Assembly (NCBI RefSeq): GCF_024713975.1
Contig: NC_091112.1
Coordinates: 472,001-536,000, forward strand
Length of the DNA: 64,000 nucleotides
From: Paralichthys olivaceus
Lineage: Eukaryota; Chordata; Actinopteri; Pleuronectiformes; Paralichthyidae
Direction of reading: 5' to 3'
Positions 1 through 64,000 of the stretch are shown in pieces. The notes under the pieces are model-generated. The model was not told where the DNA came from. It saw nothing but the letters and a program-made list of their open reading frames with translations, and made no database searches. The position numbers and the translations under genes were made by a program. Numbering within the stretch: the first letter of the stretch is position 1; each line of letters opens with the position of its first letter.

Positions 1-108
1 TTAGTGGAAACAACATATGGCGAACACACACACAGACACACACACACACACACAGACACACACACACACAGTCACACACACACACACACACAGTCACACA
101 CACACACA

Positions 109-156
<48 letters not shown>

Positions 157-170
157 CTCTCTCTCTCTCC
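1..170. repeat. CA/CT microsatellite
   Basis: Nearly pure CA repeat with a few GACA and GTCA interruptions, passing into a CT run at about 153-168. The CA-then-CT order is the same as in the intron of the ADP-ribosyltransferase-like gene at 2866-3270, which supports a shared origin of the two segments. Confidence 0.95.
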
Positions 171-228
171 TGCACGTTGAAGTGAAGTCATAATTGAACT
201 GTGCATGAAGAATTCCTCCAGTGTGAGT
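171..228 (-). pseudogene. Relic of exon 1 end of the ART-like gene
   Basis: About 58 bases align with 3279-3336, the 3' end of exon 1 of the minus-strand ART-like gene. Shared blocks include GTGAAGTCATA, TTGAACTG and the CTCCAG end. Both copies have the CA/CT repeat on the same side. The similarity stops where the Ig receptor's 5' leader begins. No intact splice donor or longer reading frame remains, so this is a fragment left by a duplication. Confidence 0.75.
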
Positions 229-235
229 TTCAGTC

Positions 236-292
236 ATGGCAGCTCTCTCATGGGTCCTCTCTCTCCTCTGTTAGTATCCATGCATATACATG

Positions 293-330
<38 letters not shown>

Positions 331-3300
331 TGTATATATTATATTTCATACTTCAAAGATTCTTCAGAGATACTTGACTTCAGGTTCTTCAGCTTCTCAC
401 CTCCTCTCTCTCCTCAGGTGTTGCAGGATGTCACCGGTCTTCAGCCTCACCTGTTCTCCGCTCTGTCCCGGGGGTCCAGGTGGGGCAGAACGTCAGTCTG
501 ACCTGTGAGCCGAGGTCCAGCGAGGAGGTCACCTGGTACCTGTTGCCTGCAGGTTCAGACCAGCTGCAGGCTCTGCTGACGATCACCCTCGGTAACCTGG
601 GGCAACAGGTGGTCGTCCACCACTCTGAGAACATCAGCCACATGAGCAGCGGCGGGGGGGACGAGGGGACAGACCCCGTCACTCTGAAGATCACAGCAGT
701 GGAGGAGCGGGACGGGGGGATGTATTTCTGCTCCGTACGGTGTCAGGGGTTCATGTGCTTTAACAGAGGGACTCTTCTGTCTGTGGACGGTGAGATGTTT
801 GATGAGGAGCGACCTTTAACCTCCAAGTCTGACGAGGAAGGTCAGAGGTCAAAGTCTCAACTGATCAATTATCTGTTTGTTAGCAGGAGCCGATGGGACG
901 TCGGCCACAGTTGAGACCAGTCCGCCATGTTGGAGCCTGGGAATCTGTGTCCTTCCTGCTTCACTCGTCCTCGTCCTCCTTCTCGTCCTCGTCCTCTTCC
1001 TGGGATCAGGTGTGTGGCTGCCTGTTTGTGGGTTATTGACACCAATCAATCAATCAATCAATCAATCAATTAAAATGATGTCATAGTATTGATGAAGCAA
1101 CCAACAGTACAGAGATAAGTTACAATGATCTCAAAGTCATGTTTGCATATGAATTCACCCGAAGTTAAATATAAATATGAATATAATATAAATGTAATAT
1201 AAATATATAGACATTCTACTTTTATTTTTTGGTACTGAAGTACTTTTAGTTGAGTAGTATTTTGACCACAGTTAATATCATGAACTAAAATCAACAGTAA
1301 ATGATGAACAGTTAAAAGTCACTGAAGTGAAACCCGGTGAGGATGTTGGAGGTGGGGGGGCTGTAACACCTCCTACTGGTCAGAGGCTGTAACTGCAGGG
1401 TACAAAAATTTAATTTAAAAAAAACATTTGAGACTTGGCTTATATCTTTTTATTTTACTGTTATTTTCGATAATGAATTTAATTTCAGAACATTCAGTTA
1501 TTTTCTGTGGAGCCTAATTAATAAAGTGACTGAAGTCTCAAAAATACAATCTGATAATTGACCTTTCGTGCTAAAACGATATATAGAGAACTTCCCTTCT
1601 GTTTGTGCTTCTGCTCAAGATGATGATTTATTTGCTCCAAAACTAAAATTGTTGCCTGTTGTCATATAAAACTGTTCCAATATTTTATATAGTATTTAAA
1701 GTGAACAAAATGTTGTGCTGTGTTAAATACGACAGAGTTAAAGGGGAGTTCCTCTCAGTCTGAGTGACTTCCTGTCTCTGTCATGACGTCACGCTCAAGT
1801 GATCGGATGTAGGAAAATAAATACAACAAAAATCTGCTGTGGCCTGTTTTCAGAAAGAAGAAATTTATTGACTAGATGTTTTAATAATAGACATTATGAT
1901 TGTGAGTTTTTTCACAATAAAAGTATCGAGACAAATCAGCATGTTTACAACTAAAAATCATCAAATTAAAATCGAGCAACGTGATTGGACAGAAAAAGAA
2001 GAAACAGGAAACATCTTCAAACATTCTAAAAGAATCAAAGACTGAACCAAACGTTTCCACAGAAGCATTCAGAGAATAAATCCACTTCCTGTCGGACCAC
2101 GCACAGAGATCATGACGAGTCAGATGTTGGCGGTTTGAACTGGGGGACGTCCTCGTGTTGATGATCAGACGTGTGGTTGAATCGTGGTCGGCGTGTTTCT
2201 ACAGCTGCTTCAGCAGCAGCCCGTAGGGACGGATGGACTCCTGCACGATGGCAGTCGTCTGGACGGGGTTCGACCCTTCGGGGACGTAAACCAACCAGAC
2301 GTCTTCTCTCTGACACTTCTTCCTCTTCTCCGGGTTGATGCGGTTCTGAAGAACCACCTTGTACGTCTTCCCGTCCACTTTGGACTTGAACACCTTGCAG
2401 TATTTCTCCGCCATCTTGATGTCTGGCGTGGAGTACGCTCCCCTGCCCTTGGTGTCACCGGTGGTCAGAGAGGCCGCGGCGGCGTCCAGAAACCCGGGCT
2501 CGTTCTCCGGGATCCCGTCGTGGGTCAGGATGATGCCGAGGGAGCCGTCCATGTTGTGTGCGTGGTAAGAGACGGGCCACGCGTCCTTACCGGTCCCAAG
2601 CCAGCGGTCATTGCCGTCGTACTTCCTGCTGACTCGTAGGGCGACGCGGCTCCACCCACAGGGACGAACGTACGGCTCGTTACCTCGGAGGAACACGGTG
2701 TCGCCATCCTGGAGGTCAACAGAGGTCAACAAAGGTCAACTGAGGTCAACTGAGGTCAACTGAGGTCAACAAAGGTCAACTGAGGTCAACAAAGGTCAAC
2801 AGAGGTCAACAGAGGTCAACAGAGGTCAACTGAAACTTGAAGATCAAACATTAAACTGAGTTCTAACACACACACACAATAACACACATACACACACAAT
2901 AACACACACACACACACACAATAACACACACACACACACACACACACAATAACACACACACACACACACACAATAACACACATACACACACACAATAACA
3001 CACATACACAGAATAACACACACACAATAACACACAATAACACACACACACAGAAACAATAACACACACACAATAACACACAATAACACACACACACACA
3101 CACACCCCCTCTCTCTCTCTCTCCCCCTCTCTCTCTCTCTTCCCCCCCTCTCCCCCCCTCTCTCTCTCTCCCTCTCCCCCCCCTCTCTCTCTCACTCTCT
3201 CTCCCCCTCTCCCCCCTCTCTCTCCCCCCCCCCCTCTCACTCTCTCTCCCCCTCTCCCCCCCCCCCCCCTCTCTCACCCGCACGGAGGTGAAGTCATAGT

Positions 3301-5516
3301 TGAACTGAGGATGGAAGAACTCCTCCAGGTTGATCTTCACGCTCGCTCTCTGACTCTCCTGCAGCCCCGGGTCCTCCGTCAGTGCGGGCGGGGAGCTGTA
3401 CATGTCCCGGTCCTGCTCCTCCAGGGACAGAGACCCGACCCCCGGGTACTCCAGCTGCTCCAGACCCTGCTGCTTGTAAAACTCCCGGAGCGCCACGATG
3501 TTCACGAAGTCCTGCGGAGTGAGCGGAGACGACCCCGTGGTGGAGCCCACGTTACAGCCGCTGAGAGCGGACAGAGCCTCCAGACACAGGCCGGTGTCCG
3601 GCATGGTGCTGAGAGGAGCTGACAGAGGACACGGCCCGGGACAAGAGCACCGGAGCCCGGGACTGACAGAGGACACGGCCCGGGACAAGAGCACCGGAGC
3701 CCGGGACTGACAGAGGACACGACCCGGGACAAGAGCACCGGAGCCCGGGACTGACAGAGGACACGATCCCGGACAAGAGCACCGGAGCCCGGGACTGACA
3801 GAGGACACGGCCCGCGACAAGAGCACCGGAGCCCGGGACTGACAGAGGACACGACCCGGGACAAGAGCACCGGAGCCCGGGACTGACAGAGGACACGACC
3901 CCGGACAAGAGCACCGGAGCCCGGGACTGACAGAGGACACGAGCCGGGACAAGAGCACCGGAGCCCGGGACTGACAGAGGACACGACCCCGGACAAGAGC
4001 ACCGGAGCCCGGGACTGACAGAGGACACGGCCCGCGACAAGAGCACCGGAGCCCGGGACTGACAGAGGACACGGCCCGCGACAAGAGCACCGGAGAGAGA
4101 AAACTTTCACTTTCACATTGAAAACACTTTCACTTTCTGTGGACCTGGATCAAGACTGTACGAAGAGTAATAGAGTATTAAAGTAATAGAGTATTAAAGT
4201 AACAGAGTATTAAAGTAATAGAATACTAAAGTAATAGAGTATTAAAGTAATGGAGTATTAAAGTAATAGAGTATTAAAGTAATAGAGTATTAAAGTAACA
4301 GTCATTTTGCGTTTGGAGGATAAAGTTATCAGTTCTGACAGTGAAAGACAAAATAAAATGAAAACTAACATTTGATGATAAAAAGTTTCTGTCAAGTATT
4401 TTGACCTTTTATCAGAATTTCCACTTTCTATCTCATAATAAGTTTTTATTAGTTTATAATTCGTTTTTTTATATTTTTATTTGTCATCTCATATTCTAAT
4501 ATATTACTTTTTTAGTTAAGAACAAGAAGTGATTGAGTATAAAGTATTTATTTAAGAGTTTAGTGGAACTTATAAATAATGTATGAAACTGCTGTTGTTG
4601 TTCTTCTCCAACTAAATGACAGGAAACATCTTGACGAACACATTTAACTCATCGTCTTTATCACTCACGCGTCTGCGAACATGAGGGAGGAGGGTTTATG
4701 ACATGTACTGCAGCCGGCCACCAGGGGGTGATAGAGCTGCGTAGGCCTCTCTTTTGGTCATGTCGTCCATCTTTATTTAAAGTCTGTGTTTCAAACCGAA
4801 TCAGCTTCTAATGGTTCTGAACATTTAGATGTGATTTCTCTTCTGAGTTTCACTTCAGGGATTTTATGAATGACTGTGTTTGGATCTCGGACCCTCGTGT
4901 CTTCGTTAAAACACAAACTGAATCCTTGGTGTTGAACTTTAATCACTGACTCCGCCTCCTCTCTTCGTCCGCAGGTAAACCAGCTGTTTGCAGCTGTCGC
5001 TCAGGGAGCAGGGCGTCGGCTCCGAGGGTCACAGAGGTCAGTAGATCTCAGCTTCGCTCGCTCTTTTTGATCCGTCTCTTCTTTTCCTCTCTTCTTATTG
5101 GACGTTCTTTTTTCAGAACAGTGACACCAACACTTTCCTTTATCAACCCTCTGCATTTGATGATGTCATCTTTGACCTTTGACCTCCATGAATGCACGTC
5201 CGTGTTTACATTTTATGCTTTTATTTTGTACGTTTCACTGTTTTACGTTTAAAACTGCGGCGCTGCACCTTTAAACGTGCGACTGTAGCAGTTTCACAGT
5301 AACTGATCAGTTCCTCGTCTCGAGGATGATGTTTGTGTCGTCATGGAAACAGCTGATGTGTCTCTGCAGGACGACTTGCTGCATTACTCCTGTCTGAAGC
5401 ACATGGACCAGCCACGCCCCCCCGGCCAACAGCGAGCACGATTGGTGCGACAGGACGTCACGTACTCGGCGGTGGCCAGTCGCAAAAACCCGACAGGATC
5501 ACGTGACCGCAGATAG
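236..5516 (+). CDS. Ig-superfamily receptor with ITIM-like tail (receptor 1)
   Basis: Type I membrane receptor, 245 aa, in five coding exons: 236-269, 418-789, 887-1009, 4975-5036 and 5370-5516. Exon 1 encodes the start of a hydrophobic signal peptide (MAALSWVLSLL). Exon 2 encodes one V-type Ig domain with both core cysteines (VSLTC and DGGMYFC), the core tryptophan (VTWY) and two extra cysteines after the second core cysteine. Exon 3 encodes a short stalk and a leucine/valine-rich membrane helix without charged residues. The tail has LHYSCL and, near the end, VTYSAV; both fit the ITIM pattern, and TYSAV also fits an ITSM. Such tails normally recruit SHP phosphatases, so an inhibitory role is inferred. 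Junction phases are 1,1,1,0 and all close. A poly(A) signal lies at 5877-5882. Related fish families include NITR-like and CD300-like receptors; I cannot assign one. The third intron, about 4 kb, contains a whole opposite-strand gene. Confidence 0.75.
1864..1869 (-). terminator. Poly(A) signal of the ART-like gene
   Basis: TTTATT on the plus strand, that is AATAAA on the minus strand, about 330 bases after the stop at 2199. It is the best-placed signal for this gene; cleavage was not observed. Confidence 0.45.
2199..3604 (-). CDS. ADP-ribosyltransferase-like domain protein, probably interferon-induced
   Basis: Two coding exons on the minus strand, 3604-3278 and 2708-2199, joined in phase 0, give 278 aa. 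The first about 100 residues are acidic and without a recognised domain. From about residue 110 the protein has a compact domain: GNEPYVRPCGW, then WPVSYH, GRGAYSTPD, VVLQNRINP and a final IRPYGLLLKQL. The SYH and GRG-x-Y-s-t-P-D blocks resemble the first two positions of the H-Y-E signature of PARP-type transferases. The usual glycine after the histidine is replaced by alanine (SYHAHN), and no clear third glutamate is visible, so activity is uncertain. I recall a widespread uncharacterised animal and fungal family with this architecture; it is not the classical fish Gig2. There is no signal peptide, so it is probably cytosolic. Two ISRE cores lie at 4105-4137. The gene sits inside intron 3 of receptor 1. 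Confidence 0.75.
2713..2830. repeat. 10-bp tandem repeat, AGGTCA direct repeats (DR4 spacing)
   Basis: Twelve copies of a 10-base unit, AGGTCA followed by AACA-, AACT- or ACAG-type spacers. Each AGGTCA is separated by four bases, the DR4 spacing used by thyroid-receptor and LXR heterodimers. The array runs directly into the splice acceptor of exon 2 of the ART-like gene; on that strand it reads GTTGACCTC and supplies the sequence before CAG. Regulatory use is inference; it may simply be a minisatellite. Confidence 0.9.
2866..3270. repeat. CA and CT microsatellites in the ART-like intron
   Basis: CA repeats broken by CAATAACA from about 2866 to 3104, then CT/CCCC-rich sequence to 3270. They fill the single intron of the ART-like gene. 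The long cysteine/valine-rich and arginine/glutamate-rich reading frames here are products of the repeat, not proteins. Confidence 0.95.
3621..4095. repeat. 44-bp GC-rich minisatellite upstream of the ART-like gene
   Basis: About 10.8 copies of a 44-base unit that begins GACAGAGGACACGGCCCGGG. Copies differ at a few positions, mainly CCCGGG, CCCGCG and ATCCCGG variants. The array ends 16 bases upstream of the start codon at 3604 and begins just inside the ISRE cores, so it lies in the 5' leader or proximal promoter. Because 44 is not a multiple of three and the unit has no stop on the minus strand, all three minus-strand frames are open (the 424, 204 and 164 aa frames). None is likely to be a protein. 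Confidence 0.95.
4104..4139 (-). promoter_or_regulatory. Two interferon-stimulated response elements
   Basis: On the minus strand two copies of GAAAGTGAAA occur, at 4114-4105 and 4137-4128, 23 bases apart. This exactly fits the ISRE/IRF core GAAANNGAAA. They lie about 500 bases upstream of the ART-like start codon and on the expected side. What is seen is the motif pair; interferon induction is inferred. Confidence 0.7.
4166..4300. repeat. AT-rich minisatellite, about 15-bp unit
   Basis: About nine copies of a unit close to TAGAGTATTAAAGTAA, with AACAG and ATGGAG variants. It lies upstream of the ISRE pair, within intron 3 of receptor 1. No coding potential. Confidence 0.9.
4301..4974. other. 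Intronic stretch with one dispersed-repeat copy
   Basis: Rest of receptor 1 intron 3. It contains a partial dispersed repeat at about 4700-4790, with the CTCF-like string CCACCAGGGGGTG at 4718-4730 and the companion TCGTCCATCTTTATTTAAAG. Nothing coding was seen. Confidence 0.6.
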
Positions 5517-5564
5517 AGGGCTTCACTGCCACCTGCTGGTGATACAGTAAATTACATTCTGTTG

Positions 5565-5640
5565 TTTCATTAAAGATTCAGTTTGTAGGATTTAGCGACA
5601 TCTAGTGGTGAGGGTGCAGATTGCAACACCCAACCTTCAC
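5565..5640. repeat. Fragment of the TTAA-ended dispersed element
   Basis: Sequence similar to the element end at 61163-61205: TTAAAGATTCAG, then TAGGATTTAGCGACATCTAG and TGGTGAGG. Only one end is present. It lies about 50 bases after the stop codon of receptor 1, in its 3' UTR. Confidence 0.6.
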
Positions 5641-5876
5641 CCCTCTGTTCCACGTGTGTAGGAGAACCTGCGGTGGCTGAATGTAATGGATGTTTTATTT
5701 TTATATGTTTTCTTATATTTGACTTTTTATGTTGTTTCTTGTTAGTGTTAATTATCTAACGACCACATTTAGCAGTGACATTATTTTGTTGGGGCCACAC
5801 CCGGCAGCTAAAGTTCCTCTATTGTTTTTATATATATTATACATCGTGTTTATGTCTTAATAATGTGAAAAACTAA

Positions 5877-5882
5877 AATAAA
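5877..5882 (+). terminator. Poly(A) signal of receptor 1
   Basis: AATAAA 361 bases after the receptor 1 stop codon, followed by a GT-rich stretch (CCTGTTGTTC). This is the likely 3' end of the plus-strand transcript. Confidence 0.5.
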
Positions 5883-6109
5883 CTTCACGGTGAGAAACCG
5901 GCCTGTTGTTCTTTCTCTGATGTGATTTAAGAAGAAATGTTACGATGCATTTAGAGAAAATAAAAACTTAAAAAGAACAGAAGTGTAAAAATCATATTTC
6001 CTTTTAAAAATAAATGAAATATAAATAATAACAATGAACGATTTTGTTTCAGCGTTTCACAAAGAAGAACCAGAAGACAAATGTTTGTTGTGATGTCAAC
6101 ACTCCTGTG

Positions 6110-6115
6110 TTTATT
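6110..6115 (-). terminator. Poly(A) signal of receptor 2
   Basis: TTTATT on the plus strand (AATAAA on the minus strand), about 59 bases after the stop codon at 6174. A GT/CA microsatellite (6138-6172) lies between the stop codon and this signal. Confidence 0.5.
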
Positions 6116-6135
6116 CTTGATGTTTAGAACAGAAT

Positions 6136-6173
<38 letters not shown>

Positions 6174-6175
<2 letters not shown>

Positions 6176-9100
6176 AAATGGCTGCTGTGTGTTTAACAGC
6201 AGCTCTGGTGATGACGGATGAGTAGATGACGTGGTTCTGGTCTTGGTCTGGTGGCGTCCGGCTCGGCCTCTCGCTCCAGTTATGTCGACCCAGAGAGGCG
6301 TAGTGGATGGTGTCATCCGTCGTGGACCAACGCTCTGACTCCTCCCACTCTGCGGACACACACGCACACACACACACACACACGTGTTACAGGACCTCAG
6401 GTGAATGGAGGACGTGAGGACAGAGCAGCAGAGTTACCGGTGTGTGTGTCGCTCGTCCACGGCTCCAGCTCAGTGTCGTCATGTGTCTGTGCAGCTGCAG
6501 AGGAAACAGGAGGAAACATGAGGCCGAGAATCTTCTTCAAGTATAAACATTCATGTGAAGTCCACAAATACTGTCACACACACAATAACACACACACACA
6601 CACACACACACACCTGTATATCTTTGTTTCCTCCTGCACTTGACGCTCGTCAGTAAAATGAAGACGACCATCATGAGGAGCATCACCAGCCCCGAAGTGA
6701 CGACAGCGACCATCAACAGAGCTGAGACACACAACAAACACAACAAACACACAACAAACACACAACATGTGATCAACAACAGGTGACACAGCCTCAGGTG
6801 TGAGACAGGAAGTGACGTGTGTGTGAACGAACTGCTCTTAGTCTTCTTCTTCTTCTTTGATTCAACCGCATCTGATGAACAGGAAAGAACACTCGTTCAA
6901 ACTGGATCAATAAACTGTTTATTAAGTTTCAGGTGTAAAAACATGTGAAGAAGAGGCTCTTCATCCTAAATAATGATTTTCATTTGTGGTAAATTGTCTC
7001 AAATTGTTGATTCTTGGCAGAAGAAAGTTCTGAGAGGTTTGTTGTTTTTATATAATTCAAATATAAATGGTTAATTAACAGTTTAACTCAAATATAAATG
7101 GTTAATTAACAGTTTAACTCAAATATAAATGGTTAATTAACAGTTTAACTCGAATACAAATGGTTAATTAACAGTTTAACTCAAATATAAATGGTTAATT
7201 AACAGTTTAACTCAAATATAAGTGGCTAATTAACAGTTTAACTCAAATATAAATGGTTAATTAACAGTTTAACTCAAATATAAATGGTTAATTAACAGTT
7301 TAACTCAAATATAAATGGTTAATTAACAGTTTAACTCGAATACAAATGGTTAATTAACAGTTTAACTCAAATATAAATGGTTAATTAACAGTTTAACTCA
7401 AATATAAATGGTTAATTAACAGTTTAACTCAAATATAAATGGTTAATTAACAGTTTAACTCAAATATAAATGGTTAATTAACAGTTTAACTCGAATACAA
7501 ATGGTTAATTAACAGTTTAACTCAAATATAAATGGCTAATTAACAGTTTAACTCAAATATAAATGGTTAATTAACAGTTTAACTCAAATATAAGTGGTTA
7601 ATTAACAGTAATTCAGTGCAGATGTGCAGCTGCAGAAACTCACCTGTTCTCACGGCTGCAGATGTTGACGTGATCGACATCTTGACGCTCGTTGGTTCTG
7701 GATAAACTGAAAAATAAAAGATTTAAAATTCTAATGTGATGAGTCAGTTCCAGAAAAACAATGTTCAGAAATATTTGCTTTTGTATTTATTATCTCATAC
7801 ATATCATTAACATTGTTGTATCATGTATAACTATATTCTTATTAGTCTATATAAAGTCTCTATTTTTATATTTTTCAACATTTAGTTTATTTTGATTTGA
7901 GTCCAGGTGGAAAATGAACAATAAACTGAAATCAGGGACAGAAACTTAAAAAGAAAAGAGGGTGGATCCTGTGTGACATCATCACCAGCTGAGGTGTAAT
8001 CACTCGCCTGTGAGGACCGTGACTCTGCCCTGCAGCTCCCCGTTACACTGATACTCTCCAGCGTCCCCTGGCTGCAGGTCCTGGATCTGCAGGGCGTCGT
8101 ACATGAAGCTGAGGCGGTCGTCTTCCCTCTCGAGTTTCATTGTCCCGTTTCTGAAGCGGGTGAAGATGGCCTCCCGCCTGCCTCCTCTCCTCCGGTGAAA
8201 CCACCTCTGTCTGGGTTTGGGCGAGCGGCCGCAGGGAAGCAGCAGCGTCCAGCCTGAAGACACCGAGAAGTCCCGACCTGAGGAGGCGGAGACACGGGCC
8301 AGGTGCTTTTTTATTTTCATGTTAAAACACATCGACTTTATGAATCTACGTCCGTCTGACAAAACTGTGACGCGTCGTCTCCTCTGGATTCACATTCCAG
8401 TCTCCTGTCATACTGCACCTGCCCAACAGGTGTCCTCAGACTGTCCCAGATCCACCTGCTCACCTGGTTCCTATTCCCAGAATGCACTTCAAACATAACA
8501 GCTCCCTACAGGAAAGCCAAAACATCTTGCTCACCCCCTGGTGGCTGGCTGTGGTATTTGTTATGATCACTACTGCACAGTTGTCATCAGCACAAAATGG
8601 CGGCTCCTGTATCTGAGATATTTTGGCTTCATTTTTGACCAAGCAGTGGTCAAGACGTGTCGTCCATCTTTATTTTCAGTCACTGAAGGTCTACACAGAC
8701 AGTAGTTGATTTTATACAAACATATAAATACATGTGTATATGTACCTGTCAGTACCTGCAGCTCGGCCACCGGCTGCTCGTTGCAGCGATACTCTCCGCT
8801 GTCAGAGTCGAGGAGCTGCAGGAGACAGAGGCCGCCGTCAGACAGCAGCAGGTGGCGCTGCTCCTCCTCGTTGGCATCGTAGTCCTGTTCGGGGACCAGG
8901 ACGTCCCCGTCCCCGCGAGTCCAGATCACATGAGACGTGTCTGAGGCGCCACAGAGGAGACAGACGTGATGATGCTCCGGGACCGAGAACCGGATCAGAG
9001 CTGAGAGAGAAAGTATCAGAAGCTCTGAGCCACAAAAACCTTTAACTGACACATGATTGTATTTAATCATCTCTGTTTTAAGTGAATTGAATGTTTCACC

Positions 9101-9860
9101 TCCTGCCTCCTTGAACTGATCTTAAATTCACATTAGAAGACGTATCCTGTGTTCATGTGTACTCAGGTAGTTTCTACATCTTAAACCGGTTTCTGGACTT
9201 GATATTAAAAAGTTTCCTTCATCAGATATATTTATATCTATCAGAAAATATTCCTGATGCATCACAGTTTGTTTCCACATCACGTCCGTTATATTTAGCT
9301 GCAGATCTGTGTCACTCTCCTGCTGATGCTCACTTTTAACCTGGTTTCCTGCTTTATCTCACGGTCACATGATCCCTGTGGTCCAGTCAGACAACAACTA
9401 AGAGGGTGGAAATCTTGAAAATAGAATTTGACATCTGTGTGTAAAGATGTTTATTTAAAAGAAAAACTGTGAAAACTAAAGTTCAGTTACAATTTGTCCT
9501 GAAAAAAACCTGTCAGAAGAAAACAATCAATCACAGTTTGTATTCATATTGACAAAATGTTTTCACTGCTGGATTTATTTCAATATATATTAAGTTAGAA
9601 AAATCATTTTAATTTCTTGTTGAACGGTTTTTCCTTCATGTGTAATAGTAAAGTTTACAAATGATATTAAACGAAAGATTCTGTGCAAATTTCCGTTAAT
9701 AAACAACAAACACAAAACATCGATACAGGACTAGTTAAAGCATTAATAATAATTATATGAGATTATTCATTTAAATGAAGGATGATAATAACTGAAACGT
9801 ACCGGTGGAGTTTTCAGTCTGTAAAAACCAAACCCAACAGAAAATGATGAAACAGATCAT
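6174..9860 (-). CDS. Ig-superfamily receptor with two Ig domains and ITIM-like tail (receptor 2)
   Basis: Type I membrane receptor, 328 aa, in seven minus-strand exons: 9860-9803, 9000-8746, 8277-8008, 7706-7644, 6721-6614, 6494-6438 and 6349-6174. Exon 1 is a signal peptide (MICFIIFCWVWFL). Exons 2 and 3 each encode a V-like Ig domain ending in the D-x-G-x-Y-x-C motif (SGEYRC and AGEYQC). Exon 4 is a Ser/Thr-rich stalk. Exon 5 is a membrane helix followed by basic KCRRKQR. The tail holds IHYASL and VIYSSV, two ITIM-type sites in the same order as in receptor 1. All junctions are phase 1 and the frame closes exactly. The donor after exon 3 is GC (ACAG followed by GCGAGT), which keeps the phase; the nearest GT would break it. 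Inhibitory signalling is inferred from the tail. The start lies about 870 bases from the atf6b start codon, in divergent orientation. Confidence 0.78.
7054..7607. repeat. 31-bp AT-rich minisatellite
   Basis: About 18 copies of a 31-base unit containing AAATATAAATGGTTAATTAA and then CAGTTTAACTC, with occasional CGAATAC and AAGTGG variants. Variants recur at regular steps, suggesting multi-unit duplication. It lies in the intron between the stalk and membrane exons of receptor 2. Every unit holds the palindrome TTAATTAA, a homeodomain-type sequence. Confidence 0.97.
8530..8690 (-). repeat. Dispersed repeat copy (Wiggle-free 'GATGGACG' family) with CTCF-like motif
   Basis: Contains CACCCCCTGGTGG (8532-8544), then AAAATGGCGGCTCC, GATATTTTGGCTTC and TCGTCCATCTTTATTTTCAG. 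The same blocks recur in variable order and completeness at 24570-24615, 37675-37970, 50630-50725 and 51945-52260. Copies occur in both orientations. I infer a non-autonomous mobile element but cannot place its ends. The label 'GATGGACG' is only a nickname from the shared string. Confidence 0.6.
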
Positions 9861-10240
9861 CTTCAGAAGAGACGTCTGATGAGAGCGAGAGATGAAGAGA
9901 GAGAAAGATTTCCACTGGTCCCTCCTGCTCCTTCTCTTCTTCCTCATTCACTCCATCTGACCACACTCTCTTTAACTCTTTCACTGTGACGTTTTAAACG
10001 GAGGATTGTTGCTGTGAGATATTAACTCCACTTCTCAACATGTTCGAAGAAAGACAGAAAAAAAGTTTGATGCACCTTTAATCTGATCACTTTTTCCATC
10101 TCACACATTTTTAAGTTTCTGATATTCTCCGTCTATTTCACACGTAAAGATAAAACCACTTGAACATCTGAGACAAACAACTAAAACATTTTATTTTCAC
10201 TCTTTCACTTTTATTTTCTAAAGCTTCAACCTGAACTGTT
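9861..10240. other. Divergent intergenic region between receptor 2 and atf6b
   Basis: AT-rich sequence with no open gene. A purine-rich stretch at 9880-9925 lies in the likely 5' leader of receptor 2. No clear TATA box was identified for receptor 2. Confidence 0.5.
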
Positions 10241-10254
10241 TGTTTCTTCCTGGT

Positions 10255-10520
10255 GAGCTCTGATTGGCTGACTCGCTTGCCAATCATACGTGTACCTGCG
10301 ATGTGTTGACGTTGGTTGGCTAATTTACCTGTCAATCAAAATGCAACCGCCCCATTGGGCCGAGCCCCCCAGGAAGAGGTTCTATTGGTTCTCTCTCCCG
10401 TCCATCAGCTGCTGCGCTGTAAGTGGGCGGTACCTTGCCGAGCAGCCGCTGTTTCCTTGTGTGTGTCAGAAGCTGCGAGAACCGAGAAGCTCCGGTTCAC
10501 CGAGAAGCTCCGGTTCACCG
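10255..10520 (+). promoter_or_regulatory. atf6b promoter with four CCAAT boxes
   Basis: Four NF-Y-type CCAAT/ATTGG motifs lie at 10263-10267, 10280-10284, 10354-10358 and 10384-10388, followed by GC-rich sequence with a duplicated ACCGAGAAGCTCCGGTTC segment near 10480-10520. There is no TATA box. NF-Y clusters are typical of ER-stress and housekeeping promoters. I did not find a full ER-stress element (CCAAT-N9-CCACG). The first 207 bases before the start codon also contain short GTTAGCC repeats. Confidence 0.55.
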
Positions 10521-10727
10521 AGCCGCGAGCCCGAGACCCTCCGGATATTTATATTCATGCTCCCGGGACCTCTTTGTGTGTCTACGTCTATCTACGTAAC
10601 CCGGAAGCAGACGGACGAAGAGAAGCTGCCGTGAACACCCCCCACCTGAAGCTAGCTGTTAGCCGTTAGCCGTTAGCTCGTCGTTAGCCTCCGCACTCTC
10701 CGCCGCTCTCACGCCGCCTCTGAGGCG

Positions 10728-17697
<6,970 letters not shown>

Positions 17698-18960
17698 GGG
17701 GGCGTCGCCATAGTGATGGTGCACAAAAGAAGCGACGGACGGTGGAAAACGTTGAGAAAGTCACTTTAACTTTTCTCCTCTTTCTACAACAACTCTTTTC
17801 CTGCAGGAAACAGAAAAGTGTCTAAAGTTTAAATCCTGTCCACTCGTCTCTAAACTCCTGTCGATACGAAAAGTTTGGAAGATAACGTCCTAATATATAA
17901 AATATATTGTACAAATGAAAATCTCCCAGCAGCAGCCTGCACTTAGACAAAGTGCTGCTTATTAATATTTAATGTGAAAACGTTGACTGAATGAAATGTT
18001 TGTGTTGGAGCTAAAAGTTTTTTATTCAAGGAAAGTCTCTGCGCGTCCGCACTGAGTCGACCGACAGGTGGCGCTGCAGCAAAACTTCTGGCCTTTACTG
18101 CACTTTCACAGGAAGTGGATAAAACGTCTCGCCTGTTCCTGTAGCGAGAATCTGGTTATTAACAGGAGAAACGTTTTCCTCGACTCTGCTGATGCTCTCG
18201 TTTGTATATTTGTGTTTTTTGGCTCCAGATGTGGAGAAGAAATCAAACGCTGGAGTCCAGATGTTTGACTGACGGCTGCGTCATGACCAAGGATCCTAGT
18301 GTAAAAAAGACAAAGAGCGCTACAGGGAAACAGATGTTAAATTACTGGTGAAAATGTCTCAACCTGAACTCCAGCCCAGGTTTGGGGCCTTGCTCAAGGA
18401 CAAAAGTAAAATCAGATCCTTTGTCGTGCTGCGTCCGTCAGATTCATTGTTTTTGTCTTTTAATAGAAAAATCTTGTGGTTGTTTCGTGGGAAATATTTA
18501 ATAGATGTAAAATATCATTGTTGACTTTGTAGATATTTTTGTTTTTTTATATTTTTTTATTTTTTTTGAGGCTTTCAGTGAAACTTTTCTATTTTTTATT
18601 CTCGTCTTTCTTTCAAGGACCAATCACGTTTGTTCTTCAGTCTGTGCTCATCAGGATTTTCTCTCCTGTCTCGATATATTTATGAAAAATATAATTATAT
18701 GGATATTCAGTTTTTTTTATTGTACAGAATTAAGTTGTGAAGCTTCAGCTTTTCCAGAAAATGTAAAATCTGCCAAAACAATAAAATTGAGCCTCTTTGA
18801 CCTGTTGACTGAAATTTTTTCATCCGTAATTTGTAGGAAATGTTTTAGACCAAAAGTTTCAGATTTTTTAAATTGTGTAATAAAAGTTTTTCTTCTATTT
18901 CAGATTTTCTCTGAATCCTGAAAATTTTTTTAAATTTAAAATAAACATTTAATCTGTTAA
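17698..18960 (+). other. Likely atf6b 3' UTR
   Basis: AT-rich sequence after the atf6b stop without another gene. AATAAA occurs at about 18780 and at 18940-18945; the second is a plausible end of the transcript. Exact cleavage cannot be seen. Confidence 0.5.
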
Positions 18961-19034
18961 AAGTTTACATTAAAAAGTTCTGTTTACTTTGCATCATGGG
19001 AAATGTGGGATCGTATTTGTCAAGATGTTTCTGT

Positions 19035-19165
19035 CATTTCAGCTCGTTCTGATCTCACCGATGTTTGTTCATCTGATCAGTTTGGATTTAATTTGTTATT
19101 TGATGATAGTAAACCAGGCCCAGACGTCATGATTGACAGCCGAGACTCACTCCTGATTGGTCTAG
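19035..19165 (+). repeat. Dispersed repeat shared with 44685-44770
   Basis: Both copies have TCATTTCAG(C/G)TCGTTCT, then a GTTTG-ATTATTTGATGATA stretch and a following ATGATTGACAGC. The reading frame over this copy (19003-19260) is therefore repeat sequence, not a gene. Confidence 0.6.
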
Positions 19166-19495
19166 AGGAGTCAATGGGCGTGACCTTGAGACCAGGGTTC
19201 AATAATGATTTCATCCCAATTATCACTTTGTACAATCAGCAACAGAAGCTTTTAATGTGAAATTGTCAAATGTAACATTTGTGTTTGGACATTTCAACAC
19301 TTTTTATTAAGATGTTTTAATTATTATTAATTTAAAAGAATAAATTTCATATAAATCATAGAGAAAAGAAACGAAGATGAGATTTTTCCTTTGACCACCA
19401 GAGGGCGACAGAGCAGAGGAACAGGAAGTGGAGACTGAGGGAAACTGACGTGAAAACGTGAAAATATCTCAGTGCGAAATATTGTTGATTTAAAT

Positions 19496-19748
19496 TAAAT
19501 CATAACAATCAACAGTTATAATAATCAACAATCATAATAATCAACAATCATAACAATCAACAGTTATAATAATCAACAATCATAACAATCAACAATCATA
19601 ATAATCAACAATCATAACAATCAACAATCATAATAATCAACAATCATAACAATCAACAATCATAATAATCAACAATCATAACAATCAACAATCATAATAA
19701 TCAACAGTTATAATAATCAACAATCATAATAATCAACAATCATAACAG
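19496..19748. repeat. AT-rich minisatellite (AACAATCATAAT units)
   Basis: About 20 copies of a 12-13-base unit AATCAACAATCATAA, with alternating AACAATC and AATAATC variants. No gene content. Confidence 0.95.
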
Positions 19749-19909
19749 TCATCCATTTGGACCGGACTCCTCCCCCACTTGGACGAGACTCCTCCCCCAT
19801 CCAGCCCCTGATCACATGATAGAAATCCTCTGATCATGTGATCACCTGTGTTCTCTGATGTGTGTTGGTGACGCAGGTGTGTAGTTCAACTCTTCTGTGA
19901 CACTTCTGT

Positions 19910-20320
19910 TAATGTGTGTGTGTGTTAATGTGTGTTTGTGTGGTTTGTGTTAATGTGTGTGTGTTTGGTTTGTGTTAGATGTGTGTGTGTTTGGTTTGTG
20001 TTAGTGTGTGTGTGTTTGGTTTGTGTTAGTGTGTGTGTGTTTGGTTTGTGTGTTAGTGTGTGTTGGTGTGCGTTTGGTTTGTGTTAGTGTGTGTGTGTTT
20101 GGTTTGTGTGTTAGTGTGTGTTGGTGTGTGTGTGGTTTGTGTTAATGTGTGTGTGTTTGGTTTGTGTGTTAGTGTGTGTAGGTGTGTGTTTGGTTTGTGT
20201 GTGTGTGTGTGTGGTTTGTGTTAATGTGTGTGTGTTTGGTTTGTGTGTTAGTGTGTGTTGGTGTGTGTTTGGTTTGTGTTAGTGTGTGTTAGTGTGTGTT
20301 GGTGTGTGTTGGTGTGTTTA
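19910..20320. repeat. GT-rich minisatellite (GTTTGGTTTGTGTTA units)
   Basis: About 18 imperfect copies of units of roughly 26-34 bases containing GTGTGTGTTTGGTTTGTG. Non-coding. Confidence 0.93.
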
Positions 20321-20554
20321 TTGTATCTGAGGAATCGTCTCTGCTGCAGGAACCATGTGATCAACACTTTGGTCAAGTGGACGGTTCGTTGTCGTCACGT
20401 TTGATTTCCAGTAAAATGTTGTGTCAAGTTTATTCCTGTTGAAAACAAACGTGAGGAGAAAGTTGTGTTGTTAAATTCAGCTTTGAACGGTTTGTACGGA
20501 CGTTGAGGATGTGACATCATTCAAATATGTGTGAATGTACACGTGTGTGATATG

Positions 20555-20702
20555 ACAGCAGGTTTTCATGTTGAACGTCTGTTCTTGTGAACGTGATATC
20601 TCAACTACACAACGAGGGAATTTCTTCAAGTTCGGTACAAATGTTCCGTTTGACTCAACGATGAACTGATTAGATTTCAAAGGTCAAAGGTCAAAGGTCA
20701 CA
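20555..20702 (+). repeat. Dispersed teleost repeat with triple AGGTCA
   Basis: Contains GTGAACGTGATATCTCAACT, GAATTTCTTCAAGTTCGG, ATGAACTGATTAGATTTC and ends AAAGGTCAAAGGTCAAAGGTCA. Related copies on the other strand occur at 22150-22300 and 53890-54140. The three AGGTCA half-sites spaced by one base are DR1 motifs. Confidence 0.7.
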
Positions 20703-21835
20703 ACCATCAAACTCCCTTTGATCAAGCTGCTGGTTTACGAATCAGCGGAGGAGACACTGACCTCTGTGTTAAAGTCCAGTGTTACTGTGACTGGTTGCCC
20801 CTGACGACCAGTGAGTCACATCCTCTGCAATGACGCCATCCAACTTCACGGGGTCAGAGAAATCCTCCAACTCCCACAATCCAACATTCCTTCGGTGTGT
20901 TTCCAGGCTGCTCGGCAACGGAACTCTGTGAGAAAAGATCAAGATGACGACGACGACCCAGAGACACGAGTGATTTATTTCAAAAGATCCACGAATCAAA
21001 GTTTATTCACATCAAACACTTTGATGAAGAAGGTCCAGATGAGTTTATTTAGAACGTTAAGATAAAAGAAACTAAATTAGTTGTTTTCGTCTCGTTGTTT
21101 CATCAAAGCCTCACGTTGATCTTCAAACGACATATCATTGAAATTAGAAATATAAAACACTGGTCCTGGTCTCGTACACAGACTCAGTTTTACTCTACTT
21201 CAGTTGTCGAGTACAGTTGATTGTAGGAGTTTATTTTGCAGATATTTCTTTGACTTTGGGTAAAGGGGTGTGGCTGCTCTCTCCTTTACCTGTTTCATGT
21301 CTTTGATCTGTTGTAGACGAGGATCCACGAGTTCTGAGGCTTTTATTGAAACCTGAAGGCGTCACAGAGAAGAGCTGCTCCTCTTCCTCTCAAACAAGGA
21401 TCAGTTGTTTGAGTTTCCTCAGTTTAGTTTGAGAAGAGAAGAGAAGCTGCAGTTTGAGTTCCGATGATGTTTTATTCTTCGGAGCAGGAACTGATCCGCT
21501 CAGATTTTCTCGCTGCCAGACTTTTCCACTGAACTTCTGTTTTCGTTCTTTCTCTTTGTGTCCGTCACATCGGGTTCTTTTTATTTTCCACCTCAGACCG
21601 ATCGATGTCCTCGTCTCTCGTCAGATAAGACATCTGTAAAGACGACAGGTTTCCACGTCGTGACTCAGACTGATCGTTCAGATTCTGACAGGATCGCATT
21701 TCATGAGTTTGGTTCCAGGTCGGAGGAAACATCTGGTTTCATCAGGACGTAGATTTCAGCTGGTGGAGATCAGGAAAGTAAAGAAACTGAACATTTGTAC
21801 CTGCAGGTGATTTCATGCAGAGAGGAAGTGAAAGG

Positions 21836-22330
21836 TCACAATAAAATAATATCAATAAAAGCTGAGTCTCCCTCAGAGGACGAGATCGACCCGTCCCACG
21901 GAGGAGGCGTCTTCCAGTTGTAGTTGTTAACGTGTGTGATGTCAGCTGTTCGGTTGAGTTGAAGCATCGCTGGCTCCGTCACCTCTTTGAAAAATGGTTT
22001 TCTCGCTGAAGAGCAATGAATCCTGGGATATGTTGGGCTGAGAAGGATCCACAGGTCGGAGCCTTTGTTTTGAAATGACATAATCAGTCTTCAAATGAGA
22101 CACAGCTAAAGGTTTCTGAAGTTAAGAGTTCAGTTAAAGTACTGAAAACAGAAACGTGTGATGAGGTCACACTGACCTTTGACCCTCGACCTCCCAAATC
22201 TAATCACTTCATCTGTGAGTTGACGTGAACGTTGTCAGATTTGAAGATGATCCATCAAGATGTTCCTGAGATATCGTGTTCACAAAAATATTAAGTGCAG
22301 AGAACCTGAAAACATAACGCATCCGGCCAC
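21836..22330. repeat. Two dispersed repeat copies
   Basis: About 22018-22060, inverted relative to 26285-26330, shares the TCCTGGGATATGTTGGGC and GGATCCAC blocks. About 22150-22300 is the inverse of the 20555-20702 family (TGACCTTTGACC, TCTAATCACTTCATC, TGAGATATCGTGTTCAC). Neither has a convincing reading frame. Confidence 0.55.
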
Positions 22331-23022
22331 TAGGTGTCACCAACATGGAGGAATGAAAACGTTAAAGCTGAGAAGAGAAAAACTAAATAAAGATAAAAAG
22401 ATTAGAGCCATGATCAGAGAAGATTTGAACAGTTAAAGGTTAAAAAGTTTTAAAGCTTCAGAGAGAATTTAGTGGGATTTGAATAAAGTCGTCGTCTTTA
22501 AATCGTTTCCAGAGTTTCGGAAACAAATGACTCAGTCGATTATTTCTGTCACACATTCATTTGTTAAAGAGCAAACGTGAGTTTCCCTGATTCACAGAGA
22601 CGTTTGCAGACGTCACGGAACTTTGTGATGGAACCGAACTTCATGGACTCTTCAGCGAATCAGATCAAAGCTCGAGTTCATCGACCAACAGAAGCTTCTC
22701 TGAATCACGAGGATCAAAGAAAAAACACGTGACTGTAGACGAAGATAATTCATGACCAGTTATTTGATATATAATCTAAACTGCAGCGAGCCACCAGGGG
22801 GCGGGGTGATGTCCAGCTTTATTCTTCTTATTTATTCTTTTGACTCTTTGAGTCAGTTTATTTGTTTCATGGAAAAAACATGAAATTTTATTTTTAAGTC
22901 ACAATTTGTCTCAAACTAATGTGACGACTTATTTCTTTAAAATTTAAGTTTCAGCTTGTTGTGATTTACAGTCTGAGGAGGAACCTCTCACCTGGGAACC
23001 ATTAACCTGACAGCTGTGCTTC

Positions 23023-23068
23023 CGGGGGGGGGGGGGGGGGGGGGGGTGCAGTCATGTGTCCCCAATAA

Positions 23069-23115
<47 letters not shown>

Positions 23116-23200
23116 CAGCCAGATGTTCAGGTTTGAACTGATGGTTTTTACAGCTGAGAGTGAAATATGCTTCACTAATGTTAAACAGGGACCTGCAGGC

Positions 23201-23243
<43 letters not shown>
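23023..23243. repeat. Poly-G tract with inverted GT and CA microsatellites
   Basis: A run of about 24 G (23023-23046), a GT repeat at 23070-23110 and a CA repeat at 23203-23242. GT and CA runs separated by about 90 bases could pair as a hairpin. Non-coding. Confidence 0.95.
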
Positions 23244-24635
23244 CTGTTTCCTGTCCGTCTCTGTTATAGTAACTTGACTCACTTAGTCACAGAAATTGTT
23301 TATTTTGAGAGAAACGTTTACCAACAGTCAATAAAGCAGGAGGTATCTGCAGCGCCCCCTGGTGGTTGGCTACAGGTCCGGATGAGACACCGTCCAGACT
23401 TTGGCTGAACATGCATCACTGCTCACACTGGACGTGAATAACATGTGGTCTCCTCCATGTTAACAGCTGGATCAAGGTTGAAGTTTACAAATGCAGTCGT
23501 GTGGATTTCAGACCTTTTTTCTTTCTGCTTCTGTTCCTTTATTGCCGACTGTGACGAGGTGACACGCCCCTGACCTCTGACCTCTGACCTCAGAGGACAG
23601 ACTGAAAAGTGAGTGAAGGGTCTGAGACGCTGAAGAATGTGATGATCAGTGCAGCAGCAGTGAGGAGGAGGAGGAGGAGGATGAAGATGTGTTTCCTGCT
23701 GGACCTGCATGACATCACTGTTTGTTCTCCCGGCAGCTCTCACCGTCACGTATTTAGTTTCCCGGTGATAAAACCAACTCACTCCACAGATGTGGCTCCA
23801 GAAGCCGTCGTTCTCCCGTCGCCTCGACAAACACGAGTCGGACGACACCGTTGCTCAGGCCGCGCCCGACGCTGAGTGACGTCCATCTGACAGAGACAGA
23901 GAATGATTTCACCTTTTGAAAATAATTTAAACATTGAATTAAATGTTAAATATTAACTTTTCCTGCAGGTTGAATAAATAGTGATGCACTTTATTGTCCA
24001 CTAGGGGGAGATCTAAATGAATTGGTTCTCGTCTGTTTCCACTGAACATAAATCAACTGCTTCACCTGAAACTAACCTTTAATTCTCTTCACAGAAAATA
24101 TGAATGAAACTCAGCAGCTCTTTCATTCTGTCTGTTTTTCTGATCTCGGTCTCGTTCTCTCCAGGTTTCTGTCCTCCAGTCTTTTACGAGTGGACGGTAC
24201 GGAGCCCCATATGGTGAACGAATGAATGATGGAGGGGAGGAAGAGGAGAAGAAAGAGAGAGAGGTGAAGCACATGTCGGAGATGGAGGGAAAAAAAGGAC
24301 AAAGGTGGGCAGAAAATATTTGTGTCTCTAATAAAAGCTGCCCTCCCGTCCCTCTCTTCACCTCCGTCTCCCTGAGGAGTGAGTGGAGGTTTCTTGATGT
24401 TCCTCCAGTTCTTCTCTCTGATGGAAAACCAGAGACACGAGGTCACGCATGAGGAAACTACCAAAACAACCAAAACTACCAAAACTACCAAAACAGGTTC
24501 AAGTGAGCAAACGTTTGTTTTGTATTTAAAACTTAAAGACTTTTTGTGTTTGACCCAAAATGACGTCATCACCACAAGATGGCAGCTTTTGGATCCGGGA
24601 TATTTTGGCTTCATTACTGTGGAGAGGGTTTAAAC

Positions 24636-24636
<1 letters not shown>

Positions 24637-24724
<88 letters not shown>

Positions 24725-24730
24725 ACACAC
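24637..24730. repeat. CA microsatellite, about 45 units
   Basis: Nearly perfect CA run next to a dispersed-repeat fragment (ATGGCAGCTTTTGGATCC, GATATTTTGGCTTC). No gene. Confidence 0.95.
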
Positions 24731-27700
24731 CAGTGTTAATCTGCTGTGTGTGTTGATGATGATGACATCAGTGGACGACTTGGTTGTGTTTATTTTATCT
24801 TGGATGTTAAAGACTCAAACTGCTGGTTTTACAGTTGGAGCAGCTGGAGCTTACATGAACATTACACCACAATCAGCACCGACCACCTCTGCCACCGTTT
24901 TCACAAGTTTTCATTAGTTTTCACAAGTTTTCCATGAAGGGTTTATCGTCTGATCGGTTCAGTGAAGTGAGTCAGCAGCACATTTATCACAGCGCCCAGT
25001 GAACGTTGTGTTCTGTTGGATTGACGTGAACAGGAGGAAACATTCATCGAGCAGGAAGCTGTTGCTCGACTGTAAATCTCCTCCTCGCTGACGCCCTGTG
25101 CTGCTCACATGTGCTGCGTGTGGCGGAGGTGAGAAGAGGCTGTGAGTTATTTCACCGCTGGCGGTTGGCGTGACGAGGATCAGACACAGAGCGAGGACTG
25201 TACGGCAGGAAACTGAGAACCGATACCTCACGCAGTCCAACAACACGGCAGCGTTTCAGTCTGAACTCTGGCGAGGGTCAGACTCCTCTGAAGCCTCGGC
25301 CGTCACACGCAGGTCGACTAATCGTAGTTTGATCCCGTCTCCGGAGTCAGGAAGCATCAGTTTGCTCCGGCTCCTCACGGAGGCAGAGTTCTGGAGAAGT
25401 TCTCCAGCTCTGTTCTTCTGTTGGTCGGTTCGGCTCAACATGTTAGAATGTTGTTGTTAGCGTGTAGCTCAAAGCATTGCTGTCTGGACACGATGTGGAC
25501 ACGGTCCCGACTTGTTCTTTGACTTCATCGCTCTCTCTCTTCTCCTGTCATGACTCGACTCTGTCTCATCCACAAAAAGGCTTAAAACCCATAAACATGA
25601 GCAGAGATGTTGATTCTTCAGAACAGCTGGTTTCTGGATGAATGTTCAGTGAAAATGACTCAGACACTTTTCTTTTCTTTTCCTCTGGATGATCTGGTTT
25701 CCTCCCTCGTCCTCTAACCCTCCTCGCTCGTAACGACCTGTTTCCTCTGCCGTCAGGACGATTTCTCCGTTTTCTTTCTCTTATTAAAATGACACTTTTC
25801 CACTTTGCTCACGGTTCCAGTTTGGTGGCTGATGTGTTTTCATGGTGTAAACTGTTCGGTCCCCGTCACAGCTGGATTCAGAATCAAATGCACGAGCGTC
25901 AGCAGCGAGACAGAAGTTGTTCTCATCAGGGACAGAAGGATTAGATTTACTGGTCACTGGTGGACACGTAGGAACACGAGACACTCGGTGTAAAAGAGAT
26001 TTCAGTTTGTCAGCATGACGATAATCTTTAACCATCAAAGTGCCGCTGAGGCTCATGGGATAGAAGACAAACACAAAGACAAAAAACAACGAGCGAATGA
26101 AACCACAGGAAAACTTTCAACCTGCTGTCGGTGAACTTGTTTTTCTTCTTCTTCTTCTTTTATTCTGTGAATCACTTTGTGTTTGTTTGTATGAAAAGTC
26201 TGATTGACGGAGTCACACACGTCCTTTTGTCCTGTTCTTCAAAGCCTAATCGAGAGATGCGTCCAATCTCCGAGCAACGAACCAACCAACAGGTGGATCC
26301 CTCTCGGGCCAACGTATCCCAGGATTCGAGGTCGGAGCTCGATCCTTCCGGCGAAGCGCTCCAGAGGTCGTCTGGGACAGAGACAGATGAGTCACCTGCC
26401 CAGAGGTTGAGCATCGAAGAGCGAAACCAACAGAGTCTGATTCAAGGACAATGGTCTCTGGTGACGCTGCGTCTGTGTGCAGCCCGTTCTCTGTCGTACG
26501 TCGCTCACACTCATCTGGGGTTCGGAATCTTCCACGCGAGGAATTATAGAAACAGAGATCTGGTCGGTGGACGACCCGCTGCACCTCCTGAGCCACAGCT
26601 TGAGCTCAACAAGCGATGGCTGACAGATGCTTCCACCTGTTCACACAGGGGTTGATGGTCTGTGTCATGTGAACAACATGGACCCAGAGCGGAACTGTTT
26701 ATAATGTGTGTGAACCGTGTGTGAGCCGTGTGTGAGCCGTGTGTGAACCGTGTGTGAACCGTGCACACGCTCAGTTCGTGGTCACACACAGAGTCTTCAT
26801 CACTGAATCTGTGTGAACGCTCACAGGCGCCTGAAGATCAGGATGAAAAACAGATTCTGTCTTTGTCTCAACGAGACTCCAGAGATCCGAGTTTCAAACT
26901 GGTTCAGGTTTCTCACGTGTTCTGTTCAACGATTTGGTTCAAAGTGACGACGGGTGAAGTTTTTTACTTTTTAGATTCTAAAACTGGAAAAACAAGACAA
27001 ATGGAAATTCAAGTATTTCTTTAATTCTGGGAAAATGTGATTTTAAGATTTGTTTTCTAAAATGAAAACAAATGAAATATCTGCACATTTAACCTCAGTT
27101 TAGTTTTGTTCTTATTTATCTGTTATTCTCGGACTTTTTTAGAATCGAACAAACCAACGGGGGTGAAATCACCTCTTCACCGAAGGAGGTAAAAACTTCT
27201 AAATGTACATGAATCCAGACCTGCCCTCCACAGCTGGGCAGATGTTTCACCTTTAGATTTAACGATAACAGAAAATAGTTTTCATATTTTTCAGAACCCT
27301 TCGTGGATCTGGATCTGTATTGAGACGTTCAGCCTCCTGTTGCTGGAGGTAAAACGGTGAAGTGAGTGAAGTATGTGGAGCTTCTGTGCGGAGACGCCCG
27401 GGGGGAGGGGGGCAGTGACAGTTACTGCACCCTGGAGCTCCGTCAGGATTTAACACCACCTAGTAACTGAATCATAAAGTTAATTGGCCTTCGACCCGTC
27501 GACCAGCGATCCTGAAACAGTCTGAATCTCCCCCTGCAGCGTTTAAACCCACCAACAATGATCCGCAGGTTTGATGCTGCGTCTCAATCGTCTGTTTAAA
27601 GGTCCAGTGTGTAAGATTCAGGTAGGGGGGGGTCAGGTGAGGGGTGTTCAGCTGCATTATGAAACTTCACCACTAGATGTCACTAAATTCTACACACTGA

Positions 27701-28120
27701 ACCTTTAAGACAGAAAAACAAGTTGTTTAAAAGGACTCAAAGACACAGGAGGAGTTTTGTGTTGGGGGTCAATCAGAGTTTAGGGTCGCGTCCTAAACTT
27801 GGAGCTTGATAAACTTGATTGGACTCAACGAACTGTTCTGAAAGTTGACTTCAGGTTCACTTCATCTTGGGGCTGATCCTCCCAGTTCATCATAAATATG
27901 CTGATTTCACTTCTAGATCGTGAGCTTCTATTTTTAATCTGCACAATACACGAGAGAGGATCCGAGTGAATTCAGGCTCCACTGAAAAGAGACAAAGCCA
28001 AAATATCTCAGACGGATTCAAAACACAAAAAAACATTTAAGATTCCGTCATAGATCCTCCACCCAGCAGGGACCTGGAGGGAGAGAGAGAATTCTTCAAC
28101 TATGAGAAAAGTTTACTGCT
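24731..28120. other. Intergenic region between atf6b and tnxb
   Basis: Part of the 12-kb interval without a gene I can support. It contains a dispersed-repeat copy at about 26285-26345, a TGTGTGAACCG tandem stretch at 26705-26765 and an element fragment at 27597-27710. The longest frame (26131-26655, 174 codons) covers a dispersed repeat and shows no recognisable domain, so it was not called. Confidence 0.6.
27597..27710 (+). mobile_element. Short derivative of the TTAA-ended element
   Basis: Begins TTTAAAGGTCCAGTGTGTAA and ends CACACTGAACCTTTAA, so both ends are kept but the interior is only about 80 bases, against 300-400 in the long copies. It still has CACCACTAGATGTCACTAAA. Confidence 0.7.
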
Positions 28121-28241
28121 CTCCTCCTCCTCCTCCTCCTCCTCCTCCTCCTCCTCCTCGTTTCTTTCCTCCTGCTGCTGGTTCTGTCGTTCAGAGCTTC
28201 ACGGAGCCGCAGGGAAACAGTCGTCACAGCTCTGAACAGGT
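28115..28241 (+). other. Possible non-coding first exon and promoter of tnxb
   Basis: A CTC-repeat run (about 28121-28160) and a GC-rich stretch end in AGCTCTGAACAG followed by GTAAAATC, a plausible donor. No start codon with a coding continuation is present. It would splice to sequence upstream of 29982. This is inference; transcript data would decide. Confidence 0.3.
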
Positions 28242-29829
28242 AAAATCATATTTATGATAATTCATAAATCTAAATCTTTCTCCGAATCTCATCGTCTGTA
28301 TTTATGAATCACTCTGTAAATAAATTCTAGATGAATTCAGCGTGCAAATGATTTACTCATCTATAAAGATTGATTCAATCACAGAAATTAAACTAATGTG
28401 ATCATTGATTTATTTCAGATTTTGAAGAATTTGTTGCTGTAGCTTTTGAAGATTTAAAAAAATATATATTTTCTGACATTTTAAGAAAGAAATCAGTTAA
28501 TTACCAGAAAATCTGATTAAAACATTTATTTCAGTTTGATTAGGAGATTTAATTTCTTCAGTTTTATTTGCTTGTGTGAAAAGAAAAAAGAAAAGTTAAA
28601 GTTTTTATGTTGTTTTGTGACTTTCAGATTCTTTAATGATCTTATCTGAATCATCTCTGACAGATTATTTCTCATCTCAAATAAAACAAAGCAGAAACGA
28701 GCTGATGAGGCTGAAACAAGTTGACGCAGGAATATTAAGTTGAATTAACGTGAAACTGGCTCGTTACAGTTTCAAATTCTTCTGGTTTCTGTCGGTCTGC
28801 GATGATTCAGATCTGCTGAAGATGTTTGACGACTGTTCAACGTTTCAGGATTTAAAATCTGCATCTAAAGCTGATTACAGGACTTTCAGATATTTAATTT
28901 ATACACAAGTCAGAGAAATGTCATCAGGTGATGTCATCAGGTCTCTGCAGCAAAACACCCATTCTCCAAACGGAGCGTGGTTGTGTGGCATTGTGGGTAA
29001 TGTAGGCATTAGGATGTAAACGATGTGGGGGTGGAAAGTTTCTGCTCATAAACTATAAAGAAACAACTTTGACAAACGTTTATTTAACGTCTGCTTTGAG
29101 TTTTTAGTTTGGTTCATGTCCCATCTGCAAACATGGAGGAGGCTGATCTGCAGTAAGTGTGGAAAGAAAAGTTATGGTTCAATATAAGATCAAAATCTTC
29201 ATCTTTAGTTTCAAATGAGTGAAAATGATTAAATTGTTACCAAATGATGAAACTGTAAAAAAGAGTTTCAGGTGAAATGAAACCAGAATAAAACCAAATG
29301 TATTCAAAGCTCCTGACTGAAAACCTGCTGATGTCACTGGACCAGTTGATTTCAGAGACAGATTCAAACAGCAGCAGTGAGACGACGTGAAGCTGACGAG
29401 TCTTTGTGATGAGCTTCCAGCAGCTGGAACATCTGTCGGCCGCAGGTTCATTAGAAGTGACTGAGGGCGACAGATGTAGATTAAAGTGCAGATGTGGAAC
29501 CATCACGTGAGTGTGTGAGCGGTTCAGAGGAAACTAATAATACGAGGATCATAGATTCACATGAAGGAGAATTTAAACCTTTTAGACTTTCTGTTTGAAA
29601 AATCAGAGAAATTCTGATTAAATTCAGATTTAAAAACTGAAACAAGCAAATGTATAAACAAAGTTGAGTCTTCGACATTAAAATCTGAACATGTTACAAT
29701 ATTTACACAAATGAGGTCGATTGTTTAAACCATAAAATCAACAGATTTCTCACTGACAGACACACAAACTGCTGATGGCTCCGTTTAGATGATTGTTGTG
29801 TTGAGCTGAGGTGAACTTTAGATTCCGTC

Positions 29830-29882
29830 TCAGGAGGAACGTCCCTGAGAGGAACGTCCCTGAGAGGAACGTCCCTGAGAGG
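29830..29882 (+). repeat. 15-bp tandem repeat in the tnxb leader
   Basis: Three full copies and one partial copy of GAGAGGAACGTCCCT, about 100 bases before the tnxb start codon. An in-frame extension upstream of the chosen start would read through it as an arginine-rich stretch; the hydrophobic signal at 29982 is the better start. Confidence 0.85.
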
Positions 29883-29981
29883 ACCAAGCAAAAACCACCA
29901 GCGGACGCCATCACCTGCGACGGATCTTCAGTCTCCACACCGGCTCAGGTTTCCCTAGTTTTTCCTGCTCTGACCCCGGCG

Positions 29982-31321
29982 ATGCTTCCCTTCACCCCCG
30001 CCCTCCTCCTCCTCCTCCTCCTCCTGGCTGCTCCGGCCCTCTCGACCCCGTCAGCCTCCCAGGAGCTCCAGGTCAGAGGTCAGAGGACGCAGAGGGACGC
30101 CAAGCAAGAGGCCATCAAGGTAAGAAGAGACAGACCCCCAGTTAAGAAGATAATATTCAACATTAACTCAGGGACGTGTAACGTGATGAAGTCATGTTCC
30201 AGGTGCTGATCTCCGGGGGCTGTGCCTCTCACGGGGATTCATCTGACGTCGGAGGTAAAGACCAGAAACCACTGAGTCCTTGAATCCTCTTCTTTCTGTC
30301 TCAGAGCTCTTAAGAGTAGATCTGACGTCTGGGTTTCTCTCAGGTAAAGAATTCGACCTGGCCCCTGGTTCTCCGCTGGTCCTGACCCATCAGATCAAAC
30401 TGGTTCCGTCAGGTTCTGGATCAGGATCCGGGTCGTGTGGCTGCGAGTCGGACTTTGCTCCTCTGTGGGAGCGTTTGGAGAATCTGGAGAGGGAGGTGTC
30501 GACCCTCCGAGAGAAATGTGGAGGAGCAGATGGAGGCTGCTGCACCTCCAAAGAGAGTAAAGGTAAAAAACGACTTCCTGTTGCTACTGTTTTGAAACAC
30601 ACATCCTTTTCTGCCACTAGGGGGTGTCTGGGCTCGTTGATACAGTGAAGCAGCAGGGCATGATGGGAGTTTTAGTGCCCCCTAGTGGCCAAATATAAAC
30701 GTTAATAACCCTCCGGATCTGTAGACGACATCGTGTTTGTTCAACTGAGCTGAGAAAACTACACAAAAACACACAAAGACAAATGGACCTTCAGGTTGAT
30801 GTCTGAGGAGCTCGGGGATCATTTCCACTTTATTAGGGACACAGATAATCACGTGTTCTTAACGAGCCAAAGATTCACTGTCGTCTTCAACATGTAGATG
30901 TTGTGAATAAAAAGATCCTGAATCTGAGATTTGAATTAAGTTTAACTTGATCAGGTCACAAACTGAGATCAGAGTAAATATTGTAAATACTCCGCTGCAC
31001 TGATCAGTGAGCTGCTAACACCAGTCATTTCTTCTTCGTGCAACAAACACGACTTTGATTCTGAAACAACTAAACTGTCGCACGTGTTGGAAACAGAATC
31101 CTCCCGTAACCGTGACAACAAACACAAACACACAGCGTCTCATCCTGGAGTTCGATCGGTCGAGCGTCAAATATCCACAAAGTTAATTAAAAATACTTGA
31201 CATGAGATGAATCGTGTTTTTCTGTTGATACACAAACGTAAAACTATCAACACAAATAAAACTACAACATAAAATGAAGAAAAGAGTAAAAGTACTTAGA
31301 TACTCTGAAAACATGATCTAG

Positions 31322-31391
<70 letters not shown>

Positions 31392-31450
31392 TCCTCTCTC
31401 TGCCCAGTGTGATCTCAGACTCCCTCTCCTTCCAAATAGCAGATTTCTCT

Positions 31451-31508
<58 letters not shown>

Positions 31509-34500
31509 GTCGTTAGTTAAACGCGTCGCTGTAATTACTAATGAGTAAGCTCCACCCCCTTCACTGTGGAGAATCATGGCTCCATTTGAGGACAGTGAGT
31601 GACACGTTCACGTAAACAGAAAAAATGAGTGATGGTTAAATGAAGCAAAGAAACGTCCGTCAGGTGAAAGTGAATCGTGAAGCATCAGGTCTGATCATCC
31701 AGTCAAAGATGTAAGAATCTGGTTTCCTCTGCTCCAGGTGCCGGTTGTTCCATCAAACCCAAAGAGGACGAGTGTCCTAACGAGTGCAGTGACCAGGGAC
31801 GCTGTGTGGACGGCAGGTGTGAGTGTTTCCCTGGATTCAGCGGAGCGGACTGCAGCGACTCCAACTGTCCTGGAAACTGCCACGACAACGGGAGGTGTGT
31901 GAACGGACAGTGTTCGTGCGACCCGGGATCCAGCGGCCCGGACTGCTCACAGAAAGCCTGTCCTGGCGACTGCAGAGGTCACGGGCGCTGCGTCAACGGT
32001 GAATGTGTTTGTGACAGTGGATTCACTGGTGCAGACTGCTCCGAGACTTCCTGCCCTGGACTCTGCACCAACAGGGGGCGCTGCGTCAACGGACAGTGCG
32101 TTTGCGATGATGGGTTCAGCGGTGCAGACTGCTCTGAGCGAACGTGTCCTAACAACTGTACCGACCGTGGACAGTGCGTCAACGGTCAGTGTGTTTGCAC
32201 AGAAGGATTCACAGGTGCGGACTGCTCCGAGACTTCCTGCCCTGGACACTGCACCAACAGGGGGCGCTGCGTCAACGGCCAGTGTGTTTGCACAGAAGGA
32301 TTCACAGGTGCAGACTGCTCCGAGACTTCCTGCCCTGGACACTGCACCAACAGGGGGCGCTGCGTCAACGGCCAGTGTGTTTGCAAACAAGGATTCACAG
32401 GTGCAGACTGCTCTGAGACTTCCTGCCCTGGACACTGCACCAACCGGGGGCGCTGCGTCAACGGCCAGTGTGTTTGCAAACAAGGATTCACAGGTGCGGA
32501 CTGCGCTGAAAAAACTTGCCGTAACAACTGCAGCGAACGCGGCAGGTGTGTCAACGGGAAGTGTGTTTGCAGCGTCGGCTTCTCTGGACCAGACTGCTCC
32601 GCTAAAAGTTGTTCCAATAACTGCAGCAACAGGGGGCGCTGCATCAAAGGCAAGTGTGTGTGCAGGCGGGGCTTCAAAGGGCAGGACTGCAGCCTGTGTG
32701 AGGACGGAGTGACGGGGACGAACTGTGAGACAGGTGAGTCAAGGGGCGTGGCTGAGATCTCATCATGTGTGGTTTCATTTAGATTTGGTAACATTTGACG
32801 AGCAGAGGACAGAGCGGGGACAGCTACGTGATCAACAATGTGAAGGACAACGTGAACAAGATGAACTTGTGTTGTGCAGTTTGTTGTACGACCTCGTCCG
32901 TGGTTCTGCTCTCGTGTTCCCTCATGCTCCTCAGGTTCAGGCGACTTAATTCATAACTGAAATAACTTTGTCGGTGACTTCCAAAACTGTTCCAAGATTA
33001 AATACTACGGTTAACGATGTGTTTAGGGCGAAAGACATCGGTCGGACACAAGTCGTGGTTTGAGCTCTAGAATAATCGTGGTCAACAGACTCTGCTTCCT
33101 CCTTTCAGTAATAATTCACTGGAAGGTTTTACACTTGAATGTCTTCTTCTGTCATGTGTTTTTAATGGAGCATCACACTTCACATGTTTGGTTTATGACC
33201 CAGATGTTTGACTTCATTATAATAATGTCATATAATAACTTCAGTGATGGAACACAGCAGAGTCTGTGATTCCTGCAGGACGCAGCTGATGAATGTGCTG
33301 TGAACCACGGCAGTAAGAACAGTTTGAATCTCAGTTATGTCATGTTCTCAACTTCTTTTTCAGGATTGAAGAAATGAACTTAACGTCATAATTCGCAGTG
33401 TCTACCTCCGGTTCTGTTTTCTTGTTGTTCTCGTTGCCGGGCTGTGTTCGTCTGGAGCCGCTTCAAGCTGCAGCGATTCCAGTGACGGAACCGTTTCATT
33501 AGCGCAGCAGCCGGATCCAAACCTCCAGCTCATAAAACACAGATCGCTGTGTAATGACTGAGGCTGACGCACAACAGACACCAGTGTGTGTCTGCGCGAG
33601 TGTTAAGTGTTTCACCAAATGTAACCGACCTCTGATTGGAGCCGAGGGAGGGATGTCCCAAAATCTGAGACGAGTTAGTGGACGATCGTTTCCATCCACA
33701 TGTTTTCATTCACAAAGAGGATTCGAGACACTAGAAATAAAAAAACATGGATGAAACACAAGATGATTTAGGTTGAAGATGGTTGAAATATTGAAAAAGA
33801 TGAAAAGGATTATTCCTTCAGCCTCACTGAGTCCGGTGATGTCACTGAAAACCTTTATCCACAGAAACGTGTCCCAGATAAAAAGCTTGAATCCGTCATT
33901 TACTGGATGTGAAGACGTTTCTCAGACGCTGAATTCAACTGATTGTTCTTTTCCTGCAGTGCAAACAGAAAGTTGGTGTTTGTGGATTTGAAGTCAAATA
34001 TCTGAGACTTTTACTTTAGTGTCATCATCAGGTGAAAGTTTGTTTGGACCAAATACCTGATGACTGAACAAAAACCTTTGAATTCAGGAGGAAGAGAGAG
34101 GTGGCGTGAGATCAGTGTGATGTGATGATGTTCACCACGTCTCCGTCTGCTGTGATAATGAAGCGCATGATGTCGGAGTTATAATAATAATTATATTCTG
34201 GAACATTATTACGTCAGCGTGTCAGTGATCCACTGAGCCGTGAAATGTTCAGCTGATTTTATGAGGAGCCGGTAAAATAAATCTGAGTTATTATCGAACA
34301 CGAGGCTCTGCGTCACAACGAGCCACATGTTTCTGACTCCAGAGAACATCTGACTCCAACATCTGATGAACCAGAGGACGAGAACATACTTATACTCTAT
34401 ACTGTTATATTATTATACTATATACTTCTATAGAAACAACCAGTGGAGTCGCCCCCTGCTGGTCATTTCACATGATACAGGTTTCAGTCAATATTCTTAA

Positions 34501-35548
34501 ATGTCATGATGATTAATCACTGTGTAAATGAATGTATCCATCTTCTCCGAACCCTGATGCATCATAACATCTGTGAATCCAGCTGCTGAACAAACGTCTC
34601 ACCTTATTGGACATGCATGTAATTCTACATACATGTTAATATAAACACGTGTAACTGATGCTCACGTCCCTGTCTTTAGTGATGTCAGGTGTTTCCCAGC
34701 TGAGAACTCAGGACGTCACGGAGACGTCCGTCACTCTGCTCTGGACTCCGCCTGCTGTGCAGTACGACACCTACCACGTCAGCTTCAGCAGCGAGGTACC
34801 ACACTTCACTTCACTCACTTCACCGCACGAACAAAGTCAGCTCATCGTTACGTTCAACTGATTCTTGTGGTAGAAGAAAAAACATCTGCAGCTTCGATCT
34901 GTGAAACCTCTTCGTATAAACATCTGTTGAGTCTGAAGTAAAAACCTCAAGTTTTTTATGTCGTAATCTCAAGTGGATGAAAACAAAATGTCAAACCCAC
35001 ACGGACACACACTCTTCATCTTCTGTTTAAAAATCTCTCTGAACATTCAACTCGATCCAGATTTTTAGTTTCACGTCAGTTTCCTTTAATTCTCTGGGTG
35101 TGTCGTTAGTGTCGAACACATCCTCCTGTTCTGACTCTTTTACTTTGGTTTCCTGCACAATGCAAAATGAAAGGTTGAGCTTTTAAAGAGGAAAATACAA
35201 AATAAGGTTTCAGCTTTGCTGTTGCTATGGTTACACCTGGTGGAGACTTGTGTAAACTGGTCTGGTTTTAGTTTGAAATCTCTGTGGTTGTGTTTTAGTC
35301 TGAACAGAAACTGAAACCAACCATCATGAAAATAATAAGACGAATAGTTTATCTGTTGTTTTGATGTGAATTCGAGAGGAAACATTAAAGTGAGACGATG
35401 AATTATTACATTTCTCATTGTAACCATAGAAACCAGTGAGGTCTTCATTCACAAACATGTGTGATTAATTAAAATTACTGAAGAGAGAGAGAACAAAGAA
35501 AACACCTTTCAACCTCGCTCTCTCAATCAGTCAAAATCAAACCTGTCA

Positions 35549-35608
<60 letters not shown>

Positions 35609-36160
35609 TAAAAGTGATCATCTCTCCCTGCAGTGACATCATCACGGGATTAAGCTTTAATGGGAGAGAGAGAGAGAAAGAGAGAGAGAGAAATGAAGGT
35701 GGGGGTAAAAGTGATGATGACAAATGACGACCAGGGGTTGTCCTTCCCGTGAGCTCAGCCTAAAAGATCCTGAAGTTATTCAGAAGAAGTTAGCCTGATC
35801 TCACAACGCTGCCTGGAAGTCTCTGAGAAGTGGGTGTTTTAAAGTTGTCTGTTTACATATGCAAAATTTAAAAATACAGATTCAGCCATGAAGAAGAAAA
35901 AATCAAATATACAAAACATTTCTGAGAGATTTTAATGAAAAAAATTAGTTTCAGTCACAAACAGTTTTAATTTGATCTCTCGAAGCTTCTCTCTCAGCAG
36001 AGAGCAGCTTAAAGTTAGAGGCAGCGACCGACCGATCGCTCTGGAGGAGGGAAGATGCAGATGTGGGATGCTTGTAGCCACGGTAACGTGTAAACACTGT
36101 CAAACACATGGCAACTGCCAGAGAGGTGACATCACCGCTGGTCCACAGCTGTGATGACAT

Positions 36161-36195
<35 letters not shown>

Positions 36196-36370
36196 CATAG
36201 AGAGAGAGAGAGAGAGAGAGTGAGACAGAGAGAGAGACAGAGAGAGAGACAGAGAGAGAGACAGAGATGTTTTCCAGAACAACAGATAAACAACAGCTGA
36301 CTGCAGAGGAACATTTGTCTCTGAGGAATCAGGAAGTTTCAGAATCATCTTTTACACTTAATCTCAGTTA

Positions 36371-36424
<54 letters not shown>

Positions 36425-39400
36425 TCCTAACTTTAACACACAAACGTACACACAGGGCGGTTGTGGCTCAGGGGGCAGATCAGTCGTGCTCTAAGCAGAA
36501 GGTCAGGGGTTCGATCCCACTGTGTGTGAATGTGAAACAACACACTGATGGATTTTGTGTCTGGACTGACAGAAGGACAGCGACCAGCAGATCACCGCTC
36601 AGGTGGACGGAGGCCTCAGCAGCTTCACTCAGACAGGACTGGCAGCCGGTCAGGAGTACAGCGCCACCATCACCGGGGAGATCGGCGGCAGGAGAGGAGC
36701 CGAGAGCTCCACCGAATTCATGACCCGTGAGATTTTTTATTTTTATGTCTTTTTACTAAACACTCTTCTGATTCTGTGTTTGAGAGGAGATGAGAAGAGA
36801 ATGTGCTCTGGTGGCTGTGAATCTCTTTATTACCTCTATTATTATTTTACTTCTCTATCTTCAGTCATCTCGGGTCCCACCAACCTCAAAGTCGTCAAGA
36901 CGACGTCCACGTCCACGGTGGTCCAGTGGGACAAATCGCAGGGTGAGATTGACAGGTACCGTTTGAACATCACTCCCAGTGACGGAGCCGGGAAGACTCA
37001 GGAAATCACCATACCCGTTGACCAAGACTCCGCCCACATTGGGCAGCTGGAGGCAGGGCGTTCATATGACATCATCCTCGTGGCAGAGAAGGGCGCGAGT
37101 CAGAGCCAACCGGTGACCACGCAGGCGGTTCCCGGTGAGTAGGACTGAAAAATGAGTTTTTCTGAAAGTCAATGACGATACAGCTTTAATGAAACTTGAC
37201 AAAATCAAAGACATCACTGTCACCTTTTGTTTTCACACACGTCGTCCTCCAAACATGGATTAGTTCTCCTCTGTCCCATCAGCCACAGACCAACACTTCT
37301 TTTCATGTGTTTTAAGATTTGCGAGCTGCAGCTTCAACAAGAAAGAAAACCTCTTGTTTCCTGAACTCCGTCATCATGTTTCCTTCTCGACAGCGACACG
37401 GACATCGAACCTGTTGAATTCCTCTGTTTACTAATTCTATTTCAATCTTCTCCCTCCAGGTTCTACATGAAGACCACCGTCCTTTTATAAACACCGTAAC
37501 AGCTACTGTTTATCAGGATTCATCATGATCCCAGTCACTCTCTGTCACTTTATGCGTCTCGTAAATATGTCGGATCTCAGAAAAGTTTAAATAAATCCGA
37601 GACGCGCTCCTGACGGATTCAATTTGTGTTTTGTAACTATGGCAACAAACATTGTGTGGCAATATCACACAAATAAAGATGGAAGACACATGAAGCCAAA
37701 ATATCTCGAATACCAACGCTACCATCTTTGAATATTTGGAGTCTGTGAAGTAGTGATCGTGACTTGGAGCTGCGTCTAAACTATATTGATCAGAAACACT
37801 TGAACAAACATCAGTGAAATAAGAACGACCTGAAATGACGTCTCATTTGTGTTTGGTTCACGTCCTATACTGAGCTGTGCTACAGCCGACCACCAGGGGG
37901 GGATTGAGACGCTTTGGCTTCATTTAAGGGAACTGTCCTGTCGTCCATCTTTATTTACAGTCTTTGGGAACTAGTCACTGTTCACAAGTTCTTCTTCTAG
38001 TGTTTTGGTCGATGGCACATGCAGGAAAACGATTTTGATCAAATTCATGCGCTGGTTGATTCACTCTGTTAACTATGATCTCTTCTGTGTTATTCACAAC
38101 AGCAGCATACAATGAAGTTAACATTGACACCAAGTGCTCACTCCCTTCACAGCTTTAGGGAACAGTTTACCAAGGGTTACCACGGCAGCTTTGACCACAC
38201 CGGCCAGACTCGCACAGAGACAAGAAGTTGGCAACTTGAACCAAGAATTCAACCCATCACCTGAGGTGCAAGCCTCTGACCAACAGGGGGGAACGGATAA
38301 TGAACCAGAGGCTGAGTCTGTACAAGTTGGAGGTATCGATGGACCCAACAAACACTCTCCATCTGTGGCTGCGAGAAATAAACCTCTGGTTAGCAGGACC
38401 ATGGCAACAAATGGCACCAGACCCAAACACGCTGAAAAGCTCACGTTGTCCAGGAAGCCAAAACTTCCAGGCCCTTTCCGATTCAACACAACCAGAGTTG
38501 TACCTGGAGAAAGAGTGATTGGCCGTGGCCCCTTGAAAAAGCCCCTAATGGGGGAGAAACGGAAGGCCCCGATAGTGCCCAAAAAATCTAAACCAAGTGT
38601 CTCCAAACTAGGAACCAGGACAATAGATATGACTGTGACAGAACCTCACACTGAAGCATCCAGTTCTGAGAGGAGGGATGACAAACATCCTGCTATAATG
38701 TCTGGAACCGGTTCAGAAACACACAGACAAAGTAGCTCAGAGGAACCGAAGAGGCAACCAGATGTTAGCGTGTCAGGCCAAGAAAACGACACAGCTCCAG
38801 TGTCTTCAGAGCGAACTGGGACCATTCAGAGCCAGGAGAAGAAATGCTTGAACAAAGTTAAAGTGACGCACACCAGATTACCCCATAAGGACAGAGGCAG
38901 TGGGTGTAGAGGGGATGGGACAGTGGTAGCAGGAAACACATTAGAATCAGATCGATCCACTTCTGATTTGAAACTCTCGTCTGCAGAGACAGACCTGGAC
39001 TATTCACCTGAGTCTCTACAAAAACTCCTGATGGACACTTATGACATTTTGAATATCACAACGTTTTCCGTTCACTTGTCTAAACCATCGGACCTCTCTG
39101 TTGATGAAGACATAGTAAGGAGCCAGATTTTCACAAGACTGAAGCCCCTCTCTTCGTTTTCATCCTCTTCATCATCCTCATCAAACTCACAGTCATCATC
39201 ATCATCAACATCATCCACATCCACAGCAGGGACTTCACCATCACCTTTACAAGTTTCTTCCTCATCCACAGCAGCCCCATCATCATCATCATCATCTTCA
39301 TCACTACCATCACTTACACCTTCATCATCATCACTGTCACCTCCATCATCATCATCGTCATCATCATCATCATCTTCATCGTCTTTCAGCTCAGACAAAC

Positions 39401-42400
39401 CAGATTCATTTGGAAATATTGAAGAAAATGCTGTTAAGGGCGAAGAGACAACTGACGCAGCATCACCGGGAGAAAGAAAACCACCACCTTCAGGAAAAGC
39501 TGGCGCACCACTTCTCCGTCACACACCTCCGAAACGAGGTTTCATTCGTCGTCCGCGCCCAATTTTTGGTTTGTTTCCGAACAGAACGCAGCCGAATTTT
39601 AGAGGCCCTCACCATCCCCCTCCTCGTTTTAACATTATCCCAAGAAGACAGTCAGAGACAAGGGATGCGTCCACGAATGGATCATTGCCTTCGTCTGCTT
39701 TGGAGGAATCATCCCCAGTGAAGATGAACACATTAGTCAGGGATGCGAGTAGAGACATGGATGGACCAGCTTCACCTGCGTCCTCTGGAGAAAACCAGAA
39801 CATTGTGCTGACAGAAATCCCAGTTCGCCCTCCTCCTCCAAAAGGTGGATATATGCGTCGCCCCCTTCAGAACAAAACTCGACCTAATTTAAGGCTTCTG
39901 ACTCGCCCCATTCGACCTTTAATTACTGAAACTAAAACACAGAGGGGGGAGGTGTCTCCTGCTGAAGTTCCAACCACTTCATCTCCTCCTGATGTCGAAG
40001 AATCAAATCTGGCTGAAAGTAAAGAGCCAATAAAAGAGGATAATGAAGATAGAGCTGGGGTGAGAACCTCCTCAACAAGAATGTCCAGTGAGTTAAATGA
40101 GACTCTCAGAGGTAGTGGAGAACCTTTCTCCCATCGTCCAACCAAAGTTCAATTTTTCCGTCGCCCCCAAATGTATTCTGGAAGTCTCCAGAACAAAACA
40201 CGTCCACACATGAGACGACCTCAATATCCACGTAGAGGTCTTATGCACAAACCTTTCCCTGTCAGAAAGCTGAATGGAGAAGATGCTGGAAGTCAAACTA
40301 GCCAACAAGAAAAGGGGAGTCCCTCTGAATTCCCTGAAGTCCCAAATAACAACCAGTTAGGAGAGCAGGACGTCCCCAGGCCTACCCAAGGAGTAGAAGT
40401 TCGAATTAGACAAACAGGAGAACAAGAACCTGCACATGTAAGAGCCCTGATGGATGGACACGATACTGCTGTCAGTCCACAAATTAACAAAGTAGAAAAT
40501 GGAGAAAGTTCTCCAATCCAAACAACCAAATCTGGGGAAGAAGAACGTAGAACTATAGCTTCCAAGAATGATTCTGACCTCCATAACCTGCGCGATACCG
40601 GCAGAACTCCTGCCTCTACAGTTCGAAGAAGTCAAAATATCCAACAAACTTCCTCTGATTCAAAAGATTCAAGAACAGTCTCACTTCCAAAGCAACAACC
40701 ACCATCCAGAAATCTGACAGGACATCGCACCCAGATGAGGGAAGAGGAGCCTAAAACAAATCCTACTGTTAAAAGGCTGTTTGACAGTAAAACTGGACAA
40801 ACAAGAAATGCTGCTTCAAAACATTTGATGGGATCAGATGTTGCTTCCTCTGGAGTCACAAGAGAACATCTGGACTATGTAGGAGTGACGAACCGGACCT
40901 CCGATGGTTTTACGCTCATATGGGACTCGCCGGAGGGAAAGTACAAAAACTTTGTCGTAACCACGAAACAAAATGAAAAAGACAAAACGCTGAATCAAAA
41001 GGGAAGTCAGAAAGTTCAAGAAAGACAACAGGGAGACTCAGAGAGACAGGAGGGGAAGAATCAACCAACTGATGAACCGAAATCAGGAGGGAGAATCCCT
41101 GAAGGTGAAAACCGAGTCTCCGAAAGTGACGTTACACATATTCCAAAGAAGCAAAGCAGCACAGCAGTTAAACCAGTAACAGGAAGTGAGAAATCCTTCA
41201 AAGAAGTTCTTCCTGGTTCAGCTCGCTCCCACCACTTTGTGGATCTGCCTCCTCAGACTGAGTACACCATCACCTTGCTTGGAAAGGGTCCTGGTCTTCT
41301 GTCCAGACTGCACAAGCTTGTCATCAGTACAGGTACAAGCTGCTGTGACAGCAGAACAACACAAATCACTGCTGTACAATGCAACAACATTACTGTCAAT
41401 GTTGTGAAGCCTTCAAACGAAACTCGCTCCTTCCCTCTTGAACCTGAACCAGTCTCAGAGTTTTCAGAATAAAATCCCTTCATGCGTGCGTCATGTCTTC
41501 ATTGTGTTTCATGTTGAACTGATCAAATCACATTCAATTGTCAACTAATCATCACCTGTCTTAGTATGACTGTTATAATATTTGCTTACCCACTAAATAC
41601 CTCTTTCATTTTCATTTCAAGAGCTCAGGTGTCGTGTTGCTCTTGAAAACTGTAAACGTTTACGGTTCCACATCCGTCATCCGTGTGTTTCTCATGTAAT
41701 GTTTTGTAAAAAGTTGAAACCTGGAAATTTGAGTCGATCATGTCAGATTACATCTGGACACTTCTGCTGTTCATGATATGTGTTTCATATTGTTTTTAAA
41801 TATTTAACATTGATGATGATGATTTGTTCGGTCTGGAACAACTGATCCGTTTTCCTGGACATAAATTCTTGATATGTTTTAAAATGGTTTGGTTTATGTT
41901 TCAGTCCAAGATTTGGAAAAAGTTCTGTTTTATAGAGCAACAACATGAGGCCACCATTCATTCACTGCCGCTCTGGTCTTCTGTCACTCAGGGTGAGCTA
42001 ACAGCAGCTTCACTGACACCCCTCACCCCTCACCACTCACCCCTCACCCCTCACCACTCACCCCTCACCCCATCACCCCATCACCCCATCACCCCTCACC
42101 CCTCACCCCATCACCCCATCACCCCTCACCCCTCACCACTCACCCCTCACCCCATCACCCCTCACCCAAACCAGGGTAAGACCCCCGCTGGTCTGCCTTC
42201 ATCCTCTACATCCAAATCCACTTTCAATAAAAATTTAAAAAGTGGATATTTTATGATCAAATTGATCCGAGTATCAAACATGATACACACACACATTTAT
42301 CTTTACAGGATCAATTTAAAGACTCAACTTCAGGAGAAAAAATTGCAAATGCACAAAATATTAAGATTCAAACACAGGAAAACCAAACTGTGTATTTAGA

Positions 42401-44485
42401 TTTGTTCAGTGAGACCCAGTCAGGTTCATCCGTCTCAGTCATTTCCTAACGCTCCAAATGAGTTTTCTCCTCCAGCTGCTCTCACTGTGTTGAATTAATA
42501 TCTGAATATATTTGTTTTCATTCATCTTGTGAAATTGTCTCCTCGTCCTCTTTTGGTTCGACGTCATTTATTCCTGCCACGCTCTTATTTTCAGGTTTGA
42601 CCAGCTAACATCATTCTCTCCTCTGCTGCTGCCCAGGATCCATCGTCTGCATATGTGACACCTTCTGTCTGTATATGATTGTATACTGTATATATGTTTG
42701 CACTTTACATATATACACAGAAACTCATTGGAGCACTAATAGCAACAGTGTGGATGATTAATAAACAATGTACATGCTCTTTTTATTTTCTCTATACTTC
42801 AGGTTATTTATTTACTCTTTACTGCTTTATCACTATTTTTACTTTTCTAAATCCTTCATTATATTTTTCTCCTTTGTCTTATTCCTGTTGCTTCTTTTTC
42901 TTCGTTCTTGTTTCCCTTCCTATTTTACTTCCTCGTCTAATTCCTCTCCCTGAATTCACGCCATCCAGGCCCCGAGCCTCCGACCGACATCGTCTTCAGT
43001 GAGGTGACAGAAAACTCTCTGACAGTTTCCTGGACCAAACCCAAGAATCCCGTCAGTGGTTTCAAAGTCACCTACACCAACACTGAGGATGGTGAGGAAC
43101 TGACTTCAGGATGTGGCTCATGTTGTTTTTCAGTTGAACTGCAGGTTCCTGGATTTGCTAACAAACGTCTTTATCTTCACACTAACTCATAGCTCAGCTT
43201 ATTCTCATGAATAATTAGTGCACTAGTTTAAAGCAGCAGGTGCTAATTGCAGATATCCTTTACTTTAGCTAAGTGGTATTTTTATGGTCATGACGTTCAG
43301 GAGATTAATCGACGTTCACTGATCTGATTCTAGGAAAATAACATGTCTGCAGCTGTTGAGGAGAAAGTGAAACACATTAGTGTTAAATGATCTATGACTG
43401 AAGCTGTTGCATCATCTGGCCTCAGCGCTGATCACTGGAGCAGCTCAGGGACTAACTTCCTCTGAGGATGTGGATCCATGTATGAACCAATAAATGACTC
43501 GTTCTTGTGAGTGCAGGGGAGCCGGTGTCTGTGTCCCTGGACTCGGACGACTCCTCCGTCGGCCTATCGCAGCTCTCTCCTGGTTCAACCTATGAGGTCA
43601 GCATCCTCTCCATCCTCGGCCCGGACGAGAGCGACCCAGTCAACAGCTTCGTCTCCACACGTGAGAGCTGCAGGTTTCACTTGAGTTCATTGTGCTGCTG
43701 CTGAGTTATCAGAGCTGCACGACCTTGAAGCACGTTTTCACCTCTGGAGAGGATCTGTGCATGTTCTAGGTTCCTCAGAGGAGCCTCGTTTGAAGCTCTG
43801 TTGTCCGTATGAAACTTTCTCTGCTGCTCAGTCTCATCTTGTCTCCACTTCGGTTTTTGAGCCACAGTTTTTGTTTCTGTTCTCTTTTTACCATTTTACG
43901 TCGACTCCTCTCTCAGTCCCTGACCCGCCGACACACCTACGGGCCGTGAACGTCACCGACACCGAGGCCTTGCTGCTGTGGCGTCCGGCGTTGGCCACCA
44001 TCGACAAGTACGCCATCGTCTATGGCTCAGGTTCAGGTACGTGGGGGTGCATCTGTGTTTGTTAACCTAACGATCTTGTTCTGAAAGTCAGCTGCAGAAG
44101 AGTGAAAGGTTCCAGTGAAAGAAGCAACTTAATTATTCTGTTGTTACGTCTGAAATTCACTTCAGATCCCAAATTTAAAAAAAACATACAATAACCACTA
44201 AAGTAAAGTTGCGGCGTCTCGCACCCATCAGAGGATGTGACCACCGCTGAGCTGTGGCTAGAATCCAACGTTATCATGTAGATGTCTTCAGACTCTAGTG
44301 GCAGCGCCCGGCTCACTGTGTGTGTTCAGGTTCAGAGTTGAGGATCACGGTGTCTGGAGACGCAGCCGAGCAGCAGCTGAGCGGTTTGGAAGAATCCACC
44401 ACCTACACCGTCTCCATCACCGGTCAGCTGGGCCGAGGAGAGAGCTCACCGGCTGCCACCAGCTTCACTACCAGCAGAGGTCAGT

Positions 44486-44528
<43 letters not shown>

Positions 44529-46759
44529 AACTATAAATAAAGATGGACGACATGACCGCTCCCAAAAGTAAAGTCAAAGTGTCTCCATCGCCCCCTGGTG
44601 TCTGACTGCAGTACATGTCATAAACCTCCTCCATGCTAGCAGATGGGACAAGAACCAAACTAAAAATCAAAGTTGGTTTCTGTCATTTCAGGTCGTTCTC
44701 ATCAGTTCAGTTTGAATCAGCTATTTGATGATATAAAATCAGTTATGATTGACAGCTGAGACGTTATGATTGACAGCTGAGACGTTATGATTGACAGCTG
44801 AGACGTTATGATTGACAGCTGAGACGTTATGATTGACAGCTGAGACGTTATGATTGACGGCTGAGACGTTATGATTGACAGCTGAGACGTTATGATTGAC
44901 AGCTGACACTGATCCAGATGAAAAGTAAAAAGTGAAATGGAAAACATTTCTCCAGGGAGCGAAGGCGACGTGCCACGAGATCTCCAGGCCAACAACGTGA
45001 CGCCTCGTAGCGCCCTGTTGTCATGGAAACCCCCTGTGAAGCCCACTGCCGGCTACCGGCTGACCTACCAGACAGAAGGTCAGGAAGTGAAGGTGAGATG
45101 AAGAACTCTCTGATGAACATCAACACTTCAACAGAATTTATCTTTTGATAGTAAAAGTTTCCTTCAAGTGGAAACTTGCATTTTAAGACCAACTTCATTT
45201 AAACTTTATTCTTCATATGAGTTGAGTCTTCTTCATGCATTTTGGACGTCAGCTGACTTCCTGTCCACTCACACAGTTATTCATGATCAGCAGATCATTC
45301 ACCAGAGTTGACTCCTGGTTCTTCTCCTGTTTTTCCTCGTCAGGAGGTGATGGTGGATTCTTCGGTGAGAGAGTTCAACCTCACCAGACTTTATCCTGGA
45401 TCTAAATACACGGTGCAGCTACAGGCGGAGGCAGGAGGACGATTCACCTCCGCCATTTCCACTGAGTTCACCGCCGGTACAAAATTTCTCCTTCTTGTTT
45501 GTCTCGTGGTTATTCATTTATAAACTCCTGACCCACTTCCCATGATCCTTTTCCCTCCTGCTCCATCCTCTTCTTCAGGTGCCCTGAGGTTCCCCTTCCC
45601 CACCGACTGCTCTCAGGAGCTGCTGAATGGCGTCAGGACGTCAGGCGAGGTGGAGATCTTCCCTCAGGGGAACCAGGGAGTGCCGATGATGGTTTACTGC
45701 GACATGGAGACAGACGGAGGAGGCTGGACGGTACGGGGACATCGGTGGCAGAATGGTCCTGCAGTGAAATGTGTCAGCCTCAGGTTTAAACACAGTTTTC
45801 CACCCGTGTCCACAGGTCTTCCAGAGGAGGACGGACGGCTCGGTGGACTTCTTCAAAGGCTGGAGGGAGTACATCAGAGGATTCGGGGATTTGAGCAGCG
45901 AGTTTTGGCTCGGTGAGAGAGACACTCGCCGCGACACTGAGACAGTTTGAGAACAGTCGCTTCACAGAGTCTTTATATCAAAATCATGTGAAGAACACGT
46001 TAATTATAACTCAACAGCTGCACGGACACATGTTTTTCCTCTTCCTCTGCAAAGTGTGAAGGGAGCTCCTCTCCTGGTAAATTTGTAAAAACTGAAATTG
46101 GTATTTGACGCCTTCAGGCCTCGAGAAACTCCACAACCTGACAACAATGACCAGGATGAGTCTGCGTGTCGACCTGCGAGATGGAGACGACTCAGTGTTT
46201 GCTAAGTACTCCACGTTCGGGGTGGCCAGGAGGAACTACAAACTGACCGTGGGTGGATACAGCGGGAACGCAGGTGAGACTCAACGGGTTTGAACCGACA
46301 ACATGGCGATCTTCAAACCTGCTGAAGTCTTCTGAAAACTTCCAAATCCCATTAATCCTCCACATCCCCTCTGTGTGTCAGGTGACTCTCTCAGTTACCA
46401 CAACAACTGCGTCTTCTCCACCAAAGACCGAGACCCGTCGCCGCTCCTCACCCGCTGCGCCCTGTCGTACCAAGGAGGATGGTGGTACAAGAACTGCCAC
46501 GAGGCGAATCTCAACGGACTCTACGGCATCGACGTCAAACACCAGGTAACCTCCGATCACAGCACAGAGTCTAACATTAATGTGACCGTCAGATGCTAAC
46601 CGCTTCCAAACTATCGGTCAGGTGACGAGAGAGAAACTCAAAGACAAAACACTTGAATATTAAAATCCAGTCAGATGTTACTATTTTGATTGAGTCACCC
46701 CCTAGTGGCACAAAGGTACGTACTGTGCTTTAAAATCAGTAGGTTTGATGCTGACGAGA

Positions 46760-46821
<62 letters not shown>

Positions 46822-46921
46822 GGGGATCATCTGGACTTCCTGGAAAGGAAAAGACACGTCCATTGCGTTCACTGAGATGAAGATGAGACCAGCGTCCTTC
46901 AGTCCAGAGATAGACGCTTAA
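29982..46921 (+). CDS. tnxb: Tenascin-X-like extracellular matrix protein
   Basis: Secreted matrix glycoprotein, 19 coding exons, 2199 aa: 29982-30119, 30203-30254, 30344-30562, 31738-32733, 34680-34795, 36573-36726, 36865-37134, 38153-41332, 42969-43091, 43517-43660, 43917-44036, 44330-44479, 44956-45092, 45344-45476, 45579-45730, 45816-45912, 46118-46273, 46382-46545, 46823-46921. In order: signal peptide ([20 protein letters not shown]); the tenascin assembly region with heptads and paired cysteines ([20 protein letters not shown]); 10 EGF repeats; FN3 domains 1 and 2; a 3.18-kb exon with disordered sequence and FN3 domain 3; FN3 domains 4 to 6; and a C-terminal fibrinogen-like domain ([29 protein letters not shown]). 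All exon joins close in one frame. The position after atf6b on the same strand argues for TNXB rather than TNC, TNR or TNN. Ten EGF and six FN3 domains are fewer than in mammalian TNXB. Confidence 0.93.
31326..31505. repeat. Inverted GT and CA microsatellites in tnxb intron 3
   Basis: GT run at 31326-31389 and CA run at 31455-31505, 65 bases apart. In RNA the two could form a long hairpin in the intron before the EGF exon. Confidence 0.95.
31738..32733 (+). other. tnxb: tnxb exon encoding 10 EGF repeats
   Basis: One 996-base exon encodes ten repeats of 31 residues with the tenascin pattern C-x3-C-x5-C-x4-C-x-C-x8-C. Repeats 5 to 8 are nearly identical in DNA (93-base steps at about 32135-32510), showing recent duplication or gene conversion. 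The antisense and other-frame readings of this exon are shadows. Confidence 0.95.
32734..34679 (+). other. tnxb intron 4
   Basis: About 1.95 kb between the EGF exon and FN3 domain 1. I see no further exon or repeat of note. Confidence 0.6.
35549..36422. repeat. Microsatellites in the intron splitting FN3 domain 1
   Basis: CA run at 35549-35606, GA-rich stretches at about 35666-35692 and 36158-36267, and a GT run at 36373-36422. All intronic. Confidence 0.93.
36453..36540 (+). mobile_element. Truncated tRNA-derived SINE-like repeat
   Basis: GGCGGTTGTGGCTCAGGGGG resembles a pol III A box, and GGTTCGATCCC is an exact B box 40 bases further. The sequence does not fold into a full tRNA, and the usual 3' body of the fish repeat is missing. 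It lies 30 bases before the acceptor of the second half of FN3 domain 1. Confidence 0.6.
37675..37975. repeat. Dispersed 'GATGGACG' family copy in tnxb intron 7
   Basis: Contains AAATAAAGATGGAAGACA, GCCAAAATATCTCGAATACC, CCACCAGGGGGGG (37890-37902) and TCGTCCATCTTTATTTACAG. It lies about 180 bases before the giant exon. Confidence 0.65.
38153..41332 (+). other. tnxb: tnxb giant exon: disordered basic/Ser-rich segment plus interrupted FN3
   Basis: A 3180-base exon, phase 1 at both ends, encoding 1060 aa. The first about 900 residues have no globular domain and are rich in Ser, Pro, Arg and Lys. A serine run is encoded by TCA/TCC repeats at about 39150-39405. Three basic modules share RRP followed by an N-(K/R)-T-(R/Q)-P sequon, at about 39525-39600, 39831-39893 and 40138-40210. 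The last 150 residues are an FN3 domain ([17 protein letters not shown], then [18 protein letters not shown]) split by a hydrophilic insert of about 75 residues. Because both ends are phase 1, skipping the exon would keep the frame. Confidence 0.85.
41333..42968 (+). other. tnxb intron 8 with minisatellite
   Basis: Retention of the start of this intron would add about 46 codons to a stop at 41470-41472. From 42018 to 42170 there is a CACCCCTCACC/CACCCCATCAC minisatellite. No exon was found in the rest. Confidence 0.6.
44486..44905. repeat. CA repeat, dispersed repeat and 21-bp minisatellite before FN3 domain 6
   Basis: CA run at 44486-44525, a dispersed segment shared with 19035-19165 (about 44685-44745), then eight copies of a 21-base unit (TTATGATTGACAGCTGAGAC plus one base). 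Intronic. Confidence 0.88.
46766..46820 (+). repeat. GT microsatellite forming the acceptor region of the last tnxb exon
   Basis: About 27 GT units run up to TTAG at 46819-46822, directly before the last fibrinogen-domain exon (46823). There is no pyrimidine tract. The open frame after the AG ([19 protein letters not shown]) is a typical fibrinogen-domain end, so the acceptor is required. Confidence 0.85.
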
Positions 46922-47491
46922 CGAACTGCTAAACACACGTGTGTGAATACACACCGTCACGTTAACAACGTGTCGCCTCAGACGAGATGAAGACGTGTTT
47001 CTTTTATCAGTTTCATTGTTGTACAGTTTGTATGTTTTTAACTTTGACTTGTTAAAGCAGCCAATCAAACGTCCTCCATATTTAATATTCAAGCAAATTA
47101 ACAGAAGACACGAGTTCAAACGCTGCACAACGGAAACACGCCCACAACACAAGTGAGCGATAACGGAGGTGGATCATCAAACAATGGTCATGTGAGCTGT
47201 CGTTAGTGAAAACCTGGTCAAAGTGAAAACGTGTTGTGGTTTTCGTGTTAAAGTCCGTGTGTTCGATGCCGAAGACACCGAATATTTCTCCCAAAACATC
47301 CCCTCACTTAACCACCGGTGATGTCATCACAGTAGACTGTAAATAAAGATGGACGTAATGACAGCTCCCCAGCTGGATCGCCCCCTGGTGTCTGGCTGCA
47401 GTATAGGATTATGTCAGCTGGTTTTTGTTCATGAAGCTGATGTTTGCAGCACTTTGTCTGAGCATGAAGACTTTTCTCTATGTTTGATGTA

Positions 47492-47497
47492 AATAAA
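47492..47497 (+). terminator. Candidate poly(A) signal of tnxb
   Basis: AATAAA 571 bases after the stop codon. A further AATAAA near 47342 lies within a dispersed repeat. Confidence 0.35.
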
Positions 47498-47694
47498 TTA
47501 GATACTCGATGATTCGTTCGTCTCTAAAATGTTTAATTTTCACAACCTAATAAAAAAGCTTTTTTTATCAAAGTGTATTTTTGACTTTGTTTGACTTTTC
47601 ATTTTTTTTCTCCTCCCATTGTAAAGCTCGGTGCCGCCCCCTGTTGTATCTCTGAAGCACTGCGTCCCCTCAGTGTTCTCTCACTGGTTCTGTT

Positions 47695-48116
47695 CTTAAA
47701 GCTCAGTGAGTCAGATTCAGGTGAAACGATCTGTTGGCAGGAATCTAATGTAGAATAAGACTCATGATGATTAGTTCGTTTCATCTAAATTGTTTGAACT
47801 GTAGTTTTCTTTACCCCAGAAAATATCCTTTATATTCAAATACTTTATATTTACATACTTTATATTTAAACTATTTATATTAAAATACTTTATATTTAAA
47901 TATATTAACATGGAGGGGACCCTCTCTACGGAGGCCGCCATGTTTTTTACATGAGTCCAGACTGAACAAACTAAAACCTTTTGAGTTTTTATGACGACTG
48001 AAGCTGCCACAGGTTCTTCTTCATTTTTGGAAGGAGAGGGGGGGGGGAGGGGTTTTCAGCTGCAACATGACACTTCACCACTAGATGCCACTAAATTCTA
48101 CACACTGGACCTTTAA
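47695..48116 (+). mobile_element. TTAA-ended dispersed element, copy 2
   Basis: Begins CTTAAAGCTCAGTGAG and ends CACACTGGACCTTTAAAAG. The interior matches copy 1 closely: TTTCTTTACCCCAGAAAA, the ATACTTTATATTTA repeats, CTCTCTACGGAGGCCGCCAT and a shared block to CTTCTTCAT. It lies downstream of tnxb. Confidence 0.78.
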
Positions 48117-48295
48117 AAGAATCAAATGCTTGGTATAGAAAACTGATGCTCATGATATTCAAATCATTAACGGATGTAAACATTCTGTTTTATCAGACTT
48201 TAACTTTCACTCTGTTTTCTGAATCATATTTTTCTTTGTGTTGTGAAGCTGGTGTCTCGACAGTGAAGACGATCCCATGAGTCTTTAAACACTGA

Positions 48296-48326
<31 letters not shown>

Positions 48327-48467
48327 CTGTTTTAATTGGTCCTCAGGGTGCCCCCCCCCCCCAACAAACACACACACACACACACACCAAGTGTCCAATC
48401 AGATCGGTTCTTACCTGAGTCACCTGGGACTTTACAGGTGTGTGTGTGTGTGTGTGTCTGTGTGTGT

Positions 48468-48523
<56 letters not shown>
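48296..48523. repeat. GT, poly-C, CA and GT repeats upstream of the LIM-homeobox gene
   Basis: GT at 48296-48319, C run at 48352-48361, CA at 48368-48387 and a GT run at 48439-48523. The 48526-49110 segment after it contains no supported gene and may hold the promoter of the LIM-homeobox gene. Confidence 0.9.
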
Positions 48524-48525
<2 letters not shown>

Positions 48526-49112
48526 TGTCAGGATGGATGAAGAGGTGGAAACTGATCCTAAAAAGCAGGAGACAGGAGGCGGCAGAGACACCTGAGGCAG
48601 GTGAGAGGACGTCTGTCAAAGAGCAGGAGGGAGACGTCCAGAAGAAAATATTTTTTCTCTGGAAGAACAAAATGCAGGTTTTAAAGAGTTGAGACGTTTG
48701 AGGGATTCAACCAGAGGACAACACAGGTACGATGTAGTATTATTATTATTCATTAAATAATTAAAACCATTATTCTCATTTGTATTTCTGTTCTTATGAT
48801 TCTTCATATTCTGAAGGTGTAAGAAAACACGTGTGTGTTGTTGTGTGTTTGTTTGTTTGGTTCATTGTTTGTGTTACTGATTTGTTGATGTGATATATTT
48901 ATATTCAAAATGTTCACAAACCAGTAAAACAGGAGAAAATAAAATATAAAGAAATGAAGAAACTCTTGGATGTATCAAACTTCTTTTCACTCAATATAAC
49001 CTGGCTGTTGTTTATTAATGGAGAATGAAACGAGTCTGTTTTTAGCTCTCTAACGAGGCCTGTGATTCCGGAGAGGACTGATAATTACCCCCTCCACCTC
49101 CTCAGGACAATC

Positions 49113-50771
49113 ATGATGTCGCCAGACGCCCGGGCCCTGGAGGACCTGTTGTTCGGCAGTGACCTTGGTGACGAGGCGGAGGGGTCGGGGCTGGGCGGCG
49201 GCGGCGGTGGCGGCCCAGCAGGGGTGGAGGAGAGTGCTGCTGCAGACAATGTGAGCATGAAGACAATAAGATGAGGGTGAAAGGGAACAACACTTTAACA
49301 TCGTCTTTAATCTCTAGGAGTTTATTCATGTTTTTGAATTTACAAAATATGCAGCTTGATCAAAGTGAGTCTGATGTGTGAAGGTGGAGAACGTTTCCTC
49401 CTTCGCTCCCTGAGCGTCTGTTCTCTCTCTCTGCTGAGTGGGTTCATCTCCTGAGAGAACAAGTGACTGAGAGTCTCCATCAAGAGTGAAGCTGAACTGA
49501 GATCAGTTCTTAACAACCAGAGTTTATCTCCAATGTTCAGCAGAAACTTTAAAACATGAAGAACTCTGAACAGTTTGTTACAGCAGCAGCTCTGCTGGGT
49601 CAGGAAGCAAAGGATCATGGGTAATATCCACCATTCAGTTGTGTTTCAGTTCAGGTGAAGGTGGCTGCAGGGGGCGCTGTTGCTCAGTCACAGTTACAGA
49701 GTGTTGCTTTAAACGCTGCCATCTTTGAAACGTGACGACTCGTGACACGAAGTCTGAATTCTTTAAATCCCTTTTATAGTTCCTCAGGAACACGGTCGTG
49801 AAAATGTAAACTGTGACATTGAGTGAATCGAGGGACTTGTTTCTATTTGTGGATGAAATCAAATCTGTCTCAGGCTCCGACAGCCGTGTCCGTCCAGGAG
49901 TCAATGATATGCTCCGGTTGTGGCGAGCAGGTGTGCGACCGCTTCTTCCTGCTGGCTGCGAGCCGGGTGTGGCACGGTACCTGCCTCCGCTGCAGCCAAT
50001 GTCAGTGCGAGCTGCAGACACACCCCTCGCTGTACTGGAGAGACGGGAACATCTACTGTCAGCAGGACTACAGCAGGTTCCCACAAACTTTTCACCCATA
50101 ACGTCCGACACATGAACGTTAGCATCCGCAGAGATTCACCCTCTGACTCCTCCTCCTCCAGGATGTTTGGTGGCGGTCAGTGTGCTCGCTGCTTCCAGCC
50201 AATCCCAGCGTCCGCTCTGGTCATGAGGTCTGGCGAGCTGACATTCCACCCTCACTGCTTCTCCTGCCAGGTTCGCTCAGGGTTTCCTAACGAGGTCATC
50301 GTGAAGTATTGTGTCGCTGTGGAATCAAGTCAGACGTGTCTCAGACAATGAACGTGTGTTTTGCAGGAGTGTGATGTCACACTGATGCCTGGCAACCTGT
50401 ACTGTGTCCAGGGCCAGAGCCTCTACTGTCAATCACACTATCATGGTGACGGGACCGTCCCCATCTCCCACAATCCTCAGCTCAGACCACATCTGAAAGA
50501 CGGTGAGAGTGAAAATCTTTTTTGTTTGTCTTCTACTGTCTCAACCACAGACTCTCCACTAGCTGGGAGACACTAACGAGTCTTTGAGAAAGAATTACTT
50601 CTACGTCTGCTGTGATATTTAACTTTGGTTTATGTCCCATTGCGTGTATCGCAGTCAGCCACCAGGGGGCGATCAAGACGCCATGGCTTCAATTTTGTAA
50701 TCTGTCACGTCGTCCATCTTTACTTTTACGTTTCTAAATTAGACCATAAAATCAAAACTAGGAGCTGTGTG

Positions 50772-50824
<53 letters not shown>

Positions 50825-51695
50825 GGGGGGGACAACAGCTCAGAACCAGGTCTCAGGTGAGGGGGAGGAGTCTGTCAGCAGTTCAGAGCCACGGTTGGAC
50901 GACAGGGTGTCAGGTGGACGCACTCGCCGGCGGACCAAGCGAATCAGGACGTGTTTCCGCAGCGAGCAGCTCCGAGCCCTGGAGTCATATTTCGCCCAGA
51001 AGCACAACCCTGACGGGAAAGACTGGACGTGTCTCGCACACAAGACCGGCCTCCCCAAGAGAGTCCTGCAGGTGACACGTGTGATTGGTCAGATCCTCTT
51101 GGACAAGTGGAGAAGTTAAAGATTATAATAATTATAAAAGTTCACAAAACAAAAACCTAAAGTCTTTAAAACATTAGATTTTAGAACCAATACCTTCAGA
51201 GACTAGATGTTCAGCTTATTTTCATCAGCTGATCATTTGTCCTCATGTGGTATAAATTAATATTTATACCCCCCCCTCCCCCGTCTCTCTCTCTCTCAGG
51301 TGTGGTTTCAAAACGCTCGGGCCAAACTGCGGCGCTCTCTGACCTCTGACGACTCTCAGGTCAACTCGCCCTCCGCCCCCCTGAGAACAGCCGTCTCCGT
51401 GGTGACCAGCTCCCCACCCCCCCAAGCCTGCTCCCCACCCGCCCAATCACGGCCCTTCACCACCAGCACCATCGACCAGCTGCAGCTGTCCCTGCTCACC
51501 GCCCCGCTCGGCGACCTACCGCCGAGCCCGACCGCCAATCCACCTCCCCAGCTGCAAAACCCCGCCCTCTTTCTGGACTACGATTCCCAGAGTGCAATGG
51601 GGTGTGTCTCGTCTCTGGAGGCCTGCGAGGACTTTGTGGAGGCGGGAGGAGGAGACGAAGATCCCGATCATTCTTTCAGTCGTCACTACTGTTAG
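49113..51695 (+). CDS. LIM-homeodomain transcription factor of the Lhx2/Lhx9 group
   Basis: Nuclear transcription factor, 404 aa (LHX2 is about 406), six coding exons: 49113-49250, 49874-50076, 50162-50270, 50367-50502, 50839-51071, 51300-51695. LIM domain 1 starts CSGCGEQVCDRFFLLA, and LIM domain 2 starts CARCFQPIPASALVMRS; both keep the zinc-binding Cys/His pattern. The homeodomain begins RTKRIRTCFRSEQLRALESY and contains LPKRVLQVWFQNARAKLRR. The intron between VLQ and VWF of helix 3 is the position seen in LHX2 and LHX9. The sequence is clearly more divergent than ordinary Lhx2 or Lhx9, which are almost invariant in vertebrates, and the N-terminus has a glycine run. It may be a separate ohnolog in the MHC region, so I give no symbol. 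Two adjacent ATGs (49113 and 49116) are equally possible starts. The poly(A) signal is at 51800-51805. Confidence 0.88.
49505..49712 (+). repeat. Dispersed repeat shared with the MHC class I intron
   Basis: Within intron 1 of the LIM-homeobox gene. Shares AGTTTATCTCCAATGTTCAG, GGATCATGGGTAATATCCA and GGCTGCAGGGGGCGCTGTTG with 56300-56510. No reading frame is present. Confidence 0.7.
50628..50822. repeat. Dispersed repeat and GT tract before the homeodomain exon
   Basis: Dispersed 'GATGGACG' family copy (CCACCAGGGGGCG at 50659-50671, TCGTCCATCTTTACTTTTA), then GT repeats at 50766-50822 followed by eight G. Confidence 0.75.
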
Positions 51696-51799
51696 AGGAG
51701 AAAAATCAATCTGTCCTTTATTTATTCTATTTGATGCTTTGAGGTGAAGGAGCGTCAGTAGGAAATGTTGTGTTAGCATTAGCAGTAACTCAGTGAAAC

Positions 51800-51805
51800 A
51801 ATAAA
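51800..51805 (+). terminator. Poly(A) signal of the LIM-homeobox gene
   Basis: AATAAA 105 bases after the stop codon at 51695. Confidence 0.55.
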
Positions 51806-51898
51806 ACCAGATTACTCACCGTGTTTCTTCTTCCTGTTGACGTCTTTGCTCAGAGTCTGACCGCCAATAAAAATCGTCCCTCTGAGTCCGATGTGTTT

Positions 51899-52420
51899 TA
51901 TATATATATATATATATATATAATATTATATATATTTACTGACTGCAAATAAAGATGGACGTCACGGCTCCACTTCCTGATTTGGTGCAAACATGAGATA
52001 AGGATAAGATCTGGTGGTGTGACCTCATTTGGAGCCGGAGTCTGTGTCTTTGTTTGATATAAAGTCAAAAAGGTCGAAGGTCTTCTAAGTTTACTGCGAC
52101 TCCCATGTTGCATGTTGTTAATGACTCTTTGGATAATTGATTTTAGTCCTTTTTCTTTTTCCGAACATGAACCTCAATGATGAGGATTTACTTGTCCCAT
52201 CTGCTAACATGTTGGAGGTGGGGTTTATGAGCTAGCCTGCCACCAGGGGGCGATCACAATGACTCGGCTTCACTTTGTTGTTTACACTCTGAGCTGGTGT
52301 GAATGTGTCAGTTTCTTTTTTTCATCTACGTTCCTGAGTTTTCACCATTTAAGTCGTAAACACGTCGTTTCTCTAACTGGTAAAAATAAAGATGGTGAAC
52401 ATCGACCCTCTGACGTTCAC
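51899..52420. repeat. TA microsatellite and two dispersed-repeat fragments
   Basis: TA run at 51899-51921. GCAAATAAAGATGGACGTCA follows at about 51945, and at 52160-52260 comes a fragment with CCACCAGGGGGCG at 52240-52252. No gene was seen. Confidence 0.65.
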
Positions 52421-52850
52421 ACGCTCCAGGGTCCGTTTAAGTTTTCAGATCAAACTCAATGAGTCTTGAAATAGCCTGAAGGCAGAAATTGAGTCTCGTA
52501 CCAGGCGACGGTGAAGGTTCGGCCTCGTTCGGTTTGAGGTCGACATTCTTTCAGCTGAGACGACCTTCATGACGACCACGACACAAACTGCCCTCGTCTT
52601 CCTCTCCGCCGCTCCGCTGCTCCGTCTCTCCCTGTTTCCTCGACTTCTCTCCCCAGAAGCATCTTAATAATTAGCCGCTGACTCTTTGTGAATTGTCTCC
52701 CCAATCAGGCAGCGATAATTGCAGCGACGCGCTGAAGAGGCCCGAGGTTTCTCAGCTGAAAGAATGAAGGTTAGTACCTTTGTGTGCGTCAGAGCGGGGG
52801 AGGGACCAATGGGACCTGAGGGCGGCGCTCGATGATTGGAGTGCGCCTCG

Positions 52851-52906
52851 TTTTTAAAAAGGTGCGAGATGACAGACGTTGGAGAAGAGACAGAAGAAGA
52901 CTCAAG
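52851..52906 (+). promoter_or_regulatory. qrfp: Putative qrfp promoter and non-coding first exon
   Basis: TTTTTAAAAAGG at 52851 resembles a TATA box. About 30 bases further a purine-rich sequence ends ACTCAAG followed by GTAAGAGA, a strong donor. Splicing to 54180 would give a leader with no upstream ATG in the last part. Inferred from motifs only. Confidence 0.4.
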
Positions 52907-53835
52907 GTAAGAGACGACTTCTCCTCCCTCATCTTCTTCACTGACGCCCAAACATAACTTCCTGCTTTTACCTGTGTTTGTTCGTTTTACACTTTTGTGA
53001 GAAGCTTCGGAAACTTTGTTGGAAAAACAAACATTTATTGTGTATTTCTTTATTAATTTTTGTTCTGATCTCAGCAACAAGTTTAATTATTTAGAAACAT
53101 ATTTTTGGTGTTTTTGAATTTGTCCTTTCATGTTTCTGCTCTGATGTTTTATCTTGAATTGTTTTATATTGTTTCACTTTCATTATTATTGTTGTTATTG
53201 TTATTATTATTGTTGTTGTCATGATTCTGATTATTGTTAGTATTATTATTATCATAAATCAAAATAACAACCTTCAAACTCATATAAAATGTATTTGACT
53301 CCAAAGTGCAGTTTATGAATATTTAGATAATTTTAAAATGAAAACAACTTCTTCTAGAATCAAGCTGAACTTTGGATTTCAACATTTTGAAAGAAAACGT
53401 GTGTGAAGCACTCGGTTTACAGATCGGCTGCTTGTTCTTCACTTTATTATTCTCACTTTTATTTATGCAGCTGTTGATCATTTTTCTGATTTATTTACTT
53501 TGGATGATTTTATTAAGTTTTGTTGCCATGGCAACATCTTGATCGATGTTGTCGCATTGACACTGTTCAAAATGTCCGACTTGTGTGTTTGAGGATGAGA
53601 ATAAGTTCAGTCACAGAACGAGAATTGTTTCTGTAGATTTGTGATAATTATGTTTTGCTGGTTTTAAATTCAAGATGAAATCGTGGAGCCGTCACTCAGT
53701 TGATCGTGATGTTGTGAAACCTTGTGTTGGTTTTGTAAATTCTCATCTGTTCTTCTTCTAGTCCAAGTGACGACTGGTCAAGAGTTGAAGAATTTCTCTT
53801 TTAAGGGTTTTTTGATACACACATATATATATATG

Positions 53836-53882
<47 letters not shown>

Positions 53883-53890
53883 GTATATAT
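52907..53890 (+). other. Putative qrfp leader intron
   Basis: AT-rich sequence with a TTATTGTTATTATTATTG stretch near 53180-53250 and a TA microsatellite at 53822-53890. No coding exon was found. Confidence 0.5.
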
Positions 53891-54150
53891 TAAAAGTGCA
53901 TTGTGAGGTGACAGTGACCTTTGACCTTAGACCATCAACATCTAATCACATTAATATGTTTGATGCAGATGGAATGAAATAGTTTTGAGCATTCCTGATA
54001 ATTTGAGGTCATGTGACCTTGAGCTTTGTACCTTTGAAAACAAAATCAAATTTCCAGATGAACTTTTTTTTACCAAATTTGAAATAATGACCTCTAAGTG
54101 TTTCTGAGATGTTTCGCTAACGAGAGTGGGACGAACGGACGGAGGCTGAA
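53891..54150 (-). repeat. Dispersed teleost repeat ending just before the qrfp exon
   Basis: GAGGTGACAGTGACCTTTGA, ATCTAATCACATTAA and, at the end, TTTCGCTAACGAGAGTGGGA with ACGAACGGACGG match the family at 20555-20702 in the opposite orientation. It ends about 30 bases before the splice acceptor of the qrfp coding exon. Confidence 0.7.
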
Positions 54151-54179
54151 GTAAAAGAACCTCTTGTGTCTGTTTTCAG

Positions 54180-54695
54180 ATGAGATCTTCTTTCCATCTC
54201 GAGGCCTCTCAGCTCACCCTCCTCTTCCTCACCCTCCTCTGCCCCGTCCCATGGAGGGTGTGGTCGTGCCCCCTCTCCTTCGCCGACACAGTGGACGGAT
54301 CTGATCTGGAGTCTGTGCTGCGGCACCAGGCGGCTCTGGACCAGCTCGTCGCCCCTCGGCCCGTCCATCAAGACCTGCTGGAGCCTGGGCAGGAGGCCGA
54401 GGAGGACGGGTCCTGGGAGGAGGCGCTGCTGAGAGCCCAGAGAGGAGACCTGATGGCCCGGCCACTGCCGCCCTTCCCTGAGGGTCACTCTCTGGAGAGC
54501 TACCGCTACCAAGATGGAGGAGAGGGGGAGGAAGGCGGGAAGAGGAACGAAGCTCTGACCTCCATCATTGGGGGGCTCCAAGCTGTCAACAGGGAGAAGG
54601 GGGGCTTCGGTTTCCGCTTCGGGAGGAAAAGATGGACTGACCAGGGATGGAGGGATGAGGGGAGGGGGGGCTCAGAGGAGGACAAGAGGAACTGA
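54180..54695 (+). CDS. qrfp: QRFP (26RFa) RFamide neuropeptide precursor
   Basis: Secreted precursor of 171 aa in one coding exon. An acceptor (TTTTCAG) ends at 54179, so the start ATG is the first three bases of the exon. Residues 10-30 form a hydrophobic signal region. The peptide is framed by KR at 121-122 and R-K-R at 149-151. The released chain, residues 123-147, ends GGFGFRF, with G148 as the amide donor. GGF-x-FRF-amide is the diagnostic end of QRFP/26RFa; the peptide activates GPR103 and promotes feeding in vertebrates. The predicted chain of 25 residues starts with Asn after KR, not Gln, so no N-terminal pyroglutamate is expected. AATAAA lies at 54818-54823. Human QRFP is on 9q34, in an MHC-paralogous region. 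Confidence 0.9.
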   Translation: MRSSFHLEASQLTLLFLTLLCPVPWRVWSCPLSFADTVDGSDLESVLRHQAALDQLVAPRPVHQDLLEPGQEAEEDGSWEEALLRAQRGDLMARPLPPFPEGHSLESYRYQDGGEGEEGGKRNEALTSIIGGLQAVNREKGGFGFRFGRKRWTDQGWRDEGRGGSEEDKRN

Positions 54696-54817
54696 TGATG
54701 TTTTTTTATGGAAAAGAAAGAGAAGAAAAGGAAAAATACACGAATGAAAAATGTATTAAATGATTCATCACAAGCAAATGTTGCTCATGTGCCTTTAAAA
54801 TGAGGAAGATTTCATTT

Positions 54818-54823
54818 AATAAA
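54818..54823 (+). terminator. qrfp: Poly(A) signal of qrfp
   Basis: AATAAA 123 bases after the stop codon. Confidence 0.5.
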
Positions 54824-54829
54824 CGTGAA

Positions 54830-55376
54830 TCCATCAAATTTAATTTTACATTTGAGAAAAAAGAATAAAATTCAAATCTAAGGAACCGAAGTCAGATAAG
54901 AGTCAAGGAATAAAAAGAACACAGAGATATTTATTCATCGATGAACGAATGTCCAGAAAGAAAACGAGTCTTTGTCAGCATCAAGTGTAAATGTCCGACA
55001 TGTGGTCACATCCAGAGTTTCACTCATAATAAATGTACAGAGATATGAAGTGAAAGTACAACTTTACTTTGTAAATGTGTTGATTTGTCGGCTTGAAGTG
55101 AAAAAAGAGGAAATAAAAAAACTCAGAAGTTCGATTCCTTCACTTCGTTCCGGAAGTACGCATGGTTTTTATTATACTTTATGTTTATTACATTCTATTT
55201 GAATTGTTTTGGAACTGTTTTAATGTGAAGTAACCAGGAAGTGACTCGATGCGCACTTTCCCGAGCCGCCCCTGAACGCACCGCACAGTGGAGTCGCTGG
55301 GCGGAAGAAGAAGCAGAGCGAGAGAGAGAGAAGAAGAGAAGAAGAGAAGAAAAACAAGAAGAAGAAGAAGAACACG
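54830..55376 (+). promoter_or_regulatory. Intergenic region and likely MHC class I promoter
   Basis: The qrfp end and the MHC start are only about 680 bases apart. The last 150 bases become CpG-rich (GCGCACTTTCCCGAGCCGCC) and then purine-rich up to the start. GAAGTGAAAAAAGAGGAA at about 55094 resembles an interferon-response motif but is not a perfect core. A classical S-X-Y module was not recognised. Confidence 0.35.
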
Positions 55377-58300
55377 ATGAAGAACACGATGAAGAACAAG
55401 GTGGACACTTGTCCTGTCTTCTTGTTCGTGTCTGTCCTCGGTCTCCTCTCGATGTTCCCGGTCCTCAGCGCGGGTAAGTGTTCTGCCGTAAAGTGAAAGT
55501 AAAACTCAAGTTGTGACGCAGTGAAAAATCCTCGGTCTGAAGTTTGATTCTGTGAAATGGACAAACGTGTGTCCATCAATTACACGAGAGACACGTCGAG
55601 GGACAGACAGGAGGTGGTCCGTGACCGTGTCCGTCGAGAAAGAGGCAGCAGGAGTGTGACGGGGTGTCTCCGTGTGTCTCCCTGTGTCTCGGGGTGTCTC
55701 CGTGTGTCTCCGTGTGTCTCCATGTGTCTCGGGGTGTCTCCGTGTGTCTCGGTGTGTCTCCGTGTGTCTCCCTGTGTCTCGGTGTGTCTCCCTGTGTCTC
55801 CCTGTGTCTCCATGTGTCTCGGGGTGTCTCCGTGTGTCTCGGTGTGTCTCCGTGTGTCTCCCTGTGTCTCGGTGTGTCTCCCTGTGTCTCGGTGGACAGA
55901 CCATGTGTCCTCTCATTAACCTGTCTGTCCCCTGTGATCTCCAGAGAGACATTCCCTCACCTACATCTACACGGCCTTCAGCAAACCCGTGCAGAGTCCT
56001 GGCCTCCACGAGTTCACCGCCATGGGGATGGTGGACCAGAAGATGATCGACTACTTTGACTCGGACCTGAACTTGAAGGTCCCCAAGGAGCCGTGGATGG
56101 AGCAGAACATGGGCAAGGACTACTGGAAGATGGGGACCGAGTCCCGGCAGAGCAAGCAGAAGTGGTTCAATGTGAACATCGACATCCTGATGAAGCGACT
56201 GCGACAGAATGACACAGGTCAGTTCTGTGGTCAGTTCTGTGGTCAGTCATCAGATGTTTTTAATCTCTCCTCCGTCAGACAGTTGAAGAGGGAAGCTGAT
56301 CTGAGAGCAGTTATTAACAACCTGAGTTTATCTCCAATGTTCAGCAGTAAACTCTAAAACATGAACTCTGAACAGTTTATAACAGGAAGCAGAGGATCAT
56401 GGGTAATATCCAGTGCAGCACATTGATAAACTCTTATCTCTGTCACAGACCAACAGAGTGATTCACCTGGTGTGGCTGCAGGGGGCGCTGTTGCTCAGTG
56501 ACAGTTACAATGTTGATGTCAAACTCTTTAGCAGAATTGACAGAAGCTGTTTTCATGAGATAAAAGAATCGGACCCACGTCTCTGGTTTCGTGTTCATCT
56601 AATTCTTTGTATTCAGTCGTGTTGTGTCTCCGTCCTCCCCGTCAGACACCCACGTCCTTCAGTGGCTGCACGGCTGCGAGAGCATCACGGTCGACGGCAG
56701 CATGAAGTTCTATCGTGGCGTGGACACGTACAGCTATGATGGGAATGACTTCCTGCACTTTGACGATGGCCACGGAGTCTGGGTCTCCTCGGGTGCCGCG
56801 GCAGATGACACCAAGCGGAAGTGGGACGGGGTGCAGACCCTGAAAGACTACACCAAAGGCTACCTGGAGAACGAGTGTCTGAAGTGGCTGGAAAAGTTCG
56901 TGACTTACAGACAGAAGCAGCTTCAAGCAGCTCGTGAGAGAGATTTCTGTATAATTCAGTTCTTTGTGTATAGGTGTGTGTGTGTGTGTGTGTTATAATG
57001 TTTATAGTCTTTTCTTTTTCTTTATTTCTATAAAAAGCCACTGTTGTTTCCTGTATGTTCAAATGTTTCTCTGAGTGTGTGTTGCAGTGAATGAGATTGT
57101 TTATTCTTTATTTCTTTTTGCTCAGTATGGAATACATGGAGCCCTATGATGTTTTATCAAAGGAAACTAATGCCTTCATTTTAATTGTCCAAACCCACCC
57201 GAGCCTGAGAGACATGAACTCACCACACATTGTCTCTTCCCAGCGTCACCTTCCATGTTCATGTTTGCAAAGAAGTCCCATACTGAGACCAGCGTGATTC
57301 TGACGTGCCTGGCCACCGGGTTCCTCCAGAGACAGGTCGAGCTGGAGATGAGAAGGGACGGTCGTCTTCTGACGGCACAGGACGGAGTGAGGACCTCAAA
57401 TGTTCGACCAAACGATGACAACACCTACCAGATAAGGAACAGTGTGGAGATTTTGAAGACGGACATGTCTTTGTTCACCTGTGAGGTCCTTCACAGAGAA
57501 TCCAGCTTAAGTGTTGCGACTACTTGGGGTAAGAAACTTTTTCTCTTGCAGTAGAATAGTGTTTTTGTTGAGGTGAGAGTAATCGAGTTGAACCTAACAA
57601 ATAGAAATGATGATGTTGAGTATAACGTGAATGTTTTCTGTGTTTTAGATCGCAAACTTCCTAATGCTGCGTCTGGACTCACTTATGTTGGTGTTGGTGT
57701 TGGACTGGTCGTACTGGTCGTACTTGGCGTAGCAGCCGCTTTGATTGTCTTACATAAAAAAGGCAGACTGTGTAAGTACAATATACACTCAGTGGGCATT
57801 TTATTAGGTACAGACAACCCTGTAAGAAATACTCTGTTTGTAATGTCGACTGAAGACAAGACAGTACTGAGACGTGCAGAACTCAGCCTGTTGGAGACAA
57901 GTCAACCGTCCTGATCATGTTCATATATTTAGTTTCTTTCGCTCCAACATTTCCACGACATATTAAATTTGAAGAAGAAGCTGGGCTGCAAGTCAAAGCT
58001 TTTAATTTACTGATGGTGCGAGTGTCACTCATTACGCTTCTGCTCTGCTACATCCAAACTTCTGCTTCTGTGGTGTCTTTAACCTTTGAAATACAAAAAC
58101 TCAAATCGCTCTGAGCTTCAGACGCTTCGTGAAAACAAACCTCTGCTGAGTTCAGTTGTTGATTCATGTGTTGATGTTTATTCACAGGTGTCAGGAACGA
58201 AAGAACCATTGAAACCACAGGTAACAAAAGACTTTTTGAACCATCTGTAGTTGAAGTGAAATGGAGCATTGGTTGTGTTTACACGTGTCCTCATCTGGAT

Positions 58301-59904
58301 GTGAACCGGTTCCTCCTGTTCGGCTGCGTGTTGACGTCGCTGTGTGACAGGTCCATTACTCCTCTGGTATGGAGGAGGAGCACAAGAGCCACGGAAATAA
58401 TACAAAACTATTTAGTTAATTCATAACTAACTTTAAAATGGGCGTTAATCATTTTGTCACAAATTGATTTATCAATCTATAAACTGAAACACTAGTAACT
58501 CATGGTTTGTTATTGGAAAAGTAAAAGTTAAAAATGATCCTTCCAGAAACAATAGAAACTAAAAATGTACAACTACACTCATGAATTCATGAATAACTGA
58601 CTTTAAAAGATCGTTTAATGAGAAATAAAAGTTTAGATATATTTATATATATTAAGGCTGAGTTCTAAAATCACTTTGATTCTGATTCACAAGGTTTCGA
58701 TTGAACGTGAAATGATTATCGTGTTTTATTCCATCTATCAGGAGTCTGAGGTCGTTTTCAGCTGCTATTACATAAGAAAAGTTCAACTTCTGTGTCACAA
58801 TGACTCGTTTCATTCACAGGTAACTCACAGCCGATTCCGAATGGCAGCATCCCACAGGCAGCTGAAGTCCCACTCCTCAACACACAGAACGGAGGTAAAC
58901 ATACAGAGGGTGAAAGTTTAATACTAAATCAGGCTGATTATTGAGGATTCTCTTGATCAAAAACTGTTCATTAAATATAGGAAATAATAGTTTAGATATA
59001 TTTATATATATTATGGCTGAGTTCTAAAATCACTTTGATTCTGATTCACAGGGTTTCGATTGAACGTGAAATGATTGTCGTGTTAGTTTTATTTCCTCTA
59101 TCAGGAGTCCGAGGTCGTTTTCAGCTGCTCCATCATTGACGCTCAGAAATAAGTCGCCCGGCAGCAGAGAGTTATTTGTGCCACGACTGTTCCTTCTCAA
59201 CGCCGAGCTTCACAGAGACATTGGAATAATTCAACTTCTGTGTCACAATGACTCGTTTCATTCACAGGTAACTCACAACCGATTCCGAATGGCAGCATCC
59301 CACAGGCAGCTGAAGTCCCACTCCTCAACACAGAGAACGGAGGTAAACATACAGAGGGTGAAAGTTTAATACTAAATCAGGCTGATTATTGAGGATTCTC
59401 TTGATCAAAAACTGTTCATCAAAGCATTTATCTAAAGTCCTAAATACATTTTCTCTTGTGCACAGAGAACAGCTCTCAGGGCGGAGGATCAGACTCTGGT
59501 GTCTCTACTGATTCTCGTAAGACTCTTTGTTTTGTTCATGTGTTCAAAATGTATTTTTATTATTAAGTGTGGATACGACGCACAAAACTAAAGATAATGC
59601 ATTTTAAAGCGGAATGTTTCCACGTGGACGTATGTGAAAGTTAAAATCTACTTTGTTTATCAGGACTTTGTTGTTTCCTCAGTAAAAAGGAAAAACACTG
59701 AAAACTAAACTCTTCAAACTGAGAAAACTTCAAATACACAAAAGACAAATAGCAAATCTGTTTTGTCAGTATTTGAATCGAGTGAAGAGGTGACATGTCT
59801 GTTTATCGTCTGCAGACGGTGCCAAGCAATCCAAGGAACCGTCCCCCAGCGAACAACGGAGAGATGGAGGGGGGGGGGGGCGTCTCAAGCGTTTGATAAA
59901 CTGA
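55377..59904 (+). CDS. MHC class I heavy chain, Z-lineage-like
   Basis: Membrane antigen-presenting chain, 462 aa, ten coding exons: 55377-55473, 55945-56217, 56646-56933, 57244-57528, 57649-57771, 58188-58220, 58820-58894, 59268-59342, 59466-59516, 59816-59904, all phase 1. They encode a signal peptide, alpha-1 ([14 protein letters not shown]), alpha-2, alpha-3 with the Ig cysteines ([13 protein letters not shown]), a membrane helix ([21 protein letters not shown]) and a long tail. Peptide-terminus anchors are largely conserved: Tyr7, Tyr59, Thr143, Lys146, Trp147 and Tyr159 equivalents, Arg at position 84 as usual in fish, and Phe instead of Tyr at 171. The disulphide cysteines of alpha-2 (HGC, NEC) are present. 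The alpha-1/alpha-2 sequence resembles teleost Z-lineage chains rather than classical U, from memory of the family; lineage needs a tree. The tail contains two near-identical 25-residue exons and ends in a glycine run. Confidence 0.88.
55663..55895. repeat. 10-bp minisatellite in MHC class I intron 1
   Basis: About 23 copies of GTGTCTC(C/G)(G/C/A)(T/G), forming a higher order of 20-40 bases. The CVSVCLRVS-type reading frames here are repeat products. Confidence 0.95.
56290..56512 (+). repeat. Dispersed repeat in MHC class I intron 2
   Basis: Matches the copy at 49505-49712 in the LIM-homeobox intron, in the same orientation and block order. Confidence 0.7.
57783..57925. repeat. Dispersed repeat in MHC class I intron 5
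   Basis: ATACACTCAGTGGGCATTTT and ATTAGGTACA form a familiar end of a widespread vertebrate interspersed repeat (TTTATTAGGTACA type). The following sequence CTGAGACGTGCAGAACTCAG continues the unit. Confidence 0.5.
58625..59422 (+). repeat. Tandem duplication containing an MHC tail exon
   Basis: Copy A (about 58625-58975) and copy B (about 58986-59422) share long identical blocks: TTTAGATATATTTATATATA, GAGTTCTAAAATCACTTTGA, the whole 75-base exon and GAGGATTCTCTTGATCAAAA. Copy B carries about 87 extra bases upstream of its exon. The two exons differ at two bases (CAGCCG/CAACCG and ACACAG/ACAGAG), giving one amino-acid change. Confidence 0.93.
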
Positions 59905-61160
59905 GTAAAACGAAGGCAGTGAAAACTGCCGAGATTAAATAGGTTAACTATTATAATATAATGTGATTTAACTACATAACGTTAAACATAATAATAATAA
60001 TAATAATACATTTCATTCATCAGATCACTTTTTAATAGATAAGTGTTTTCACCAAGAGAAGAAAATAGTAAAAATGAAAATCTGAAAACCTCCCGGTCGG
60101 AACATGAGTGAAAATCTCATACATTGATAAAAACAAGTCGAGGTATTATATTAATTAATAAAATTAAATAAGGAGAAAAATACTCACACTGATTATCCAA
60201 TATAATATAAGAACATTATGTTTTATTCTTATTATGATATTATCGAGATTGATCAAAAAAAATCTATAGAAGAAGATTGAATATGAACTCATTCATTATG
60301 AAATTAAATATAAACTATAAAAAAATCAAAGGTGATAAAAGTATAATCTGATAACAGATTTTTACCATTTGTGCTGAGTGAAGCAGGAGAGAAAAGAATC
60401 TGTCGTCTGTCGGGAATTGAACTAATAAGACGTGCGATTTGTTTTTACACCTAAATTTTTACTAGAACTATTGAGAAGTTAAGAATCGTAAAGATGTGAA
60501 ATCAGATCATTGAATAACAGAAAAATATGTGAACAGGAACATTTGCACTTTAACTCAATTTTATCTGCACATCAGATTAAATATTATGTTTGATTCCTGT
60601 GGATTATGTAACTTGTGCTAAACAAAGTTTTAGTCGCAATTAAAAAGAATGAAATGTTCTTTTATTTGGTTCCAATTGGATGATGAGATCATTCAGAACA
60701 GACCGTGTCAGTTATCTTCTATTTTTATAAATCATCAGGTATAAACAGGAGTCTGTATAAAGTTAAACACATCCAGCACTTCCTGTCAGACTACTCGGTT
60801 GTAATTAAATGAACTAGAATCTGTTTTTGTTTCTCTTGAGTCTATTTAGAGGATCTTTGGTTTTTAAATGCTGTGCTTACTGGTGTTCATGATTTCATTG
60901 TAGTTATAGAACATCATTTTTCTTGCTGGTGCGTAGTTCGACTCTTATTTGGTTTCCAATCAGTTTTTTATGAAGTACTAGAAACCATCTTGTGTTTATT
61001 AATTCATTTTACTTATTCATTTCAAATATGTTTTAATCCAACCAAGAGAATATCATAAATGTCTTCATCTGCTTTATGTGTGAAATGAAAACTTTTAGTT
61101 ACTCAGTGATAATGTGCAAATGACGAGACAAATATTTGTATTTTCTTTTTTAAAAATGAC
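59905..61160. other. AT-rich region after the MHC gene
   Basis: Probable 3' UTR and intergenic sequence. An ATAATAATA run lies at 59988-60008. I see no gene or clear repeat family here. Confidence 0.55.
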
Positions 61161-61162
61161 TT

Positions 61163-61566
61163 TAAAGGTTCAGTGTGTAGAATTTAGTGACATCTAGTGG
61201 TGAAGTGTCATGTTGCAGCTGAAGTATTTCAATACTTTATGGTTAAATATAAAGTATTGAAATATAAAAGGCCCATTCTGGAGTAAAGAAAACAACAGTT
61301 TGTACAATTTAGATAAAACACTTTCATCATTTCATGAATTAGACTAATGTAAAAAAAACATGGCGGCCTCCGTAGAGAGGGTCCCCTCCATGTAAATATA
61401 AAGTATTTACATATAAAGTATTTAAATATAAAGTATTTAAATATAAAGAGCCTTTTCTGGGGTAAAGAAAACTACAATTCAAACAATTCCGATGAAACGA
61501 ACCAGTGACACATGACGAGGATTGTTCATCATTAGATTTCTGAATGTGACTCACTGCACCTTTAAG
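61163..61566 (-). mobile_element. TTAA-ended dispersed element, copy 3 (inverted)
   Basis: Begins TTTAAAGGTTCAGTGTGTAG and ends GACTCACTGCACCTTTAA, the reverse complement of copies 1 and 2. It contains CATGGCGGCCTCCGTAGAGA and a double set of ATATAAAGTATT repeats. Confidence 0.78.
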
Positions 61567-61899
61567 TCTCAGTGAATCTCTGACCCACGCTCGAGTTGTT
61601 GACGTTGAATTCAGACTCAGTTTCTCAAGTTGTATCTTTGTGATTGTGTCTCTGTTCAAATCTGATAATTAAAGTGTGTCGTGTGATTGAATCATTTCTG
61701 AATTGTGTGTTTGTTCTTGTGAAATCTACGCGTCGAGTACTATAACGTTTTTAAAGATAGAACTACTTCTTATTTATAATGTACCTATATTTAAATACAA
61801 ATACTACTGCTACCACTGTATTCATCTTTTTCTATTTTTTACCTCATCATTTTTATGATTATACAAAAACCAATGACTCAGTAATGAATACACACTTAA

Positions 61900-62770
61900 G
61901 TCTCCATGTACTTCACTGTATTTAAATGTCTCTGTACACAGTGTACTGTAATGTGTTTGTACACAGTGTTGAGTACTTCACTGAAACAGTACATATCAGT
62001 AAGAGACTGTACACAGTGTACACGTTCTTTACTGTGTTTGTACACAGTATACATGTTCTTTACTGTCTCAGTACACAGTGTACATGTACTTTACTGTGTT
62101 TGTACACAGTATACATGTTCTTTACTGTCTCAGTACACAGTGTACACGTTCTTTACTGTGTTTGTACACAGTGTACATGTTCTTTACTGTCTCAGTACAC
62201 AGTGTACACGTTCTTTACTGTCTCAGTACAGTGTACATGTACTTTACTGTGTTTGTACACAGTGTACATGTACTTTACTGTCTCAGTACACAGTGTACAT
62301 GTACTTTACTGTGTTTGTACACAGTGTACATGTACTTTACTGTCTCAGTACACAGTGTACATGTACTTTACTGTGTTTGTACACAGTATACATGTTCTTT
62401 ACTGTCTCAGTACACAGTGTACATGTACTTTACTGTGTTTGTACACAGTGTACATGTTCTTTACTGTCTCAGTACACAGTGTACACGTTCTTTACTGTCT
62501 CAGTACAGTGTACATGTACTTTACTGTGTTTGTACACAGTGTACATGTACTTTACTGTCTCAGTACACAGTGTACATGTACTTTACTGTCTCAGTACACA
62601 GTGTACATGTACTTTACTGTCTCAGTACAGTGTACATGTACTTTACTGTGTTTGTACACAGTTTACATGTACTTTACTGTGTCAGTACACAGTGTACATG
62701 TACTTTACTGTCTCAGTACAGTGTACATGTACTTTACTGTCTAAGTACACAGTGTACATGTACTCCGGGA
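61900..62770. repeat. Palindrome-rich 30-bp minisatellite
   Basis: About 27 copies of a unit of roughly 30 bases, alternating TTTGTACACAGTGTACATG and CTCAGTACACAGTGTACATG followed by TACTTTACTGTG or TTCTTTACTGTC. GTACACAGTGTAC and GTACATGTAC are near-perfect palindromes. All three plus-strand frames are open for 240-300 codons because the unit lacks stops. These frames are not proteins. Confidence 0.96.
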
Positions 62771-62803
62771 CAGTACACAACACACACTCTCGTCGTCTGT
62801 CTA

Positions 62804-62880
62804 TGACGTAATGACGCACATGAACCTTCTGCTGTGACGCTGACGTCAGAAATTTTTTTTTACGTGTCAAGCTGACGTCA
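62804..62880. promoter_or_regulatory. Cluster of CRE motifs
   Basis: Two perfect palindromic CREs, TGACGTCA at 62841-62848 and 62873-62880, and a half-perfect TGACGTAA at 62804-62811, within 77 bases. TACGTG lies at 62861. The sites lie directly beside the minisatellite. No start codon with a gene follows inside the window, so the target is unknown. Confidence 0.6.
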
Positions 62881-63290
62881 GTACAGGAACTAATATTTCC
62901 GCTTTACAGGGATACCTTCAAAATAAACGCATGGGAATAGTAGAGCACATAAACCATGTTGATGGATAATTTAAAAAAAAGGTTTCATTTAGAAAAGTCT
63001 GAGTTCAAACTGGTAAAAATAAATCAATCAAAATCAATTTCAATAAAGAGTCAAAGGGAAAAACAATCAACAGAGATCGTAAACAAGTCAGAACATGTTT
63101 GAGACTGAGATAAATAAATAAACTGAGTCACTGGCATTAAATCACAATATGAACATTTTAATATCACATGCAAATAAAAATAAACATTTCATGATAAGTT
63201 CAGAATGAAAATATCAAAGAGATCATTTTCTTTAGATTGAGGTTTTATTTTGTACATAATTGTGAATAAGAACAGAAAATATTATTTTTA
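62881..63290. other. AT-rich sequence, no gene seen
   Basis: Only short frames and A/T-rich runs. Nothing assignable. Confidence 0.5.
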
Positions 63291-63780
63291 GTTATTATTA
63301 TTATTATTATTATTACTAGTATTTACATGATCTTTATTTATTTAGTTATTATTATTATTACTATTGACATGATCTTTATTTATTGTTATTATTATTATAA
63401 CTAGTATTGACATGATCTTTATTTATTATTATTATTATAACTAGTATTGACATGATCTTTATTTATTGTTATTATTATTATTATAACTAGTATTGACATG
63501 ATCTTTATTTATTGTTATTATTATTATAACTAGTATTGACATGATCTTTATTTATTGTTATTATTATTATAACTAGTATTGACATGATCTTTATTTATTG
63601 TTATTATTATTATTATAACTAGTATTGACATGATCTTTATTTATTGTTATTATTATTATTATAACTAGTATTGACATGATCTTTATTTATTGTTATTATT
63701 ATTATAACTAGTATTGACATGATCTTTATTTATTGTTATTATTATTATTATAACTAGTATTGACATGATCTTTATTTATT
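63290..63780. repeat. AT-rich minisatellite (TAACTAGTATTGACATGATC units)
   Basis: About 11 copies of a unit of 39-45 bases containing TAACTAGTATTGACATGATC, TTTATTTATTG and a variable TTATTATTA run. Length differences come from the number of TTA triplets. Confidence 0.95.
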
Positions 63781-63869
63781 TGTGTTGTTTTCATTATTCT
63801 TCTGTACTTTTTCTTTTCTTCTCATATTCAAGCTGTTTGTGTTCTTTAGTTGGGGCTTTTATTTTGAAG

Positions 63870-64000
63870 CACTCAGGCCGGAAGTCGCGCTCCTGCAGCA
63901 GCAGAATAAAGATGGCCGTCGTCAGGTCGGTGGAAGAATCGGAGGCTTTTTTATTAAACTGTCTCTTTTACTAACGACGCGACGGAGCGAACGATGCGGG
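63870..64000 (+). promoter_or_regulatory. CpG-rich promoter-like edge with ETS site
   Basis: CCGGAAGTCGCG at 63888-63899 is an ETS-type core-promoter motif, and CpG density rises sharply (ACGACGCGACGGAGCGAACG). A short frame ATG at 63912 runs 20 codons to a stop at 63972-63974. A further ATG lies at 63994-63996 and stays open to the window end. The start of a gene beyond the edge is likely, but neither start can be proven. Confidence 0.45.

Follow-up and report, generated by a model that had tools for sequence, protein, structure and literature searches.

Within the third intron of an ITIM receptor gene of Paralichthys olivaceus we find a gene on the opposite strand, here called W, which we judge moderately probable to be an MHC-linked, probably interferon-controlled and diverged fish PARP/ART-like gene, maybe the counterpart of the salmon 'VHSV induced gene', with a product that is likelier a ligand-binder, a pseudoenzyme or an altered mono-ADP-ribosyltransferase (mono-ART) than a standard transferase. 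The window analysed here is the whole stretch of 64,000 nucleotides from base 472001 to base 536000 of contig C20 (the genome comprises 588 Mb in 25 contigs), and all positions refer to this window unless another locus is named.

The gene structure of W can be read directly from the DNA: it is a two-exon minus-strand gene (3604-3278 and 2708-2199) encoding 278 aa. The splice from 3278 to 2708 is of the GT-AG type and gives a single 278-aa frame, while an alternative donor at 3284 would give 276 aa. At the splice junction the protein aligns, with a gap of one residue, with two intact four-exon paralogs on contig C7, namely A (272 aa) and B (240 aa), whose intron positions match and which carry YHGT and GRGIYSTP. 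The features of W are:

3278..3604, minus strand: W exon 1, coding part (residues 1-109)
2709..3277, minus strand: W intron, GT-AG, 569 bp, absent from A and B
2199..2708, minus strand: W exon 2, coding part and stop (residues 110-278, ART-like domain)
2556..2579, minus strand: motif I block WPVSYHAH of W (WPVSYHGT in A and B)
2421..2447, minus strand: motif II block GRGAYSTPD of W (GRGIYSTPD in A, GRGIYSTPY in B)
1864..1869, minus strand: AATAAA, candidate polyadenylation signal of W, about 330 bp beyond the stop

The GT-AG joins, the 278-aa frame and the surrounding receptor intron of 3,965 bp bear out the two-exon minus-strand gene in receptor intron 3 that an initial annotation had proposed, and the WPVSYH, GRGAYSTPD and NRINP blocks named there are all present in W. 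The whole-genome search with W, in which the best candidates were scored, listed seven matches, which are W itself and the loci on C7 and at C20:14.27 Mb. With paralog B as the query, the eleven matches listed fell on these same loci, together with one at E 1.2 (C18:4835170), which was dropped as a hexosaminidase-like frame by eye. The locus at C20:14.27 Mb (L020, about 4181-4700) holds an intronless, degraded copy of the family with stops and frame changes. It runs uninterrupted across two intron positions of A and B, agrees with B at 54% over B 63-156 and with W at 43% over W 94-173, and is probably a retropseudogene.

We regard the family of W, A and B with fair confidence as ART-like, and its predicted class is PARP/ART-like, near Gig2. 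The initial annotation had derived a PARP/ART likeness from the motifs of W; the relationship stands, but it comes through the paralogs and the profiles and not through W alone. Indeed, W by itself finds no match in Pfam, NCBIfam or PDB. The Pfam PARP domain PF00644 matches A at E 0.0015 (18.5 bits) and B at E 0.0079 (16.2 bits), both under the curated cut-off of 26.7 bits, and DUF3990 matches A at E 0.042. In a genome-wide PF00644 scan, W, A and B were all absent among the 40 matches listed (40 candidates scored). When the W+A+B profile was aligned by hhalign with two PARP domains of the same genome, we obtained P 8.8e-4 and a score of 27.1, with the top of 100 shuffles at 20.05; with two proteins of this genome that we take to be Gig2-like the values were P 4e-5 and 34.5, with the best of 100 shuffles at 20.7. 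Taken singly, the proteins gave P 0.31 (W), 0.012 (A) and 0.0032 (B) against PARP, and P 0.048, 6.7e-5 and 2.8e-5 against the Gig2-like proteins. Similarity to a known ART domain is consequently visible, weakly, for the family profile, for A and for B, and not for W alone. Two single-frame genes, L062 (C4:16.49 Mb) and L071 (C11:14.40 Mb), we take to be Gig2-like; L062 matches PF00644 at 1.7e-7. Single-sequence AlphaFold models of full W and of residues 121-278 were uninformative, with pLDDT values of 34.0 and 34.1.

The active-site motifs give a more differentiated picture. Motif I of the H-Y-[EDQ] clade is Hx[ST], located on strand 1 (PMC7955679), and W reads HAH at this place versus HGT in both intact paralogs. 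The exchange of SYHG for SYHA described in the initial annotation is therefore real, but its extent was understated. The motif II tyrosine lies in a GxGxY block (GRGAYSTPD, 2447-2421), and His158 and Tyr201, the H-Y of the active site, are invariant across W, A and B. These two residues, the retained GRGxYSTP block and a frame that has been kept open are what one would expect if W were an active mono-ART that tolerates HAH and modifies viral or host targets as antiviral PARPs do. We nevertheless consider such an enzyme unlikely: the Hx[ST] of motif I (PMC7955679) is broken in W, motifs I and II stand about 15 residues further apart, and the third catalytic residue is not placed by the PARP alignment, which spans 34 columns round motifs I and II and falls short of strand 5 with its motif III Glu/Asp/Gln. 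Because W is unmatched alone and carries HAH instead of HGT, its catalytic activity seems doubtful; the change from HGT to HAH together with the added residues makes a ligand-binder, a pseudoenzyme or an altered mono-ART the more likely product.

Searches further afield gave little. In PDB sequence searches up to E 10, W matched nothing, A1 (the alignment used as query) had two matches, and B and A2 had one each, with no ART entry among them; a PHROGs search returned three matches at E 0.13-0.48. In viral contigs W found no relatives, and none of the 361 stretches that matched the pattern of alignment A1 passed tblastn. Nine viral loci with the WPVxYHGT DNA pattern were set aside, their frames being 12-103 aa long with no other family block seen. 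The pattern GxGIYSTPD met two viral loci: L010 reads as unrelated and was rejected; the frame L011:2-1183 contains the block GPGIYTTPDF and resembles an ART-type protein. The pattern YKVVxQNRxNP had no match in viral contigs, and GRGIYSTPD had none in genome_contigs. The LRRC9 and NEURL4 ART families were considered by their description in PMC7955679 rather than by sequence. Among the papers searched we found no report that joins 'VHSV-induced protein' with 'ADP-ribosyl', and no account of an uncharacterized interferon-stimulated teleost ADP-ribosyltransferase expansion.

The introns set W apart from its paralogs. Three introns common to A and B are absent from W, and the sole intron of W follows codon 109 in phase 0, at a place where A and B have none. 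It consists mostly of microsatellites (CT and CA) and of a 10-bp repeat, GAGGTCAACA, present in 11.9 units. The absence of the paralog introns is explained most simply if W passed through mRNA; we infer from the sequence that mRNA passage followed by intron gain is the simplest history, which would make W a diverged copy with its own intron built of tandem repeats. In a comparison of W, A and B, the intron difference may equally reflect loss in W or gain in A and B. Moreover, the approximately 15 extra coding residues of W, between motifs I and II, lie at the third-intron site of A and B, an insertion not expected of a clean retrocopy. At 2712-4298 W is crowded by tandem repeats of five kinds (10-bp, CA, CT, 44-bp and 16-bp); the repeat lengths may differ among fish and may be assembly errors. 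Another observation is that W is richer in GC at the third position of its codons (0.84) than A (0.58) and B (0.54).

Since W lacks the introns of its paralogs and lies among dense tandem repeats, and since its motif I is altered and its sister copy at C20:14.27 Mb is degraded, it could be an unexpressed or decaying copy that is open by chance. We find this improbable. Both exons are open, the GT-AG join restores the alignment with the paralogs, and an AATAAA and an ISRE pair are present. When paralog A was simulated, with substitutions only, to the divergence of W, 0 of 2000 outcomes stayed free of stops. The underlying divergences are dN 0.66 and dS 1.98 for W versus A and dN 0.62 and dS 4.5 for W versus B, both dS values being saturated, and dN 0.32 and dS 1.05 for A versus B.

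Our preferred reading of W as a probably interferon-controlled gene draws on the DNA upstream of its ATG, which contains the following elements:

4103..4114, minus strand: ISRE/IRF-type element GAAAGTGAAAGT, core 4105-4114
4126..4137, minus strand: second ISRE/IRF-type element GAAAGTGAAAGT, core 4128-4137
3619..4095, minus strand: tandem repeat of a 44-bp unit (10.8 copies, 96% matches), lying between the ATG and the two ISREs
4166..4298, no strand assigned: tandem repeat of a 16-bp unit (8.3 copies), beyond the two ISREs as seen from the ATG

The two ISRE cores reported earlier on the promoter side of W are present at 4105-4114 and 4128-4137, so that the candidate promoter holds ISRE/IRF-type elements as in an interferon-stimulated gene. 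The GAAAGTGAAAGT pair is located about 500-530 bp upstream of the ATG. In the window, GAAAGTGAAA occurs four times (0.46 expected; at least four copies in 0 of 100 shuffles) and the looser GAAANNGAAA 14 times (5.9 expected; reached in 0 of 100 shuffles). Less favourable is the count in other loci of the same genome, mutually overlapping and including paralog B and PARP-like genes, which hold nine copies of GAAAGTGAAA in 153,879 bases. Across the window and six loci (121,603 bases, 300 of them counted twice) we counted six copies, and four of the six belong to family loci: two at W, one 216 bp upstream of the ATG of B, where the DNA reads GAAAGTGAAACT, and one in an intron of B. The nearest GAAANNGAAA before the ATG of A is about 2.2 kb off. 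The paired form has eight matches at seven sites in 588 Mb, one of these sites being W, while the backward control of the same pattern has seven matches genome-wide, so the pair is rare and not enriched in the genome.

From these elements a course of events can be proposed. Once a virus is sensed, IRF-type factors would bind both ISRE elements and the W protein would be switched on, as happens with Gig2 and other antiviral genes of fish. Against this explanation counts the 477-bp repeat that separates the ISREs from the ATG. If transcribed, the leader with the 44-bp repeat would fold at -198.4 kcal/mol versus -181.0 kcal/mol for shuffles (sd 5.25), a value that 0 of 100 shuffles attained; given so strongly folding a leader, the start site of W may lie within or after the 44-bp repeat.

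The host of W is a receptor gene with five exons on the plus strand:

236..269, plus strand: receptor exon 1, with the start codon and, by eye, a signal peptide
418..789, plus strand: receptor exon 2, V-set Ig domain (Pfam E 2.4e-11)
887..1009, plus strand: receptor exon 3, which by eye encodes a hydrophobic membrane span
4975..5036, plus strand: receptor exon 4, cytoplasmic part
5370..5516, plus strand: receptor exon 5, with the stop and the two ITIMs (LHYSCL, VTYSAV)

All joins are GT-AG, the exon end phases are 1, 1, 1 and 0, and the product has 245 aa. The gene encodes what defines an ITIM-bearing Ig-superfamily receptor, namely an Ig domain, a membrane span (by eye) and the cytoplasmic motif [ILVS]xYxx[LVI]. 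The joining of exons 1-3 with exons 4-5 into one gene, as assumed in the initial annotation, is coherent by its GT-AG joins, phases, V-set domain, hydrophobic exon and ITIMs. A genome search with the receptor showed no close relative among the matches listed, the best other match having E 0.2. More Ig-type frames flank the receptor on the minus strand, at L041:7648-8175 (V-set, E 7.4e-7), L041:6396-6815 (by eye) and window 8003-9121 (V-set, E 1.8e-6), with an Ig_3 match at 0.017; together with the receptor they are a small Ig receptor gene cluster in the MHC region. At 161-232, on the minus strand, we also noticed a copy of the 3' end of W exon 1, its donor and the CT tract (73 columns, 81%; blastn 2.8e-11; score 88 versus at most 30 in 300 shuffles), which ends 3 bp ahead of the receptor ATG and points to an old duplication involving both W and the receptor.

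W lies wholly inside intron 3 of this coherent gene, in antisense orientation, and its transcription would head towards receptor exons 1-3. With the ISRE pair, such a layout could form an interferon-triggered switch in which the ITIM receptor is transcribed less once W is induced, so that an immune brake is freed in infection, and antisense cross-regulation of the receptor by W is what one might infer from it. Yet vertebrate genomes contain many nested genes, and beyond the layout the sequence holds no sign of interference, so that we think such a switch improbable. Highly improbable is the full combination in which an interferon-inducible pseudo-ART in an MHC-linked receptor intron lowers the receptor by this antisense switch during virus infection and has its own intron newly built from microsatellites.

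The reading of W as an MHC-linked gene draws on its neighbourhood. By Pfam we detected:

C20:462,662-465,417 (L041, flank): VPS52 domains
window 14676-15056: bZIP domain
window 31695-45913: tenascin-type EGF, FN3 and fibrinogen-C domains

Also within the window, Pfam detects one LIM domain and domains of MHC class I. We equate the bZIP gene with ATF6 on the basis of its place only. A further frame thought to be part of the bZIP gene had no Pfam match; neither had an L042 frame, RING1-like by eye, which was not used. In platyfish and tilapia, Z-lineage MHC I genes are linked to LHX9, TNXB and ATF6 (PMC4364491), and the Atlantic salmon order, as read from a text list, is VPS52, 'VHSV induced gene', ATF6, TNXB (PMC2846915; also PMC1971071). 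Because the set of VPS52, bZIP, tenascin, LIM and MHC I resembles these published regions, we assign the window to a fish MHC region. W sits between VPS52 and ATF6/TNXB, with the bZIP gene as ATF6 by place, as a counterpart of the salmon gene should. By this position W may correspond to the salmon 'VHSV induced gene', and virus induction of W is only suggested, by the likeness of the two neighbourhoods. The same salmon region also has four 'Hypothetical' genes (PMC2846915), which could equally be the counterparts of W, and 'VHSV-induced' names are borne by several different fish genes (PMC5499884, PMC1920521, PMC2291046).

In comparison with known systems, the salmon 'VHSV induced gene' (DW547400, BT072557) shares with W a place adjoining VPS52 and preceding ATF6 and TNXB, and its virus-induced label fits the ISRE pair of W. 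The likeness is positional, and nesting in a receptor goes unmentioned in the consulted passages of PMC1971071 and PMC2846915. If the orthology is true, the salmon gene would be tied to the PARP/ART superfamily and thereby to a testable biochemical class. With the PARP catalytic domain (PF00644, H-Y-[EDQ]), A and B share the YHGT and GxGxY blocks and weak Pfam and profile matches, but their bit scores stay under the cut-off and motif I of W is changed. The fish Gig2 family, interferon-stimulated PARP-like genes with a PARP-like N-terminal part followed by a conserved Gig2 C-terminal part (PMC3617106), resembles the W/A/B family in its weak PARP similarity, as seen in the hhalign comparison. 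However, only 69 columns align, mainly the PARP-like stretch, and the Gig2 layout is not found; unlike Gig2, the family has an N-terminal part of its own and ends in a C-terminal part with NRINP...IRPYGLLL, and W lacks YHGT. W is an ART-like copy that is kept open, with its motif I altered, alongside canonical sister genes. Finally, as in the creation of introns by tandem duplication (PMC4974935), W offers a candidate new intron in tandemly repeated DNA, which may have been built from those repeats; they are microsatellite and a 10-bp unit, and no duplicated exon sequence was seen.
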